NCBI RefSeq assembly: GCF_018736065.1 | Contig: NZ_CP076128.1 | Location: forward strand, 2,480,001 to 2,544,000 | Length of the DNA stretch: 64,000 bases | DNA from: Flammeovirga kamogawensis | GTDB lineage: Bacteria > Bacteroidota > Bacteroidia > Cytophagales > Flammeovirgaceae | Reading direction: 5' to 3' | Part shown: in pieces, positions 1 to 64,000 of the stretch | Position numbering within the stretch: position 1 is the stretch's first letter | Layout of the letters: the number at the start of each line of letters is the position of its first letter | Position numbers and translations under genes: made by a program | The notes under the pieces: model-generated | Databases searched by the model: none | What the model was told of the DNA's origin: nothing | Seen by the model: only the letters and a program-made list of their open reading frames with translations

Positions 1-659
1 TTTCCTTCTGGAACTTTGTAATTTTTATTATTTCGTTCAGATAATGGACGGACAATTATTTTATTTGCAAAGTTTTTTACTTCTTTTTTACCGTCTTTAT
101 CGTCAGTTACTTGAACTCTACCTAATAACCAGTTTAAATTCGTTTCCGATTTAATTATTGTAACATCCTTAGGTAAGTCTCCGGTATAATTTGGCCCAAC
201 TAAAACTATATTTAACTCTCCTTGTCCAGTTGTTCTAGAACCTAAAGTAGAAATTACATCTGTATAGGCATTTAAAACAGGAATAAGGTAATATCGTTTT
301 GTTGCTGGAATTTGAATAAATAAGGGTTCTTCAGATAAATCTGCATAAACTATATTATAATATGTATCTAAATTAGGCCTTACAACTCCTTTAAAATCAG
401 CTTTAGGAAAAGGATATAAACATGCCAATTGGTTTATTGGTGCTTTGCCTTTAAAATGATTAGATGTTACAATGTTGGTTGATACCTTAAATGTTTCACC
501 CATTGTCAATAGTGGGTAACCATAAAAATAGGCCTGTGTAAGCAATTCTATTTTCTGATCTACACTTTTATTAGTAGTATGTTGGTTATCCTGAGCCATT
601 GATTTTGTAATAAAACTTGATAAAAGGAGTGTGATTAAAAAGGTTAATTTATTTTTCAT
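1..659 (-). CDS. DUF1254 domain protein, 3' end outside window
   Basis: The ATG at 659 opens a frame that stays open to base 1, giving 219 residues of a longer protein. Residues 1-23 form a typical signal peptide (KNKLTFLITLLLSSF then SMAQ), so export is expected. The following region, with AYFYGYPLLTMGETF, VVRPNLDTYYNIVYADLS and a Pro/Tyr-rich beta segment, matches the N-terminal DUF1254 domain. In complete proteins this is normally followed by DUF1214. The biochemical role of the family is not established. The gene lies 102 bp downstream of the AraC gene on the same strand and could be its target. The 3' half cannot be seen. Confidence 0.75.
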   Translation of the reverse strand, partial: MKNKLTFLITLLLSSFITKSMAQDNQHTTNKSVDQKIELLTQAYFYGYPLLTMGETFKVSTNIVTSNHFKGKAPINQLACLYPFPKADFKGVVRPNLDTYYNIVYADLSEEPLFIQIPATKRYYLIPVLNAYTDVISTLGSRTTGQGELNIVLVGPNYTGDLPKDVTIIKSETNLNWLLGRVQVTDDKDGKKEVKNFANKIIVRPLSERNNKNYKVPEG

Positions 660-761
660 AACTGAATCATTATAGTTAAAATCCTTATTTACACTATTAT
701 AAAACGATAATATTGAAAAATAAATTATCAGATTATTTTATAAAAACATCAGATTATAACA

Positions 762-1688
762 TTAAGTTCTAAACTGCAGTTGGAATTTTTTAGGAGTAAT
801 ATCAAATTCTTTTTTAAATAAAGATGAAAAATGACTCATACTAGAAAAGCCTAAGTCTGCAGAAATCATAAAGATGGATTTATCTCCCTTCATTAATGCT
901 TTTTTTGCTTGTTCTAAACGTACTTGTTGTTGAAATTGATAAACGGGTAACCCAAATGCTTTTTTAAATTGAGATCTGAGACTACTAACACTAATTCCAC
1001 ATTCTTTTGCTAGAAAATCTATTTCTAACGGTATACCTTCCGTTTCAGAAATCATATACCTGGCCTTCATTAATAATTTAATATTTAATGAATTCCCCTC
1101 TTCTTCTTTTATCTTTTCTCTCTGAGATAAACTTTCAATTAATAAATGAAAAATATAGAAGCTACAAGCAAACAATAATTCTTGTTTATAAAGAGAATGT
1201 TGAATCTCAAACATTCTATAGAAAGACCCCTTCATTAATGGTGTCATTTCTTCAAAAACAGTATATACTTGTTCTGGGTTACATAAAGATTTTAAAGAAG
1301 GTGCTCTTTCTATTAACTTATAAAAGTAGTTATACTCTACTCTTAACATTACAAGTTGGATTCTTCTGTTAACTGATAACTCCCAAGCTAGATTTTCTTT
1401 ATTATTAGAAAGTAAAACACCATTTAATGCTTCATTAATTCTTCCTCCAAGAAATATACTAGAGGCATCTCCAAAAATTATTGGAAGGTATTTATCTTCA
1501 TCTTCAAAAATAAAAGGTTCTCCTGTTAGCTTTTGATGCAAAAAGATATCTATTCTAATAAACTTAGTTCTAGAAGTAAGCTCATAAGCCTCTATAAAGC
1601 CATTGCCCAATTCATTATCAAACTTAAGAACAGTTTCATCTACCTCACCTTGAAGGGTCTGGTTCCAATAATGTAATAATTTTTCCAT
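762..1688 (-). CDS. AraC family transcriptional regulator
   Basis: A 308-residue protein. Its last ~100 residues form the AraC double helix-turn-helix: first helix pair around FLAKECGISVSSLRSQFKKAF, second around IFMISADLGFSSMSHFSSLFK, then the family-typical ITPKKF. The first ~200 residues have no recognisable ligand domain. The overall form, with short LRxxFKxxFGxPVYQ spacing, resembles the PchR-type branch and the regulator at 43076-44053. It is transcribed towards the DUF1254 gene 102 bp away and may control it. The effector is unknown. Confidence 0.88.
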   Translation of the reverse strand: MEKLLHYWNQTLQGEVDETVLKFDNELGNGFIEAYELTSRTKFIRIDIFLHQKLTGEPFIFEDEDKYLPIIFGDASSIFLGGRINEALNGVLLSNNKENLAWELSVNRRIQLVMLRVEYNYFYKLIERAPSLKSLCNPEQVYTVFEEMTPLMKGSFYRMFEIQHSLYKQELLFACSFYIFHLLIESLSQREKIKEEEGNSLNIKLLMKARYMISETEGIPLEIDFLAKECGISVSSLRSQFKKAFGLPVYQFQQQVRLEQAKKALMKGDKSIFMISADLGFSSMSHFSSLFKKEFDITPKKFQLQFRT

Positions 1689-1747
1689 TGTATTCTTTTT
1701 CTTTGAATAAGATACTCAAATTCAAGGAAAAATTATGAATATATATT

Positions 1748-2587
1748 TCAGTTATTTATAACTTTTTGATTTAAATATATATACCCCATCCACAGGTTAT
1801 TTTCTCGTCTGCGATTGTACCTGCTAACAGGAAATTTTTCAGGCTCTTTAAATTGGTTTAAATCAATTGATCCAGAAAATGGAGGAGAATAAAGTATTGT
1901 ATCTGAATTTTTTATTTTGAGTCGTAATTTTGTTTTAAAATCACCTTTATAAACTGGGATATTAAAATAGGCATACTGATTTGGAATCATAGTATAAAAA
2001 TAATAACTATTTCCGCACCAACTGTTTACCCAATACTCTATAGGCCGCCAATTTCCATTTTCATCTTGTGCTTCTTGAATAGCCATTGATTCACCATCTT
2101 GTAATTCTATATGTAGTAAACTATCAGTCAGGTTCGCTACCCAAACTCTGTATCCTTTTACTATTTGAGGGCCTTTTTTTGTACTTCTCTCAGGATAAAT
2201 TTGTTTATACACTCCATCCACTAACTCTATATTGGGCAGTCTTAATGTATGCCAGTTATTACAATTATAATTTACAAAAGAAGTAGTATCTACGTAAATA
2301 AATGGATGTGTAGAATATACATTCTCAACATAAAATTCTTCATCGTTTTCTAAATTATTTAGACTATCAACTTTGCTAATATACTCTCTCCTTACTTCTT
2401 CTTTAAGAAGACTCTCAAAATTATACGACGCAGCCTGCATACCGTTTGCCTCAAAAATAGTTGCTGAAATTGAGTCATTTATTGTAATATTAGGTGGAGA
2501 GAAAGGATACTTTAAACGTTCGTTATTTAAAGTACAAGAAATAAAAAATGAACAACTTAATAGTGCATAGATTGTGATTGATTTCAT
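1748..2587 (-). CDS. hypothetical lipoprotein
   Basis: A 279-residue protein with a lipoprotein signal peptide. A hydrophobic stretch ends in FFISC with Cys18 as the probable lipidation site, so the product should sit on a membrane outside the cytoplasm. The rest is soluble, rich in Tyr, Asn and Trp, with predicted beta character and no transmembrane segment. I do not recognise a family. It lies 59 bp upstream of the AraC gene on the same strand and could be transcribed with it. No terminator is visible between them. Confidence 0.6.
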   Translation of the reverse strand: MKSITIYALLSCSFFISCTLNNERLKYPFSPPNITINDSISATIFEANGMQAASYNFESLLKEEVRREYISKVDSLNNLENDEEFYVENVYSTHPFIYVDTTSFVNYNCNNWHTLRLPNIELVDGVYKQIYPERSTKKGPQIVKGYRVWVANLTDSLLHIELQDGESMAIQEAQDENGNWRPIEYWVNSWCGNSYYFYTMIPNQYAYFNIPVYKGDFKTKLRLKIKNSDTILYSPPFSGSIDLNQFKEPEKFPVSRYNRRRENNLWMGYIYLNQKVINN

Positions 2588-2751
2588 AGTATTTACATGT
2601 TAGTAAGGAGGTTATGACATATAAATAAGTTAGGTTATCAATAATTCACTTGGTATTGATTTAACTGATTTAAAGAGAGTTTATCAGTATTTAATAAAGA
2701 AAAAGAGTATTAGTCGTCTAAATCAAAAAAAATGATTAACATTTAATGTAA

Positions 2752-2788
2752 AAAGCCTGACAACTACTACATGTAATTATCAGGCTTT
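2752..2788 (-). terminator. terminator after acyltransferase gene
   Basis: Inverted repeat AAAGCCTGA / TCAGGCTTT (2752-2760 and 2780-2788). On the minus strand it is followed by T-rich sequence. It lies 25 bp beyond the acyltransferase stop. Confidence 0.7.
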
Positions 2789-2812
2789 AGATCATTTATA
2801 ATAAAAAGATTA

Positions 2813-3931
2813 TTATTTCAACCATTTCTTAGCACACCATTTTCTTACAGGTTCATCATAAAACTTAACAGCTACGTAAGCTACAGCAATGGATACGACA
2901 AATGTAACAACACCCCAAACTGCAGCTACTTCATAAGATGTTTTACCTGTAGCTACATTATCTACAACCCAAGCTGTAAATACATAAATAAATGCATAAT
3001 GAGTGATATAAACTGGATAAGATATATCTCCTAAAAACTTGGCTAACTTTCTCGTTTTCTCAGATTTTATATCTCCATTAGCACCTATATACACAAGTAA
3101 TGGAAATACAATTAAGATTACTAAACCTTCATATAACCCATTTATCCAATTAATGTCTCCACCTAACCTTGGTAAGGCTAAAACTACAAACATGAGGATA
3201 CTTGATAACAAAAATGCATTTTTAATATAAGTTGGTTTCATTATTCTAGACAATAATAAACCCGATAAAAATGGGTACAACAAACGTGTAAAACCAATAC
3301 GTAGTTGTTCTGGATCTAAAGACCAACCTCCTGCTACTCCACCTTGAGGTGTTGTTACTGTAAATTGAATTAATGCACAACCCGCTATGAAAGTGAGTAA
3401 CATTAAAGTCTTGTTAGATAATTTTCTTAATACAAAGGCATATAGTGCATAAGCAATGTACTCAAAGAATAATGTCCAACCAGGACCATTTAATGGATAC
3501 ATTTCTCCCCAACCTCTGATATCTAAAGACTTGCCAACGGGAATCATTGTAAAGCCAATTACCATAACTAAAAGCATTTTAGTTACAGGTGTATTTTCTA
3601 TAATAGGAAATAATGTTGGCGATGCCTGAAAATAATATGTTGCAGCTCCAAGTATAGAACCAATAATTACCATTGGTTGTAAACGGATTATTCTTCGTTT
3701 AAAAAAGCCACCAAGTGTCATTGTATCCCAACGGTTATTATAAGCTATGCCAATTACAAAGCCAGACAATACAAAGAAAAAATCTACTGCTAAATACCCG
3801 TGGTTAATGATCTGTTCTTTATGTTTTCCTAAAGCGAAGGCTTCTAAAATATGAAAAGCAACTACAATAATGGCAGCCACACCTCTTAAGCCATCTAAGA
3901 TTTCGTAATGTTTGTTAGAAGGTTGATTCAT
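2813..3931 (-). CDS. acyltransferase family 3 membrane protein (OafA-like)
   Basis: A 372-residue integral membrane protein. The N-terminus carries the acyltransferase-3 signature: LDGLRGVAAIIVVAFHI with Arg16 and the catalytic-type His27, then HGYLAVDFFFVLSGFVI. About ten hydrophobic segments follow, including a PLNGPGWTLFFEY motif. Family members transfer acetyl or other acyl groups to surface sugars. The substrate here is unknown. The start lies 41 bp after the response regulator stop with no terminator between, so it is probably the last gene of the two-component operon. A role in surface-glycan modification under that control is inference. Confidence 0.85.
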   Translation of the reverse strand: MNQPSNKHYEILDGLRGVAAIIVVAFHILEAFALGKHKEQIINHGYLAVDFFFVLSGFVIGIAYNNRWDTMTLGGFFKRRIIRLQPMVIIGSILGAATYYFQASPTLFPIIENTPVTKMLLVMVIGFTMIPVGKSLDIRGWGEMYPLNGPGWTLFFEYIAYALYAFVLRKLSNKTLMLLTFIAGCALIQFTVTTPQGGVAGGWSLDPEQLRIGFTRLLYPFLSGLLLSRIMKPTYIKNAFLLSSILMFVVLALPRLGGDINWINGLYEGLVILIVFPLLVYIGANGDIKSEKTRKLAKFLGDISYPVYITHYAFIYVFTAWVVDNVATGKTSYEVAAVWGVVTFVVSIAVAYVAVKFYDEPVRKWCAKKWLK

Positions 3932-3972
3932 GAATTTTGTTAGGTTAATATGATTAAGTTAGTTGCAAAATC

Positions 3973-4593
3973 TTAAAACATGTCTTTTCTCATATTGTAT
4001 TTTATTAATTCTACAGTAGACGATATTTTAAGTTTTGCTTTAATATTTCGTTTATGAGACTTAATAGTTTCTTCTGCTATAAACATTTCTTCAGCAATTT
4101 GCTTACTAGTAAGTCCCTCACAAATATAATCTAGAACTTGTTCTTCTCTTAATGATAAGACGTTTTCCGTTGCTTTTACTTCTTCAAAATGAGTTTCTAT
4201 TTTTTCTGAATAAAATTTACGGCCATCCATTATCTTATGTATTGCATTTACAAGGTTCTCTTCAGAGTCATCTTTTAAAATAAACCCTTCAATTCCTAAG
4301 CTTTTGATCTTTTTAGTGAAAGAATACTTATTGTGCATAGAAATCATAAGAACACGCAAGTTAGGGTGTTTCATCTTTGCCAACTCTACCAGCTCAATAC
4401 CATTCATTTCAGGCATTTGGATATCAGAAATTAGCAAATTATACTTAGTAATATCTGTTGCTAAAAACTTTTTAGGCGATCCAAATACATCTACCTTTTT
4501 AATTAAAGGAAAGTAGATATTAATCAATTCTATCAATCCTTTTAAGAATAGATTATGATCATCAACAAGAGCAATATTTATATTATTGTTCAT
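3973..4593 (-). CDS. NarL/FixJ-type response regulator
   Basis: A 206-residue two-domain regulator. The receiver domain (1-120) has Asp11/Asp12, the phospho-acceptor Asp57 in LLISDIQMPEMNG and Lys107 in FILKDD, all expected residues. The C-terminal LuxR-type HTH (about 142-205) contains LSLREEQVLDYICEGLTSKQ and AEETIKSHKRNIKAKL. It starts 2 bp after the stop of the kinase-like gene at 4596-6377. It is the obvious phosphorylation target of the two kinase-like proteins upstream. Regulated genes are not apparent, although the acyltransferase downstream is a candidate. Confidence 0.93.
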   Translation of the reverse strand: MNNNINIALVDDHNLFLKGLIELINIYFPLIKKVDVFGSPKKFLATDITKYNLLISDIQMPEMNGIELVELAKMKHPNLRVLMISMHNKYSFTKKIKSLGIEGFILKDDSEENLVNAIHKIMDGRKFYSEKIETHFEEVKATENVLSLREEQVLDYICEGLTSKQIAEEMFIAEETIKSHKRNIKAKLKISSTVELIKYNMRKDMF

Positions 4594-4595
4594 CT

Positions 4596-6377
4596 TTATA
4601 AAGGTATTTGAATAAGGATAGCAATCCCTCGTTTAGTATTAATTTTATGAATGCCTGATAGAATTTGAATTCTATATTTTACATTTTGAATTTCTCTATC
4701 TATATCTTCTGTACTCGCAAATTTTAGAGTACTATTGTCCAAGTAACTAATTAATAATTTCTCCTTCTCTCGAGATATTTCTAGATCAACTCTAGTTGCT
4801 TTAGATATAATTGGCAATACAGTATACATCTCCTGAATAATTCTATAGATATGGTGAAAGTTGGTTTCTGATGTATCTATCTTTCCATCAATATGATGCG
4901 TAAATGTATAATGTGTAGACGAAGTAGACATTTTGAGAGCCAATTCTTGTAGTTCATCTAAGAAGTATTCCTTTTCTAAATTAGGAGTGACAAGGTTATG
5001 CGATAGCTCTCGAACATTAGATAAGGTATTATCCAATATTGGTTGTATATCATTATCTTGATTTTTCATTTTCATGAACGAAAGATTACCACCAATTCTA
5101 TCATGAATATCCCTGCCTATTCTATTCCGTTCATTTTCCTGACTATCTACAATCGTTTGTATATGTTTTAACTGATGTTCTTTTTCTATATTCTGTAGTT
5201 TTTGATAATTCTTGATGGTATCCAACCATTTCATAATAAGAATATAAATTATAAAGGCACTAATTAAAACAGCATTAAAGTAGCTAATAACATTAGTATA
5301 AAAGCTCCTTTTCATAATACCAAAATGAGGTACTGCCACAAACAAAAAGAACGTAACCATTATAAAAATATACAACGATAAAGTGATTTTACTAAATGGC
5401 TTTTTCTCTTTTAAAGCAGGAATAATCATATTCAATAGAATTAGATTTGCGTACCACCAACAGTATAAAATTACACCAACAGTTGTTAAGGTATTAATCC
5501 AAAAATTATAAGGGTAGAAAAAAGAAACTATATATAATGCTATGAGTAGAATGTTTACATGAAGTATATACGGTAATACTTCTTTATCCTTTTTATCTGT
5601 AAGAGAATATTTAAAATATTGGCTAAGACCATATACTCCTACTTGATTTACTATAATTCTTAAAAGATAACTAAAATCTGCACCTCTAAAATCTAAAAGT
5701 CCTAAAAAATTACCACTTTCAATCTCAGAAAATAACGAGAAACCTAAAGAGTACAATAGCACTCCAAAGTATGCCTTATCTTTTGTGATAAAACCTAAAA
5801 CCAACATACCCAATGCTAACAAAATACTTAGTGTTCTAATTATAAGAAACACCTTATCTCTTGTAGTCGATAGTTGTTTATATTCTGTGGTATCATATAG
5901 TTTAGCAAAAGTAGAAAGTGCCCCTCCGTAACCATTTATTTCTAAGTAGAGTTCTTTTGTTTCTCCTTCTTTAAAATATAATGGAATCGCATTATCTGTT
6001 TTACCCTTTGTTACGGTAGTACTAATATCATATTCTTTTAAATCGTCTGAAATAGAAGAAGATACATATATTTTTCCGTAAGGAATTAATACATAGTTTA
6101 AAGAAAAAAGTTTTTCTATTTCTTTATTTGAATAGAATTTTGCCTTAAACCACATTTTTTGATGAAAAATAAAGAAGCTCAAGTTACTATTTGATATAGT
6201 TTTCCATTGAACACTAGTATCTGACAGTACTTGTGTAAGGTTAATTTCTTCTTCAGTTTTTTCGAAGAAATAGGCTAAATCGTCATTATTTACAGCATTT
6301 ACATCATAAATTTGTTGACAAAATGCAAGTTGCACACACGATAAAGTGACAAGGATATACAGTCCTATAATTTTCAT
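4596..6377 (-). CDS. 7TM-DISM histidine kinase-like protein with intact His but degenerate ATPase domain
   Basis: A 593-residue protein: signal peptide (1-20), extracytoplasmic beta domain (~22-165), seven hydrophobic segments (~175-390, 7TMR-DISM layout), a short coiled coil, then a HisKA_3 dimerisation region. ERNRIGRDIHDRIGGNLS holds the phospho-accepting His425 in perfect context. The C-terminal ATPase domain is broken at every nucleotide-binding box. The N-box Asn is replaced (QEMYTVLPIIS, Val520). The G1 box reads YLDNSTLKF, with Asp547 kept but the glycines gone. The G2 GxG is replaced by DREIQ. It should not bind ATP in the usual way. It is a sister of the next gene upstream, which has the opposite defect. 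Confidence 0.9.
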   Translation of the reverse strand: MKIIGLYILVTLSCVQLAFCQQIYDVNAVNNDDLAYFFEKTEEEINLTQVLSDTSVQWKTISNSNLSFFIFHQKMWFKAKFYSNKEIEKLFSLNYVLIPYGKIYVSSSISDDLKEYDISTTVTKGKTDNAIPLYFKEGETKELYLEINGYGGALSTFAKLYDTTEYKQLSTTRDKVFLIIRTLSILLALGMLVLGFITKDKAYFGVLLYSLGFSLFSEIESGNFLGLLDFRGADFSYLLRIIVNQVGVYGLSQYFKYSLTDKKDKEVLPYILHVNILLIALYIVSFFYPYNFWINTLTTVGVILYCWWYANLILLNMIIPALKEKKPFSKITLSLYIFIMVTFFLFVAVPHFGIMKRSFYTNVISYFNAVLISAFIIYILIMKWLDTIKNYQKLQNIEKEHQLKHIQTIVDSQENERNRIGRDIHDRIGGNLSFMKMKNQDNDIQPILDNTLSNVRELSHNLVTPNLEKEYFLDELQELALKMSTSSTHYTFTHHIDGKIDTSETNFHHIYRIIQEMYTVLPIISKATRVDLEISREKEKLLISYLDNSTLKFASTEDIDREIQNVKYRIQILSGIHKINTKRGIAILIQIPL

Positions 6378-6402
6378 TTGTTGTTGTTAGTAAAGTAAGT
6401 TT

Positions 6403-8175
6403 CTATAATAGATTATTAGTAACTGGAATGTTAATTTCCACATACAACCCAGAAGATGAATTAATAGTCATCTCTCCAGTTAAAGCAGTCACCCTTTGTT
6501 GTATATTTAATAAACCAATTCCACTTTTATTATTTTTTTCAGACAGTCCTTTGCCATTATCACGATACGTAAGTAGTACATTTTCTTCAGATAACTTAAT
6601 TTCTAAATGTACTTGTTTGGCAAAGCTATGTTTCACAGCATTCACAAATAATTCTTGAATTATACTATATAAATTTTCTAAATCATCATATTTTAATGGT
6701 AGAGAATCTGTATTAGTAGTAAAGTCAAATTTCATGACTGTTGTAGAAAATCTAGAAGTAAGTTGATTTACTTGAATTATCCAATTTTCCTCTTTAAAAT
6801 TCATCTTTTTTAAAGAATAGGTCATTAATTTAAGTTCATCTAGGGTTTCTTGAAGCACCTCAGAATGTGCTAAAGTTGTCTGTTTTAATTTTGTATCTAA
6901 AAGATTTAAATCGTTTGTAATTTTTTTCTGAATTTCTTTCCCAATAGCATTTCTTTCGGCTTCTTGACTATCTAATATTGCTTTCAGGTATTCTTTCTGA
7001 AACTTCTCTTCTAATTTAGTTAACCGCTTGTTTTCTGTATTAACGGTATATACTTTCAATAAAACCATACAAACCATTACAACAGAACTTATTATTCCAT
7101 CAGAATAAAGATAAAATGCAGAAAAGTAATTTTGTGATAACACACCAAAGTAAGGAGTAACCACAAACAGTAGAAAAAAGCTAACAATTAAAAAATAGAA
7201 GAAAGTACTTAAATCAAAATTCAGAATTCTTTCTTTATTTATAATCTTATAAGATGCTACGATTATAAAAATTAAGATTAATAGTATGGCTATTGTATAT
7301 GTTAAACTCACAACCATAGGGTATTGAGAAAACAATAAATAAATGATTTCAATAGCTATAAATACTACATTAAAATATTTACCTACATTTCCTTTTTGTT
7401 TACGATCTTCCAAAAACAAAAGGTCTCTCAAAAAATAGAAAAAAGAAACAACGAGTGCATGAGCAGCTACTATTTTAAAGAAATAGCTGATATCTAATCC
7501 ATTCAAAGAAAATAACCCTAATAAACTGCCTGATTCTACCTCAATAAAAAGAAATGCACCTAATAACGCAATTACAAAGTTGCTATACATCTTATCCTTT
7601 AAAGAATAGAAAAGTACACTACCTATCAAAATAAAAACAACAAATACAGTCCTCATTATCAAACCTAGATTTGCATTCACTTTATTTTTGGCTGCTACTA
7701 CTTCAGATGAAAGAATTTCTGGATTACTAGACGTTAAAGTTCCATACCCATATACTCTATAATAAATTTCTTTTACCTCACCTTTTATAAATTTCAAAGG
7801 AATTCCTCTTGCTCGGTGATTATCCGCTACAACTGTACCCATATGTACAACAGACCAATTTTGAGTAACTGATGAGAAAATATACACATCTAAACTAGGC
7901 GTCATTTTATAACTAAATGCAAGTACTTTCTCTTGCTCTAAAGAAGACGTTAATGTAAATCTATACCACTTTGCTGTAGAAAAAGGTACTACGGTATATT
8001 TATCAAACGGTAATTTATTCCAAGTAAAACTATTTGGGTGTAGATACACATTTGTAGTAGTACTCGAAGTAACTTCTACAAAATCATCAATTAATTCTGA
8101 TGAAGAAATATCAAAAGAGGGTTGCCCCCAACATAAAGAAAAGGGTAAAAGGATAATTAAAAGTGAAAGTTTCAT
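6403..8175 (-). CDS. 7TM-DISM histidine kinase-like protein with intact ATPase domain but no phospho-His
   Basis: A 590-residue sister of the preceding entry with the same layout: signal peptide, extracytoplasmic sugar-binding-like domain, seven transmembrane segments, coiled coil, HisKA_3, HATPase. The ATP-binding boxes are complete: N-box ELFVNAVKHS (Asn512), G1 YRDNGKGLS (Asp539) and G2 SGIGLLNIQQRV. The His box is destroyed: ERNAIGKEIQKKITNDLN has Gln416 where His is required and Lys instead of the following Asp. The ATG at 8175 is preferred over a GTG three codons upstream because the signal peptide begins there. The spacing of 25 bp to the sister gene indicates one operon. Confidence 0.9.
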   Translation of the reverse strand: MKLSLLIILLPFSLCWGQPSFDISSSELIDDFVEVTSSTTTNVYLHPNSFTWNKLPFDKYTVVPFSTAKWYRFTLTSSLEQEKVLAFSYKMTPSLDVYIFSSVTQNWSVVHMGTVVADNHRARGIPLKFIKGEVKEIYYRVYGYGTLTSSNPEILSSEVVAAKNKVNANLGLIMRTVFVVFILIGSVLFYSLKDKMYSNFVIALLGAFLFIEVESGSLLGLFSLNGLDISYFFKIVAAHALVVSFFYFLRDLLFLEDRKQKGNVGKYFNVVFIAIEIIYLLFSQYPMVVSLTYTIAILLILIFIIVASYKIINKERILNFDLSTFFYFLIVSFFLLFVVTPYFGVLSQNYFSAFYLYSDGIISSVVMVCMVLLKVYTVNTENKRLTKLEEKFQKEYLKAILDSQEAERNAIGKEIQKKITNDLNLLDTKLKQTTLAHSEVLQETLDELKLMTYSLKKMNFKEENWIIQVNQLTSRFSTTVMKFDFTTNTDSLPLKYDDLENLYSIIQELFVNAVKHSFAKQVHLEIKLSEENVLLTYRDNGKGLSEKNNKSGIGLLNIQQRVTALTGEMTINSSSGLYVEINIPVTNNLL

Positions 8176-8390
8176 ACAGTACACAATAGTAGTAGCTCAA
8201 ATTTGTTCAATTGATGTATAGAAAACAAGCATTTTATATATATGCCGACAACAATGTGCATTTTCTGTTATAATTGAACCATTTCCTTATTAATTATATT
8301 TACTACTTCAAAAAAAATTAGGCTGTGCAAACTCATTATTTCGAATTACTAGAAATAATCCGATTGTTATTAATATTATATTAAGAATAT

Positions 8391-8425
8391 AAAGAGCTAT
8401 TCCAATTTTACTTGAAATAACTCTT
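8391..8425 (-). terminator. probable terminator after the W-repeat lipoprotein gene
   Basis: AAGAGCTATT / AATAACTCTT pair with one mismatch (8392-8401 and 8416-8425). On the minus strand a T-rich run follows. It lies 28 bp past the stop at 8453. Confidence 0.4.
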
Positions 8426-8452
8426 CTCTATTATTATTAATTCTAGTATCAA

Positions 8453-8977
8453 CTAGTCGTTATCACATTCTAATTCCCATTGATACTGTCCATCATCTTC
8501 TCTATCCCAACGGCAATTTCCAGGATCGAAAGGAGGTCTTCCTGTACCATTATCTCTACATTTTAATTCCCATTCATTATCATCATTATCCCATACGTAA
8601 TCGCATAAAGGGCTTGGAGATTCAGGTCTATCCGGACGTTGTCCTCCAATATTTCTGTTATCATCACATTCTCTTTCCCAATGTTGGTCATCATTATCCC
8701 ATTCCCAATGGCAACCTTCTGGCAATTGAGTTGTTGGTGGCACATTTGGATTTGTATAACGCCCATTTCCACTTCTGTTTCTGTTATCACATTCTGTTTC
8801 CCAATGATGATCATCTGCATCCCATTTCCAATAACAACCTTCACTTAATGGGGTAGTAGGTTTTGGAGGAATCCCATTTTCATTGCTATCGTCATCGTCA
8901 AAATTGCAAGAAATAAATAACGCGCTTAATAATGTTGTTATAGTAATTAAGCGAAGTAACGTGAATAGATTTTTCAT
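8453..8977 (-). CDS. small acidic lipoprotein with four W-D-x-D-D repeats
   Basis: The start is placed at the ATG at 8977, where a lipoprotein signal begins (KNLFTLLRLITITTLL, then LFISC). A longer frame from 9013 only adds 12 polar residues. The mature part (about 150 residues) is four copies of a ~20-residue unit of the form C-x-W-x-W-D-x-D-D-x-x-W-E-x-E-C: CYWKWDADDHHWETEC, CHWEWDNDDQHWEREC, CDYVWDNDDNEWELKC and CRWDREDDGQYQWELEC. Pro/Gly/Asn linkers separate them. Each unit starts and ends with Cys and carries an Asp cluster, which suggests small disulphide-closed, possibly cation-binding modules. I do not recognise the family. It lies downstream of the winged-helix regulator gene on the same strand. 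Confidence 0.75.
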   Translation of the reverse strand: MKNLFTLLRLITITTLLSALFISCNFDDDDSNENGIPPKPTTPLSEGCYWKWDADDHHWETECDNRNRSGNGRYTNPNVPPTTQLPEGCHWEWDNDDQHWERECDDNRNIGGQRPDRPESPSPLCDYVWDNDDNEWELKCRDNGTGRPPFDPGNCRWDREDDGQYQWELECDND

Positions 8978-9033
8978 AACTTTTTTGTTTTTGTTTATGA
9001 TACAAATATTCACCTTTCATTCTCCTTATAGAA

Positions 9034-9060
9034 GTAACGCAATGTTACGAGGGGTAACGC
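9034..9060. promoter_or_regulatory. candidate operator (GTAACGC repeats)
   Basis: The stretch holds an inverted repeat GTAAC-N5-GTTAC (9034-9048) followed by a second GTAACGC (9054-9060), exactly 20 bp from the first in direct orientation. A further GTAACG lies at 8956-8961. It sits between the regulator stop and the lipoprotein start, so it may be a regulator binding site for the lipoprotein gene. Seen by eye only. Confidence 0.35.
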
Positions 9061-9063
9061 GAT

Positions 9064-10470
9064 TTATATAATTTGAGTAACATATGTAGGGTGACACCAA
9101 AGGCTCAGTAGTTTTTGGGGGTGCTCTATAAACGAAGGTGTACTTTCTTCTAAAATGGTTTTGAAGCGTGCTCTTTGAGTCTTGGTTTTTGATAACTTAC
9201 TTAGTAAAAATAAATTGAAGAAATATAAGTGGTCTTCTAATCTTTTAAGCAGCTCATCACTTACTTCTTCTTTTCTTAAAAGTGCTAAAAAGGCTTCAAA
9301 CGAAATACATGCTGACGGTAACTTATCCGTTACAGACATCACTTGCTCCTTTTTTTGCATAAAGCCTTTTGTGTCTCCAAAATAGCCTAGAAGTAATAAT
9401 TCTTGGATTTCTGTTTCATAATGCTTCCCCTCTATCGCTAATAATTTCTCGAAAAGCTTTTGTGCATTTTCTTGTTTGCCCTTATAGATTTCACTCCAAA
9501 TTTTTTCGGCCAAGAAATCTGCCGTTTCCAAGTTATATAACTTAAATAACTCTTCTGCTTTTTCTAAACCATTAGGGAAATTCAATACGTTATACTGATA
9601 ATCTATATGGTAATATTTTATCAGAATTGATGCAACGAAAGAGCTTTTTGTCTGCCCTAGCACTTTTTCTAACTTCGTGATAAGTTCTCCTATAAACTCC
9701 ATCCATCCTTTCTCTAAAACTATCTCTTCGAACGCTATAAATGTACTTATCCATTTCAAACTTTCTACCTGATCTATCTCCTTCTCAAGTAGTCCATAAG
9801 GACCATCTATTAGTAGTTGCGTAAAAACTATAAGATCATTTAAATTGCTTAATTCTTTAGTAATTGGAAAGCTCTTTTCTAAAATTCCATGTTGGTTTCT
9901 GTCTTTTATAATTAAACCTAATTCGTTCTTATTTTTAAATGTAGAAACATAGAAATCTGCATCTAAAGCATCTGTAACTTTAAAGAAGTTTGTTCTTAAA
10001 AAGCGAGATGATAATACTTCTTTAAAATAGTTAGATTGCTTTTCTTCATTATTTTCAAAACTATATAAAGGTGAAATATGAAGTTTAGGAAACTCATAGG
10101 CAGTTCCTGTTGGTAATACAGTTTTCTTTGCTTTTAAATCAGTTACTTTTTCTGAAATACGGGGCTTATAACTTCCTCTAGGAATTGTAATGACAGCATC
10201 TTCTTTTGTTCCTTCTTGCAAATAAAATTTTGATAAAAGAACACGCAACCTCCCTATTTGTACTCTTACTATTGGGTCTAAAGACGGATCGAAATGTTCC
10301 TCTCTATCAAACACCTCTAAAGCAATGGTATAAGAAGAAAAATCACTTTCCTCTCCATCATAATATTTAGAAATAAGATAATTAAGGAGTGCTTTAGCTC
10401 TAAAAGAAGAGACAAAAACTTCGCTCTCTATTATCTTTTTAAGTGTTTGTTCAATTTGTACCTTTTCCAT
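9064..10470 (-). CDS. winged-helix regulator with C-terminal TPR-like region
   Basis: A 468-residue protein without signal peptide. Residues ~1-105 match the DNA-binding-like domain found at the N-terminus of many TPR or adenylate-cyclase fusion proteins: AKALLNYLISKYYDG, YTIALEVFDREEHFDP and SLDPIVRVQIGRLRVLLSKF, then ITIPRGSYKP. The remaining ~360 residues are helical and TPR-like, with no catalytic motif. The probable role is a cytoplasmic transcription factor. Its nearest partner is the W-repeat lipoprotein gene 86 bp downstream, with GTAACGC repeats in between. The signal it senses is unknown. Confidence 0.7.
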   Translation of the reverse strand: MEKVQIEQTLKKIIESEVFVSSFRAKALLNYLISKYYDGEESDFSSYTIALEVFDREEHFDPSLDPIVRVQIGRLRVLLSKFYLQEGTKEDAVITIPRGSYKPRISEKVTDLKAKKTVLPTGTAYEFPKLHISPLYSFENNEEKQSNYFKEVLSSRFLRTNFFKVTDALDADFYVSTFKNKNELGLIIKDRNQHGILEKSFPITKELSNLNDLIVFTQLLIDGPYGLLEKEIDQVESLKWISTFIAFEEIVLEKGWMEFIGELITKLEKVLGQTKSSFVASILIKYYHIDYQYNVLNFPNGLEKAEELFKLYNLETADFLAEKIWSEIYKGKQENAQKLFEKLLAIEGKHYETEIQELLLLGYFGDTKGFMQKKEQVMSVTDKLPSACISFEAFLALLRKEEVSDELLKRLEDHLYFFNLFLLSKLSKTKTQRARFKTILEESTPSFIEHPQKLLSLWCHPTYVTQII

Positions 10471-10532
10471 CTTATATTTTTTAGATAAGGGAAGATAATA
10501 AAAATAATACCTACACTTATTCTAAAACAGAA

Positions 10533-10563
10533 AAAACCTAGTCATATAATACGACTAGGTTTT
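10533..10563 (-). terminator. terminator after GH97 gene
   Basis: Perfect 11-bp stem AAAACCTAGTC / GACTAGGTTTT (10533-10543, 10553-10563) with a T run on the minus strand, about 70 bp after the GH97 stop. It separates GH97 from the winged-helix regulator gene. Confidence 0.8.
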
Positions 10564-10631
10564 CCTTCTTTACGTTTCGAATTTCAAACATTAGCAATAC
10601 GCTAACACCTGATGACTTTTGACCGAAATCG

Positions 10632-12791
<2,160 letters not shown>

Positions 12792-12805
12792 TCATTTCGA
12801 TAGTA

Positions 12806-12813
12806 CAAACATA
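12806..12813 (-). promoter_or_regulatory. candidate -7 element for GH97 gene
   Basis: On the minus strand this reads TATGTTTG, a match to the Bacteroidota TAnnTTTG element, 33 bp before the GH97 start. A convincing -33 TTTG at standard distance is not seen. Confidence 0.35.
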
Positions 12814-12978
12814 CGGCAAACAAAAGTGTAGAACTAACACAAGTTGTTAAAAAGTAGTAGAATAATACACTTAAAACACTATATATCAATCAAATAACAC
12901 ACAGCAACAAAGCATAAAAAGTAGTGATATTTTAATAATAAAAATACAAACACAATCACATAACTCTATACAATAGCT

Positions 12979-14655
12979 TTAAATTTCTTTTAATTTATCT
13001 TCAAATTGCTCTCTTTCTACTATTGTATTGTTTCTTGCCTTGGTTCTGTAGTTATATATTGTAGTAATAGAATATCTTAAAAACTCTGCTATCTGAGTGC
13101 TTTCATCAATACCTAATCGTACTAATGCAAATACACGAAGTTCTGTATTAAGTAATTCACTTTTCTTTAAAATGATTTTGGCTTCAGGTTGCATCAAATG
13201 GTTATAATCTGCTACAAAATTAGGGTATAATTTAAGAAACGATTCGTCAAAATCTTTATAAAAAAGCTTCAATTCTTGATCTACCACTTCTTTAGATTTC
13301 AATAGTTTTAAAATATCTTCTTTCGTTCCTTTATTCCCTTTGCGTAATAATTGTTTTCGGTAATCATCCATTTTTCCAATGTACATAGAACACAGTTTTA
13401 GGTACCTTGCAATAGATTCTTCTTGTATGTTATTTACACTCTTTAAAGCAAGATTAGCCGAAGCCACTTTATCATTACTTTCTTTTAACTGCTCGTTTAG
13501 TAAATGTAATTTGGTATTGGCATCTACTACTTGCTTATTAGATGACTGTAATTTTCCTTTCTGCTTTTGGATAAAAAAGATAGCAAAAAATAAGACCACT
13601 GATAGAAGGCTTACAACCGTAATAAAAATCTTCATGTTGGTACGCGTTCTCGTTTGATTCTCTTGATAAGCGTGATCTATTACAGGTAAAATTTCTAACA
13701 CTTCATATTGTCTTAATTGGGTGTTACTCTCCACGGCATCTTCTAATGCTACTTTTAAATAAGTATTTGCTCTTTGGATTTCGTTAATTTTAAAAAGTGC
13801 AAGTGCCAATTCTCTTAATGCTGCATGCTCTTTAATACCGTTCTGAATATCAGATCTTGCAGATAAAATTAAGTAATTAATCTTTTTCTGCTCGTTCCCC
13901 ATTCTTCCATAAGCATCTGCCAATGCGTAAGCTGTTGGTGCATATACTCTATCTTTTTCTTTTAAGTTGCTCAATAGGCTTTCTAGTACTTCTACCGCTT
14001 TTTTATAAGCACCTTTATCTTTTAATAACTCTGCATTTGTTAGTAAATAAGATAGACTTCCTTTTTTGTCTACCCTTAAAATTCCTTCTTCGTAGTATCG
14101 CCATTCTTTTTTATATTGATTAGATACGCCAGATGTATTTCTTAAAGATAATAATGTATTATAAAGTTGAGCATTGATAGCATAGTACTCACTTAAAAAA
14201 TTAGGGCTTAGTTGTTCATCTCTGTAATTGTCTAATATTGCTATTGCTTCATGATACAAGCCTACAAGAATATAGGTTTGAGACAATAGAAGCTCTGATG
14301 CAATCAGTTTATTTTTATCGTTTAAAGACTTAGACAATTGATGTACAGACCGTGCATAAGTTAACGCTGAGTCTGAATTATAAGGAAGATACTTCTTTGC
14401 TAAAAGTAACATTAATTCGTACTTCACTGCTCCTTTTTTCTCTACTTGCAATTGCTCTTTAAGAATATCTATTTGATTGAGACGTTTTTGGAAATAAGTC
14501 TCTCTTTGAGAAAGATAGATATCTAGTTCGGTAAAATCATAGTTATCTTGTGCATACACATTTGTACAAACAGTACTACAACAAACTAAAAATAATACTA
14601 TTAAGCAGTGGATCTTCATTTTCATTTTCTTCATGTACTTAACAAAAGTACTCAT
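12979..14655 (-). CDS. SusR-like membrane regulator (TPR, TM, DUF6377-type HTH)
   Basis: Up to 558 residues. Four ATGs lie within the first 13 codons. The signal peptide (KIHCLIVLFLVCCSTVC) makes codons 8-13 the more likely starts. Residues ~37-330 are a TPR-rich region outside the membrane. 343-363 is the membrane anchor, 365-410 a coiled coil, and the C-terminus (~500-545) an HTH with ELRVFALVRLGIDESTQIAE and RYSITTIYNYRTKARN. This order is that of the starch regulator SusR and DUF6377 proteins, which sense maltooligosaccharides and activate sus genes. Lying between GH97 and the GH13 amylase, it is the probable activator of both. Ligand and binding site are not shown by the sequence. Confidence 0.8.
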   Translation of the reverse strand: MSTFVKYMKKMKMKIHCLIVLFLVCCSTVCTNVYAQDNYDFTELDIYLSQRETYFQKRLNQIDILKEQLQVEKKGAVKYELMLLLAKKYLPYNSDSALTYARSVHQLSKSLNDKNKLIASELLLSQTYILVGLYHEAIAILDNYRDEQLSPNFLSEYYAINAQLYNTLLSLRNTSGVSNQYKKEWRYYEEGILRVDKKGSLSYLLTNAELLKDKGAYKKAVEVLESLLSNLKEKDRVYAPTAYALADAYGRMGNEQKKINYLILSARSDIQNGIKEHAALRELALALFKINEIQRANTYLKVALEDAVESNTQLRQYEVLEILPVIDHAYQENQTRTRTNMKIFITVVSLLSVVLFFAIFFIQKQKGKLQSSNKQVVDANTKLHLLNEQLKESNDKVASANLALKSVNNIQEESIARYLKLCSMYIGKMDDYRKQLLRKGNKGTKEDILKLLKSKEVVDQELKLFYKDFDESFLKLYPNFVADYNHLMQPEAKIILKKSELLNTELRVFALVRLGIDESTQIAEFLRYSITTIYNYRTKARNNTIVEREQFEDKLKEI

Positions 14656-14679
14656 TAATTAGTTAATAACATTTTGTCG

Positions 14680-14706
14680 TAAAAAAAAGACCTTATTAAG
14701 GTCTTA
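14680..14706 (-). terminator. terminator between amylase and SusR-like gene
   Basis: AAGACCTT-ATT-AAGGTCTT (14688-14706) with an eight-base A run (14681-14688) that reads as a T tract on the minus strand. It lies 400 bp past the amylase stop and only 25 bp before the SusR-like start, so it should stop read-through into the regulator. Confidence 0.65.
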
Positions 14707-14804
14707 TTTATATAGAATTTCAGTTGCTAATCTTCTAATTATATGTATATGTCAATCTCTGTTCATCTGAGACTCAAAATCGTAGTTTTAGTTTTCATAA
14801 ATTA

Positions 14805-14834
14805 CCTGTAAGTATATCTAAATATACTTACAGG
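14805..14834. repeat. long hairpin without T tract
   Basis: Perfect 13-bp inverted repeat CCTGTAAGTATAT / ATATACTTACAGG with a four-base CTAA loop, 281 bp past the amylase stop. It lacks a T run on either strand. It could be an mRNA 3'-stabilising hairpin or a protein-binding palindrome. Confidence 0.6.
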
Positions 14835-15114
14835 ATAATTTAAAATTAGATGAATAATAAGTGCTTGTTCTTTAGTTCTTGTTATACAAGAAGGTTGATT
14901 TTTTAGGAAAGAAAATACTCTCTTTCTTAAAATACCTTAGTTATTCATAGTTCATTTTCATACTTAATAGACAGTTACAATTCTAAGGTAAAATTGGATT
15001 TATAGCGTACCACAGTAGTATAAATGCGTACCACCTTATAAAATGACGCTAGAACAAGCATAAAAACAGGAAAGAAACACCTTTTACAGTTCTTCTTCCC
15101 TATCTATAATTTTA

Positions 15115-18100
15115 TTATTTTTTAAGAATTTTCTTCACATAGATCTGATCTCCTGTACTTACTTTTAATAAATACAACCCAGACTTCAATTGGATATTAT
15201 CTACAGTAAAACTGTGTCTACCTTTAAGAAGGTTTTCTGTGATTGGCTCCATTACTTCTTGTCCATTTAGGTTAATCATTTGCAGTACTACATTAGTATC
15301 AGAAAGTAGTTTTAAAGAAACTGTAAATTTATTCTGAATTTCTGTAGGATAAATTAGTAACTCACTTGCTAAGTCTAAAGTAGTAGTTGTTGTTCTTCCG
15401 TTACTAGACTCAGGGTTTGAATTATACCATACTCCATCCATGTACCAACCTTCAGAAGATCTTGTTAAATCTCCTGTTTGATTACCATTTCCATCATGGA
15501 ATAATACATTTGCTGAAGATACATTTTCGATAGTGTAAGAATACCATCCATTCCCATCTGCAACCATTGCAACACCAGGCCAAGCTGATGAACTTCCATC
15601 CGATGCATTCCAGTAATGCATTTTAGGAGTAGACCACGTAGTTTTTAAATGAATAGTTAAACCATCTACCGGAAGTACTACAGGTTCTTGATCGTACCAA
15701 ACACCCTCTTTGTACCAACCATTTTTATCTCTGCTCATATCTGCCGTCTGACCATTTGTGCCATGGAACAAGATATTACTCGATGTTACATTTTCAGGGA
15801 ATTGGAATTTATACCATCCATTTTCCATTGACATGCTTACACCCGGCCATGTAGAACTTGCAAAAGCACCTGTTGGTTCAGCACTCCAATGATGGATATA
15901 CTCGTAACCTTGTGTATAAACTGTAAATCCACCTTGCACTTCTTCTACCACAAAACTTGCACTCACAACTGCCGATGCATTTAATGTGTCATCTTGTGCA
16001 AACGCTTTAATCGTCATGCTTTCTGTTACAGTTAACGCTACAGATGTTTGTGCACTTGCAGAAGAAACCGTAGGCGTAGAACCATCCAATGTATAATAAA
16101 TAGTTGGTGTACTGTCTTTATCATCAGAAGCAGATAATGTTACCGTACCCGAACCTGAGAATGTTGCTCCATTTGGAGAAATAGTAATTGATGGAGCTAC
16201 TGTATCTGGTGTTGGTGTAGGGTTTGGAATCCATCCGTTATCATACCAAACATCTCCGGCAACACCCATTTCGTCTCCCGTTATTTTTGTAGCACCACAA
16301 AGTAAAATCAGGTTAGTTGATGTAGCACCTTCAATAGTGTACTCGTAAAAACCAGGATAATCAGAAGAAACCATCATTGCTTTACCTGGCCATGCAGTAG
16401 CATCTACTCCATCGTTCGCCCAAAAATAAATAGATGGGTTTGTACAATCTGTTTTAAAATATACAGTCATTCCTTCTACATCAGGAATTACAGGAATTGT
16501 ATAAGAAGTTGTCACTTCGTTTGATGTTCCTGCGTTGTTTACTGCTACTGCTTTTAATGTAATTACATCTCCTTCAGCTCCTGTAAATGTAACTGTACTT
16601 GTATAAAGTGTACTTGATGTTGTAGGAGCACTTCCGTCTAACGTATAATAAATTACACCATTTTGTGTAGCAGACAATGTAGCTGTATTATTTGCTGTTG
16701 ATAATGATAATACTGGTGGAGTTTGAGGTTCTGGTTCACAATCTGGACATGTACTATGCCAAGTTGTTCCATCATACCAACCGTTTGATGACCTAGACAA
16801 ATCATCTGATTTACTTCCTCCGTTATCACTAAATAATAAGTTAACAGATTCTGTAGCCTCAAATACATATTTAAACCATCCATTACCAATATCTTCCATT
16901 ACTGGACCAGGCCATGCACTTGGCGTTAATGCTCCAACAGGTACTTCAGACCAATAATGTACATTTGCGGCACTCCAATTAGATGGTTTCTTAAAGTAAA
17001 CTTCTAAACCTTCTACTTCTCCAATTCTATACGATAGTGTAGTTACATCAGAAAGATTTCCATCTGTATCTTTTGCCATCGCTTTAATATCCATATCTTC
17101 AGTTACAGCAATCTGAGAAGAATACACCGCACTGTTTTGTGTTGGCAAACTACCATCTGTAGTATAATAAACAGTGTAAGGTCCACCTGCTCCTAAAGTT
17201 GCAGAAAGAGAAACATTTACTGGATTATCATAACGTTTTGGCTCTGGAGATGCTGTTACAAATGGTTTACTTGGTCCGCCTTCTCCTGCTTGGAAGAAAC
17301 CAACACCATTACCACCAATCATACCAGGACCATTTAATACATAAATTGATGCAGAAGCAGACTCAACTGTTGTTGTTAAAGTTCCGTTTGTTACGGCATA
17401 TTCTTTACCTGTTACAGCATCTCTATACGTACCGTTTGTTAAACCCGAAAAGTTAAAAGTTGCAGCACCATCTTTTGCTAATCCTACTGCTACTTCGCTG
17501 TTACCATGTTTACGAACATAACCAACTCCGTTACCACTTGTAGAACCATCCCAACGCCATTCTCCTTTTTGTAAAGCAGGAACAGCAGATCTAATGGCAT
17601 TTAACTTTTTAATATGCTGATAGATCTTATGACTTGGCGCTTGGTCCATTACATCACCATAATACGCTCTACCAGTTTCGTTAATCGACTTTTTAATTCC
17701 TTGAGCATCATGAATATCAGCAAAAGCACCCGACATAAAACGCATTTCTGTTCCATAATATACAATTGGAATACCTCTCCAAGTAAACATGAAATTTAAA
17801 CATGCAGCAAGGTTTTCGTCTGTTCCTCCGTAACGTTTATTCCAATCGTTGTTTGGCCCAAAATCATGGTTATCTAACCACAATAAGTTAGTAGAAGGAT
17901 CAGCATATAAATGATCGTAACGATCTGCTGCTTTTACACCCGAAAAGCTTTCTCCATATTCAAATGGGCCATGAAAACTTGCCTCAGCGTAAAAATCAAG
18001 TACTGCCATTCCCGATGGTTCTGATGCATTAGTTGCTCCTCTCCAAGTATACCAGTGCGGGTTAATTGCTTCTTCTTGATGTAATTCATGACGTTTTTGT

Positions 18101-19098
18101 GCCACTTCACCAAAAATAAATAAGTCTGGGTTGATTGCCTTAAATGCATCTAAGAAGTATAAAACATCTTCTTTACTCATATGTTTGATGGTATCCCAAC
18201 GGAAAGCATCAACACCCATATTAATAAAAGTAGCATAAGCATTTACTAAATACTCTCTAACTTCTGGGCTTGCAGTATTTAAATCTGGTGTATCTCCTGC
18301 TAAAGCTCTATTGTATAAGTTTTCTGTATCGTCCCACCCTTGAGCAAAACCATTTCCACTTTGGTGGTACCAATCTGCATCTGTAGTGTTTACATAAGAA
18401 ATTGTACTTGGCCAATTATATAAGGCTAAATCCTCATTATAAGGTGCTGGCAATGCAGGTATATTCGCTCTACTCCAAATTAAACCATCATCTGGGTTAG
18501 GTGTTAAACCATCGTATTCCCAATTTGGATTAGGCTGTAACGGATTACCGTCTTTATCCTGTCCCCAAACTGATGCAGTATCTGTATTGTACTTAATTTC
18601 GGCATGTCCTTTTATACCAAAACGACCTGCGTGATTAGTGACAACATCCAAAACAATTTTCATATCACGAGCATGGCACTCATCAATTAAATCTTGAAAA
18701 GTTGCCCCTGGTGATTCTAAACGAGGATCTACTTTTGTGAAATCATACGCATGGTAACCATGGTAATCTAAAGGACTCCAGTTTTGTACAATTGGCGTAA
18801 TCCATATTGCTGTAAAACCTAAGTCTTTGATGTAGTCAAGCTTTTCGATTAACCCCTTAAAATCACCTTTCCAAGTGACATCATTTGGATCTGTAATAGC
18901 TGGGTTAACCTCTGGATCTGGATTATAAGACGACCATTCATTTGGTACATTATTTCCTGGATCACCATCAAAGAAACGAGTGGTCATTAAGAAATAGATT
19001 GATTCTTCTCTAAAATCTACTTGTGCAAAAAGATTGGAAGACGAGAGTACCAAAAAGGTAATCCACCCTAACAGTAATTTAGTAATTTTCATTTTCAT
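15115..19098 (-). CDS. secreted multi-modular GH13 alpha-amylase with T9SS tail
   Basis: A 1327-residue protein with signal peptide (1-25). The GH13 barrel (~28-590) has all three catalytic acids: nucleophile Asp302 in DAFRWDTIKH, acid/base Glu331 in FIFGEVAQ, and Asp412 in LLWLDNHDFG. Three chitobiase-C-like Ig domains (~613-692, 794-868, 967-1052) alternate with starch-binding modules of CBM26 type (~697-789, 877-957, 1057-1138, 1146-1228). Each module carries an AWPG or TWPG motif, a GWY/GFY strand and, mostly, a WY-DG-W ending. Residues ~1247-1327 are a type A T9SS sorting domain (LLIYPTEIQNKFTVSL, GLYLLKVSTGDQ, VKKILKK). It should be exported to the cell surface or medium to cut starch, feeding the GH97 enzyme. 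Confidence 0.95.
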   Translation of the reverse strand: MKMKITKLLLGWITFLVLSSSNLFAQVDFREESIYFLMTTRFFDGDPGNNVPNEWSSYNPDPEVNPAITDPNDVTWKGDFKGLIEKLDYIKDLGFTAIWITPIVQNWSPLDYHGYHAYDFTKVDPRLESPGATFQDLIDECHARDMKIVLDVVTNHAGRFGIKGHAEIKYNTDTASVWGQDKDGNPLQPNPNWEYDGLTPNPDDGLIWSRANIPALPAPYNEDLALYNWPSTISYVNTTDADWYHQSGNGFAQGWDDTENLYNRALAGDTPDLNTASPEVREYLVNAYATFINMGVDAFRWDTIKHMSKEDVLYFLDAFKAINPDLFIFGEVAQKRHELHQEEAINPHWYTWRGATNASEPSGMAVLDFYAEASFHGPFEYGESFSGVKAADRYDHLYADPSTNLLWLDNHDFGPNNDWNKRYGGTDENLAACLNFMFTWRGIPIVYYGTEMRFMSGAFADIHDAQGIKKSINETGRAYYGDVMDQAPSHKIYQHIKKLNAIRSAVPALQKGEWRWDGSTSGNGVGYVRKHGNSEVAVGLAKDGAATFNFSGLTNGTYRDAVTGKEYAVTNGTLTTTVESASASIYVLNGPGMIGGNGVGFFQAGEGGPSKPFVTASPEPKRYDNPVNVSLSATLGAGGPYTVYYTTDGSLPTQNSAVYSSQIAVTEDMDIKAMAKDTDGNLSDVTTLSYRIGEVEGLEVYFKKPSNWSAANVHYWSEVPVGALTPSAWPGPVMEDIGNGWFKYVFEATESVNLLFSDNGGSKSDDLSRSSNGWYDGTTWHSTCPDCEPEPQTPPVLSLSTANNTATLSATQNGVIYYTLDGSAPTTSSTLYTSTVTFTGAEGDVITLKAVAVNNAGTSNEVTTSYTIPVIPDVEGMTVYFKTDCTNPSIYFWANDGVDATAWPGKAMMVSSDYPGFYEYTIEGATSTNLILLCGATKITGDEMGVAGDVWYDNGWIPNPTPTPDTVAPSITISPNGATFSGSGTVTLSASDDKDSTPTIYYTLDGSTPTVSSASAQTSVALTVTESMTIKAFAQDDTLNASAVVSASFVVEEVQGGFTVYTQGYEYIHHWSAEPTGAFASSTWPGVSMSMENGWYKFQFPENVTSSNILFHGTNGQTADMSRDKNGWYKEGVWYDQEPVVLPVDGLTIHLKTTWSTPKMHYWNASDGSSSAWPGVAMVADGNGWYSYTIENVSSANVLFHDGNGNQTGDLTRSSEGWYMDGVWYNSNPESSNGRTTTTTLDLASELLIYPTEIQNKFTVSLKLLSDTNVVLQMINLNGQEVMEPITENLLKGRHSFTVDNIQLKSGLYLLKVSTGDQIYVKKILKK

Positions 19099-19375
19099 AC
19101 TTTAATTGAGTACTAGTTGTAATGTTTTGAAGTAAAGGATGATGTTAGTCGTTTAGAGTACGGTGACACAAGAATAGAGAATTCCTTATTTATTGTCGTT
19201 CCAACACTTAATTAATAGGTAAACACAAGTAATGGCACGGGTAAGTTTATAAGGCGCTACCTATAAAACAGTAAACATTAGATTGGTCTTAATTAGGTGT
19301 ACAATGAAACTTTTTCGGAAATCATCATGCTAGGAGTATCGTTTTACTAAGTATAATCATCTAAAAAAGTACACT

Positions 19376-20908
19376 ATGAAAAATCTATTTACTACTATTA
19401 TTAGTTTTATTCTTATTGCTATTTTAGCCGCTTCTTGTAATAGTAATCAAGACGATGCTCTTTCTACACCAGACCAAAGTCCTGTAGAAGTAAAAGACTT
19501 TGCTTTATATTCTTTTGAAGACATTATTAATAGTGGTTTACTTCAAATAGAAAAAGATGAAAAAGGAAATACGGTTGTAAAAATTAATCTTCACTCTCCT
19601 GCTACTGAAGATTTATCGGTAGTTGTAAACTCAGGCGAGTTTGGAGAGGCGAATCCTTCTACTTTAATCACTTTAAATAGTATTACAACAGGGGAATCTA
19701 CATCAGCATCTATAGTGAGTAGTTTTGATAATGGAAGTGCCATTAGCTACGAAGAACTATTAGCATTAGATGCTCATATCATTGTTCAAAATTCAATAAG
19801 CCCTATCCACTTTACACAATTAGGGGATGCTCAATTTATTGATAACCAAAAAAGAGAATATGCACTTTCTGGTTCTTTAGAAGGAAATATAAAATTTTTA
19901 CCAAAAGAAAATGGTATAATGCTTACAGTTGTTCAGTTAAATAAACCTGCTGAGTCAGCAATGAACCCTAGAATTATAAGTGGTTCTGCTTTGGAAGCAA
20001 AAGAATCAGAAATTTTAAGTAATCTTCAACCAATTTTAGAAGGTACAACTGTGTCATATACTAATATTGACCAGTTTGCTACACCTTCAGCTATTAAAAA
20101 TGGGTATTTAAATATTTCTAATAGCAATAAAGAGGTAGTAAGTAAAACAGATATTGGAGGAAATACTTTAACAGGAAATTCAATTAGTTATACACTAATT
20201 CATGATAATAACGCTGATATAGTAGGAACATTTACTTTAGAAGAAAGAGAAAATGGTTTTTCTTTAGCTTCTGTAGAAATGACAGGAAAACACACTACAG
20301 ATCAGGATCTTGATGTTACATTAAGAACTCAAAACTTTGCTACTGGGCAAGGTACAGTTGTAGATTCGTTATTTAAATATAGATACGAAAATGGCATTCA
20401 ATATAAAGATGTGAGGTATATTAAAAACAATACAGATCAAGAAATCTCTTATACTGAATTACTAAATAATCAATATAATGTTTTTATGGCAACTAGCTCT
20501 CACTATTGGGCTAAAGTTGATATTGGAACAGCTGCAAAGACAGTCCAAACAACTGTGATTCAATTAAATGACATTTCAAATGGTTATTCTTTTGGTACTG
20601 TAACATTAACAGAAAGAATTGATAAAACAACAGTTGCTGTAGTAAAGTTATATACTAACTCTTCTGTTGGTACAAAAACTTTAAACCTTGATTTATATAC
20701 TACTAATAATGTAAAACTTGGTGAGCTGTATGCTGAAGGTGGAATGGTAAAAGTATCATCAACTATTTCTGAAACTAGTCAGCTAAATATTTTATCTAAT
20801 GTTGACGGTATAGGATTAAACTATGCTAGTTTAAATACAGAAAAATTTCATGTAAAAATTACTGATAGATACGATAGTAATAAGATTTACGCAACTGGTA
20901 AAAGGTAA
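19376..20908 (+). CDS. hypothetical repeat-containing lipoprotein
   Basis: A 510-residue protein with a lipoprotein signal ending in LAASC (Cys21). The mature part is beta-rich and built from three to four diverged repeats. A unit with a G-(F/I)-x-L-x-x-V-x-(L/M) strand recurs in NGIMLTVVQLNKP, NGFSLASVEMTGK and NGYSFGTVTLTER. Each is followed by a segment ending in (I/V)SY(T/E)ELL or SYTNI. No catalytic motif or known family is recognised. It is divergent from the amylase across a 277-bp spacer and has its own terminator. A surface role in starch handling is only suggested by position. Confidence 0.65.
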   Translation: MKNLFTTIISFILIAILAASCNSNQDDALSTPDQSPVEVKDFALYSFEDIINSGLLQIEKDEKGNTVVKINLHSPATEDLSVVVNSGEFGEANPSTLITLNSITTGESTSASIVSSFDNGSAISYEELLALDAHIIVQNSISPIHFTQLGDAQFIDNQKREYALSGSLEGNIKFLPKENGIMLTVVQLNKPAESAMNPRIISGSALEAKESEILSNLQPILEGTTVSYTNIDQFATPSAIKNGYLNISNSNKEVVSKTDIGGNTLTGNSISYTLIHDNNADIVGTFTLEERENGFSLASVEMTGKHTTDQDLDVTLRTQNFATGQGTVVDSLFKYRYENGIQYKDVRYIKNNTDQEISYTELLNNQYNVFMATSSHYWAKVDIGTAAKTVQTTVIQLNDISNGYSFGTVTLTERIDKTTVAVVKLYTNSSVGTKTLNLDLYTTNNVKLGELYAEGGMVKVSSTISETSQLNILSNVDGIGLNYASLNTEKFHVKITDRYDSNKIYATGKR

Positions 20909-20927
20909 TTTTAATATCTAAATATTT

Positions 20928-20968
20928 AAAGACAGGTTCCCCTCATTCGAGAGTAGCCTGTCTTTTTT
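20928..20968 (+). terminator. terminator after repeat lipoprotein gene
   Basis: Stem AAAGACAGG / CCTGTCTTT (20928-20936, 20957-20965) followed by TTT, 19 bp after the stop. Confidence 0.8.
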
Positions 20969-21029
20969 ATTACTATTGTACTTATTTGAAATATTCAGTG
21001 ATATGAAACACTCCCTATAATTGTATAGA

Positions 21030-21737
21030 TTATTTAATTCCACCAAAAGCACCAAAGCACATATTTTTATGTAAGATTTCCGTTTTTCTAAAACCTACTT
21101 TTTTCATCAATTCTAATTGATAGGTCATAGATCTTGGAGAATCTTCTTTATCGATATACGCCAAAACTTTTTGCCTGTACTCCTTCCCACCTATATTTTC
21201 TAAATAATCACCATAGCGTTCCCAAGTAAATTTATTGACATCATCTATTTCTTGCGTTATTAAATCTGAGATCATTAAACAGCCTCCTGGTTTTAATAAT
21301 TGATATAATTTTTGGAATGTAGTTTCCCAATCTTTATTGTCTCTTAAATGGTGTAATACTGCACCTGCCAAAATTATATCAAAACTATTTTCGTTTAAAT
21401 TTACCTCTCGAATATCTCCTTGAATAGTTTCTACATTGTTATTCGTTTCAGCAGAAACTCTTTCCTCTGCTTTATCTAACATTGGTTTACTTAAATCTAC
21501 TAAAGTACTATTAAGGTTTGGGATTTTAGTTAACATCTTTAAGCTGTAGTTACCTGCACCGCAACCTACATCTAATACATTTTTAGCATTTGGTACAACT
21601 CTTTTGGCTGTTTCTGTTAATAGTTCAAGTGATATTTCTGCATCAATTGTGGCAACCTGTCCTGTTTCTAAATTTGAGAAACGTTCGACATCATTATCAA
21701 AGCGTTCTTTAATTTCTGTAACTGTTGATTTGTTCAT
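21030..21737 (-). CDS. class I SAM-dependent methyltransferase
   Basis: A 235-residue cytoplasmic protein. Motif I is VLDVGCGAGNYSLKML (from residue 54), followed by the acidic motif II region STLVDLSKPMLDKAEE, a motif around ETIQGDIREVNL, and FDIILAGAVLHHLRD. All are typical of small-molecule methyltransferases of the Methyltransf_12/25 type. The acceptor substrate cannot be told. It is divergent from a LysR gene across 98 bp, the classical layout in which LysR controls the opposite gene. Confidence 0.9.
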   Translation of the reverse strand: MNKSTVTEIKERFDNDVERFSNLETGQVATIDAEISLELLTETAKRVVPNAKNVLDVGCGAGNYSLKMLTKIPNLNSTLVDLSKPMLDKAEERVSAETNNNVETIQGDIREVNLNENSFDIILAGAVLHHLRDNKDWETTFQKLYQLLKPGGCLMISDLITQEIDDVNKFTWERYGDYLENIGGKEYRQKVLAYIDKEDSPRSMTYQLELMKKVGFRKTEILHKNMCFGAFGGIK

Positions 21738-21835
21738 TTTTACATTGTTTTAATTGTATGTTTCAAATGTATGATGCTTTATTTGACTTTAAAAAGACTT
21801 AATTTGTCATCCAATAATACCTTTAAAGTATAGTT

Positions 21836-22699
21836 ATGGAAATAAGACATTTGAAATATTTTTTAGCTGTAGCTGAAGAACTCAACTTTACAAAAGCTGC
21901 CAACAAGCTTTTTATTTCTCAACCTCCTTTAAGTAGGCAAATAAAAGAACTTGAAAATGAACTTGGTGCGAAGTTGTTTGAAAGGAATAACAAAAAAGTA
22001 GTCTTAACAGAGGCTGGGAAATATTTTAAAGAAGAGGTTATAAATCAATTACAAAACTTGGAATCTGTAGTTTTAAAAACAAAAAAGATTTCAGAAAATG
22101 TAAATGGTGAGTACCGAATTGGCTATATAAGTTCCACATTCTCCGACAAAATTGCCCAACTAATAAAATTTCTAATGGGGCAATATCCATTTTTAAAAAT
22201 CAAGCTGTATGAAGTCTCAACTTCAAAACAAATTGCAGCTTTAGAACAAAATAAATTGGATTTAGGAATTATTAGAGCTCCTTTAGTCTCTACAAAAATC
22301 ACTTCTAAACTGTGGTTTAAAGATCACTATTCTTTTGTTTACAATAGTACATTAATTGGTAATGTTACTGACTTATCTGATGTGAAAGATAAGGTGTTTG
22401 TGTTTTTTAATAAAGATTATGCTCCTATATATTATAATACCCTTGTTGAAATCTGTTCTCAATATGGATTTATTCCTAATATTGTTCATGAATCAAATAA
22501 CATCAATTCTATAATTCAATTAGTAAAAAATGGATTAGGTGTTTCTATTGTACCATCAAGCTTAAAAAATAGCCATACATCACCTGAATTATCATTTTTA
22601 GGTTTAAATAATAATTTTTCAACAGATGTTTTAATCGCTACACCTAAAAATGGAGAGACACAAATTACTAACTCAGCAGTTTCTTTTTTATTAGATTGA
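21836..22699 (+). CDS. LysR family transcriptional regulator
   Basis: A 287-residue protein. The N-terminal winged HTH is complete (MEIRHLKYFLAVAEELNFTK, then PPLSRQIKELENELGAKLF), followed by a LysR substrate-binding domain (~88-285). It is divergent from the methyltransferase gene and probably regulates it. The last 11 bases of the gene are part of a 62-bp direct repeat (22689-22750). After its stop comes a duplicated 3' fragment of the OYE gene that now lies intact at 27117-28322. This indicates that the LysR and OYE genes were once convergent neighbours about 17 bp apart. Confidence 0.93.
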   Translation: MEIRHLKYFLAVAEELNFTKAANKLFISQPPLSRQIKELENELGAKLFERNNKKVVLTEAGKYFKEEVINQLQNLESVVLKTKKISENVNGEYRIGYISSTFSDKIAQLIKFLMGQYPFLKIKLYEVSTSKQIAALEQNKLDLGIIRAPLVSTKITSKLWFKDHYSFVYNSTLIGNVTDLSDVKDKVFVFFNKDYAPIYYNTLVEICSQYGFIPNIVHESNNINSIIQLVKNGLGVSIVPSSLKNSHTSPELSFLGLNNNFSTDVLIATPKNGETQITNSAVSFLLD

Positions 22700-22750
22700 T
22701 AATTGAATTCTAGAACTTTTTCTCTAAGATTAACCAAAAATACTTAAGAA
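22689..22750 (+). repeat. 62-bp direct repeat, left copy
   Basis: Identical over 62 bases to 27096-27157. It contains the last codons of the LysR gene, a 17-bp spacer and 41 bp encoding, on the minus strand, the C-terminal residues KYFWLILEKKF of the OYE gene. The two copies bracket 4345 bp. Confidence 0.95.
22710..22750 (-). pseudogene. 3'-end fragment of the OYE gene
   Basis: A 41-bp copy of the OYE gene terminus (bases 27117-27157), stranded next to the LysR gene. It is too short to encode a product and lies within the left 62-bp repeat. It marks the former position of the OYE gene end. Confidence 0.85.
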
Positions 22751-22844
22751 GTAGTAATTGATATAGCCTTGCAACGTATTGATGAAATTACTTCAATAAA
22801 AAGTGCATTTGAATTACCAATTTAGGTTTAAAAAAAATAATCTT

Positions 22845-25451
22845 TTAAAGAGAAAACTTTAACTCTAACACCAACTGCCTTGGTCTTAAATAGAAAAAAG
22901 TTTGGTTACTTTGGTAAGCATTCGTATTTGTTTGAGTGTAAGATTGATGGTTTAAAAGATTTTGAGCAATAAATTTTATTTTTATTTTCTTATTAAATTT
23001 ATATTGATAGGATAGATCCATATAAAGAAATTGATCATCAACAAAAGTATGATTGATCCATTTGTTATTCCATTTCAATAAATGTTTCTTTTTTGAAAAC
23101 TGAAGTTCACCACCTATAATTTCTTGAGACCAATTCACTTTATTCATCTCTTGATAAGTATTTTCCGAATTATATCTTGTATAGAAAGTTGATAATACTA
23201 AACCCTTAATAATAGGGAAATCTATTATTCCTTCATATTGAATAAAGTTATTTTTATTTCTATTATCATCTCCATTCAAAATGACATTTTCTTCACTTTC
23301 CCCTACTTCTACACCTCCTTTAATTGTCGTTCTTAAGGCTAAAATAAACCAATCAATGTTTCCTTCCAGTTTTTGACTTATCCCTTGGTTATTCTCATAA
23401 TCCAAAGTCTTCATCAAAGTGACTCCCTCATTATTTACTTCATAAGCTGAAATCCAATCTTTATTAGTGGTATTGTATTCATAACTGGAGTAAAAATTCA
23501 TTGAAGCCATTGGGATTTCATAAGACAATTCATTTCTAAAAGTCTGAAGTTTCGTTTGAAGAATTGGTAATTCTTGTTGGTTGGCTGCGTTGTAATTATT
23601 AATAATTATCCCACTATACATCTGAGGAAGTTCCAAAAAATTTGTATTGTAAGAATAATGTCCTGACCATTTCACTCCTGCTAAATTATAAGTTATATAA
23701 GCATTAGGTTCGAATATTAACTGATGGATTACGCTTTCAGAAATTTGAAATTGATCTTGTAAAATCCTTGTCTGGTAAGACACATTTGGTATAACTGAAA
23801 GCAATAACCTCTTATGTTTATATTGAATTGAAGGTGACACTTTAGGTATAATTGCATGATAATATAAATCATTTTGATAATTAAGACCTGAACCTTCTTT
23901 ATCAGTAAATACGTCTGAGGTCAAAGATTTAAAACTATAATTAAAACTGAATTTTGTATCTAATGTGATATTTTTCCACTTCTTTATAATACTCGTCCCT
24001 ATAAACGTTTTTAAATGTCTCTGATAAGTTTGTTGCTCTACTTTCTGCAAAGAATCTATCATTGAATTAATCAAAGGTCCTCCTGTAAAGTGAAGTTGTT
24101 CAGGTGTATTGGTATACTCTAAATAAGCATTCAACTTATAATATATATTTCCTAGCTTTATAATTTTACTCAATTTATTACCAATATTATAAAACAATCG
24201 CTTTGTATTCTGTGGTATGTATTCCTCATTCTGATAAAAACTTGAAACTTCTTCATTTTCTAAAAACTTAAAATGAAAAACATTTTTAAAATAATTTTCA
24301 TCAGCATTGTGTTCATACGTTAATTTTGTTTTTATATACTTCTTATTAAAAGTAGATTGTTGAAGGTTCTTAATGGCAATTGTATCCTTCGGAACAAAAT
24401 AAAAAGTATTAGAAGCTAGTTCTTGAAAACGTTTATCATAATAAGCATCTATATTTACTTTTAGGTCTCCCTTTCCAAAACCTGTAATATAGTTGGTTGT
24501 CAAAGTATGAGTTTGATGGTCATTATATTCACTCTTTTTGAAGAGATTGTTTTCCATTGGTTGTTTGCCTAATAAAAAAGAGGGGGCGCTTTCTATCAAA
24601 CCAAATTCCAAATAATCAAACAAATTAATAGCATTAAAAGCTGACAATTCGTCTTTTCCAGAGTTTGTTGAAGAAATCACATTTATAGTCTGATGTTTTT
24701 TATTGAAAACCATAGGTGTCACTTTGCCATACCAAATATTAGGTACTCCTACTCCTATTTCAGCATTTCCTGTGACACTTACCCCTTCCTTTAGTACAAT
24801 ATTTATTGCAGGATCTACAGAATGTACTACCTCATTCAACATTTTTACAGGTTGGTGATTTTTCAGAACTTCGACAGAGGCTACAGCATTTTTCGGCAAA
24901 TTCTTAGAAGTAATGGCATATTGAGCTCCCATTAGGTCTTTCCCTTCTACATAAAACCTATTAATTGCCTTTCCTTGATATTGGATTTTACCATCTTCAC
25001 TGACTTCTATTCCAGGCATACGTTTTAAGACATCTTCAATAGATTCATCTCCTTCTTTTGAAAACGATGCTACATTATAATTTAATGTATCTCCTTCTTC
25101 AGTAATTGGTCTAGTTTTTACTTCTAACTCTTTTAAATATTTATCAGAATGAATCAATTGAAAACGAAGAAAGTTTTCATCTACCAGTATTCTTTTAGAA
25201 GATAATTCATACCCAAGTGACCTCGCTACTACTTTTACACTATCTTGATGTACTTTTAATGAGATTTTAAAACTTCCATCACTACTTGATATCCCAAATC
25301 CTAAAATAATTTCTTTATCTATCTGATAAGCAATTATTGAGGCTCCATTTATTGGCTTATTAGCCACATTGGTTATCTCTCCTTGAATAATAGATTGGCC
25401 AATTAAAATAGATGTATTAAAAAGAAGTAGTATAGTTAATAAGTATTTCAT
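22845..25451 (-). CDS. TonB-dependent receptor-like outer membrane protein
   Basis: An 868-residue protein with signal peptide (1-19, ILIGQS). Residues ~20-105 are a carboxypeptidase-regulatory-like beta-sandwich (IIQGEITNVANKPINGASI). Residues ~110-230 resemble a TonB plug (EDVLKRMPGIEVSEDGKIQY, NRFYVEGKDLMGAQYAI). The rest alternates aromatic and polar residues as in a 22-strand barrel and ends in the aromatic-rich LRPRQLVLELKFSL. It lacks the SusC-type SusD partner. It lies 36 bp downstream of the GLPGLI gene, a pairing repeatedly seen in Bacteroidota. The transported substrate is unknown. Confidence 0.85.
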   Translation of the reverse strand: MKYLLTILLLFNTSILIGQSIIQGEITNVANKPINGASIIAYQIDKEIILGFGISSSDGSFKISLKVHQDSVKVVARSLGYELSSKRILVDENFLRFQLIHSDKYLKELEVKTRPITEEGDTLNYNVASFSKEGDESIEDVLKRMPGIEVSEDGKIQYQGKAINRFYVEGKDLMGAQYAITSKNLPKNAVASVEVLKNHQPVKMLNEVVHSVDPAINIVLKEGVSVTGNAEIGVGVPNIWYGKVTPMVFNKKHQTINVISSTNSGKDELSAFNAINLFDYLEFGLIESAPSFLLGKQPMENNLFKKSEYNDHQTHTLTTNYITGFGKGDLKVNIDAYYDKRFQELASNTFYFVPKDTIAIKNLQQSTFNKKYIKTKLTYEHNADENYFKNVFHFKFLENEEVSSFYQNEEYIPQNTKRLFYNIGNKLSKIIKLGNIYYKLNAYLEYTNTPEQLHFTGGPLINSMIDSLQKVEQQTYQRHLKTFIGTSIIKKWKNITLDTKFSFNYSFKSLTSDVFTDKEGSGLNYQNDLYYHAIIPKVSPSIQYKHKRLLLSVIPNVSYQTRILQDQFQISESVIHQLIFEPNAYITYNLAGVKWSGHYSYNTNFLELPQMYSGIIINNYNAANQQELPILQTKLQTFRNELSYEIPMASMNFYSSYEYNTTNKDWISAYEVNNEGVTLMKTLDYENNQGISQKLEGNIDWFILALRTTIKGGVEVGESEENVILNGDDNRNKNNFIQYEGIIDFPIIKGLVLSTFYTRYNSENTYQEMNKVNWSQEIIGGELQFSKKKHLLKWNNKWINHTFVDDQFLYMDLSYQYKFNKKIKIKFIAQNLLNHQSYTQTNTNAYQSNQTFFYLRPRQLVLELKFSL

Positions 25452-25487
25452 GTATGTTGTTAGAGAGTTTTAAAAAGTAATTACTTT

Positions 25488-26387
25488 TTATAGTTCTTTT
25501 TTTGGATCGTAAAATTTAAAAAAGAGGTTGTCGTAAAGAGAGTATTTCAATTTTAATTTTTTAATATTTTCAGGAGATGTATCTTCTAATTTTGGTAAAC
25601 TTGAAGACTTTAAAAAAGGGTTTACTTTTTCAATATCATAACCTAATTCTAATTGTTGTCTTTTCTTTTTCATATTTTTGAAGGCCTTCTTGAACCCAAC
25701 TGATTCAAAAAGTTCTCTACCTGTCACTTTATCTTTCAGCATTATTGTTTTGTCTTCAATCATTTCACCTATACTAAAAGAATGTATATTATTTTTATCA
25801 TTCAATAAAACTATCAACCCAGGGAGACCTCCAAACAAATAAGGACCATCAGAAACTGGTACCTCAGGAGTAAACCATGCTTCAATTTCATAATTCCCAT
25901 AAATTGTTGTTGCCAGAAAGCAATTGTATCCTTTTATTATTTTTGATTGATCAGTGATAGTCCAATTTAACTCTCCATAATTTTCTGTAAAAGTACAATT
26001 GGCGATATACCCTAAGTTATAGATATATGTAGCTTCTTTAGTTGTATAATCTTTCATAACAGAAAAATTATTGGCATCAGGTTCTTGTAAATCTTTTGTA
26101 TTTGTAGCTAATATTGAAAATACAGAACTATTCCCATTCAGGTTTCTATTCTCAAAATCATCACTTAAAGCTTTAGATAATAAAAAGTAAGTATAATTAT
26201 CAAAAATAGAGAAATCATCATTACAAATTAATAAGAATTTATCTTGAAACTTAGTAGTATCTTGATTAAAAGGTTGATATTGATAAGTATAAAAACATTT
26301 AAATGTTGAGTAGCCTTTTTCTGTAATCTGTGCTTTTAGTGTAAAAATTGGTAGAAATAATAAGAATATTAGTTTTAATAATTTCAT
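25488..26387 (-). CDS. GLPGLI family protein
   Basis: A 299-residue exported protein with signal peptide (1-19). It contains the name-giving motif in GPYLFGGLPGLIVLLND, preceded by a conserved region IIKGYNCFLATTIYGNYEIE and AWFTPEVPVSDGP, as expected for the family. The function of GLPGLI proteins is not established. They commonly sit next to a TonB-dependent receptor, as here, so a periplasmic or outer-membrane accessory role is inferred. A decayed second copy lies upstream at 26632-26917. Confidence 0.92.
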   Translation of the reverse strand: MKLLKLIFLLFLPIFTLKAQITEKGYSTFKCFYTYQYQPFNQDTTKFQDKFLLICNDDFSIFDNYTYFLLSKALSDDFENRNLNGNSSVFSILATNTKDLQEPDANNFSVMKDYTTKEATYIYNLGYIANCTFTENYGELNWTITDQSKIIKGYNCFLATTIYGNYEIEAWFTPEVPVSDGPYLFGGLPGLIVLLNDKNNIHSFSIGEMIEDKTIMLKDKVTGRELFESVGFKKAFKNMKKKRQQLELGYDIEKVNPFLKSSSLPKLEDTSPENIKKLKLKYSLYDNLFFKFYDPKKEL

Positions 26388-26399
26388 AAATTAAAAAAG

Positions 26400-26513
26400 T
26401 TAAGGTAATTGAAAATCAATTCCACTTGAAGATAAACTCAAATAATGATTCCATTGATTATCTGATATAATTCCACTTTGCAAATAATACCACATTCTAG
26501 AGTCAAAAGACAT
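26400..26513 (-). CDS. possible micro-ORF (37 aa) upstream of GLPGLI gene
   Basis: An ATG at 26513 gives 37 residues (MSFDSRMWYYLQ through SSGIDFQLP) and stops 12 bp before the GLPGLI start, so it could be translated with it. It has no signal peptide and no recognised family. It lies in a decayed stretch with a broken gene upstream, so it may instead be the tail of a lost gene. Confidence 0.25.
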   Translation of the reverse strand: MSFDSRMWYYLQSGIISDNQWNHYLSLSSSGIDFQLP

Positions 26514-26631
26514 ATTTCTGATTCATCTATAGGAAATCGTTGCTAAAAAACGTAAAACCATAAAGGGTAGAAAGGAGAAAAATTTAAGAACTAACTTATT
26601 AATGATAATTAATTATTGTATTTTCTCTAGT

Positions 26632-26917
26632 TTATAAAACTTGAAAAGAAGTAAATGCACTAACTTGAGTTGATATTTCATTACCATTTAATCCTCCTTT
26701 ATCTAAAATAATCCCTTTATTAAAATTTTGAATAGATTGATACTCAGAATATTTTTCATTTAAGCTTAAAATAAACTCTCCTTCTATTCTACTTGTATCA
26801 TTTTGCCAAGGTTGAAATGAATGAGTATAATAACAAAGGAGTTTTGCATTTCCTTTTTTAACCTCTTGAGCAGATGTATAACAAAAAGAAAAATATAGAA
26901 GCGAAATAATATTTCAT
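26632..26917 (-). pseudogene. decayed GLPGLI paralogue (frameshifted and truncated)
   Basis: The ATG at 26917 begins a signal peptide (KYYFASIFFF) but runs into a stop after 19 codons. A one-base shift in a T-rich run restores a frame reading TSAQEVKKGN and CYYTHSFQPWQNDTSRIEGE. These parallel CFYTYQYQPFNQDTTKFQDK of the intact GLPGLI protein. The frame then stops at 26632 after ~80 residues, long before the GLPGLI motif. It is a remnant of a tandem second GLPGLI gene. Confidence 0.7.
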
Positions 26918-26937
26918 AATACAAATTAGTTATTAAC

Positions 26938-27069
26938 AATAAAATTATACTTATCCGTAAAAACAAAAGTACGTATATCTAATGCGCTACACTTCTCTAA
27001 GTTAGTGGAAACTAAAAAATTAGAAACCCGTAAAATACAGATTAAAAAAGAGGTCGAGGTAGTCAAAAA
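26938..27069 (+). pseudogene. remnant of a mobile-element reading frame, copy 1
   Basis: The frame reading LYLSVKTKVRISNALHFSKL and ending EVEVVKK-stop matches LYLS-type residues of the remnant at 29858-30040 (YLSLKTKAHIFNTLYFSKL). About 60 bp are clearly related at DNA level (26948-27004 with 29869-29925). No start and no further domain are present. It directly precedes the right 62-bp repeat. Assignment to a transposase rests only on the longer copy. Confidence 0.4.
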
Positions 27070-27095
27070 ATAAATTAGACTGGATTCAAAATAGC

Positions 27096-27157
27096 TATTA
27101 GATTGATAATTGAATTCTAGAACTTTTTCTCTAAGATTAACCAAAAATACTTAAGAA
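27096..27157 (+). repeat. 62-bp direct repeat, right copy
   Basis: Identical to 22689-22750. Here the OYE gene end is intact and the LysR part (codons for LLD and stop) is the fragment, the mirror image of the left copy. Confidence 0.95.
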
Positions 27158-28322
27158 ATACTCCCCAAGGATTTAAATCAGGCTTAGGTAATTTACCCTG
27201 CCCTAAACGTTTTATTTGAGATTCATACCAGATTATGTTCATTGCCCCATCAATGGCTTTTACTCCTGTTTTTTTAATATCGGTAGTAAAATTTGTTCGG
27301 CTTTCGTTCATTATTTCATGTCCAATGGTAGGGTACAGAGCAAATGGGCGGGCAATTCCAATAATATCCAATTGATTAGAACGAATTGCTTCTTTCATTA
27401 CAGCAGTTGTACGAAATCCACCTGTTAACATTAAAGGAGTAGTTGTTATTTTTCTAGCTTTCTGAATATAATCCATAAAATAGACTTCTCTTTTTATGGT
27501 ACTTTTCTTTTGTTTACCCATCATTACAGGAGCTTCATAAGTACCTCCTGATATTTCAATTAAATCAATTCCTTCTTTAGAAAGAAGTTTGACTACTTCC
27601 ATTGATTCTTCTTCTGAAAATCCTCCTTTTTGAAAATCAGCAGAGTTCAATTTAATTCCAATCGGAAAATCTTTTCCTACTTTTGCTCGAATGTTTCTGT
27701 AAACTTCAATTACAAAACGGGCTCTATTTTCTAAACTACCACCCCATTTATCTGTTCTAACATTTGCATGTGGCGATAAAAACTGACTTACCAAATAACC
27801 GTGTGCTCCATGAATTTGAACACCAGAAAAACCTGCATCTTTTAAAATTATAGAAGTGTTTCCAAATGCCTCAATAATAGCTAAAATTTCATTTTCATCT
27901 AAAGCTATAGGTATTTTCTTAGATGTATCTTTTCTTCCTCCTGATTTTAAAGGCACTGCAGAAGGAGCTTTCAATTCGCTATTTATTTGTTCCATAGCCT
28001 GCCTTCCTGGATGGTTTATTTGAGCCCATAACTGAGTCTTAGTACCCTCCACACTTTTTGCCCACTCCTGAAGTAATTCAAAATTATTCCGATTCTCAAC
28101 AACTATATTTCTTGGCTCACCTGTTGCTTTAGAGTCAATCATTATATTCCCTGTAATCAACAAGCCTGCACCACTTTGTGCCCATTTTTTATAGGCCTCT
28201 ATTAGAATTCGGGTTGGGTTATGCTGCTTGGTAGCTAAGTTTTCACTCATTGCTGATTTGGCAATTCTATTACTTAAAATAGTACCATTTGGCAAAACCA
28301 TTTCGTTATTTAATATGTTCAT
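27117..28322 (-). CDS. Old Yellow Enzyme family NADH:flavin oxidoreductase
   Basis: A 401-residue cytoplasmic FMN enzyme with a TIM-barrel fold. Family landmarks are NRIAKSAMSENLA near the N-terminus, QINHPGRQA, the active-site region FSGVQIHGAHGYLVSQFLSP, the signature DKWGGSLENRARFVIEVYRN, and the FMN-phosphate strands PLMLTGGF and IGIARPFA. It probably reduces activated alkenes or related electrophiles with NAD(P)H. The substrate is unknown. Its 3' end is in the right 62-bp repeat, and a degenerate copy of its 5' end lies at 30286-30373. Confidence 0.94.
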   Translation of the reverse strand: MNILNNEMVLPNGTILSNRIAKSAMSENLATKQHNPTRILIEAYKKWAQSGAGLLITGNIMIDSKATGEPRNIVVENRNNFELLQEWAKSVEGTKTQLWAQINHPGRQAMEQINSELKAPSAVPLKSGGRKDTSKKIPIALDENEILAIIEAFGNTSIILKDAGFSGVQIHGAHGYLVSQFLSPHANVRTDKWGGSLENRARFVIEVYRNIRAKVGKDFPIGIKLNSADFQKGGFSEEESMEVVKLLSKEGIDLIEISGGTYEAPVMMGKQKKSTIKREVYFMDYIQKARKITTTPLMLTGGFRTTAVMKEAIRSNQLDIIGIARPFALYPTIGHEIMNESRTNFTTDIKKTGVKAIDGAMNIIWYESQIKRLGQGKLPKPDLNPWGVFLKYFWLILEKKF

Positions 28323-28555
28323 GAAGTTGATTGGTTATGGAAGTCTATATTTTTAATATCAATTAAGTATACTTGTAATTAACAATATACAAACTGATTA
28401 CAAATTAAATGTTATTTATGTTTACCTAGTCTTTAGTAATGAATTTTGGGTGATATCAGTAAAGTAACTTTCTAATTACCAAATAATTAATTTTAGTATT
28501 TTTTCTTTAAATTGAATAATACTCCGAAATACCTATAAAAATTAAATTTCACGAT

Positions 28556-28813
28556 ATGCAAAACTCATCTAAATATTCATCTATACTATTGCTTGATTCT
28601 GGAAACCTACCAATAAATAGTATTATTTATTTTGATAAAGACGGTAACAAAATCAGCATTATGGATAATGTAATTAAAATTTCAGAAAGAGAAAGTGTTG
28701 AATATGTAGTTCTAGAAAGTGGTTTAGAAATAGAAATTACGAAAATTTATAGTGTCGATGGAGATATATCACCTCATCACACCGATGATTTTTTCAAGTG
28801 TGATTGTGTATAA
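28556..28813 (+). CDS. hypothetical small protein
   Basis: An 85-residue frame, divergent from the OYE gene, without signal peptide or membrane segment. The sequence has a coding-like mix of hydrophobic and acidic residues (IIYFDKDGNKISIMDNVIKI) and ends DDFFKCDCV with two Cys. No family is recognised. It sits alone between minus-strand genes in the mosaic region, so a captured or decaying gene is possible. Confidence 0.45.
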   Translation: MQNSSKYSSILLLDSGNLPINSIIYFDKDGNKISIMDNVIKISERESVEYVVLESGLEIEITKIYSVDGDISPHHTDDFFKCDCV

Positions 28814-28902
28814 CGCAATCGCTACTTTGATAAGGGGCTGATCACTTCTTTAAATAAGTGTCAACCTCTTAAAGTATTTTCAAATACAGATTATATCTTT
28901 TA

Positions 28903-29844
28903 TTACATTGTTGTTGATGCTTCTGTTTTTTGTTTAATGTGATTTAAGACACGTTCATGAATGCTATGTAAAATATAATTTGTCCAAATTCCCCAATAAA
29001 ATACAGGCTTAATATTTAAAGTATACCAAGTTGTGCCTGATAATTCTGTTTTGTAAGCTGATATAGATTTTAAGTTAAACTCTCCTTTTTTTGAAAGAAA
29101 ATATCCATTCAAGTGAGGTGGCTGAATCTCCCAAAATGGATTTAACTCATGCATTGGTGTCGGTTGACTTGTTACTGAAAAAGATAGTTTTGTTGGTTTT
29201 TCCCATTTTGTAATTGGTTCTACAAAACTACCTGTCGTAAAATTACAGTATCTAATAGCACCAACACCTTCTCCTTTAATTTTTGCATTAATAGGATAAG
29301 ATATACCTGTTTTAAATAATAACTCTTCTGGTTCAGCAATTGTACCGAATGCAATTACTTCATCCCAAATTTTTTCAATCGGTGCATTTATAACTACAGT
29401 TGTAGTGATAGGCGTTAGTATTTGATTTGATTCTTTATTTGAATAATCGAATCCACTAAAAACAAAACCGAGAATTATTAATAATAAGTTGATATTTTTA
29501 GGCGTCACTCTATTCATAATCATCATTGCTGAACCAACTCCTATCCATTGACAAATTAAAATCAATGGAGATGTCATTAAAATACATATTAATCCTTCCA
29601 TTTTGATTAATAGTATAATCATAATAATAACTCCTAAAACTTGTAGAGATAAGAAAAACAATGCTCTTTTCTTTATTTTTTCTCCTGATTTCAAAATTAT
29701 ATATGAAGGGAGAAAACCCATTAGGAAGGGTGAAAAAATGAATACTAGAGCACCATAACTTTCAATAAAATAGATTCCAAATGCTAACAAAAAAATTGTA
29801 CTTATAGAAGTTACCCCAACTGCTTTTAGTTTAAGTTTGTTCAT
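28903..29844 (-). CDS. membrane protein with C-terminal SRPBCC-like domain
   Basis: A 313-residue protein. Residues 1-145 hold five hydrophobic segments. Residues ~160-310 look like a polyketide-cyclase/SRPBCC fold: VVINAPIEKIWDEVIAF, an internal GVGAIRYCNFTTGSFVEPIT strand pair, KLSFSV, and a final amphipathic helix ERVLNHIKQ. Such domains bind hydrophobic ligands. The combination with a membrane region is known in Bacteroidota but has no assigned function. The start abuts the mobile-element remnant at 29858-30040, and the gene lies between the intact OYE gene and its 5' fragment. This suggests it arrived as an insert. Confidence 0.65.
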   Translation of the reverse strand: MNKLKLKAVGVTSISTIFLLAFGIYFIESYGALVFIFSPFLMGFLPSYIILKSGEKIKKRALFFLSLQVLGVIIMIILLIKMEGLICILMTSPLILICQWIGVGSAMMIMNRVTPKNINLLLIILGFVFSGFDYSNKESNQILTPITTTVVINAPIEKIWDEVIAFGTIAEPEELLFKTGISYPINAKIKGEGVGAIRYCNFTTGSFVEPITKWEKPTKLSFSVTSQPTPMHELNPFWEIQPPHLNGYFLSKKGEFNLKSISAYKTELSGTTWYTLNIKPVFYWGIWTNYILHSIHERVLNHIKQKTEASTTM

Positions 29845-29857
29845 TTTTTTTCGTATT

Positions 29858-30040
29858 AATATTATTTACTTATCCCTAAAAACAAAAGCACATATCTTTA
29901 ATACGTTATACTTCTCTAAACTAGGGTATGATCCTCTTTTATGTACTTGTTGTGGTAAAAGAGAGATGGTTATAATACCTCGATTTACTTCTCAAAGAGC
30001 TCCACCAAATCAACAGAATGTAATGGGAAATACTTTATAG
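29858..30040 (+). pseudogene. transposase C-terminal remnant, copy 2 (IS91-like)
   Basis: The frame reads YLSLKTKAHIFNTLYFSKL then GYDPLLCTCCGKREMVIIP and ends QRAPPNQQNVMGNTL. The DPLLC-x-x-C zinc-type tail followed by RAPP resembles the C-terminus of IS91/IS801-type transposases. No catalytic part is present. A related 5' portion occurs at 26938-27069. Family assignment is from pattern memory. Confidence 0.45.
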
Positions 30041-30285
30041 TAATACATTTTCACTTCATTTTTTTGCTTATGAAAGTAAGCCTAGAGGCATACACCCTAA
30101 GCTTAATGAAAATACTAATTTCTCATTAAGTTTGGGAATCTAATCCTCTTGAAAAAGTAATAAATGAAGAAGATAATGAGATTATCGCTATCTCAAAAAA
30201 AATCTTTCATGAAAATGAAAAGTCTATCCTAACTTCCTCCTACAGGAAATGTATTTCAATCAAACAACGCCTTTGTTCAACTAGG
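30041..30285. other. non-coding decayed stretch
   Basis: No frame longer than a few dozen codons and no structure is seen. With the neighbouring transposase and OYE fragments it makes up a 593-bp stretch without an intact gene (29845-30437). Confidence 0.5.
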
Positions 30286-30373
30286 TGTTGGGCTATGCTC
30301 TTTAGTTGATAAGTTTTCACTCATTGCTGATTTGGCAAAACCATTTCTTTTTCTAATATGTTCATGAGGTTGA
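30286..30373 (-). pseudogene. 5'-end fragment of an OYE gene
   Basis: Closely similar to the start of the OYE gene (28215-28330). It includes its ATG (30365 on the minus strand) and the codons for AKSAMSENL, but 33 bp are missing between two TTTGGCAA repeats that are present in the intact gene. It breaks off after ~25 codons. It lies just downstream of the AraC gene, on the same strand. Confidence 0.75.
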
Positions 30374-30437
30374 ATTATATTGACCAGTAAAAATAAAGCT
30401 ATATAAATATAGAACGTTATAATGTCATTTCTCTTGA

Positions 30438-31349
30438 TTAGTTGATTTTATATTTATCCCGATACTCCTTAGGGCTAATGCCTTCTTTCTTTTTAAATAA
30501 TCTTGAAAAATAAGGAGGATACTCAAACCCCAAATCATAAGCTACCTCAGCAATCGTTTTATTTGGTTTTAGCAAAATATTCTTAGATTCATCAATCAAA
30601 TAAAGCTGTAAATGTTCTGTTGATGTTTTCCCTGTCTCTTTTTTTAGTGTATCACTTAAATAACGTTGCGATATAGAAAGGCTATTTGCAATTTGTTCTA
30701 TACTTGGTATTCCTTTTTCTTCTAGAAACCCAGAATTAAAATAGGTAGATAATTGTTGGTTAAACTGCTCTAACAAATCATTAGATAATTCCTTTCTATT
30801 CAAAAACTGTCTTTCATAAAAACGGTTAGCATATTTAAAAAGAGTACTTAACTGTGAAATAATAATGTCTTTACTAAATTCATCTTGGTTGTTTTGATAT
30901 TCAATATCAATACTTTCTACAATCGACTCTATCTGTTTTTCTTCTTTAGGAGAAAGATGTAATGCTTCGTTGGCTGTGTAAGAAAAGAACCCATATTTTT
31001 TTATTTGATGTGCTAACTCTGTTCCTTTCAAAAAATCTTCATGAAAATTAATCGAAAAACCTTTTTGATCATACACAACACTACTGTCCCATTGTAATAT
31101 TTGTCTAGGTGCTAAGAAAATTAAAGCTCCATTATTGAAGTCATATTTTGTACGTCCATAGTTTAAATCACCTTTAATAATTTTCTTTAAACTGATGGAA
31201 TAGCATTCGTTTGTAATTGGTGGCGAACTTTCTTTCGGGCATGGTAAAAAGCCTTCTCCATTTGCAAAAAATACACTTAACATTGGATGCTCTGGACTTG
31301 GGAGTTCCAAGTAATCTAGATAAGCTGATAACGTTTTGAAATGTTGCAT
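30438..31349 (-). CDS. AraC family transcriptional regulator
   Basis: A 303-residue protein. A cupin-like N-terminal half (YGRTKYDFNNGALIFLAPRQ) is followed by the AraC HTH pair (~205-300): IEQIANSLSISQRYLSDTLK and IAEVAYDLGFEYPPYFSRLF, then GISPKEYRDKY. It starts 1 bp after the membrane-protein gene stop, so it is the third gene of the SDR operon. A fragment of the OYE gene follows it. Self-regulation of the operon is likely but not shown. Confidence 0.92.
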   Translation of the reverse strand: MQHFKTLSAYLDYLELPSPEHPMLSVFFANGEGFLPCPKESSPPITNECYSISLKKIIKGDLNYGRTKYDFNNGALIFLAPRQILQWDSSVVYDQKGFSINFHEDFLKGTELAHQIKKYGFFSYTANEALHLSPKEEKQIESIVESIDIEYQNNQDEFSKDIIISQLSTLFKYANRFYERQFLNRKELSNDLLEQFNQQLSTYFNSGFLEEKGIPSIEQIANSLSISQRYLSDTLKKETGKTSTEHLQLYLIDESKNILLKPNKTIAEVAYDLGFEYPPYFSRLFKKKEGISPKEYRDKYKIN

Positions 31350-31350
31350 C

Positions 31351-31863
31351 TTATTTAGTCATTTCTTTTTCTGCAATAAACAATTGTTTTTGATAAGCAT
31401 CAATTCTAGCTTGAGCAGTTCCATCTACTAATAATATTACCACTAACATTGCTATGGTTGTAATCATACTTGCTCGCCAAATTGGAATATTAACAAATAT
31501 AAGAACTAATGCACAAGCGATAATGAGTATAGGAATTGCAAGAAAAACAATATTTTCATACTCCTTTAAAGTAGCTTCTGTACGCGTAATTTCTGAAGCT
31601 ATAAAAGTTGATGGTGATGCGTTATAAGCAATTTCAAATTGTGTTATTCGAGATTTATTTGTGAAAAATAATCCAAAACCTATAGTTAATAATAAAATAC
31701 CTGCAACAAGTGTAGGAATAATATAAGCTCTTGCCATTTCTGTTTTACCTAATTCCCAAAAACCAAAGCTTCCAACCACAAACAAAACACCAAAAAGAAT
31801 AAAAAATGGTGTCGAAAAAAGTTCAGATTTTGCCCAATCAGTAGCTGCTTTTAAAATATCCAT
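31351..31863 (-). CDS. four-helix integral membrane protein
   Basis: A 170-residue protein with four hydrophobic segments (~18-38, 48-66, 104-122, 128-146) and short polar ends. No family motif is recognised. It lies between SDR (27 bp) and AraC (1 bp) in a tight operon. Similar small membrane proteins accompany SDR/AraC pairs in Bacteroidota, but a function is not known. Confidence 0.7.
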   Translation of the reverse strand: MDILKAATDWAKSELFSTPFFILFGVLFVVGSFGFWELGKTEMARAYIIPTLVAGILLLTIGFGLFFTNKSRITQFEIAYNASPSTFIASEITRTEATLKEYENIVFLAIPILIIACALVLIFVNIPIWRASMITTIAMLVVILLVDGTAQARIDAYQKQLFIAEKEMTK

Positions 31864-31890
31864 ATCTAATAAATTTAATGATTATCTAAA

Positions 31891-32844
31891 TTATAAATTC
31901 CATTGTAAACCAATAGCCTTTTCTGATATTTCCCATAACTTCTTTGCTACGATTTTATCTTTTGCATGTGGTTCTAATTTATGAGCCCCAACTGGCCCAA
32001 CCCAATTACTTCTACCTGTAGGTCCATAAAAAGCTGTTTGATCTAAATCTTTTTCTGTAGCACACATTAGTTCTGGGTATGCTCCATTTTTAGCAGGTTG
32101 TGTCAAAGGAGATAATTTCATTATACCAAATATAATCTTCATTAATAGACTACCACTTGTTGAAATAAGTGAAGTTCTAGAAGAACCTGGATGACAGGCA
32201 TAAGCTTTAACCTCTTTTTTACCTGCCTTATCTAACCTGTTCTGTAATTCATATATAGACATAATTTGAGCTAATTTACTCTGACTATAAGCATCATTTG
32301 CAGTGTAATCTTTATCCCAATTTAAATCATCGAATTTGATGGTCTTTAGCCCCATATCATACCCCATACTACCTACTGTAACTATACGACCCTTAGATTT
32401 TTCAATAAGAGGATAAAGTAAAGCTTGTAATGTAAAATGCCCAAAATAATTTACTCCTAACTGACTTTCCCAACCGTCTTCTGTTACTATTTGGTTGGGT
32501 ACTTGTGCAATTGCACCATTGCATAATAACGCATCAATACGTGTTACTTTCTCAAGTATTTCGGCTGCTGCATTTTTAACTGAAGTTTGTTTTCCTAAGT
32601 CAACAGTGATGTACGATACATCAATATTATCTCCAAACTCATTTTTATAAGCCGCTATAGTCTCCTCCGATTTTTGAGGATTACGATTGAGCATCACTAC
32701 AGTAGCACCTTTTGATAAAAGTATTCTTGCCGCCTCATATCCTGTTCCACTTGTAGCACCTGTTATCAAAAATGTTTTACCTTTTTGTGATTTCATTAAT
32801 GCTGGTGTCCATCCTTTTTTACCAAATTGATTTTTTAAACTCAT
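31891..32844 (-). CDS. short-chain dehydrogenase/reductase
   Basis: A 317-residue SDR. The Rossmann nucleotide-binding motif is TGATSGTG (28-35), followed by LCNGAIAQ (NNAG equivalent) at ~108-114. The catalytic Ser159 lies in VTVGSMGYD, and Tyr186/Lys190 in NAYSQSK. The length and layout resemble the retinol-dehydrogenase/protochlorophyllide-reductase-like branch of SDRs. It is the first gene of a three-gene operon with a membrane protein and an AraC regulator. The substrate is unknown. Confidence 0.93.
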   Translation of the reverse strand: MSLKNQFGKKGWTPALMKSQKGKTFLITGATSGTGYEAARILLSKGATVVMLNRNPQKSEETIAAYKNEFGDNIDVSYITVDLGKQTSVKNAAAEILEKVTRIDALLCNGAIAQVPNQIVTEDGWESQLGVNYFGHFTLQALLYPLIEKSKGRIVTVGSMGYDMGLKTIKFDDLNWDKDYTANDAYSQSKLAQIMSIYELQNRLDKAGKKEVKAYACHPGSSRTSLISTSGSLLMKIIFGIMKLSPLTQPAKNGAYPELMCATEKDLDQTAFYGPTGRSNWVGPVGAHKLEPHAKDKIVAKKLWEISEKAIGLQWNL

Positions 32845-33020
32845 AGTATTCTTTCTTTTAATGATAGATCAAAGGTCAGAATAAAGTTATGGAGAGTTGT
32901 TATACACTATTTCGAATAACATATACTTTTTGGTAAATAGGGGCATAGGTAGGCATCTCAATTTATATTATTTCATTTTGTATAATTGATCATAAGTATT
33001 CAGATCGAGACATTCTCTAG

Positions 33021-33055
33021 AAAAAGGCTACTCCATTTACTGGAGTAGCCTTTCT
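33021..33055 (-). terminator. terminator after SulP gene
   Basis: Perfect 13-bp stem AAAGGCTACTCCA / TGGAGTAGCCTTT (33023-33035, 33041-33053) with a T tract on the minus strand, 23 bp beyond the SulP stop. Confidence 0.9.
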
Positions 33056-33075
33056 AAATTAAAGAATTTATGGAA

Positions 33076-34635
33076 TTACTCTACAGAGTCAAATTCTTCA
33101 ATATTTTTAAAGCCTTTCAACTCCACTTTTATATCTCTTGTTTTAGCATTTAATTCAAAATCTTCAATTATTTCTAAAACATCAGGATGGATTGAATGGT
33201 TTTTTGTAGCATCAACAACCACGTATGCATTGTTCGGTATTTTTTTAAAAGTTCTTAGAATACTTGCCTTATTTAAAAAACTAACATCTTCTGCCAACTG
33301 AATAATTATTGGCTCATTATCCTTAAAATTATTAGGATCTAAATGATACGGTATTTTAAAGTTATTCCATAGAATATTAATAATACCAACTGCCATACCT
33401 AATCCAATACCTCTTAATAAATCTGTAAATACAATACCTAAAATAGTTACTATAAAAGGCAAGAATAAAGACATATCTTTTTTATAAAGCTGAACAAACT
33501 GTTTAGGATTAGTTAATTTATAACCTATTACTAAAAGTATGGCTGCTAAACTTGCTAAGGGAATAAGGTTTAAAACCGATGGTATTATCATTACACAAAC
33601 CAAAAGTAATATTCCATGAAAAAATGCAGATACTTTAGTTCTACCCCCAGACTGTATATTGGCAGATGAACGTACAATAACTTGTGTTACCGGTAAACCT
33701 CCAATTAAACCTGAACATATATTACCAATTCCTTGAGCTATTAATTCTCTATTAGTTGGAGTAACCCTTTTCATTGGGTCTAATTTATCTGTTGCTTCTA
33801 CAGATAAAAGTGTTTCTAAACTACCAACAACTGCCAAAGTAAAGGCTACTACATATATTTTAGGTTGTGTAAATGCAGTAAAATTTGGGGTAGTAAACTG
33901 ATTTATAAATTCTGAAACTGATGTTGCTATCGGAATGGTAACTAAATGCTCTGAAGTGATATCTAAAACTGGAATTGAATCAAAAAATAGATTTAACCCA
34001 ACACCTAAGCTTACAACTACCAACGGCCCAGGAATACTAGATAGAAAAGTTTTCTTGATAAACGGCTTATCCCATGATATCAAAATAATTAAAGACAATA
34101 CAGTAATAACCATGGCACCTGGAGTCACAGCGTCCCACATATACCATAATTCACTAAATGTATTATGACCATCTACCTGAAAAAAAGAGAAATCACCCTC
34201 AGGGTCAACATCATAACCGACTGCATGAGGAATTTGCTTTAAGAAGATTAATAAACCAATACCCGACAGCATTCCTTTTATTACAGAGGAGGGGAAATAA
34301 TAACCAATCACTCCTGCTTTTACAATACCTAATATTATCTGAATTACACCTGCAATTACTACTGCTAATAGAAAATTTTCGAATGTACCTAAATCATTAA
34401 TAGCATTAAGAACAATAACAGCCAATCCCGCTGCCGGACCACTAACACCTAATGAAGATCCACTAATTAATGATACTACTATGCCCCCAACTATGCCTGC
34501 TATTATGCCAGAAAATAGTGGAGCTCCGGATGCTAATGCAATTCCTAAGCATAAAGGCATTGCTACTAAAAATACGACAATACTTGATGGTAAATCATAC
34601 CTCAGATTAGATAAAAGGTTTTGTTGCTGTTTCAT
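33076..34635 (-). CDS. SulP/SLC26 family anion transporter
   Basis: A 519-residue polytopic membrane protein. The N-terminal core has the SulP start (LRYDLPSSIVVFLVAMPLCL, then GIALASGAPLFSGIIAG) and the conserved GGLPVTQVIVRSSANIQSGG and TKVSAFFHG regions. The last ~90 residues (IIIQLAEDVSFLNKASILR, AYVVVDATKN) form a short STAS domain. Family members carry sulfate, bicarbonate or other anions. The substrate cannot be read from sequence here. It is a single gene with its own terminator, divergent from the M13 peptidase gene. Confidence 0.93.
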   Translation of the reverse strand: MKQQQNLLSNLRYDLPSSIVVFLVAMPLCLGIALASGAPLFSGIIAGIVGGIVVSLISGSSLGVSGPAAGLAVIVLNAINDLGTFENFLLAVVIAGVIQIILGIVKAGVIGYYFPSSVIKGMLSGIGLLIFLKQIPHAVGYDVDPEGDFSFFQVDGHNTFSELWYMWDAVTPGAMVITVLSLIILISWDKPFIKKTFLSSIPGPLVVVSLGVGLNLFFDSIPVLDITSEHLVTIPIATSVSEFINQFTTPNFTAFTQPKIYVVAFTLAVVGSLETLLSVEATDKLDPMKRVTPTNRELIAQGIGNICSGLIGGLPVTQVIVRSSANIQSGGRTKVSAFFHGILLLVCVMIIPSVLNLIPLASLAAILLVIGYKLTNPKQFVQLYKKDMSLFLPFIVTILGIVFTDLLRGIGLGMAVGIINILWNNFKIPYHLDPNNFKDNEPIIIQLAEDVSFLNKASILRTFKKIPNNAYVVVDATKNHSIHPDVLEIIEDFELNAKTRDIKVELKGFKNIEEFDSVE

Positions 34636-35101
34636 TATTGTGTTTATTTTATGTTAGTAAACTAAAATAGGAGTTCAACTCAAAGTTTTCGTGTACCATA
34701 AAGCACAGAAAACTCATAGCAAAAAGGAGTAATTTAATTAGAAGCTAATACTATATTTAAATTATTAAAGAGTGCTTATTATTTACACTTACAAAATAGT
34801 ACAATTTACACTTATAATCTATTTAACGAACCTTTATTCATCGATCTGATCACAATAATTAGATATGTTGTAATGTTAAAATATACAAACGTCTTATTTT
34901 TAGTTCTAAAAGAGATTTAAAACATAAATAAACTAATAGTCAACAACTTACAACATGTTAAAAGGCTTTAAACATGATATTTACACTACCTACAAATCTA
35001 TAATCCTTATTTAGCTTCCCAGAAACAGTAATTCTAAATAACTTTTTGATTTGTTAAATGAGTATTTATTATAGTTTTGTAGAATATATAAAACTATAAA
35101 C
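34636..35101. other. 466-bp divergent spacer between SulP and M13 genes
   Basis: AT-rich with no gene. It contains the candidate M13 promoter at 35051-35079 and two TTTACACTTA words near 34782 and 34806. Nothing else is recognised. Confidence 0.5.
35051..35079 (+). promoter_or_regulatory. promoter of M13 metallopeptidase gene
   Basis: TTG at 35051-35053 and TAGTTTTG at 35072-35079 match the Bacteroidota -33/-7 pattern (TTTG / TAnnTTTG) with about 18 bp between, 22 bp before the ATG. Confidence 0.5.
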
Positions 35102-37156
35102 ATGAAATTTTTATTAACAAAAACAATTAGTGTTGCACTTGGAGTTGGTACTTTACTAGCAACAAGTTGTGGAACACCTGAGCAGAAATCTGATTCCTCT
35201 TCAGAAAAAGCACTCGATCTTTCTAACATGAACACATCTGTAAAGCCTGGTGATAATTTTTACGATTATGCCAATGGTGGATGGATGAAAAAAGCTGAAA
35301 TTCCAGCAGACAGAGGTCGTTGGGGTAGTTTTGATGAACTCCGTGAAAGAAACGAAAAAGCTACTTTAGAGGTGTTAAACGAAGCAATGGCTTCTGGAAA
35401 CCTTAAAGAAGGTAGCGATCAAATGAAAGCAGTGTATATGTACCAAAGCGGTATGGACTCTGTTACCATCGAAAAGCAAGGTGCAAATCCTATCAAACCT
35501 TACTTAAGTAAAATTGATGGAATGAAATCTAAAAAAGACCTTCAAAAAGTTTTAGAAGATTTACATAAAAGCCAAACTTCGGCAATTTTCGGACCTGGTG
35601 TATTTCAAGACCTTAAAGACAGTAATAAACAATCTTTATACCTTGGATATGATGGTTTAGGATTACCAAACAAAGATTTTTATACTAAACAAGATTCTGC
35701 ATCTGTAGAAAAAAGAGCACTATATGTTCAGCATATAGAGAATATGTTCACATTGGTAGGTACTAAAAATGCTAAAAAAGCTGCGAAAGATGTTTTTGAT
35801 TTTGAAAACACTCTTGCAGAATATAACATGACTCCGGTTGAGGAAAGAGACCCAAGGAGTCAGTACAATCCTGTTACAGTTGCTCAATTGCAAAAAATGA
35901 CAAAATCTATCAATTGGAAAAGTTACTTACAAAGTATTAATGTTCCTGCTGATACGATTATTGTAAATCACTTACCTTACTTTGAACACCTTGATAACAT
36001 TTTAGCCAATACATCTTTACAAACAATTAAAGAATATTTAAAATGGCATGTTATTCACGAAAGTGCTCCTTATTTAAGTAGTGATTTTGTAAACGAAAGC
36101 TTTGATTTCTATGGCAAAAAAATGCGTGGTTTAGAGGCTAACAGACCTCGTTGGAAACGTGTTCTAGGTACTACAAATGGTACTGTAGGTTTTGCTTTAG
36201 GTAAACTTTACGTAGAAAAAGAATTTCCAGAAGAAGCAAAAATTAAAGCAGATAAGATGGTAAATAACATCAAAGAAGCTTTTGCTGGACGTATTAAAAA
36301 ACTTGACTGGATGAGTGCTGAAACAAAAACAAAAGCACTTGAAAAATTAGCTAGCTTTACGGTTAAGATTGGTTACCCTGACAAATGGGAAACATATGAA
36401 AAACTTGAAGTAACAAAAGATAATTACTTCCAAAATATTGTCAACTCAAGTATTTTAGAGTTCAATAAAAACATGGCTGAATTTGGTAAGCCTGTAGATA
36501 GAACTAAATGGGGTATGACTCCACAAACTGTAAATGCATATTACAATCCTCTTTATAATGAAATTGTATTCCCTGCCGCAATTCTTCAACCTCCTTTCTA
36601 TAATTACAAAGCTGACGAAGCTGTAAATTATGGTGGTATTGGTGCAGTAATCGGTCACGAAATCTCACATGGTTTTGATGATTCGGGGCGTAGATTTGAT
36701 GCACATGGCGAAATGAAAGATTGGTGGACAAAAGAAGATGGCGAAACATTTTCTGGTAAAACTAAGATGGTTGTTGAGCAATACAATGCTTACGAACCAA
36801 TTGAAGGTTTACACATTAATGGTGAACTTACGCTAGGAGAAAATATTGCTGATATTGGTGGTGTTGCCGTTGCTTATGATGGTTTACAACATTACTTATC
36901 TCTACAAAAAGAAAAGCCAGGTATGATCGACGGGTTTACTCAAGAACAACGTTTCTTCTTATCATGGGCTACTATCTGGAGAACTAAATCAAGAGAAGAA
37001 GCTTTAAGAAATCAAATCATGACAGACCCTCACTCGCCTGGCCAATACAGAGCGACAGGTCCTTTATCAGATTTTGATCCTTTCTATACAGCATTTAATA
37101 TACAAGAAACTGATTCTATGTATGTTGCTCCAAAAGAGAGAGCTAAAGTTTGGTAA
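35102..37156 (+). CDS. M13 family (neprilysin/PepO-like) metallopeptidase lipoprotein
   Basis: A 684-residue peptidase with lipoprotein signal ending LLATSC (Cys23). It has a Peptidase_M13_N region (~50-430) and a catalytic M13 domain. The zinc site is complete: H519-E-I-S-H523 in VIGHEISHGFDDSG, and the third ligand Glu580 in GENIADIGG. The NAYYNP substrate-binding motif is seen at ~NAYYNPLYNEIVFPA. The C-terminal VAPKERAKVW is typical. It should cleave oligopeptides in the periplasm or at the outer membrane. The last 113 codons are duplicated at 38630-38974. Confidence 0.96.
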   Translation: MKFLLTKTISVALGVGTLLATSCGTPEQKSDSSSEKALDLSNMNTSVKPGDNFYDYANGGWMKKAEIPADRGRWGSFDELRERNEKATLEVLNEAMASGNLKEGSDQMKAVYMYQSGMDSVTIEKQGANPIKPYLSKIDGMKSKKDLQKVLEDLHKSQTSAIFGPGVFQDLKDSNKQSLYLGYDGLGLPNKDFYTKQDSASVEKRALYVQHIENMFTLVGTKNAKKAAKDVFDFENTLAEYNMTPVEERDPRSQYNPVTVAQLQKMTKSINWKSYLQSINVPADTIIVNHLPYFEHLDNILANTSLQTIKEYLKWHVIHESAPYLSSDFVNESFDFYGKKMRGLEANRPRWKRVLGTTNGTVGFALGKLYVEKEFPEEAKIKADKMVNNIKEAFAGRIKKLDWMSAETKTKALEKLASFTVKIGYPDKWETYEKLEVTKDNYFQNIVNSSILEFNKNMAEFGKPVDRTKWGMTPQTVNAYYNPLYNEIVFPAAILQPPFYNYKADEAVNYGGIGAVIGHEISHGFDDSGRRFDAHGEMKDWWTKEDGETFSGKTKMVVEQYNAYEPIEGLHINGELTLGENIADIGGVAVAYDGLQHYLSLQKEKPGMIDGFTQEQRFFLSWATIWRTKSREEALRNQIMTDPHSPGQYRATGPLSDFDPFYTAFNIQETDSMYVAPKERAKVW

Positions 37157-37157
37157 T
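36813..37157 (+). repeat. 345-bp direct repeat, copy inside M13 gene
   Basis: Covers the last ~113 codons of the M13 gene plus one base past its stop. It differs from 38630-38974 at three positions only (36928, 37033, 37042). Confidence 0.95.
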
Positions 37158-37185
37158 AAAACAAGACTAAGTTCTTTTCAAATCC

Positions 37186-37225
37186 AAAAGTCATCATTCC
37201 ATAAAGTGGGATGATGGCTTTTTTA
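37186..37225 (+). terminator. terminator after M13 gene
   Basis: A 13-bp stem with G-U pairs, AGTCATCATTCCA / TGGGATGATGGCT (37189-37201, 37207-37219), followed by six T, 33 bp past the stop. Confidence 0.75.
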
Positions 37226-37353
37226 TTATGAAAAAATCCAAATATCAAATCATTACAAAAAAGGTGTATAATCAATGTTATACAATGCACTTTATTAACA
37301 TAATATAATTTAACACCTATATTTACATTATTAATTAACATAACTATTACAAC

Positions 37354-38619
37354 ATGCAAATTTATTCTTCAAAGGCAATAAGAATGATCTTATTGTTTCT
37401 ATCTATATCTATGTTTTTCTTAAGCTGTAACGAAACTAAAGAAGACGAAATGACTCCTTCTATAGACAACGAAAACATTGAAGTTGGCGATGGATCTATC
37501 TTTAACCAATCAAAATTCAAAACCTCTTTTGAACAAAGTTTTATGTCAGATAGTCGATTTCATCTAGATTATACAAACGAAATTGTAGGAGGTGAAATTA
37601 TTTCAACCGATCTCAATTATAAGAATTATGGATCTTTTGGAGATAAGATTATGACATTTACCCACACATACAACTTAAATGGTGTTATTACTTCTTCAAT
37701 TAGAGAAAATTTTGAACACAGTGAATCTAACCCTTTAAATCTTGAATTTACTTATAACTCAAATGGTTACATTGAGACAATTACTGAAATTAAGAATAAC
37801 GAGATTAAAGATATCATTACTCAAAAGTATAACCAGAATGGACAGCTCATTAGTAAAAAGCATGATGCAAAATATGATGAATATGCCAGATTAGAAGAAT
37901 TTACCTATAATTCAAAAGGACAAGTAACAAAGCTTTATACAACTAGATATAATCCTACTACTTCTGAAGTTACATACAAAGAAGATACATATTCATTCAT
38001 TGGTGAAAATATGGTAAAAACAGAAATAAGATATAATGGTATGGATAATCATTATGCTAAAGAATATTCTTATGATAATGACGGCAGGATTCTAACTTTA
38101 AAATTCTATGTTAATAATGAGCTTGTTAATAACTATAGTTTTAAATACAAAGAAAATATATTTACAGAAACTTATTATAACAGTTATGACCAAAAGGTTC
38201 AACGTATAACTGTTTCAGAAAATAGTATTTATAATGAAAAATATCACATTACATATAGATACGATTTTAAAAGAGAGCATATAAATTATGTACTTAAATC
38301 TTTTAAAGGGAGTAATGGTAAAATTGAATTTAAGGAAATTTACTATGGTACTGCTGATAATTTAGAATTAGTAGGTAAATCTCAAATTATAGAATATCAT
38401 AATCCTAGTTTACAAAAAACAAAAGAAAAAGTAATGTCCCCGAATGGTAACACTCTTTATTACATTGAATTTGAGATTATTAAGAATGAAGATTACGGGA
38501 ATTATTCTATCAATAGTCGCTCATTTTATGATACTTATGGAAATAACGTCAATGAATCTGAAATAAATGAAGAATGGGTTCTCCAGTTAGCACTTGAATC
38601 GATACTTTCTCAAAATTAA
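37354..38619 (+). CDS. hypothetical lipoprotein with YD/RHS-like strands
   Basis: A 421-residue protein with a signal peptide (the hydrophobic part starts at codon 11) ending in FFLSC, so a surface lipoprotein. The mature part is rich in short beta hairpins of the form E-x-x-Y-N-x-x-G-x-(I/V/L): LEFTYNSNGYIETI, QKYNQNGQLISK, EEFTYNSKGQVTKL, KEYSYDNDGRILTL. They resemble single YD/RHS-type or LolA-like antiparallel strands. No enzyme motif is seen. The gene lies between the M13 gene and the duplicate of its 3' end and therefore appears to be an inserted gene. Confidence 0.65.
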   Translation: MQIYSSKAIRMILLFLSISMFFLSCNETKEDEMTPSIDNENIEVGDGSIFNQSKFKTSFEQSFMSDSRFHLDYTNEIVGGEIISTDLNYKNYGSFGDKIMTFTHTYNLNGVITSSIRENFEHSESNPLNLEFTYNSNGYIETITEIKNNEIKDIITQKYNQNGQLISKKHDAKYDEYARLEEFTYNSKGQVTKLYTTRYNPTTSEVTYKEDTYSFIGENMVKTEIRYNGMDNHYAKEYSYDNDGRILTLKFYVNNELVNNYSFKYKENIFTETYYNSYDQKVQRITVSENSIYNEKYHITYRYDFKREHINYVLKSFKGSNGKIEFKEIYYGTADNLELVGKSQIIEYHNPSLQKTKEKVMSPNGNTLYYIEFEIIKNEDYGNYSINSRSFYDTYGNNVNESEINEEWVLQLALESILSQN

Positions 38620-38629
38620 TAAGTTGTAA

Positions 38630-38974
38630 ACATTAATGGTGAACTTACGCTAGGAGAAAATATTGCTGATATTGGTGGTGTTGCCGTTGCTTATGATGGT
38701 TTACAACATTACTTATCTCTACAAAAAGAAAAGCCAGGTATGATAGACGGGTTTACTCAAGAACAACGTTTCTTCTTATCATGGGCTACTATCTGGAGAA
38801 CTAAATCAAGAGAAGAAGCTTTAAGAAATCAAATCATGACAGACCCTCATTCGCCTGGTCAATACAGAGCGACAGGTCCTTTATCAGATTTTGATCCTTT
38901 CTATACAGCATTTAATATACAAGAAACTGATTCTATGTATGTTGCTCCAAAAGAGAGAGCTAAAGTTTGGTAAT
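38630..38974 (+). pseudogene. duplicated 3' fragment of the M13 metallopeptidase gene
   Basis: 342 of 345 bases equal 36813-37157. The fragment encodes residues ~572-684 of the peptidase, including Glu580 but not the HEISH motif. It has no start codon of its own in a sensible place and cannot make an active enzyme. All three differences from the complete gene are at third codon positions and are synonymous. Confidence 0.9.
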
Positions 38975-38993
38975 TGATCAAATTTTATTTTAT

Positions 38994-39038
38994 AAAAAAC
39001 AGGCTATACAAGTTTAGAATTTGTATAGCCTGTTTTTT
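38994..39038. terminator. bidirectional terminator
   Basis: Perfect stem AAAAAACAGGCTATACAA / TTGTATAGCCTGTTTTTT (38994-39011, 39021-39038) between convergent reading frames. It has T tracts on both strands. Confidence 0.9.
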
Positions 39039-39048
39039 ATCCTTTTAT

Positions 39049-39447
39049 CTATAAAGTAGATGCATAAACATCTTTTATTTCATCTAAATACACTAATCTA
39101 ATTTCAACTTGATTAAAACCTGCTTCAAGGAACGAATCAGTATGTGCTTCTTTAATAAATTCACAAAATTGTTGGTAAGTGGCTTTACCATCTACTGTAG
39201 AACTATACTCATTAAACATTGTCGGTGTCCATCCTAATTGTATTGCAAGTTCCTTTAACTCTACCTCTACATGTACAGTTGAACCTTTATAGGTTGCTTC
39301 ACCAATAGAAAATTCTTGGTTAAACTTATTCATTAATTCTACCTTAGCAGCATCTTCTGAATTTGAAATAGGCTTATCTTTAGCAAATGCAGTATTAATA
39401 AATAAAAATGATATTAATATAGTGAAGAGTTTTATTGAAGTTTTCAT
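39049..39447 (-). CDS. hypothetical small exported protein
   Basis: 132 residues from the ATG at 39447. An ATG seven codons upstream (39468) only adds charged residues before the signal peptide. The signal peptide ends INTAFA-K. The mature part (~113 residues) is acidic and soluble without a recognised domain. It is preceded by a spacer of 136 bp and followed by a strong terminator, so it is a single-gene unit. Confidence 0.6.
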   Translation of the reverse strand: MKTSIKLFTILISFLFINTAFAKDKPISNSEDAAKVELMNKFNQEFSIGEATYKGSTVHVEVELKELAIQLGWTPTMFNEYSSTVDGKATYQQFCEFIKEAHTDSFLEAGFNQVEIRLVYLDEIKDVYASTL

Positions 39448-39534
39448 TCTATCTTTTTTTAAGTTCATAAGTATTTCAACCTCTTATATCAAAAAGGGAG
39501 AAATATCACCTAAAACCCTCACCCTTTATAATAA

Positions 39535-39582
39535 AAAAGTGATGCTACTATTCATCGTTTGATAAATAATAACATCACTTTA
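39535..39582 (-). terminator. terminator after DJ-1/PfpI gene
   Basis: AAAAGTGATG (39535-39544) pairs with CATCACTTTA (39573-39582, 9 bp) over a long loop, with a T run on the minus strand. It lies 22 bp past the stop. Confidence 0.5.
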
Positions 39583-39604
39583 TCTTATTAAAAAGCCTCT
39601 ATCT

Positions 39605-40387
39605 CTAGTTCAACTTCTTTAATAATTTTTCTGCTACTAACTCAGAAGATGCTGGGTTCTGACCTGTAATTAACAAGCCATCTTCTACAGCATAAGGAGA
39701 CCAATCATCCCCTTTAGAGTAAATTCCTCCATTTTCTTTTAGCATATCTTCTACTAAGAAAGGAACAATATCAGTTAACTGAACTGCATCTTCTTCAGAG
39801 TCTGAAAATCCAGTAACTTTTTTCCCTTTAACCAAAGGAGTTCCATCTTGTGCTTTTGTATCTTTAAAAATTGCAGGAGCATGACAAACTGCAGACACAG
39901 GCTTACCTGCATTATAAAACGCTTCTATTAATGCAATTGAATTTTTATCCGTTGCTAAATCCCATAAAGGACCGTGTCCACCCGGATAGAAAACAGCATC
40001 ATAATCTGCTTCATTAACTGTAGATAATTTTAATGTATTTGCCATTTGAGCAACTGCATCTTTATCTGCTTTAAAACGTTTTGTAGATTCTGTTTGCGAT
40101 TCTGGTGCATCACTTTTAGGATCGAAAGGAGGTTGACCACCTTTAGGAGATGCTAAAGTAATTTCAACGCCTTTATCTTTTAAGAAATAATATGGAGAAG
40201 CAAATTCTTCTATCCAGAAACCTGTTTTTTCGCCAGTGTTTCCTAGTTGATCATGACTTGTTAAAACAAATAAAACCTTTTTTGAATTTCCCATATTTTC
40301 TTTTGATTGTGATGAATTATCAGTGCCACATGCTGTAAACAGAAGGGCAGATAAAACACCAATGAATAAATATTTTATATTAAGCAT
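39605..40387 (-). CDS. DJ-1/PfpI family (Hsp31-like) lipoprotein
   Basis: A 260-residue class-I glutamine-amidotransferase-like protein. The conserved nucleophile elbow is VSAVCHAPAIF with Cys168. The partner acid region TGFWIEEFASPYY (Glu60/61) and YDAVFYPGGHGPLWDL are typical of the Hsp31/YDR533C-like branch (glyoxalase III or chaperone-type activity). Unusually, the N-terminus is a lipoprotein signal ending LFTAC (Cys20), placing it outside the cytoplasm. It is 74 bp downstream of a Crp/Fnr gene on the same strand, its probable regulator. Confidence 0.9.
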   Translation of the reverse strand: MLNIKYLFIGVLSALLFTACGTDNSSQSKENMGNSKKVLFVLTSHDQLGNTGEKTGFWIEEFASPYYFLKDKGVEITLASPKGGQPPFDPKSDAPESQTESTKRFKADKDAVAQMANTLKLSTVNEADYDAVFYPGGHGPLWDLATDKNSIALIEAFYNAGKPVSAVCHAPAIFKDTKAQDGTPLVKGKKVTGFSDSEEDAVQLTDIVPFLVEDMLKENGGIYSKGDDWSPYAVEDGLLITGQNPASSELVAEKLLKKLN

Positions 40388-40461
40388 TTATCTATATTTT
40401 TTGATAACGCAAAACTCAATAAATTAATTCACTTTAAAAATTGATCTATGATAAGAAAACA

Positions 40462-41034
40462 CTATCCTCTAGCAATCTCTCTTCTAATTCGGCTTAAGCT
40501 CTCCGTTGTTATCCCTAAGTAAGAAGCAATATGGTAATTCTTAATATGCTTTTCTATTTGAGCATGCGTTTGCAAAAAATCGTTGTATTTATCCTTCGCT
40601 GTTTTTGATAAATTATTAATAATTCTTTTCTGAAAAGCACCAAAACTATGTTCCATCTTTTCTCTAAAAAAACGTTCAACTTTCGGTATCTCATCAAAAA
40701 TTTCTTGTTGAGCGGCTCTAGTAAATTCTAATACCGTAGTATTTTGTAAACTTTCAATGGTTAAAACCGCCATGCTACTGTCAAAAAAAGCTGTATAATC
40801 ACTTATCCACCAATCGTGAATAGCAAACTGAACTGTGTGATCTTTCTCATGACTATCAATAAAATAAGACCGCAAACAACCTTCTAAAACATAAAACTGA
40901 GATAATGTTAGATCACCTTTAGATAATAGTTCATCTCCTTTTTTAAGTGCTAGTTTAGAACTTCTTTTTTCAATAAATAGAAGTTCTTCTTCTGTAAATT
41001 CTAAGTCCTTAAATATTTGTTTAATAGCATCCAT
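40462..41034 (-). CDS. Crp/Fnr family transcriptional regulator
   Basis: A 190-residue protein. The N-terminal cyclic-nucleotide-binding-like beta roll is visible (KKGDELLSKGDLTLSQFYVL, then EGCLRSYF), followed by a dimerisation helix and a C-terminal HTH (SYLGITTESLSRIRREI). Cysteine ligands for an Fe-S cluster are absent, so it is not an Fnr-type oxygen sensor. It is transcribed with or just before the DJ-1/PfpI lipoprotein gene. Confidence 0.9.
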   Translation of the reverse strand: MDAIKQIFKDLEFTEEELLFIEKRSSKLALKKGDELLSKGDLTLSQFYVLEGCLRSYFIDSHEKDHTVQFAIHDWWISDYTAFFDSSMAVLTIESLQNTTVLEFTRAAQQEIFDEIPKVERFFREKMEHSFGAFQKRIINNLSKTAKDKYNDFLQTHAQIEKHIKNYHIASYLGITTESLSRIRREIARG

Positions 41035-41063
41035 ACATCGAAAATAACTATTTTAAATGAATT

Positions 41064-41096
41064 AAAAAGGCCAGATAACTTTCGCTACCCGACCTT
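41064..41096 (-). terminator. terminator after GH29 gene
   Basis: Stem AAGGCCAGATA / TACCCGACCTT (41067-41077, 41086-41096), 11 bp including G-U pairs. On the minus strand it ends in a T run. It lies 40 bp past the GH29 stop. Confidence 0.65.
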
Positions 41097-41135
41097 AATC
41101 TAAGCTACCTTTAAGTAGTGACTACTTATATCTTA

Positions 41136-42491
41136 TTAATCGTTCATTTCTACAGCATGACCAATACCTCTATACAACTCTAGCTCTCCTTCAAGTTCTA
41201 CGGCAATTACAGTTGCATACTCATCTGCAATATCTTGAGGCGTAAAAATTTGAATAATGCCTGGTATTTCATTCCATGGTGCAGAATCAATTACTTTATA
41301 ATCTAATTCTTTATCTGAACCTACAACTCTAATTTTCTTCACCTTATTTTTCACACCTTTTAAAGAGGTAAATTCACTTGGTTTCTGAAAATTATATAAG
41401 TAGATAATTGTGCGATCTTCTGATAGAGTAGTTGGACCAAAATAATGTCCATATTCCATACCTGCTACCGTACCGTGTACTGCTTCATTGTGTTTGTTAA
41501 TCCACCTTCCTAAGTCTTCCAATCTCTGTTTTTGCTCTTGTGCAATTTCTCCGTTTGGTTTAGGACCAATATTTAGGAGTAGGTTTCCTCCTTTTGCAAT
41601 TGTTTCTACAAAAGTCTCTACAATATATTTAGATGATTTATAGTCTTTATCTGATGGAAAATACCCCCAACTTGTGTTCATTGTCATACATAATTCCCAA
41701 GGTCTATCAGGTGTCATGATTGGAGGGTCTTGCTCTGGTGTGTTATAATCACCATACTGATTTAAACGAGAGTTTACAATTACATTTGGGTTCCAAGAGA
41801 GCAAAGAATCTTTTATTACCCTAGATGGCCATTCATCTGCTTTATGTTCCCAATCTCCATCAAACCAAACTAAATCTGGTGTATAATTATCAAATAGCTC
41901 ACCCATTTGATTCATATTAAATTTTTGAAAACGTTGCCAAGCAGTTAAATATTTTTCTGTTTTTCCTTGAGGATATAACTTTCGTAATGCTTTTTCATTT
42001 CTTGGAAATGTGATAGGGGAATAATCTGGGTGAGACCAATCACATAAAGAGTAATAAACACCTACTTTCATATTCTCTCCTCTCACTGCATTTACAAATG
42101 GAGTATATAAATCTCTTCCTGCAGCTGCATGGTCTTTGGCATCTAACTTACTATACTTAGAATCCCATAAGGCAAATCCATCATGATGTTTAGATGTCAT
42201 GACAACATAATCAGCCCCAATACTTTTAAATAATTTAGCCCAAGCTTTAGGGTCGTACTTATCAGCGGTAAATTTTTCACCTTGCTGCATGTAGTCTTCC
42301 CAAGTTATCTTTTGATGATACATCGACCAAGACTCACTAATTCCATTTACGCCATAATATCCCCAATGAATAAAAACACCTAATTTGGCATCTTTGAACC
42401 ATTCCATTCGTTCATCGGTAGTTTTAGTTTCTTGTGCAAAAACAATAATTGATAATGAAGTAAATAACAGTGCTAGTATAATTCTTTTCAT
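41136..42491 (-). CDS. GH29 alpha-L-fucosidase
   Basis: A 451-residue exported enzyme (signal peptide 1-19, IIVFAQ). GH29 landmarks: WFKDAKLGVFIHWGYYGV at the first barrel strand, the His pair in VMTSKHHDGFALWDS, VGVYYSLCDWSHPDY, and the nucleophile Asp211 in PDLVWFDGDWE. A short C-terminal beta domain follows. It should hydrolyse alpha-L-fucosides in the periplasm. It is followed by its own terminator. Upstream lies a 584-bp spacer and an AraC gene on the same strand. It probably belongs functionally to the SusC/SusD locus next door. Confidence 0.95.
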   Translation of the reverse strand: MKRIILALLFTSLSIIVFAQETKTTDERMEWFKDAKLGVFIHWGYYGVNGISESWSMYHQKITWEDYMQQGEKFTADKYDPKAWAKLFKSIGADYVVMTSKHHDGFALWDSKYSKLDAKDHAAAGRDLYTPFVNAVRGENMKVGVYYSLCDWSHPDYSPITFPRNEKALRKLYPQGKTEKYLTAWQRFQKFNMNQMGELFDNYTPDLVWFDGDWEHKADEWPSRVIKDSLLSWNPNVIVNSRLNQYGDYNTPEQDPPIMTPDRPWELCMTMNTSWGYFPSDKDYKSSKYIVETFVETIAKGGNLLLNIGPKPNGEIAQEQKQRLEDLGRWINKHNEAVHGTVAGMEYGHYFGPTTLSEDRTIIYLYNFQKPSEFTSLKGVKNKVKKIRVVGSDKELDYKVIDSAPWNEIPGIIQIFTPQDIADEYATVIAVELEGELELYRGIGHAVEMND

Positions 42492-42701
42492 TTAAGTATT
42501 TGATTAATTAGGTTTTTATAAGTGTAAATCAAACAAAAATTAAATGAGTAAAAAATGACTTTACATGTTCTATTTGTTAATGATTAATAAATAAAAAAAC
42601 CATTCCTTAAAAAGAGATGGTTTTGTCTTATTACTAACTTATAAGATTGATATTTATTTTACTATTGATAAACAAATATGGTTGAAACCTTTAGGATACT
42701 A

Positions 42702-42737
42702 TTTCAAAAAAAAACATTCTAGTTTCGAAAAACACCA
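42702..42737 (+). repeat. 36-bp direct repeat, copy 1
   Basis: Matches 43028-43063 at 33 of 36 positions, sharing the core CATTCTAGTTTC. All three differences are A/G. Confidence 0.8.
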
Positions 42738-42834
42738 CATTATTTCATAACATTATAAACAATCCTATTAGTCATTTTATTTCTTCTATTTTTTTATAAA
42801 TAGCATAATGTACCTACTTAAAAAGGGCATAAAA

Positions 42835-42863
42835 AAAGTGATATACTTTTAGTATACCACTTT
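42835..42863 (-). terminator. terminator after AraC gene
   Basis: Stem AAAGTGATATACT / AGTATACCACTTT with one mismatch and a TTT loop. On the minus strand it is followed by seven T. It lies 213 bp past the AraC stop. Confidence 0.6.
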
Positions 42864-43027
42864 AGCTCATTTTTAATTTGCTAGTCTTTTAATCTCATTT
42901 TTAATTGTTTAGCTAGTACTAATTAAGATTAGCCTAGCACTTTCCTCTCATTTTTAATGGGCTAATTTTAAATGCTCTTGTTGTTGCTTTCTATACTACA
43001 AATGTGCTCGTTTTTATTTTAAATTAC

Positions 43028-43063
43028 TTTCAAAAAAGAACATTCTAGTTTCAAAAAACGCCA
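43028..43063 (+). repeat. 36-bp direct repeat, copy 2
   Basis: Partner of 42702-42737. It ends 13 bp before the AraC stop. Confidence 0.8.
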
Positions 43064-43075
43064 TTAAATACATCC

Positions 43076-44053
43076 CTATTTTACGTTATTTCTTAGTTGA
43101 GAAGGAGTAATATTAAAATGCTTTTTAAATCCATCAGAAAAATGGGCTGTATTGCTAAACCCTAAATCCATAGCTATAGATGTTATTGGTTCTGTAGTAT
43201 TGCTTACCTTTTGATACGCCTTAACAAAACGTTGTTGCATTATATACTGATGAATAGGCATACCTACTACTTGTTTAAAATTACTTCTTAATTTTGTGGT
43301 ACTCACGCCATATTTTTTTGTTAATTCATCTATTTTAGGAGGGTTCATTAAGTTTTCTGAAAGCTCTTGCTTGATATTCACTATTACATCATAGTCAGAT
43401 CGCATCATACTTAATTTATCACTCTCTTTACCTACCTTCATTAGTTCTACTAAAAATAGATAACTCAGTTCTATACTTTTTGAGAGTGTAAAAGCAATTT
43501 TTCCATAGTCCGCATCCTTGTACCCAAAAATTTCGTCAATACATTTTTCCATAGATGTATTAATTATTGTAGCAACCAACCAAGGGTCCTTACTTCTAAA
43601 AAGAGTATCAAGATGAGAGAACTTATTTTTAGTTAGTTTATCCCACTCCGCAAAAGGTACACGTATAGAAATCCATTTTAATTTTTGATCTTTTTTTAAT
43701 TCAAATATTATTGGATGATAGGTATTGCAAAGTATTGCCCCTTTTTCATGTTTAGGTCCTAAAGATATATCACCTTCTTTTGTATTAGGTATAGTCAGTT
43801 CTGAATCTACAATAAAGCGGGCTAATAATGTTGGTTCTTCGTCTTGTGCTAATTCAATGGTTGCATCATCACTAAAAATTATTTCATTTACAGCAACAGT
43901 AATCCCGAATATATCTTGATAGTAAGATACATCCATTTTTACCTCTTTGTCATCTATTTTTAATGTATCATCTGTCCAAGTACCATTAAAATCTTCTGTA
44001 AAAGATGCATATAGGTCTCTTAGCGAGTTCCCTTTAAAAGAATATTTTTTCAA
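43076..44053 (-). CDS. AraC family transcriptional regulator
   Basis: A 325-residue protein with the AraC HTH at ~225-325: IDELTKKYGVSTTKLRSNFK and ITSIAMDLGFSNTAHFSDGF, then NITPSQLRNN. The KLRxxFKxxxGMPIHQYIMQ linker is of PchR type. The N-terminal ~200 residues are beta-rich without a recognised ligand pocket. Situated between the fucosidase and the SusC/SusD genes, all on the minus strand, it is the likely regulator of this locus. Confidence 0.9.
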   Translation of the reverse strand: MKKYSFKGNSLRDLYASFTEDFNGTWTDDTLKIDDKEVKMDVSYYQDIFGITVAVNEIIFSDDATIELAQDEEPTLLARFIVDSELTIPNTKEGDISLGPKHEKGAILCNTYHPIIFELKKDQKLKWISIRVPFAEWDKLTKNKFSHLDTLFRSKDPWLVATIINTSMEKCIDEIFGYKDADYGKIAFTLSKSIELSYLFLVELMKVGKESDKLSMMRSDYDVIVNIKQELSENLMNPPKIDELTKKYGVSTTKLRSNFKQVVGMPIHQYIMQQRFVKAYQKVSNTTEPITSIAMDLGFSNTAHFSDGFKKHFNITPSQLRNNVK

Positions 44054-44365
44054 GTAGTTTGTTATTTATATCATAAAATGAATTTCTTCAATGTAATTAT
44101 TATCACATCACCTCTATGTAGAACATTTCCATTCTTTTTACAATATACATCAAGAAAGTCTATGATTAATTATTTTACCTAGTTAGCAAGATTTAATCTT
44201 TAAATTATAGTGTATTAAAATGATATAGAAACGAATGTATTTACACTAAAAAAGAGGAAGCTTTAATATAAAAACTTCCTCCTTAAATAATTATTTCATT
44301 TTATCTATATAAAAAAATAATGGCTTTAATTTCTCATGTATCCACAACTTTTCTATTCTTATAGA
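44054..44365. other. 312-bp spacer between SusD and AraC genes
   Basis: Holds the SusD terminator (44248-44283) and, presumably, the AraC promoter. No other structure is recognised. Confidence 0.5.
44248..44283 (-). terminator. terminator after SusD gene
   Basis: GAGGAAG (44254-44260) pairs with CTTCCTC (44275-44281). T-rich sequence follows on the minus strand, 83 bp past the SusD stop. Confidence 0.6.
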
Positions 44366-45991
44366 TTAATACCCATCATTTTGTTTTAAAGCAGGAAACA
44401 AATCTCTCTCTTCTTGAGGGATAGGGAAAAATCCTTTTTTAGCAACATCAAATGTTACGTTATAATCAGTAAGGTTACCCGTTTCTCCTGTCATATTTAG
44501 GTTTCCATTTAAATACTTAGAATCCGTAGATTGAGGGAAGTTTGGTGAATCATTAAGTTGCTTTTTATCAACATTTATTTCGTTTGCAACATTACTTAAT
44601 CCTCTTCTAAGAATATCAAAATAACGATGACCTTCATAAGCTAATTCTACTCTTCTTTCTGTTTGAATATCAGTTAATGTAATTCCTGATTTTGCAGCCA
44701 AACCTGCTCTTGTTCTTACCTGATTAAAGTAATTTTCAGCTTTTCCTTGATCAGTACCTAAATTGAGCTCTGCAGCTAATAACAAAATATCAGCTAAACG
44801 AATGTAATGGTAGTTTTGGCCATAATTATAATCTGGGTTTACATCTACTTTATTCCATGTATGCGTAGTATATTTAAATGGATGCATACCTGTAAAATTA
44901 TCATTGATTGAATATAAACCTGTTTGACCTTCTGTAAATTTCTGGTCAATTAAATCTTTTGCAAAAGAAATTGTAGACATCTTTCTTACGTCACCTTTTT
45001 CAAAAGCATCTGCCAATTCAATTGAAGGAGGTCCAAAACCCCATCCCGACGATAAAATATCGGAGTTATAATCTCTTGGTCCAGACATTTTACAAACAAT
45101 ATTTCCCTTATCATTAAGACTACCAGAAGGGATTTCGAATAAACTTTCTTTATTGTAATCTCCATTTTGGTTAAAAAGGTCTGCATAATTAGTTGCTAAT
45201 ACGGCACCAGATTCGTTTATAATATGGTCTGCGTATTTAATAATATCAGCTTTAGTTAATGCTTCACCATCTTTAACTGGTAAAACACTCTCGTTATAAT
45301 AACCAGTATAAAGCATATAGATTTTAACTAATTCTGCTTCTGCTGCAAACTTTGTTAACCTACCCAATTCATTATCAGAAAGGGTTTCTTTCATTAATGG
45401 AATTGCTTCTAAAATATCTTTTGCAATCTGAGCATACACTTCTTTAGGAGTAGCTTGTTGGAATGTTTTCCAATTTTCACCATCCACTTGATCGGTATAA
45501 AGTAGTATGTTTTCAAAAAACCTAACTAAGGTAAAGTAATAATGTGCTCTTAAAAACAAGGCTTCTCCTTTGTAGTTTTTTTCTTTCTCTGCCTCAGTAT
45601 CTGTGAAATTAATATTATCGTATTCTGCTAAAAATGTATTTGCTCTTTGAATACCCGCATAATTAATTCTCCACAAATCATAAATTGCTGGGTTTGTAGT
45701 CTGAGTTTGGAATCTTTTAATTTCTTTAAATTCCCAAAAATCACCAGTATTTCCTCCACCAGCATAACCATCATCACTTAAAACAATATCTAATGCTCTA
45801 AAATCTGCTTTTCCCCAAGCATCATCTCTCATCTTTTCATAAATACCCATTAATGATTGATGTGCCTCTGTTGCATTTTTATAAAAACCATCTTTACTAA
45901 TTGAATTAGTTGGCTTTATCTCTAAAAAGTTACTACAAGATGAAATAGAAGCAAATAATAATGCTACTAAAACTTTAACTATATTTTTCAT
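44366..45991 (-). CDS. SusD/RagB family nutrient-binding lipoprotein
   Basis: A 541-residue surface lipoprotein (signal ending SISSC). The SusD fold is indicated by FLEIKPTNSISKDGFYKNAT at the start, the TPR-like helices with GEALFLRAHYYFTLVRFF, and the C-terminal RxxEL-type segment TERRVELAYEGHRYFDILRR. The closing FFPIPQEERDLFP is typical. It binds the glycan at the cell surface and caps the SusC channel. It lies 11 bp downstream of the SusC gene. The glycan cannot be read from the sequence. A fucose-containing one is suggested by the GH29 neighbour. Confidence 0.96.
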   Translation of the reverse strand: MKNIVKVLVALLFASISSCSNFLEIKPTNSISKDGFYKNATEAHQSLMGIYEKMRDDAWGKADFRALDIVLSDDGYAGGGNTGDFWEFKEIKRFQTQTTNPAIYDLWRINYAGIQRANTFLAEYDNINFTDTEAEKEKNYKGEALFLRAHYYFTLVRFFENILLYTDQVDGENWKTFQQATPKEVYAQIAKDILEAIPLMKETLSDNELGRLTKFAAEAELVKIYMLYTGYYNESVLPVKDGEALTKADIIKYADHIINESGAVLATNYADLFNQNGDYNKESLFEIPSGSLNDKGNIVCKMSGPRDYNSDILSSGWGFGPPSIELADAFEKGDVRKMSTISFAKDLIDQKFTEGQTGLYSINDNFTGMHPFKYTTHTWNKVDVNPDYNYGQNYHYIRLADILLLAAELNLGTDQGKAENYFNQVRTRAGLAAKSGITLTDIQTERRVELAYEGHRYFDILRRGLSNVANEINVDKKQLNDSPNFPQSTDSKYLNGNLNMTGETGNLTDYNVTFDVAKKGFFPIPQEERDLFPALKQNDGY

Positions 45992-46002
45992 TTTATTTGT
46001 CT

Positions 46003-49000
46003 TTAGAAAGTAACATTTAAACCTAATAAGTATGATCTTGCTTGAGGATAAGAACCTCCATCAAATGTTTGCGTACCTACTTCTGGGTCCAAACCTGAGT
46101 AATTTGTAAATGTCAATAGGTTATTTCCTGAGACATAAATTCTAGTTTTACTCATTCCTGCTTTTTTACTTATTTTTTGAGGTAGTGTGTATCCAATTTG
46201 AAGGTTTTTAAGCCTTAAATAATCAGAACTTTCTACATGAACCATATCATTAAGGTTATTGTAGTTTCTATTTTCATCTTTATAAGTAAACCTTGGGAAG
46301 TCGTTTGTACTTCCTTCTTCCGTCCATCTATTTAACCAACGCTTTGGATAGTTTTGTCCTTCAAGGTTATCCATTCTTAATGTTGAATTTACAATATTTG
46401 CACCTGCCTGACCTTGCCAGAACATTGCTAAATCCCAATTTTTGTAATTCATTCTAACATTTAAACCATACATCCATTTATGTAATGGCTCACCGATGTA
46501 TGTTCTATCTTCATCATCAATTTTACCGTCATTATTGATATCTACATATCGGATATCACCTGCTTGAGCATTGGGCTGAATTACATTTCCATCTTTAGTG
46601 TATGCATCCACTTCACTTTGGTTTTGGAAAATGCCATTTGTTTTAAAACCATAGATGTAATGCATGGCATAACCTTCTTCGATTCTATTATTTCCTTTTC
46701 CTCCAGCTAATCCCTCTCCATTGATATAGCCATCGTCATTATTTAATTCTAATACTTTATTATCATTATAAGAACCACTTGCTGTTATATCAAAGTTAAA
46801 GTCACCATTCCTTTTTGAATAAGTTAATGCTAATTCCACACCTTGGTTCTGAACAGTACCTAAATTATAACTAGGGCTAGCTAAACCAATAAAACCTGGA
46901 ATTTTTAGATCACTCAATAAATCTTTACGCTGTCTAGAATATAGATCAAAAGTAGCGGTAAACATATCGTTTAAGAAACCAACATCTAACCCTAAATCAA
47001 ACTCTTCCGCAGTTTCCCATTTAAGGTTATCATTAGACATTTTTTGCTCAGCCATACCAGGTGTTAACACATCTCCTCTACCAGTAATATATGGGTTAGT
47101 ACTTTCTATTTTAGCCATATAACCAAATGCTCCAATGTTTTCATTACCTACTCTACCCCATGAACCACGGAGTTTTAAGAAAGTAAGAACATCGCTATTT
47201 TTTAAGAACTCTTCTTGAGTTAAAATCCAACCTGCTTGGAACGATGGGAAGAAACTAAATTTATTATTATCACCAAAGTTAGAAGAACCGTCATATCTAC
47301 CAGTTGCAGAAAATAGGTATTTCTCTTTATAGTTATAACCAACTTTACCAAAGAAAGAAGCCAATCTATGCTCACCATAATATCCTCCAGAATTTCTTGT
47401 TTTTCCTTCAGCTGAATTATCTACCCATGCATAATCCCAACCTAGAATTTTCATGTTTGTTCCGCTTGATGAGTTTCCTCTATTTACACTTCTTCTTGCT
47501 GTAGTTCCTACTAAGAAATCTAAATTGTGGTTTCCTAGTTTCTTGTTATATGTCAATACATTCTCCCATTGTAAAACAGTTTCATTTCCAGAAGCTTGAT
47601 TTATCCATGAGTTATGATCTTGTCTTTGTTCATTCCAATAAACTGGCTCTCCATAAGATCTATTGTACCATCCTTTTATAGTAGTAGCAATATCCGTTTT
47701 AAATTTTAAACCTTTAATGCCGGGGGTAATTTCTAAAAATGCATTAGCAATAAATTTATTATCAACATTCTCGTTATTAGCATTATGAATTTTTGCTAAT
47801 GGATTATATGTTTCATTTAAATTTCTATTAGAAATACCATAATAACGACCATTTAGATTAGCTGGTTTTGGTATTTTAGTTTCATAATCAGAAGCAACAA
47901 TAGATAAGTCATCTTCAAACACAGGTGTTAAAGGGTCATGCAATAAGGCATCTTGAAAAATACCCCCTACATCACTTTTTTCTTCTCTAGAAAAGGCCAT
48001 GTTTACACCCATTCTAAAATATTCAGATAATTTTTGAGATGTATTAAGTCTAACTGTATATCTATCAAATTTAGATTTTTCTGGTGCCACAATGCCTTCT
48101 TGCCCAAAGTAACTTACAGAAGCTAGGTAAGATGATTTGTCTGTACCTCCAGCAACTTGAACATTATGACTCTGAATTGGTGAACTATGAAATACTTCAT
48201 CTTGCCAATCTGTATCATTTTTGATATTATTTAATGCATCATTATCGAATGGGATTTGACCTGTATTACCATTTTTTGCTCCTTCATTATGAAACGTCAT
48301 ATATTCATGAGCATTCATTACAGGTGTTTTTCTCCAAGGTTCTTGAATACCATAATAACCATCATAAGAAACTGTAGTTCTACCTTCTTTGCCTTGTTTT
48401 GTTGTAACTAAAATAACACCATTTGCACCTCTTGATCCATAGATTGCAGCAGAAGAAGCATCTTTTAGAACTTCCATAGATTCTATATCACTTGGGTTTA
48501 AGTATTTAATGTCATCCATTTGAACACCGTCAACTACAAATAATGGATTATTGTGTCCATTAGAACCAGTACCACGTACTCTAATATCAACATCTGCTCC
48601 TGGAGAACCAGATTTTGCTGCTACTAACACACCAGGTGTTCTACCTTGAATAGATTGAGCTGCATTTTGAACAGGGGTTTGAGTAATGTCTTCTGATTTA
48701 ACAGAAGCAATAGCACCTGTAATAACAGATTTTTTTTGTACTTGATAACCGACTACAATCACTTCGTCTAATTGTTCTACATCTTCTTGAAGTGCTACAT
48801 TGATTACCGATTTAGTACCTATTTGTATAGTTTGTTGAGTAAAACCAATAAATGAAAATATCAACTCAGTTGCATCTTCTGGAACTTCTACTTTGTAGTT
48901 TCCCTCATAATCTGTAATAGCTCCAATAGTAGTTCCTTTAATTTTAACGCTTACCCCAGGTAAAGAACCACCACCATCTGCGGCATTTACCTGACCCGAA

Positions 49001-49095
49001 ATAACCCTGTTTTGTGCATAAGAAGAATATGTCAGTAACATAATACACAAAACAAAGAAGAGTCGAAATTCATTCTTTCTTTGTAATTTTTTCAT
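46003..49095 (-). CDS. SusC/RagA family TonB-linked outer membrane transporter
   Basis: A 1030-residue protein: signal peptide (~1-27), carboxypeptidase-regulatory-like domain (~30-105, NRVISGQVNAADGGGSLPGV), the SusC-type linker DEVIVVGYQVQKKSVITGA, plug domain (~115-235 with VLVAAKSGSPGADVDIRVRG and the conserved LKDASSAAIYGSRGANGVI), then a ~22-strand barrel ending SYLLGLNVTF. It imports oligosaccharides in complex with the SusD protein encoded next. The pair is the transport core of this polysaccharide utilisation locus. Confidence 0.97.
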   Translation of the reverse strand: MKKLQRKNEFRLFFVLCIMLLTYSSYAQNRVISGQVNAADGGGSLPGVSVKIKGTTIGAITDYEGNYKVEVPEDATELIFSFIGFTQQTIQIGTKSVINVALQEDVEQLDEVIVVGYQVQKKSVITGAIASVKSEDITQTPVQNAAQSIQGRTPGVLVAAKSGSPGADVDIRVRGTGSNGHNNPLFVVDGVQMDDIKYLNPSDIESMEVLKDASSAAIYGSRGANGVILVTTKQGKEGRTTVSYDGYYGIQEPWRKTPVMNAHEYMTFHNEGAKNGNTGQIPFDNDALNNIKNDTDWQDEVFHSSPIQSHNVQVAGGTDKSSYLASVSYFGQEGIVAPEKSKFDRYTVRLNTSQKLSEYFRMGVNMAFSREEKSDVGGIFQDALLHDPLTPVFEDDLSIVASDYETKIPKPANLNGRYYGISNRNLNETYNPLAKIHNANNENVDNKFIANAFLEITPGIKGLKFKTDIATTIKGWYNRSYGEPVYWNEQRQDHNSWINQASGNETVLQWENVLTYNKKLGNHNLDFLVGTTARRSVNRGNSSSGTNMKILGWDYAWVDNSAEGKTRNSGGYYGEHRLASFFGKVGYNYKEKYLFSATGRYDGSSNFGDNNKFSFFPSFQAGWILTQEEFLKNSDVLTFLKLRGSWGRVGNENIGAFGYMAKIESTNPYITGRGDVLTPGMAEQKMSNDNLKWETAEEFDLGLDVGFLNDMFTATFDLYSRQRKDLLSDLKIPGFIGLASPSYNLGTVQNQGVELALTYSKRNGDFNFDITASGSYNDNKVLELNNDDGYINGEGLAGGKGNNRIEEGYAMHYIYGFKTNGIFQNQSEVDAYTKDGNVIQPNAQAGDIRYVDINNDGKIDDEDRTYIGEPLHKWMYGLNVRMNYKNWDLAMFWQGQAGANIVNSTLRMDNLEGQNYPKRWLNRWTEEGSTNDFPRFTYKDENRNYNNLNDMVHVESSDYLRLKNLQIGYTLPQKISKKAGMSKTRIYVSGNNLLTFTNYSGLDPEVGTQTFDGGSYPQARSYLLGLNVTF

Positions 49096-49700
49096 TTCAG
49101 TAATAATTTGATGAATAGATTGTTAATTAAGAGTTTATTAAAGTTTTGCTTTGACTTTTAAAACATTTTTTTTGTATGATTAATAGATCAAAAGTAATAG
49201 CCAATAAGTGTCAAAAACAACTTTATTAAACAACATTACTTAAAAAAATTATCACTTAAACAAAATAAACAAACAATTGTAAATCAGTTATTTAAAAACA
49301 AAATAGTGAGATAAAAATTTATTATTTTGCATTTAAAAATAACCTCTTTAACACTAACAAAAGTTAATAAAAACAACATAAAAACGTTGTATATCCTTTG
49401 TATATCTCATTACAATTTCAAACATCTACTAACGTTTTATAACATTCTATATACTCTAAAAAAAAGGAATGGTTTACGAAAATAACTTTACTATTTCACT
49501 CTATAAAGAGGTCAAAAAAAATATAACTGAATGTCATTTATTACTGTAAAAAAGCAAGCTATTATAAACCTCTTTTTAGTTAGTCCCTTCTTTAAAACAC
49601 GTTAATTATATATTCAGGAAAGTAACTATCCTTTTAATATTGTATTTTTATAAAAATTAAAGAGTACCAATAAATGTAAGGGCTCTTATTTCTTACGATT
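49096..49700. other. 605-bp divergent spacer upstream of SusC
   Basis: Very AT-rich, no gene. It contains the candidate SusC promoter (49189-49220) and a wide inverted pair AAAGAGGT / ACCTCTTT (49505-49512, 49568-49575) with a 55-base interval. No sigma/anti-sigma gene lies here, consistent with AraC-type control. Confidence 0.5.
49189..49220 (-). promoter_or_regulatory. candidate promoter of susC-susD operon
   Basis: On the minus strand TACTTTTG (49189-49196) fits the -7 element TAnnTTTG. A TTG at 49218-49220 lies 21 bp upstream as possible -33. It would give a leader of about 85-90 bases. Confidence 0.4.
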
Positions 49701-49931
49701 ATGACAAATAAATTATTTAATAACCAACTCTTAAGGGGCTGGACTGTTACTAGATTTTTATGGTTAGTCTTGGGCTTGGCCATTTTAATTCCTTCCGTTA
49801 TGGATAAAGAAATTGTTGGAATTATTCTAGGAGGATACTTTACGGCAATGGGCGTTTTTAAAATAGGTTGTCAATCTAGTACGTCGTGTTGTGGAGGGAA
49901 TTGTAACACTACACAAAAGGAAGAAAAATAA
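49701..49931 (+). CDS. small two-helix membrane protein with Cys-rich tail
   Basis: 76 residues. Two hydrophobic segments (~18-34, 38-56) form a hairpin. The C-terminus has the cluster IGCQSSTSCCGGNC with four Cys within ten residues, then a charged tail. The membrane part resembles DUF2892/YgaP-type hairpins. The Cys cluster could bind a metal or be redox active. It is monocistronic with a terminator directly after. The function is unknown. Confidence 0.6.
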   Translation: MTNKLFNNQLLRGWTVTRFLWLVLGLAILIPSVMDKEIVGIILGGYFTAMGVFKIGCQSSTSCCGGNCNTTQKEEK

Positions 49932-49932
49932 A

Positions 49933-49967
49933 AAAGGTTGATTAAAGCTTTTAATGCTCTAATCAAC
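49933..49967. terminator. bidirectional terminator
   Basis: Perfect 10-bp stem AGGTTGATTA / TAATCAACCT (49933-49942, 49958-49967) between convergent small genes. The T tract is strongest on the minus strand. Confidence 0.8.
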
Positions 49968-50014
49968 CTCTCTATATATATATTTTCTACATTAAGTAGT
50001 AAATAAATTAATGA

Positions 50015-50206
50015 CTAGTTACCAGGGTTACTATAACCAGGATCTACGTCGCTATCTTCACTGTCGCCAGGGTTACCATAATCTGGATCTATATTAGGAT
50101 CTGCAGGGTTCTCATAACCTGGGTCTATTGGTTCTACTTCATCGTTACTCTCATTACATGAAAATAAAAACATTCCTAATAGCATTGGTATAATAAACTT
50201 TTTCAT
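50015..50206 (-). CDS. very small repeat lipoprotein (63 aa)
   Basis: 63 residues with a lipoprotein signal ending MFLFSC (Cys17). The acidic mature part carries three copies of a nine-residue unit DP-x-Y-x-NP-x-D: DPGYENPAD, DPDYGNPGD and DPGYSNPG. It is unstructured-looking. The signal peptide plus in-register repeats argue that it is translated. The function is unknown. It may serve as a surface spacer or adhesion peptide. Confidence 0.6.
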   Translation of the reverse strand: MKKFIIPMLLGMFLFSCNESNDEVEPIDPGYENPADPNIDPDYGNPGDSEDSDVDPGYSNPGN

Positions 50207-50385
50207 AATTGTAGTATTTTAATATTAGTATTTTTCAATTTAGCATCAGATAATCAACAAGTTAATTTCTGATTACAATCTATATAACGCTATTAAAACA
50301 GCTACCGATTTCCGAAAAAAGGTCAGATTATTCCCAAAAAGGACCAAATTGTTAGATATTAACCTTTTTGTATTAAAAAACGACT

Positions 50386-51819
50386 TTAATTCTCTTTCCT
50401 ATCTTCCCAATTATCTGTTCTAAAAGGAAAAACTGGTAATCCAGCCACTCCATATAGGTTAGCATTTGAGAAATTTTTAAATGCATATCTAATTGCTACA
50501 GGTTTTGCTACATTATCAGACGATACAACCACGGCTACTTTCTTATTATCTATTCTAGCAGTTGCAGGGTAAAACACTTGGTCTTCTCCTGCTACTTCAA
50601 AGCCTGTTATTTCTTTACTAAAAGAAGTAATTCCATTAGGGGCATCTTTAAAAGATACTCTTACCTTATTATTATCAATTGAAAACCCTTTAAAAGACGG
50701 ACCTACCGCATCAATGCCTTCAAAGCCATACTCATTTGTTAAAGCCAATAGTGCTAATCTATCTCCTACTTCTTTTTTTCTTGGAGGATGTATATAACGT
50801 ATGTCACCCAAATCTACCGTAGATACAATTCCTGTATTTTTAACTTGAGTAGTTATTTTAAACTGATTTTCCCTTAGTCTTGCCGCTTCGTCTCCTCCTT
50901 TTTTATAAATAAACGGTGCTATTTCTACTTGATAAAATGGGAAATCACCTTGGTTCCATTCTGCTCTCCAACTATTGATTAATGCAGTTAACACCTCGGT
51001 ATATTGTGCAGCCTCCATTCTATTCGATTCCCCTTGGTACCATATTACTCCTTTAATAGAATAACCGACTAAAGGGTAAATCATATGATTATAAAATACA
51101 GATGGAGTTAGGCCCGTATCTTTTTTAGGAATTAAGGCATTGTCTAATGGTACTTTCTTTTTACTTACTGTAGTTAGTGTTTTTTCACTCATCCAACATT
51201 CAGCCTGCGTTGCTCCTCTAGAAGAATTAATTAAACCCACAGGTACATTAATATATTCTGCAATATTTTTTCCAAAGAAATAAGCTACAGCACTAAAATT
51301 TCTAGCTGATAAAGATGTTGCTACTTTCCACTCCCCTTCTAAACTATCTTGTGTTTTTATACCATAAGATGGCTTTACTGTAAATAACCGAATATGATTT
51401 GGCTTACTTGCTTCTAATATTGCTTGAGCACTTCCTTGAACAGGCTGATTCTTATTACCTTTTAACGGCATTTGCATATTTGATTGACCAGACGCTAACC
51501 ATACTTCTCCTATTAGTACATCTGATAAGTGTATTTCTGAAGATCCGATAACAGTAACTGTGTAAGGTGTAAAACTACCTTTTGGTGTAGGCAACTCTAC
51601 TTGCCACTTTCCTTCTTTAGATGTTTTGGTAATAATGTCTTCACCCCAGCTTCCCGAAACTGTAACTTTAGTTTTTGGTTTATCAACTCCCCAAATCTTA
51701 ACATTAGCTTGTTGTTGTAAAACCATATGATTTGTAAACATACTTCCCACTTTAGTTTGCCCAAAAGAGATAGTTGCTATTAATAATACTAATCCGGTTG
51801 ATAATAATTTTGCTTTCAT
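50386..51819 (-). CDS. sialate O-acetylesterase family SGNH esterase
   Basis: A 477-residue exported enzyme (signal peptide ending SFGQT). The SASA-type hydrolase domain is recognised by GEVWLASGQSNMQMPLKG with nucleophile Ser113, the NSSRGATQAECWMS block, GVIWYQGESN and the HPPRKKEVGDRLA segment with the catalytic His. A beta insertion at residues ~30-100 is typical of the family. It removes acetyl groups from sugars (sialic acids or other acetylated glycans) in the periplasm. It probably assists the SusC/SusD locus in handling O-acetylated substrate. Confidence 0.93.
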   Translation of the reverse strand: MKAKLLSTGLVLLIATISFGQTKVGSMFTNHMVLQQQANVKIWGVDKPKTKVTVSGSWGEDIITKTSKEGKWQVELPTPKGSFTPYTVTVIGSSEIHLSDVLIGEVWLASGQSNMQMPLKGNKNQPVQGSAQAILEASKPNHIRLFTVKPSYGIKTQDSLEGEWKVATSLSARNFSAVAYFFGKNIAEYINVPVGLINSSRGATQAECWMSEKTLTTVSKKKVPLDNALIPKKDTGLTPSVFYNHMIYPLVGYSIKGVIWYQGESNRMEAAQYTEVLTALINSWRAEWNQGDFPFYQVEIAPFIYKKGGDEAARLRENQFKITTQVKNTGIVSTVDLGDIRYIHPPRKKEVGDRLALLALTNEYGFEGIDAVGPSFKGFSIDNNKVRVSFKDAPNGITSFSKEITGFEVAGEDQVFYPATARIDNKKVAVVVSSDNVAKPVAIRYAFKNFSNANLYGVAGLPVFPFRTDNWEDRKEN

Positions 51820-52056
51820 TTCAATCTCAATAATTATAAAAAATACGTTCTTTATATAAAGGGATTACTAAAATAGTTACCATGTATTTGATAAAACTAT
51901 AATGTTCAAAATAGGTCATGAAAAGACTGATTTATATCAATAAAAGACACAATAACAACATTCTAAGATTTTTTAGTGATATATTTAGAAAATAGACTAC
52001 AGAAAAAGTGAAAGACAAACATCACTTAAATATTTATTTTTTAAAATTTACTTAGT

Positions 52057-52419
52057 ATGAAAAAGTACTTCATTATTTTATTTGCAGTATTGACTACGCT
52101 TACTGCTTTCGGACAACAAAAGAAAAATAGCAAACAAAAAAAATCAGCATTTTTTGCGACAGAATTTGCTCAAGAATTTAACTTATCGAAAGAAGTAGAA
52201 ACAAAAGTCTACGAGATTAAATTATCTCATATGGATGAGGCCCAAGTTGTTTTTAAGGCTAAAAAAAATAACGAAATCACACCAGAAGAAGCAAAAGCTC
52301 AAATCAAAGTCATCAACAAAAAGTATAGTAAAATGATTATGACTGAATCTAAAGTCAATCAAAAAGAATACTATGCATTTGTAAAAGAACTTCAACCAAA
52401 AATGAAAGATGTAAAATAA
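52057..52419 (+). CDS. small exported Spy/CpxP-like helical protein
   Basis: 120 residues with signal peptide (1-19, TAFGQQ). The mature ~100 residues are all-alpha and Lys/Glu-rich: EFAQEFNLSKEVETKVYEI, then an EITPEEAKAQIKVINKKYSK helix. This resembles Spy/LTXXQ-type periplasmic chaperone-like proteins in size and helix layout. The exact LTxxQ motif is absent, so the assignment is tentative. It has its own terminator. Confidence 0.55.
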   Translation: MKKYFIILFAVLTTLTAFGQQKKNSKQKKSAFFATEFAQEFNLSKEVETKVYEIKLSHMDEAQVVFKAKKNNEITPEEAKAQIKVINKKYSKMIMTESKVNQKEYYAFVKELQPKMKDVK

Positions 52420-52444
52420 CTTCATTTTTTATTCGATACACAAG

Positions 52445-52476
52445 AGAGTGGTTAATTCGTTAGCTACTCTTTTTTA
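52445..52476 (+). terminator. terminator with TTCG loop
   Basis: 11-bp stem with two G-U pairs (52445-52455, 52460-52470) closed by TTCG and followed by five T, 25 bp after the stop of the small exported protein gene. Confidence 0.8.
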
Positions 52477-52533
52477 TTGCTAACTATTTAAATGTCATAA
52501 CACTATTCTCTATATAAATCTTTTTGGGTTGAT

Positions 52534-52541
52534 TAACTTTG
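52534..52541 (+). promoter_or_regulatory. candidate -7 element of aminotransferase gene
   Basis: TAACTTTG fits TAnnTTTG, 67 bp before the ATG. No clear -33 partner at the usual distance. Confidence 0.3.
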
Positions 52542-52608
52542 CCTATAAATAAAAATCAAAAAGTAAGGTTGTACGCTTACAGCTTACCTAAAATATAGAT
52601 GATATCTT

Positions 52609-53811
52609 ATGGACATCAGTAAAAAATCAAACAGAGATATATTTTTTGAACATCAGGCACAAACATCTCCTTACCCATTAGGTATTGAGATAGATTATGC
52701 AAAAGGTGTATATATGTACGATACTAACGGCAAAGCATATATGGATCTAATTTCGGGTATTGCTGTAAATAATTTGGGACATGGACACCCTAATATTATT
52801 AAAGCCATTAAAGATCAAGTAGATAAATATTTATTTGTGATGGTTTATGGTGAGATGGTACAGAAACCTCAAATTGACTTAACAAAAAGTCTTTTATCTG
52901 TACTACCTAGTACATTAAACAGTACATATTTTGTGAACTCTGGTACAGAAGCTAACGAGGCTGCTTTAAAACTTGCTAAAAGGTATACAGGAAGAACAGA
53001 ACTAATTAGTTTTAAAAGATCTTACCATGGCAATACACATGGCTCTTTAAGTGTATCTGGAAATGAAGTAAAGAAAAATGCTTTTCGCCCTTTATTACCT
53101 GATGTTCGTTTTATTGAATTTAATGTTGAAGCAGATTTACAACAAATTACGGAGCGTACTGCTGGTGTAATTGTTGAGCCCATACAAGGAGATGCAGGTG
53201 TAAGAATACCATCAGTAAATTATATGAAGGCACTCCGTAAGCGCTGTGATGAAGTAGGTGCACAGTTAATCTTTGATGAAATTCAGACAGGTTTCGGGCG
53301 TACAGGTAAATTCTTTGCATTCGAACATTTTGGTGTAGTTCCTGATATCCTAACTATTGCAAAAGGCATGGCTGGTGGTATGGCAATGGGCTGTTTTATT
53401 TCTTCTGCTGATAAAATGAAGGTTTTATCTCATGATCCTATTTTAGGGCATATTACTACATTTGGAGGTCATCCAGTTTGTTGTGCTGCATCTAATGCTG
53501 TGATCAATACATTAATTAATGATAAAATTATTGAAGATGTAGAACGTAAAGGGCAACGTATAGAAGATCAATTAAAAGGGCACCCTGCCATTAAAGAAAT
53601 TAGACGGAAAGGGTTAATGTTTGCCATAGATATGGAAAATTTTGAACTAGTAAATAACGTAGTGACTACTTGTATTGAGAAGGGTGTTATTACATATTGG
53701 TTTCTTTCTACACCATATGCATTTAGAATCGCTCCTCCTTTAACCATTTCAGATGATGAAATTGATAAAGCTTGTAAAATTATTTTAGAAGCTATTGATA
53801 GTCATATCTAG
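52609..53811 (+). CDS. class III PLP-dependent aminotransferase (ArgD-like)
   Basis: A 400-residue cytoplasmic enzyme. The class III features are complete: YFVNSGTEANEAALKLAKR (phosphate cup), SFKRSYHGNTHGSL, GVIVEPIQGDAG, LIFDEIQTGFGRTG with the pyridine-N-binding Asp, and the Schiff-base Lys252 in LTIAKGMAGG. The family includes acetylornithine, 4-aminobutyrate and related transaminases. Which substrate is used cannot be decided, and no arginine genes are nearby. It is a single gene with a terminator on each side. Confidence 0.92.
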   Translation: MDISKKSNRDIFFEHQAQTSPYPLGIEIDYAKGVYMYDTNGKAYMDLISGIAVNNLGHGHPNIIKAIKDQVDKYLFVMVYGEMVQKPQIDLTKSLLSVLPSTLNSTYFVNSGTEANEAALKLAKRYTGRTELISFKRSYHGNTHGSLSVSGNEVKKNAFRPLLPDVRFIEFNVEADLQQITERTAGVIVEPIQGDAGVRIPSVNYMKALRKRCDEVGAQLIFDEIQTGFGRTGKFFAFEHFGVVPDILTIAKGMAGGMAMGCFISSADKMKVLSHDPILGHITTFGGHPVCCAASNAVINTLINDKIIEDVERKGQRIEDQLKGHPAIKEIRRKGLMFAIDMENFELVNNVVTTCIEKGVITYWFLSTPYAFRIAPPLTISDDEIDKACKIILEAIDSHI

Positions 53812-53817
53812 AAGAAA

Positions 53818-53851
53818 AAAACAGGAAGTTGACTCATCTACTTCCTGTTTT
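53818..53851. terminator. bidirectional terminator
   Basis: Perfect 12-bp stem AAAACAGGAAGT / ACTTCCTGTTTT (53818-53829, 53840-53851) between the aminotransferase gene and the convergent GH71-like gene. Confidence 0.85.
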
Positions 53852-53908
53852 AACACCTCTAGTTCAAACAATATATTACTTCTGTAATACTCACACAACA
53901 ACTAATTT

Positions 53909-55795
53909 CTAATTGGCTTCTAGTATATTATATTCCTCTAATACAGCACCCTGCATTGGAGCGTTAACATCTACAATACCTCTATTTTTTTCTGCTTCAT
54001 CTTCCATATCAACCCAAACTTGGTAATCGAATTCAGATAAAATAGTACTTATTACTTCTCTATATTCACTTTTCGTTTTACTCTTTAAATCTGCCACTTT
54101 GCTTGGTCGGTCTCCATATTTTTGAATATTCTTGATATTTGTAGTAAACTTCGTACTAGCAGCTAAACGCCATTTTGTTTGTTGCTTTTCATCTAATAAA
54201 AACCTTTTTCTCATATTGGCCATTTCCTGATCTAAAATAATATTCTGAAAAGCTCTACTCAATTTTTCATCTTGTGTAGAATAGCTATTTGTTAACCAAT
54301 CTGTTCTTCTAGGACTTTCAACAATCTCTTTATTTGCATTAAGTTTTAGAATAACTGCCTTATTACGTTTTACAAGTACTTTTACTTCTCCTACTTCTAA
54401 AGGTGCATAATGCACATTTAGTCCTGCTTTTCCTTCTCCTAAAAAATGACCATTACAATAAATATCAGCAGGAGCTTTTAGTATAGAAATAACCTCAATA
54501 CTATCGCTTTCTATTAATGGCTTAAACTCTAGAGTTGGTCTTATTTCTACTCCTCCATACCCCATTTGATTAATACTGTACTGCTTATAAGATACTATGG
54601 CTATTTCATTCTTAATAGGATCTTCATTATACCATAAATCTTTATAATATTTTAATAAAATACCATAACTAAAACCATGATGTACTTCTGGCGAAATATG
54701 TGAACCTATTGAATATTTATTCCAAGAAGATAGGAGTATTAATGATGCGTCTCTTTCAACAGCTTTATTTAATAAATCTCTATATGTAGCCGTTAATTTA
54801 AAGCTTTGACTAACTGTATATGTATCTTTAAAGTTTATTTCTTTTGCTTTCTTAGAGTTAGGTCTTATAGTTTTATTAGATATTTTAGAGTACAATTGAG
54901 AACCCAAATGATCTGTTATTACTTCTTGAAGAAAGGGTCTATTTCTCTCTTTACATACTTGTCTAACAGGCTCAATATTTCTTGATTGTTGATGAGAGGT
55001 AGTAGATACCGCCGGAAAATAATCCAATATCATATTTGTCAAAATTTCATTTTCAGGAAAAGGTGTAGAATACACAAACGCAATCTTCTCTCTAACATTT
55101 AAGCGAATATCTTCAAATTCTTGAGCAATATTTTTAATAATACTCGGGTCGTTTAAATAAGAATTAATGTCTTTGGCATTCCATCCTACTTCTGAAATAC
55201 ATTCAGGTCTTAATGTAAAAATCACGACTCTTCCATCAGGCGATTTTAACCAGTAATTTGAATGATCTGTCTTTTCAAACATCTCTAATAAACGATCTGT
55301 AGCTACCTTTTTTAAACGAGAAGCAGGAAAGTTTTTCTGCTTATAAAACATTAAATTTAAAGTAAACTTAAAGTCTATATTTCTTTGTTCTGCTACTTTA
55401 AAATAGGTCTCTATTATCTTTACAAACTTATCTATATAATGCTTATTTCCATTTATAAAAATAGTAAATTTAAAGCCATCAATACCCATAGATTTAGCTG
55501 TTAACATCTCAAATGCTACAGATTCTTCTAAAGACATTGGGTTAAACATTTCCGACACCATTGGGGTATAGGTTTTATATTTCCCTCTCAGTTTATCTAA
55601 ACCTTTACCTTGTAAATCTTCGTATTTCATTTCAGATAGCAGACCTAAATCTTTACTAAAATTATATACAGGTTGGCATTCAGCCATAACAAGTTTCTTA
55701 CTAAAAAGAGGTAAATTAAGTTCGCTATTATTAGGTTGAGCAACTATTGTAAATGAGAAAAAAAGAAATAAAAATAAGTGTAGTAGTTTTTTCAT
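53909..55795 (-). CDS. GH71/GH99-like exported protein, catalytic acids missing
   Basis: A 628-residue protein with signal peptide (1-19). The first ~390 residues read as a TIM barrel of the GH71/GH99 type: opening strand KLVMAECQPVYNF, SMGIDGFKFTIF (Asp106), IDFKFTLNL, LKSPDGRVVIFTLRP and IAFVYSTPFP. The barrel ends in LLSSWNKYSIGSHISPEVHHG. In GH71 and GH99 enzymes the last motif (WN-D/E-x-x-E-G) carries the two key acids. Here these positions are Lys360 and Ile363. The C-terminal 150 residues are helical and end in EEYNILEAN, shared with its paralogue. Substrate and activity are unknown. Confidence 0.55.
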   Translation of the reverse strand: MKKLLHLFLFLFFSFTIVAQPNNSELNLPLFSKKLVMAECQPVYNFSKDLGLLSEMKYEDLQGKGLDKLRGKYKTYTPMVSEMFNPMSLEESVAFEMLTAKSMGIDGFKFTIFINGNKHYIDKFVKIIETYFKVAEQRNIDFKFTLNLMFYKQKNFPASRLKKVATDRLLEMFEKTDHSNYWLKSPDGRVVIFTLRPECISEVGWNAKDINSYLNDPSIIKNIAQEFEDIRLNVREKIAFVYSTPFPENEILTNMILDYFPAVSTTSHQQSRNIEPVRQVCKERNRPFLQEVITDHLGSQLYSKISNKTIRPNSKKAKEINFKDTYTVSQSFKLTATYRDLLNKAVERDASLILLSSWNKYSIGSHISPEVHHGFSYGILLKYYKDLWYNEDPIKNEIAIVSYKQYSINQMGYGGVEIRPTLEFKPLIESDSIEVISILKAPADIYCNGHFLGEGKAGLNVHYAPLEVGEVKVLVKRNKAVILKLNANKEIVESPRRTDWLTNSYSTQDEKLSRAFQNIILDQEMANMRKRFLLDEKQQTKWRLAASTKFTTNIKNIQKYGDRPSKVADLKSKTKSEYREVISTILSEFDYQVWVDMEDEAEKNRGIVDVNAPMQGAVLEEYNILEAN

Positions 55796-55956
55796 TATTC
55801 TGTAATTGTGTTATTTAAAAGAAATAGTCATTTATAAAAAACAATGATGCAATCTAGAACTCCTCATTATTTACTATGGATAATATTTTTTCAAAAAAGA
55901 ACACAAAACAATTTTATGATACTTTTTTATTAGCATAATGAAATTATTAAAGCACA

Positions 55957-55992
55957 AAAATAGGAAGCTGAAAATATCAACTTCCTATCTTT
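55957..55992 (-). terminator. terminator between the two GH71-like genes
   Basis: ATAGGAAG (about 55960-55967) pairs with CTTCCTAT (55981-55988), about 65 bp after the upstream gene's stop. T-rich sequence follows on the minus strand. Confidence 0.65.
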
Positions 55993-56052
55993 AAAAATTG
56001 AGACTACACTATTAATTGAATAGTCTCTCTAACCTAATTCACACAACAAATA

Positions 56053-57954
56053 CTAGTTTGCTTCCAATACATTATACTCTTCTATAACAGTACCAAGTAA
56101 AGGAGCATTAAGGTCTGTAATACCAACATTTTTCTCCGCTTCATCTTCCATATCAATCCAAATTTGGTAATCAAATTCACTTAATATTTTCTCAACGGAT
56201 GCTCTATATTCCTTTTTCGCTTTTTCTGATAATTGCTTATACTTTTCAGGCTGATCACCGTATTTCTGAATATTTTGAATATTCGTTTTAAACTTTTCAT
56301 GAGCGGCTAATCGCCATAAAGATTGTTGACTAGCATCAATCAAAAATCTTCTTTTCATATTCTCCATCTCTTTATCTAAAATCAAGTTTTGCATTACACT
56401 TAGCATTACGTGATCTTGAGTAGAATAACTATTTGTTTGCCAATCTGTTCTTAATGGTGTTTTTACAATTGGCTTTTCAGTATCAATTTTTAAAATAGTA
56501 GAACCACCTCTTTTTACAGTCACTTTTACTGTTCCCATTTTTAAAGGGGCATAGTTTACATTAATACCTGCTTTTCCTGATGCTAAGAAATTTCCATTAC
56601 AATAAATATCTGCTTCTGAATTTAAAATAGTAATTACTTCTATACTATCAAGTTCTTCATAAGAAGAGTAGTTCATACCTTTTCTTAATTCAATTTGCCC
56701 AGCTTCCATAGAAGCTACAGGGTATTGTTTGTAAGAAACCATCGCTGTTTCTTCTACTGAAGCACTTGTTCCTTTTTGCCATATTTTCTTATAGTACTTT
56801 AATAAAATCCCATAACTAAAACCATGGTGTACTTCTGGAGAAACTTGAGAGCCCTCATCGTAACAGTTCCAAGAGGATAAACTTATAAAGTCTGCTTCTC
56901 TATTAATACTTTCTTCTAATAAATTTCTATATGATGTTGTTAGCTTAATGCCTGGTACTAATAAGAACGTATTTTTGTAGGATATCTTTTTTGATAATGG
57001 AGAGTTCTCATTAATTTTTTTGCCAGTTTCTTTTACCATAAGTTGTGACCCTACTAGGTCAGCAAAAACCTCTTGAATATATTCTCTTCCCCTTGATTTA
57101 CATACTTTTTGTAAAGACGAAATATTTGGTTGGTATACCTGTCCGTAAATATTGGCAGAAACTGCCGGGAAATTATCCAATATTTGATTAGTTATTGCTG
57201 GACTTCCAGGGTGTGATGTTTCATAAACAAAAGCTATTCTTTCACCTACTTTTGCTGCTACATCTTTATATGCATCTCCAATCCTTTTCATTTTTGAAGG
57301 ATCATTGACAAATTGTTTAGGGTCTTTAATTCCCCAAAAATCTTTTATAATAAAATTCGGCTTTTGTGTAAAAAGAATTATTCTTCCATCAGGCGATTTT
57401 AACCAATTATCTGATAAATCTGTCGAGCTAAATAATTCCGAAATACGGTAAACTAATAATCTTTGTATTTCATTATCTCTAAATGATTTATTTTTTGCAT
57501 TAATTAGAGCTAATGAAAATTTAAAATCAATATTTTCTTTTTTTGCTACCTTAAAATAGGCATTAATAACGTGTACAAATTTGTCTATATAATAACGATT
57601 ACCTGCAACGTAGAATATAAATTTAAATCCATCTATACCCATTTTTTTTGCTGCTCGCATTTCATATTCTACAGACTCTTCTAAAGACATTGGATTTGCC
57701 ATTTCAGATACCATTGGCGTATAAGTTCTATACCTGCCATTTAAACTATCAAGGTCATCTCCTTGTAGTTTATCGTATTTCATAGCACTTAAAAGCCCTA
57801 AATCTTTACTAAAATTATAGAGAGGCTGATTTCTTGCCATTACCATTTTTTTATTAAAAAGAGGTAAGCTTAAATCATCTGTTTGTGCATAAATAGTAGT
57901 ACTAATACATAAGTGTAAAAACACTAGAGTAAATAATCGTAAAAAATGTTTCAT
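56053..57954 (-). CDS. GH71/GH99-like exported protein, paralogue with one catalytic acid kept
   Basis: A 633-residue paralogue of the next gene downstream, collinear over its full length, with signal peptide (1-23, TIYAQ). Barrel landmarks: KKMVMARNQPLYNF, KMGIDGFKFIFY (Asp108), IDFKFSLAL, LKSPDGRIILFTQKP and SLSSWNCYDEGSQVSPEVHHG. In the last motif the first expected acid is Cys364, but the second is kept as Glu367. It ends EEYNVLEAN. It lies upstream of its sister with a 257-bp spacer including a terminator, so the genes are separate units. Assignment rests on motif pattern, not alignment. Confidence 0.55.
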   Translation of the reverse strand: MKHFLRLFTLVFLHLCISTTIYAQTDDLSLPLFNKKMVMARNQPLYNFSKDLGLLSAMKYDKLQGDDLDSLNGRYRTYTPMVSEMANPMSLEESVEYEMRAAKKMGIDGFKFIFYVAGNRYYIDKFVHVINAYFKVAKKENIDFKFSLALINAKNKSFRDNEIQRLLVYRISELFSSTDLSDNWLKSPDGRIILFTQKPNFIIKDFWGIKDPKQFVNDPSKMKRIGDAYKDVAAKVGERIAFVYETSHPGSPAITNQILDNFPAVSANIYGQVYQPNISSLQKVCKSRGREYIQEVFADLVGSQLMVKETGKKINENSPLSKKISYKNTFLLVPGIKLTTSYRNLLEESINREADFISLSSWNCYDEGSQVSPEVHHGFSYGILLKYYKKIWQKGTSASVEETAMVSYKQYPVASMEAGQIELRKGMNYSSYEELDSIEVITILNSEADIYCNGNFLASGKAGINVNYAPLKMGTVKVTVKRGGSTILKIDTEKPIVKTPLRTDWQTNSYSTQDHVMLSVMQNLILDKEMENMKRRFLIDASQQSLWRLAAHEKFKTNIQNIQKYGDQPEKYKQLSEKAKKEYRASVEKILSEFDYQIWIDMEDEAEKNVGITDLNAPLLGTVIEEYNVLEAN

Positions 57955-58117
57955 TTTATTTGTTGTGCTAATAATTAGAATTATGGTTTACTTTAATAGT
58001 AGTTCACATCATCTCCGGAAGAATTCATTTCAATATAGAACAACATTACAAGAACAATATACTTATTACATATATTCAACAAATTAGTATTTAAACAGGT
58101 CAAAAAAGTGCTTATAT

Positions 58118-58163
58118 AAAAAAATAACCTTTAAGAATTTAAATTCTTAAAGGTTATTTTTTT
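58118..58163 (-). terminator. 46-bp perfect palindrome, terminator
   Basis: Two 23-bp arms without spacer, centred at 58140/58141 (AAAAAAATAACCTTTAAGA and its complement). It ends in T runs on both strands and lies 16 bp after the small protein gene. Confidence 0.8.
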
Positions 58164-58178
58164 CTTTTAGAGAGTAGC

Positions 58179-58319
58179 CTAATTTTTTTCAATTTCCCAT
58201 TGTATCATTTGCTCTTTCAACCATTTCGATGCCTTGTCCCATTTCTTTTTCTTAAGGTCATTATTGATAATTTTAGCTAGAGCTTGCTCTTTTGTTTGGA
58301 TGTTTTGTGTTGCAGTCAT
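58179..58319 (-). CDS. hypothetical small protein (46 aa)
   Basis: The ATG at 58319 gives 46 residues starting MTATQNIQTKEQ. An upstream ATG at 58376 adds a hydrophobic stretch that looks like translated leader. The product is basic and amphipathic with a long helix (ALAKIINNDLKKKKWDKA) and a Trp-rich end. No family is recognised. A strong terminator follows directly, which supports a real short transcript. Confidence 0.45.
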   Translation of the reverse strand: MTATQNIQTKEQALAKIINNDLKKKKWDKASKWLKEQMIQWEIEKN

Positions 58320-58506
58320 AATCAAAAAAATTAAATAAGTATTTATATTACTCTTGCAATTTAATACTCCTAACACAGAGGTAAGCCTAAAAATTGATCA
58401 AAAAATAGCAAAAATTAATTGAGTGCTAAAAAAATGACAATTTGATACTATTTCTGAACTCAGGTGAACAAATATTCAACTTTTAAAATATTTCTCTCAC
58501 CCTATA

Positions 58507-61500
58507 TTATTCATTTACCCCCTCTAAATGAACCATTTCTCTCAATTCATCATCATTTAAATTACCAATCCAAGTTTCTCCTTCAGCAATAGACATGTCA
58601 GAAAGTTCTTTTTTATGTTGAAGCATTACATCAATCTTCTCTTCAATTGTACCTTTACATAACATTCTGTGCACAATAACATTTTTCTTCTGACCAATTC
58701 TATATGCTCTATCTGTTGCTTGTGCTTCTACAGCAGGGTTCCACCATAAATCAAAATGTACCACATGGTTTGCTTGGGTAAGATTTAAACCTGTTCCCGC
58801 AGCTTTTAATGACAACAGAAAAATGTTTTCAGTACGCATTGTCTGAAACTGATCTACCATCTTATCTCTTTCTTTTCTTGAATTCCCTCCATGTAAAAAT
58901 AGAGGTTTCTTGTCATATCGCAGTTCAATCCATTTTTGTAATAAAGTACCCATAAATTTATATTGTGTAAATATCAGTACTTTTTCACCTTTTTCTTTCA
59001 CTTGATCTAAGACTTCAAAAAGACGTTTTACTTTAGTTGAATCTTCGGCAGGTAAGGCAGGATCTTTTAAAAATAATTGAGGATGATTACAGATCTGCTT
59101 CAATCCCATCATCATTTTTAAAACTAATCCTTTTTTAGCTTTCCCCTCATTTTCAGCAATTTCTTTCATGGCACTATCTACTAGTTCCTTATAAATAACT
59201 GTTTGAGCAGGTGATAAATTTATGTATTGATTTTTCTCAATCTTATCTGGTAAATCAGTAATGATGGATTTATCGGTCTTTAATCTCCTTAAAATAAATG
59301 GTTGGGTTATTCTTTTAAAATAATCAAGCACTTCAAAATCTCTTGATTTCTGAATAGGCTGTGCTATTGTTTTAGTAAAATTTGATAGTGTACCTAGATA
59401 TCCTTTATTTACAAAATCCATCACACTCCAATATTCAGATAATCTATTTTCTACAGGAGTACCACTCATTCCAATATAGGTATCAGCCTTAATACTTTTA
59501 ATTATTTTGGTTTGCTGAGCACTTGGGTTCTTTATGTTCTGAGCCTCATCAATAACCATTACTGCCCACTTTAATTTCTTCAGTTCTTTTTCTTCTGTTC
59601 TTGCTATTCCATACGTTGTTATAAGAACATCAAATTCTTTTTCTAATTTTCTATTACTGCCATGAAATACCGATGCATTTAAACTCGGTGCAAACTTAAT
59701 TATTTCTTTTTGCCAATTGGTTAGTAAACTAGTTGGTACAGTTACTAACGCTTTTTTCTTACCTAAAACTCCTTCTTCTTTTAGTTTTAATAATAATGTA
59801 ATTACCTGTAACGTTTTCCCTAACCCCATATCATCTGCAATGAGGCTACCGAAACCAACTTTAGTATTTTTATACATCCATTTAAATCCTTTTTCCTGAT
59901 AAGGTCTTAAAGTTGCTTTTAATCCTGTAGGTAAAAGTACATTTCTATCTAATGTTAACTCTTTTATATAATCCTTTAGCTCATTTGTAAAGGTTAAACT
60001 TTTCCCTTCAATTTCTTCTGAGAAAAGTGCTTGTGTCATCTGATGTGGTTTAAACTTAGGAGGAGTATCTATCTCTTTTAACAATTCTTGAATAGCTTCT
60101 TTATCAAAATGTATGTATTCGTTTTTAACTTTTACAATACCTGTTAAGTGAGCATAATTAGCTAAAAATTCTTCTTTTGAAATAGACAAATTTCCAATTA
60201 CTATATTCCAATTAAATACTAATAACTGTTGAATACCCATAAAACTTTTCTCCCCTTCGTCTGGAATACCCTCAACAGCTGCTCTAATTGATAATGAGGG
60301 TTGAATAAGTTTCTTTAAAGCTTTTGGCATTAATAGTGAAATACCTGATAACTCTATTACAGGAAATATTTCGAAAAGAATTGCTACAATTTCTTCTTTA
60401 TTGTACATTAAAGGCTGCTTACCTTTAGATAAAATATGTGTTTCTAAATCCGGGTATTGTGATGCTATGATCTGCAAATCCTGTAAAACATCATATTTAT
60501 AATTACTATACGCTGGGTCATTCCAAAAAATTGGTAATGAAATTGGTGCTTCTGTATTGTCTTTTGTTGTAATTACAACTCGTACAAAATAATGTTCCTC
60601 TTCTTCTAATAACTGAATAGCTGGTAAAAATTCTCTGTGAGTTATAGAAAATACTTTTAACCAATGCTGAATATTTTGAGGAACTTCTGTTTTACCAACT
60701 TGTTGGAAAGAATTGGGTAACCCTTCAAAAAATAGATTAGAAATTTCTTCTTCTGGAGTGATAAACCCTGCCGATAATTTTTCTATTTCATGTTGAATAA
60801 AAAGATGGCATAAATTATTTACAACTTCTTGTACAGGTAAGAAACGCATTCCCTCATTCGTCTTTACGATTACTTTATCAAGCTCAATAGCTGCTTCTAA
60901 CTGTTTGATTAAATCGCTAACAGATTTTTCAAAACTAGCAGGTACCCACTCAATAAAATATACTTCTTCATTCTTTAAAATTCTTGGAACAAATGCTCCT
61001 TTTTCCATCAATTGATTACAAAAAATGGAAATTTCTTTTAATTGACGAACAAAAGTGGGCATTTCAACGAGTTCTTCATCAGAAAGAACTTCTATAAGTT
61101 CAACTACATCAGAAACAGTTGCTTTTCGTCCATTAAAGAATGAAATGTAACTTTCGTCTTCATACGAAAAACAATCCCACAATTGGAGTTGTAGATCAAG
61201 AATTAGATATAACTCCTCAGTATTTTTCAACTTATTTATTAGCACTTCATCTCTTTCCAAACTGACATTACCTTTTATAGCATTTCGTTTCACCTTTACG
61301 TAAAGCTTCTGAAGTAATTCTTTAAAATTCGATGAACTAAATAAAGGTGCATCAACTAATAAAGTAAATAAAGATGTGGTTAGAGAAGTTATTTTTGAAA
61401 AATCTAATACATTATTTGTAGAGGTAGTAACAGCGCTATTTGCTACATCATTTAGTAATAAATTAATATCTAAAATTGGAGCAGAAGATAAACTTTTAAT

Positions 61501-62016
61501 ACCTGTTGCTTTTGCAAGCTCTTCTTTTAAATCTAATCCTTTCCATTCAAATAGTAGAAAAGGATTTTTATCAACTTCTTGCGTAAGTACATAAATTACG
61601 GCTGCAAGGTGCTTACAAGGAACGGCCATATCTGGGCAATTACAATGCATTGATAAATCATTCCAAGAAGTAGGAAATAAAGAAATTTGTAAAGATTCTA
61701 ATACTTCTTTTACAGAGTGGTCCATCTGTCCAGAAAGTAGTTTTACAACCACAAGTTCATTCTCTAATAAATGCTGAACTAGCGTTTCTTTTTCCTTTTT
61801 AGTAAAAGGAATCAGTTCAACTTTTTGATTGTACCAATTATGGTAAGAACCCTCTACAATAGCAGTTATTTTAGGAGTAGAATGATCTAATTTTTCTACT
61901 GCACCTTTATTTGCATACGTTTTTCCTCTGGGTAATCTATTGCTCCAATCTATATCTGTTAAAGCATTTAACCACTGCTTCCCCCACCATGTTTTACCGT
62001 ATACAATCCTTGCCAT
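58507..62016 (-). CDS. SNF2-family helicase with SWIM zinc finger
   Basis: A 1169-residue cytoplasmic ATPase. The N-terminus has a SWIM zinc finger (Cys125, Cys127, Cys134, His136 in CNCPDMAVPCKH), then a long bacterial SNF2-associated region. The SNF2 motor has Walker A ADDMGLGKT with Lys734, motif II IDEAQ (Asp823-Glu824), GMSGTPVENRLSEYWSVMDF, and a helicase-C half with KVLIFTQYKFM, FLLSLKAAGTGLNLTQAN and QATDRAYRIGQ. It is a DNA/RNA-translocase of unknown target, possibly affecting transcription recycling or repair. It is the third gene of the SpoIIE/YjjG/SNF2 run, 41 bp after YjjG. Confidence 0.94.
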   Translation of the reverse strand: MARIVYGKTWWGKQWLNALTDIDWSNRLPRGKTYANKGAVEKLDHSTPKITAIVEGSYHNWYNQKVELIPFTKKEKETLVQHLLENELVVVKLLSGQMDHSVKEVLESLQISLFPTSWNDLSMHCNCPDMAVPCKHLAAVIYVLTQEVDKNPFLLFEWKGLDLKEELAKATGIKSLSSAPILDINLLLNDVANSAVTTSTNNVLDFSKITSLTTSLFTLLVDAPLFSSSNFKELLQKLYVKVKRNAIKGNVSLERDEVLINKLKNTEELYLILDLQLQLWDCFSYEDESYISFFNGRKATVSDVVELIEVLSDEELVEMPTFVRQLKEISIFCNQLMEKGAFVPRILKNEEVYFIEWVPASFEKSVSDLIKQLEAAIELDKVIVKTNEGMRFLPVQEVVNNLCHLFIQHEIEKLSAGFITPEEEISNLFFEGLPNSFQQVGKTEVPQNIQHWLKVFSITHREFLPAIQLLEEEEHYFVRVVITTKDNTEAPISLPIFWNDPAYSNYKYDVLQDLQIIASQYPDLETHILSKGKQPLMYNKEEIVAILFEIFPVIELSGISLLMPKALKKLIQPSLSIRAAVEGIPDEGEKSFMGIQQLLVFNWNIVIGNLSISKEEFLANYAHLTGIVKVKNEYIHFDKEAIQELLKEIDTPPKFKPHQMTQALFSEEIEGKSLTFTNELKDYIKELTLDRNVLLPTGLKATLRPYQEKGFKWMYKNTKVGFGSLIADDMGLGKTLQVITLLLKLKEEGVLGKKKALVTVPTSLLTNWQKEIIKFAPSLNASVFHGSNRKLEKEFDVLITTYGIARTEEKELKKLKWAVMVIDEAQNIKNPSAQQTKIIKSIKADTYIGMSGTPVENRLSEYWSVMDFVNKGYLGTLSNFTKTIAQPIQKSRDFEVLDYFKRITQPFILRRLKTDKSIITDLPDKIEKNQYINLSPAQTVIYKELVDSAMKEIAENEGKAKKGLVLKMMMGLKQICNHPQLFLKDPALPAEDSTKVKRLFEVLDQVKEKGEKVLIFTQYKFMGTLLQKWIELRYDKKPLFLHGGNSRKERDKMVDQFQTMRTENIFLLSLKAAGTGLNLTQANHVVHFDLWWNPAVEAQATDRAYRIGQKKNVIVHRMLCKGTIEEKIDVMLQHKKELSDMSIAEGETWIGNLNDDELREMVHLEGVNE

Positions 62017-62057
62017 AACTGTTCATTCTAAATTTATTGCAAAGATATTAAGATCGC

Positions 62058-62744
62058 TTATAAATGCTCTAAAATTAAAAGCAGATTATCTATTTCTATA
62101 TCTGCAACAGTAGCTTCTGTACCAAAATAAATTGTTGGTAAACCGTATTCTTTTGCTCCTTTAATATCTGTAATGGGATTATCTCCAATCATTATAGAAT
62201 TTTCTTTTGACGCTCCTGCTTGTTGCAATGCAAAATCAAAAATTTTAGCTGATGGTTTTTTATGTCCGCAAGATTCAGAGGTAACTATTGTAGAAAAATA
62301 TTGACCGATACCTGTAGTTTCTAGCTTTATAGCTTGTGTAGCATCAAAACCATTTGATAAAATATGCATCGTATAATTTCCTTCTAAAGCAGCTAGTAAC
62401 TCTCTAGTACCGGGTATTAAATTGGGTTTAGTTGGGCATATTTCTAGGTATTCTTCTCCAATTGTTGGAGGCGTAGTAGTTGGATCTAAACCAATAGTTG
62501 TATAAGTCATAGGAAAGCGTCTATCTCTAATTTCTTCTTTTGTGACTTTACTAAAATTATACAGTTCCCATAACTCAAAATTTGCTTTTCTATACGCTGA
62601 TAAGAAATCTTGAAGAGCTACATTACCATCACCAATATCATATTTATGGAAAAGGTAAGTAAGAGTTTCTTCAGAGTTTTTTTCAAAATCCCATAATGTA
62701 TGGTCTAAATCAAAAAATATATGTTCGACTGTATCTTTATTCAT
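62058..62744 (-). CDS. YjjG-type HAD family noncanonical pyrimidine nucleotidase
   Basis: A 228-residue HAD hydrolase. Motif I is HIFFDLDHTLWDFEKNS with nucleophile Asp12 and Asp14. A helical cap follows, then motif II ILSNGFDATQ, Lys in GHKKPSAKIF (motif III) and MIGDNPITDIKGA (motif IV). The DHTLWDF start is characteristic of YjjG-type house-cleaning 5'-nucleotidases, which act on non-canonical pyrimidine nucleotides. It starts 2 bp after the phosphatase gene stop, so co-transcribed. Confidence 0.93.
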   Translation of the reverse strand: MNKDTVEHIFFDLDHTLWDFEKNSEETLTYLFHKYDIGDGNVALQDFLSAYRKANFELWELYNFSKVTKEEIRDRRFPMTYTTIGLDPTTTPPTIGEEYLEICPTKPNLIPGTRELLAALEGNYTMHILSNGFDATQAIKLETTGIGQYFSTIVTSESCGHKKPSAKIFDFALQQAGASKENSIMIGDNPITDIKGAKEYGLPTIYFGTEATVADIEIDNLLLILEHL

Positions 62745-62746
62745 GC

Positions 62747-64000
62747 TTATATCTTTATACCTATCACTAATACATCATCTACTTGATCATAAGAACCTTT
62801 CCACTCATTAAATGAATTTCTAACAACTTTATATTGTTGTTTTGTATCCATTTCTGCTATTTCATCTAATAAAATTTTAAAATTCTTATGCATTAATTTT
62901 TTACCTTTTTTACCTCCAAATTGGTCCTTATACCCATCTGTAGATAAAAATAAAGCATCTCCTTTTTTCACCTTAACTATGGTATCTGTAAAAGAGGTGT
63001 TTTTTTCTTCTCCAACAGCTTTTTTAGCTGTATTATAAAGGTTTAAATTATCGTTTTGTTTTAAATATACTTTTGCTCTTGCTCCACTAAATTCAATTTC
63101 TTCTCTATCTAAATGATAAGCAACAACAGAAATATCCATCCCATCTTGAATATAATTTGAGAGGTCTTTTAAAAGAGCAATAAACCTATTATTAATTTTA
63201 TATAATATTTCAGATGGCTTTCTTACACCTTCAATATTAATTATATATTCTAAACTTGCTACACCAAGAACAGATAAAAAGGCTCCAGGTACACCGTGCC
63301 CTGTACAATCTGCACAAACCACATATTTAATATTATCAACCTCATATACCCAATAAAAATCTCCTGACACTTGGTCTTTTGGCTTAAAGAATATAAAATG
63401 ATCACCTAAAAGTTCATTCAATTTATCTTTAGAAGGCAGCATAGATGATTGTAGCCCTTTAGCATAGCGAATACTTTCGTGTAATTTATTATTTGTAGAA
63501 GTAAGTTGTTCTTTCTGTACATTCACTACTTCTAATGCTATTGATAAATCGGCATTCTTTTTTTCTATTTCTGCCTTTTGATGTTTAACTATATCTAAAC
63601 TATCTTCTAATTCTAAATTTAAAATTTTAGATTTTCTAAACGATTTATTGAGGTAACTGATAAGAATTATCAATAAAACTAAACTCAATGACGATATAAA
63701 TAATAATGTTCTTTGATAGAGTAACAGTTTATCGGTTTGTTCTGCAGCAAGTTTTAAAGCTTTATTTTCTGCTTCTGTTTTTCCCACTTCAAAACCTAAA
63801 AGAATATCTGCCACTTCAATACTCGCCTTAATACTATCTGCTTTCTCATCAATTTCTAAAAAACTAGATAGTTGAATATTGGCTTTTCTAAACTGATTTG
63901 TTTTTGTATAAATTTCAGCTAAGCCCTTTTTCACTATTGCCTGATCTTTTAAACTTTTTCGTTCTACGGCAACAGCTAATCCTTCCTTATAGAGTTTCTC
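62747..64000 (-). CDS. TPR / TM / SpoIIE-type PP2C phosphatase, 5' end outside window
   Basis: The frame is open up to the right edge of the window. A GTG at 63934 is not the true start, because the 22 codons before it continue the TPR-like sequence. What is seen: TPR remnants, a membrane helix (TLLFISSLSLVLLIILIS), a coiled coil, and a SpoIIE phosphatase domain. The metal-binding motifs of the domain are SGDFYW, CADCTGHGVPGAFLS, LSTDGYKDQFGG and QVDDVLVIG. Such proteins dephosphorylate anti-sigma-factor antagonists or similar Ser-phosphorylated partners in Bacteroidota signalling. It heads the operon with YjjG and SNF2 as far as visible. Confidence 0.92.
   Translation of the reverse strand, partial: EKLYKEGLAVAVERKSLKDQAIVKKGLAEIYTKTNQFRKANIQLSSFLEIDEKADSIKASIEVADILLGFEVGKTEAENKALKLAAEQTDKLLLYQRTLLFISSLSLVLLIILISYLNKSFRKSKILNLELEDSLDIVKHQKAEIEKKNADLSIALEVVNVQKEQLTSTNNKLHESIRYAKGLQSSMLPSKDKLNELLGDHFIFFKPKDQVSGDFYWVYEVDNIKYVVCADCTGHGVPGAFLSVLGVASLEYIINIEGVRKPSEILYKINNRFIALLKDLSNYIQDGMDISVVAYHLDREEIEFSGARAKVYLKQNDNLNLYNTAKKAVGEEKNTSFTDTIVKVKKGDALFLSTDGYKDQFGGKKGKKLMHKNFKILLDEIAEMDTKQQYKVVRNSFNEWKGSYDQVDDVLVIGIKI

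Follow-up and report, generated by a model that had tools for sequence, protein, structure and literature searches.

Sister sensor kinases with complementary active-site losses in Flammeovirga: a predicted obligate heterodimer

Gene duplication is thought to yield complementary loss of function between copies, and for dimeric enzymes such loss can reach separate halves of an active site. This prospect is raised by a locus in Flammeovirga kamogawensis, from whose 6.97 Mb genome we analysed a stretch of 64,000 nucleotides (NZ_CP076128.1, positions 2,480,001 to 2,544,000; hereafter the window). Two adjacent sister genes encode histidine kinases, termed A and B, neither of which is catalytically complete. 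Can such proteins signal, and if so, how? We consider it likely, from the residues that each has kept, that A and B form an obligate heterodimer: B would phosphorylate A in trans, and A would serve the neighbouring response regulator.

All four genes are on the minus strand, transcribed in the order kinase B, kinase A, response regulator and membrane acyltransferase (table 1), with 25 bases between the stop codon of B and the ATG of A, and 2 bases between the stop codon of A and the ATG of the regulator. The coordinates and residues that the initial annotation gave for both kinases are right. So is its account of a regulator 2 bp downstream with all active residues: the DD, D, S and K positions are kept in all three aligned copies (the window and two relatives, G002 and Flammeovirga sp. 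OC4). With a receiver Asp and a GerE domain, this regulator belongs to the LuxR/NarL type. The same strand also carries, upstream of B at 8453-9013, the gene for a small protein with Trp-Asp-rich repeats (e.g. WDNDDQHWE) and a lipoprotein-like start, which has no Pfam match.

Table 1. Features of the kinase locus, in window coordinates.
Feature	Position	Strand	Remarks
Kinase B	6403..8184	-	Likely start ATG 8175; signal-peptide-like start; 7TM-DISM-like membrane part; orthologue B' in OC4
Kinase B, predicted ATP half	6403..8184	-	DHp with Gln for His; HATPase_c intact
CAG codon, Gln416 of B (ATG numbering), in place of the phospho-acceptor His	6928..6930	-	Followed by AAA, Lys417
HATPase_c domain of B, containing the N, G1 and G2 boxes	6406..6684	-	Pfam 4.6e-10, 40.3 bits, residues 501-589 (GTG numbering)
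Kinase A	4596..6377	-	Signal-peptide-like start; 7TMR-DISMED2 and 7TM part; orthologue A' in OC4
Kinase A, predicted phospho-acceptor half	4596..6377	-	HisKA_3 site His425-Asp426; ATP domain degenerate
CAT codon for His425 of A, the only phospho-acceptor predicted in the A/B pair	5103..5105	-	
Pseudo-ATPase domain of A, residues 481-593	4599..4937	-	No HATPase_c match; AlphaFold2 fold kept
Response regulator, receiver and LuxR-type DNA-binding domain	3973..4593	-	Response_reg 8.3e-18, GerE 2e-19 (Pfam)
Membrane acyltransferase, Acyl_transf_3	2813..3931	-	Pfam 4.8e-33; downstream of regulator

Kinase A (593 amino acids) carries the codons ATT-CAT-GAT, encoding Ile424-His425-Asp426. Its N-box region reads IIQEMYTVLPIIS, with Val instead of the N-box Asn and II instead of KH; in the G1 region, DNSTL, Asp547 is kept and the glycines are gone; and the G2 position reads DREIQ, as opposed to GIGLL in B. 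Kinase B (590 amino acids from the ATG at 8175, 593 from a GTG at 8184) has intact ATP boxes (IIQELFVNAVKHS, DNGKG and GIGLL), and at its phospho-site the codons ATT-CAG-AAA place Gln416 and Lys417 where the His and the acidic residue would be. Pfam profiles divide in the same way, HisKA_3 matching A (28.1 bits, cut-off 24) with no match in B, and HATPase_c matching B (40.3 bits, cut-off 26.4) with no match in A. Codons, boxes and reciprocal profile matches, including the profile check that had been proposed, thus agree with the earlier description of A as keeping its phospho-site and losing its ATP boxes, and of B as the reverse. Within the window's genome, a HATPase_c match lies within 500 bp of 8 of the 9 HisKA_3 matches, and A is the sole exception. 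The corresponding figure for OC4 is 10 of 12; the exceptions are A' and a kinase (G006:C97:127848, row L091) that, having visibly intact ATP boxes, is a profile miss. Judged by this pairing, the pattern in A and B is more than chance.

Profiles of the sensory parts give a mixed picture: 7TMR-DISMED2 (cut-off 22) is found in A (26.2 bits) and B' (22.1), with no match in B or A', and 7TMR-DISM_7TM (cut-off 29) gives only scores below its cut-off in A (16.4), B (21.4) and B' (19.8), with no match in A'. HisKA_3 proteins can carry a phosphatase motif with Gln five residues after the His, as described in passages of PMC5231405; this Gln is present in neither kinase, the position being Gly430 in A and Asn421 in B (window 6913-6930 spans the site in B). 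In B' it is Thr, and in 24 live paralogues it is Gly (22/24) or Ala (2/24).

A search for the same pairing in related genomes, which the initial annotation had proposed, succeeds in OC4. Contig NZ_JTAM01000022.1 carries B', A' and the regulator in the window's order, with full-length frames, at about 33% identity for A-A', about 33% for B-B' and 57% for the regulator. In B' the His is replaced by Asn and all ATP boxes are kept; A' keeps His-Asp and one G1 glycine but lacks the N-box Asn and G2. The Pfam matches are again reciprocal (HisKA_3 without HATPase_c in A', HATPase_c without HisKA_3 in B'), and in both species the ATP site and the phospho-acceptor are divided between two co-encoded proteins. 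Orthologues in which both the His and the ATP boxes are normal had been named as counter-evidence; the one other intact copy found shows the complementary split instead. A sequencing error at the His codon of B, also raised at the outset, was rejected as unlikely because that codon and the adjacent acidic codon are both changed and B' lacks the His too. The OC4 operon has a different neighbourhood: five flanking proteins of the window were compared, and none was found within 11 kb around it.

A maximum-likelihood tree of 44 proteins, with outgroups of eight kinases from the 18 matching genomes outside the genus and G012, unites A with A' (99/96), B with B' (100/95) and all four with one another (100/100). 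Since A pairs with A' and B with B', a single duplication preceded the species split; the half-losses would either predate that split or have occurred twice in the same sense. The predicted heterodimer is consistent with the orthologue comparison, a check that it could have failed, in two intact copies. The tree also shows that the pair evolves fast. Fast evolution is one point in favour of independent decay, by which both genes are being lost and their complementarity is a snapshot of random loss. Recent random decay is weakened by the occurrence of the same complementarity in OC4, where at about 33% identity the frames are open over their full length, and the catalytic residues that are retained are identical in both species.

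Decay of the locus is seen in a close relative, G002. Its regulator is 95% identical to the window's copy (dN 0.029, dS 0.66) and its acyltransferase 97% identical, and only remnants of both kinases survive: pieces from the 5' end of B (residues 3-87, 99-192 and 1-49) and, of A, the final 21 residues. The region (L089:6042-8300) is rearranged, with two stretches of the B 5' end about 2 kb apart and an acyltransferase-like frame between them; the second stretch is in frame with the last 21 codons of A and stands directly before the intact regulator. Because the regulator is retained without the kinases, the pair is dispensable in G002. These remnants count for independent decay; the loss of both kinases together also counts for A and B acting as a unit. 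Searches of six other genomes of the genus with A, B, the family profile and the regulator found no copy, so that among nine genomes the pair is intact in two and a remnant in one. Across 390 genomes of the order, with three candidates scored per genome, the profile gives matches at E <= 1e-50 in 28, including the nine of the genus and G012; tandem partners were inspected within the genus, and further pairs may exist outside it, among the other 18 genomes. A scan of named genomes confirmed 2 of 250 stretches, one in OC4 and the other, a weak match, in Labilibaculum.

Tandem arrays of this subfamily are common in the genus, and 8 of the 9 genomes searched (the exception is G002) have one in which one or more members are catalytically incomplete. 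In three species (G003, G007 and G008; loci L041, L047 and L046), a kinase dead in both halves stands before an intact member of the subfamily; the dead kinases of L041, L046 and L047 have Thr, Ser and Thr, respectively, at the His site and no ATP boxes. In G001, G005, G006 and G004 (L042, L043, L044 and L045), one to three intact kinases come first, and after them a kinase that has lost both halves and carries Asp or Glu in place of the His. None of these four loci yielded an orthologue of the window's regulator. Six of the seven doubly dead proteins were scanned, and they have neither a HisKA_3 nor a HATPase_c match. Among the genus arrays examined, complementary loss is confined to the lineage of the window and OC4. 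Seven tandem relatives without either half show that the family tolerates decay, which adds to the case for independent loss in A and B; weighed against the shared split in OC4, we regard that explanation as distinctly unlikely.

What each protein has kept can be counted. Consensus columns were taken as residues kept in at least 90% of the 24 live paralogues, the distant kinase L092 being left out. For DHp helix 1 (18 columns), A retains 13, A' 12, B 8 and B' 8; for the ATP domain (20 columns), A retains 10, A' 9, B 18 and B' 17. The seven doubly dead relatives retain 7-9 of 18 and 3-7 of 20, respectively. The protein-by-domain interaction (p = 0.0026 for A and B, 0.0058 for A' and B') and the ATP columns alone (p = 0.014 for A versus B, 0.019 for A' versus B') separate the proteins, with the reservation that the columns are not independent. 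DHp consensus columns alone do not (p = 0.18 for A versus B, 0.31 for A' versus B'). A cruder contingency test on retained counts only (p = 0.09 and 0.14) is superseded by the interaction test. Over both DHp helices, identity is 34/59 for A-A' versus 16/61 for B-B' (p = 0.0008, again from columns that are not independent), which would fit A as the regulator's partner; in the ATP domain, B-B' (41/113) is slightly above A-A' (31/110). A doubly dead pair, L041-L046, is equally alike or more so (45/113 in the ATP domain, 15/28 in DHp helix 2), so identity by itself is no proof of activity and the catalytic residues carry the argument. Those residues, as kept in each protein, are the ones that the predicted heterodimer would need.

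Another reading is a pair without kinase activity, whose role towards the regulator would be that of a phosphatase or a scaffold. Several arrays hold fully dead members common to at least two species; B and B' depart at His+5 from the Gly or Ala of live paralogues; and, according to passages of PMC5231405, the His is not needed for phosphatase activity in this class. Yet such a role needs neither His425-Asp426 of A, kept in A', nor the ATP boxes of B and B', and all of these are kept, which makes it highly improbable.

AlphaFold2 models of the cytoplasmic parts, built from four-sequence alignments, have a mean pLDDT of 85.1 for A and a weaker 76.1 for B (pTM 0.59), and both retain their long DHp helices as well as the ATP-domain fold. 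The modelled A thus carries a folded ATP domain without nucleotide residues. Foldseek places DesK chains as the best matches of both models; for the ATP domain, TM scores normalized by target length against VraS (4gt8) and DesK (3ehg) are 0.73 for both in A, and 0.80 and 0.77 in B. By sequence, too, the nearest solved structure is DesK (best 3ehf_A, 7e-12). Helix-bundle handedness decides whether phosphorylation occurs in cis or in trans. DesK of Bacillus subtilis, of the HisKA_3 class and the nearest solved relative of A and B by sequence and fold, phosphorylates in trans, and co-expressed inactive halves regained activity, as passages of PMC8301901 describe; its action in trans counts for the same in A and B. 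It differs from them in being a homodimer with both halves intact.

The proposed route can be set out as follows. One 7TM-DISM HisKA_3 kinase gene would have been duplicated in tandem, after which copy B would have lost the phospho-acceptor His and copy A the ATP site, with each remaining half presumably held by selection. The two proteins would heterodimerize via their DHp helices; B would bind ATP and phosphorylate His425 of A, and from A the phosphoryl group would pass to the LuxR-type regulator encoded in the same orientation. With ATP bound only on B and the acceptor only on A, phosphorylation in a mixed dimer would have to be in trans, and since a homodimer of either protein could not be phosphorylated, both sensors would be required for signalling, forming an AND gate by construction. 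A and B probably work, then, only as a mixed pair.

A different division of labour would make B an ATP-binding regulator without kinase action on A, with A served by another kinase. Intact subfamily relatives exist in the genus, for instance the paralogue G000:C1:4144577-4146397 as a candidate kinase for A, and DivL acting on CckA is a precedent for an inactive partner on a complete kinase in the part of PMC12189002 that describes it. That paralogue (L040), however, has an adjacent regulator of its own, and A and B are adjacent sister genes that occur side by side in both species and are both reduced in a third. We judge this arrangement unlikely. DivL/CckA and RetS/GacS resemble the A/B heterodimer in that a kinase works with a different kinase as partner, but there, in the same passages, at least one partner is complete; in A/B neither is.

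The closest parallel in principle is CheA3/CheA4 of Rhodobacter sphaeroides, neither of which is phosphorylated alone with ATP whereas the mixture is; as described in passages of PMC3591291, ATP binding and the phospho-acceptor reside on two proteins, as predicted for A/B. These are soluble chemotaxis proteins of the CheA class from which whole domains are absent, in contrast to the HisKA_3-type membrane sensors A and B, in whose models the DHp helices and the ATP-domain fold are both present and one active site each is worn. Half-kinases as such are not rare, given that 1,556 of 42,417 HisKA proteins had no recognised HATPase domain in the survey reported in PMC3591291.

Tandems L041-L047 of Flammeovirga share with A/B their subfamily and a catalytically incomplete partner, and differ in combining an intact partner with one that has lost both halves. 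When mutant CheA is complemented in the laboratory, two proteins with different defects reportedly regain activity in combination; that system was engineered, whereas A/B occurs naturally, in two species. Searches of open-licence literature yielded no natural pair like it. New with respect to known split kinases are full-length HisKA_3 membrane sensors that are duplication sisters, with opposite sites worn, in two species. We favour, as somewhat more likely than not, the broader view that A/B is a natural obligate heterodimeric sensor kinase and a non-leaky AND gate, in a genus whose 7TM-DISM kinases have repeatedly become heteromeric. If true, the pair would be a natural two-component-sensor case of the split known from CheA3/CheA4, an AND gate built into two membrane sensors, and a model of how kinases become pseudokinases, of which the genus arrays of intact and fully dead members show the next stage.

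A membrane acyltransferase gene stands 3' of the regulator in both the window and OC4 (L039:7869-8921), the Pfam families being different (Acyl_transf_3 in the window, HGSNAT_cat in OC4). The window's acyltransferase is possibly an operon member or a target, and the two enzymes may represent a common target.
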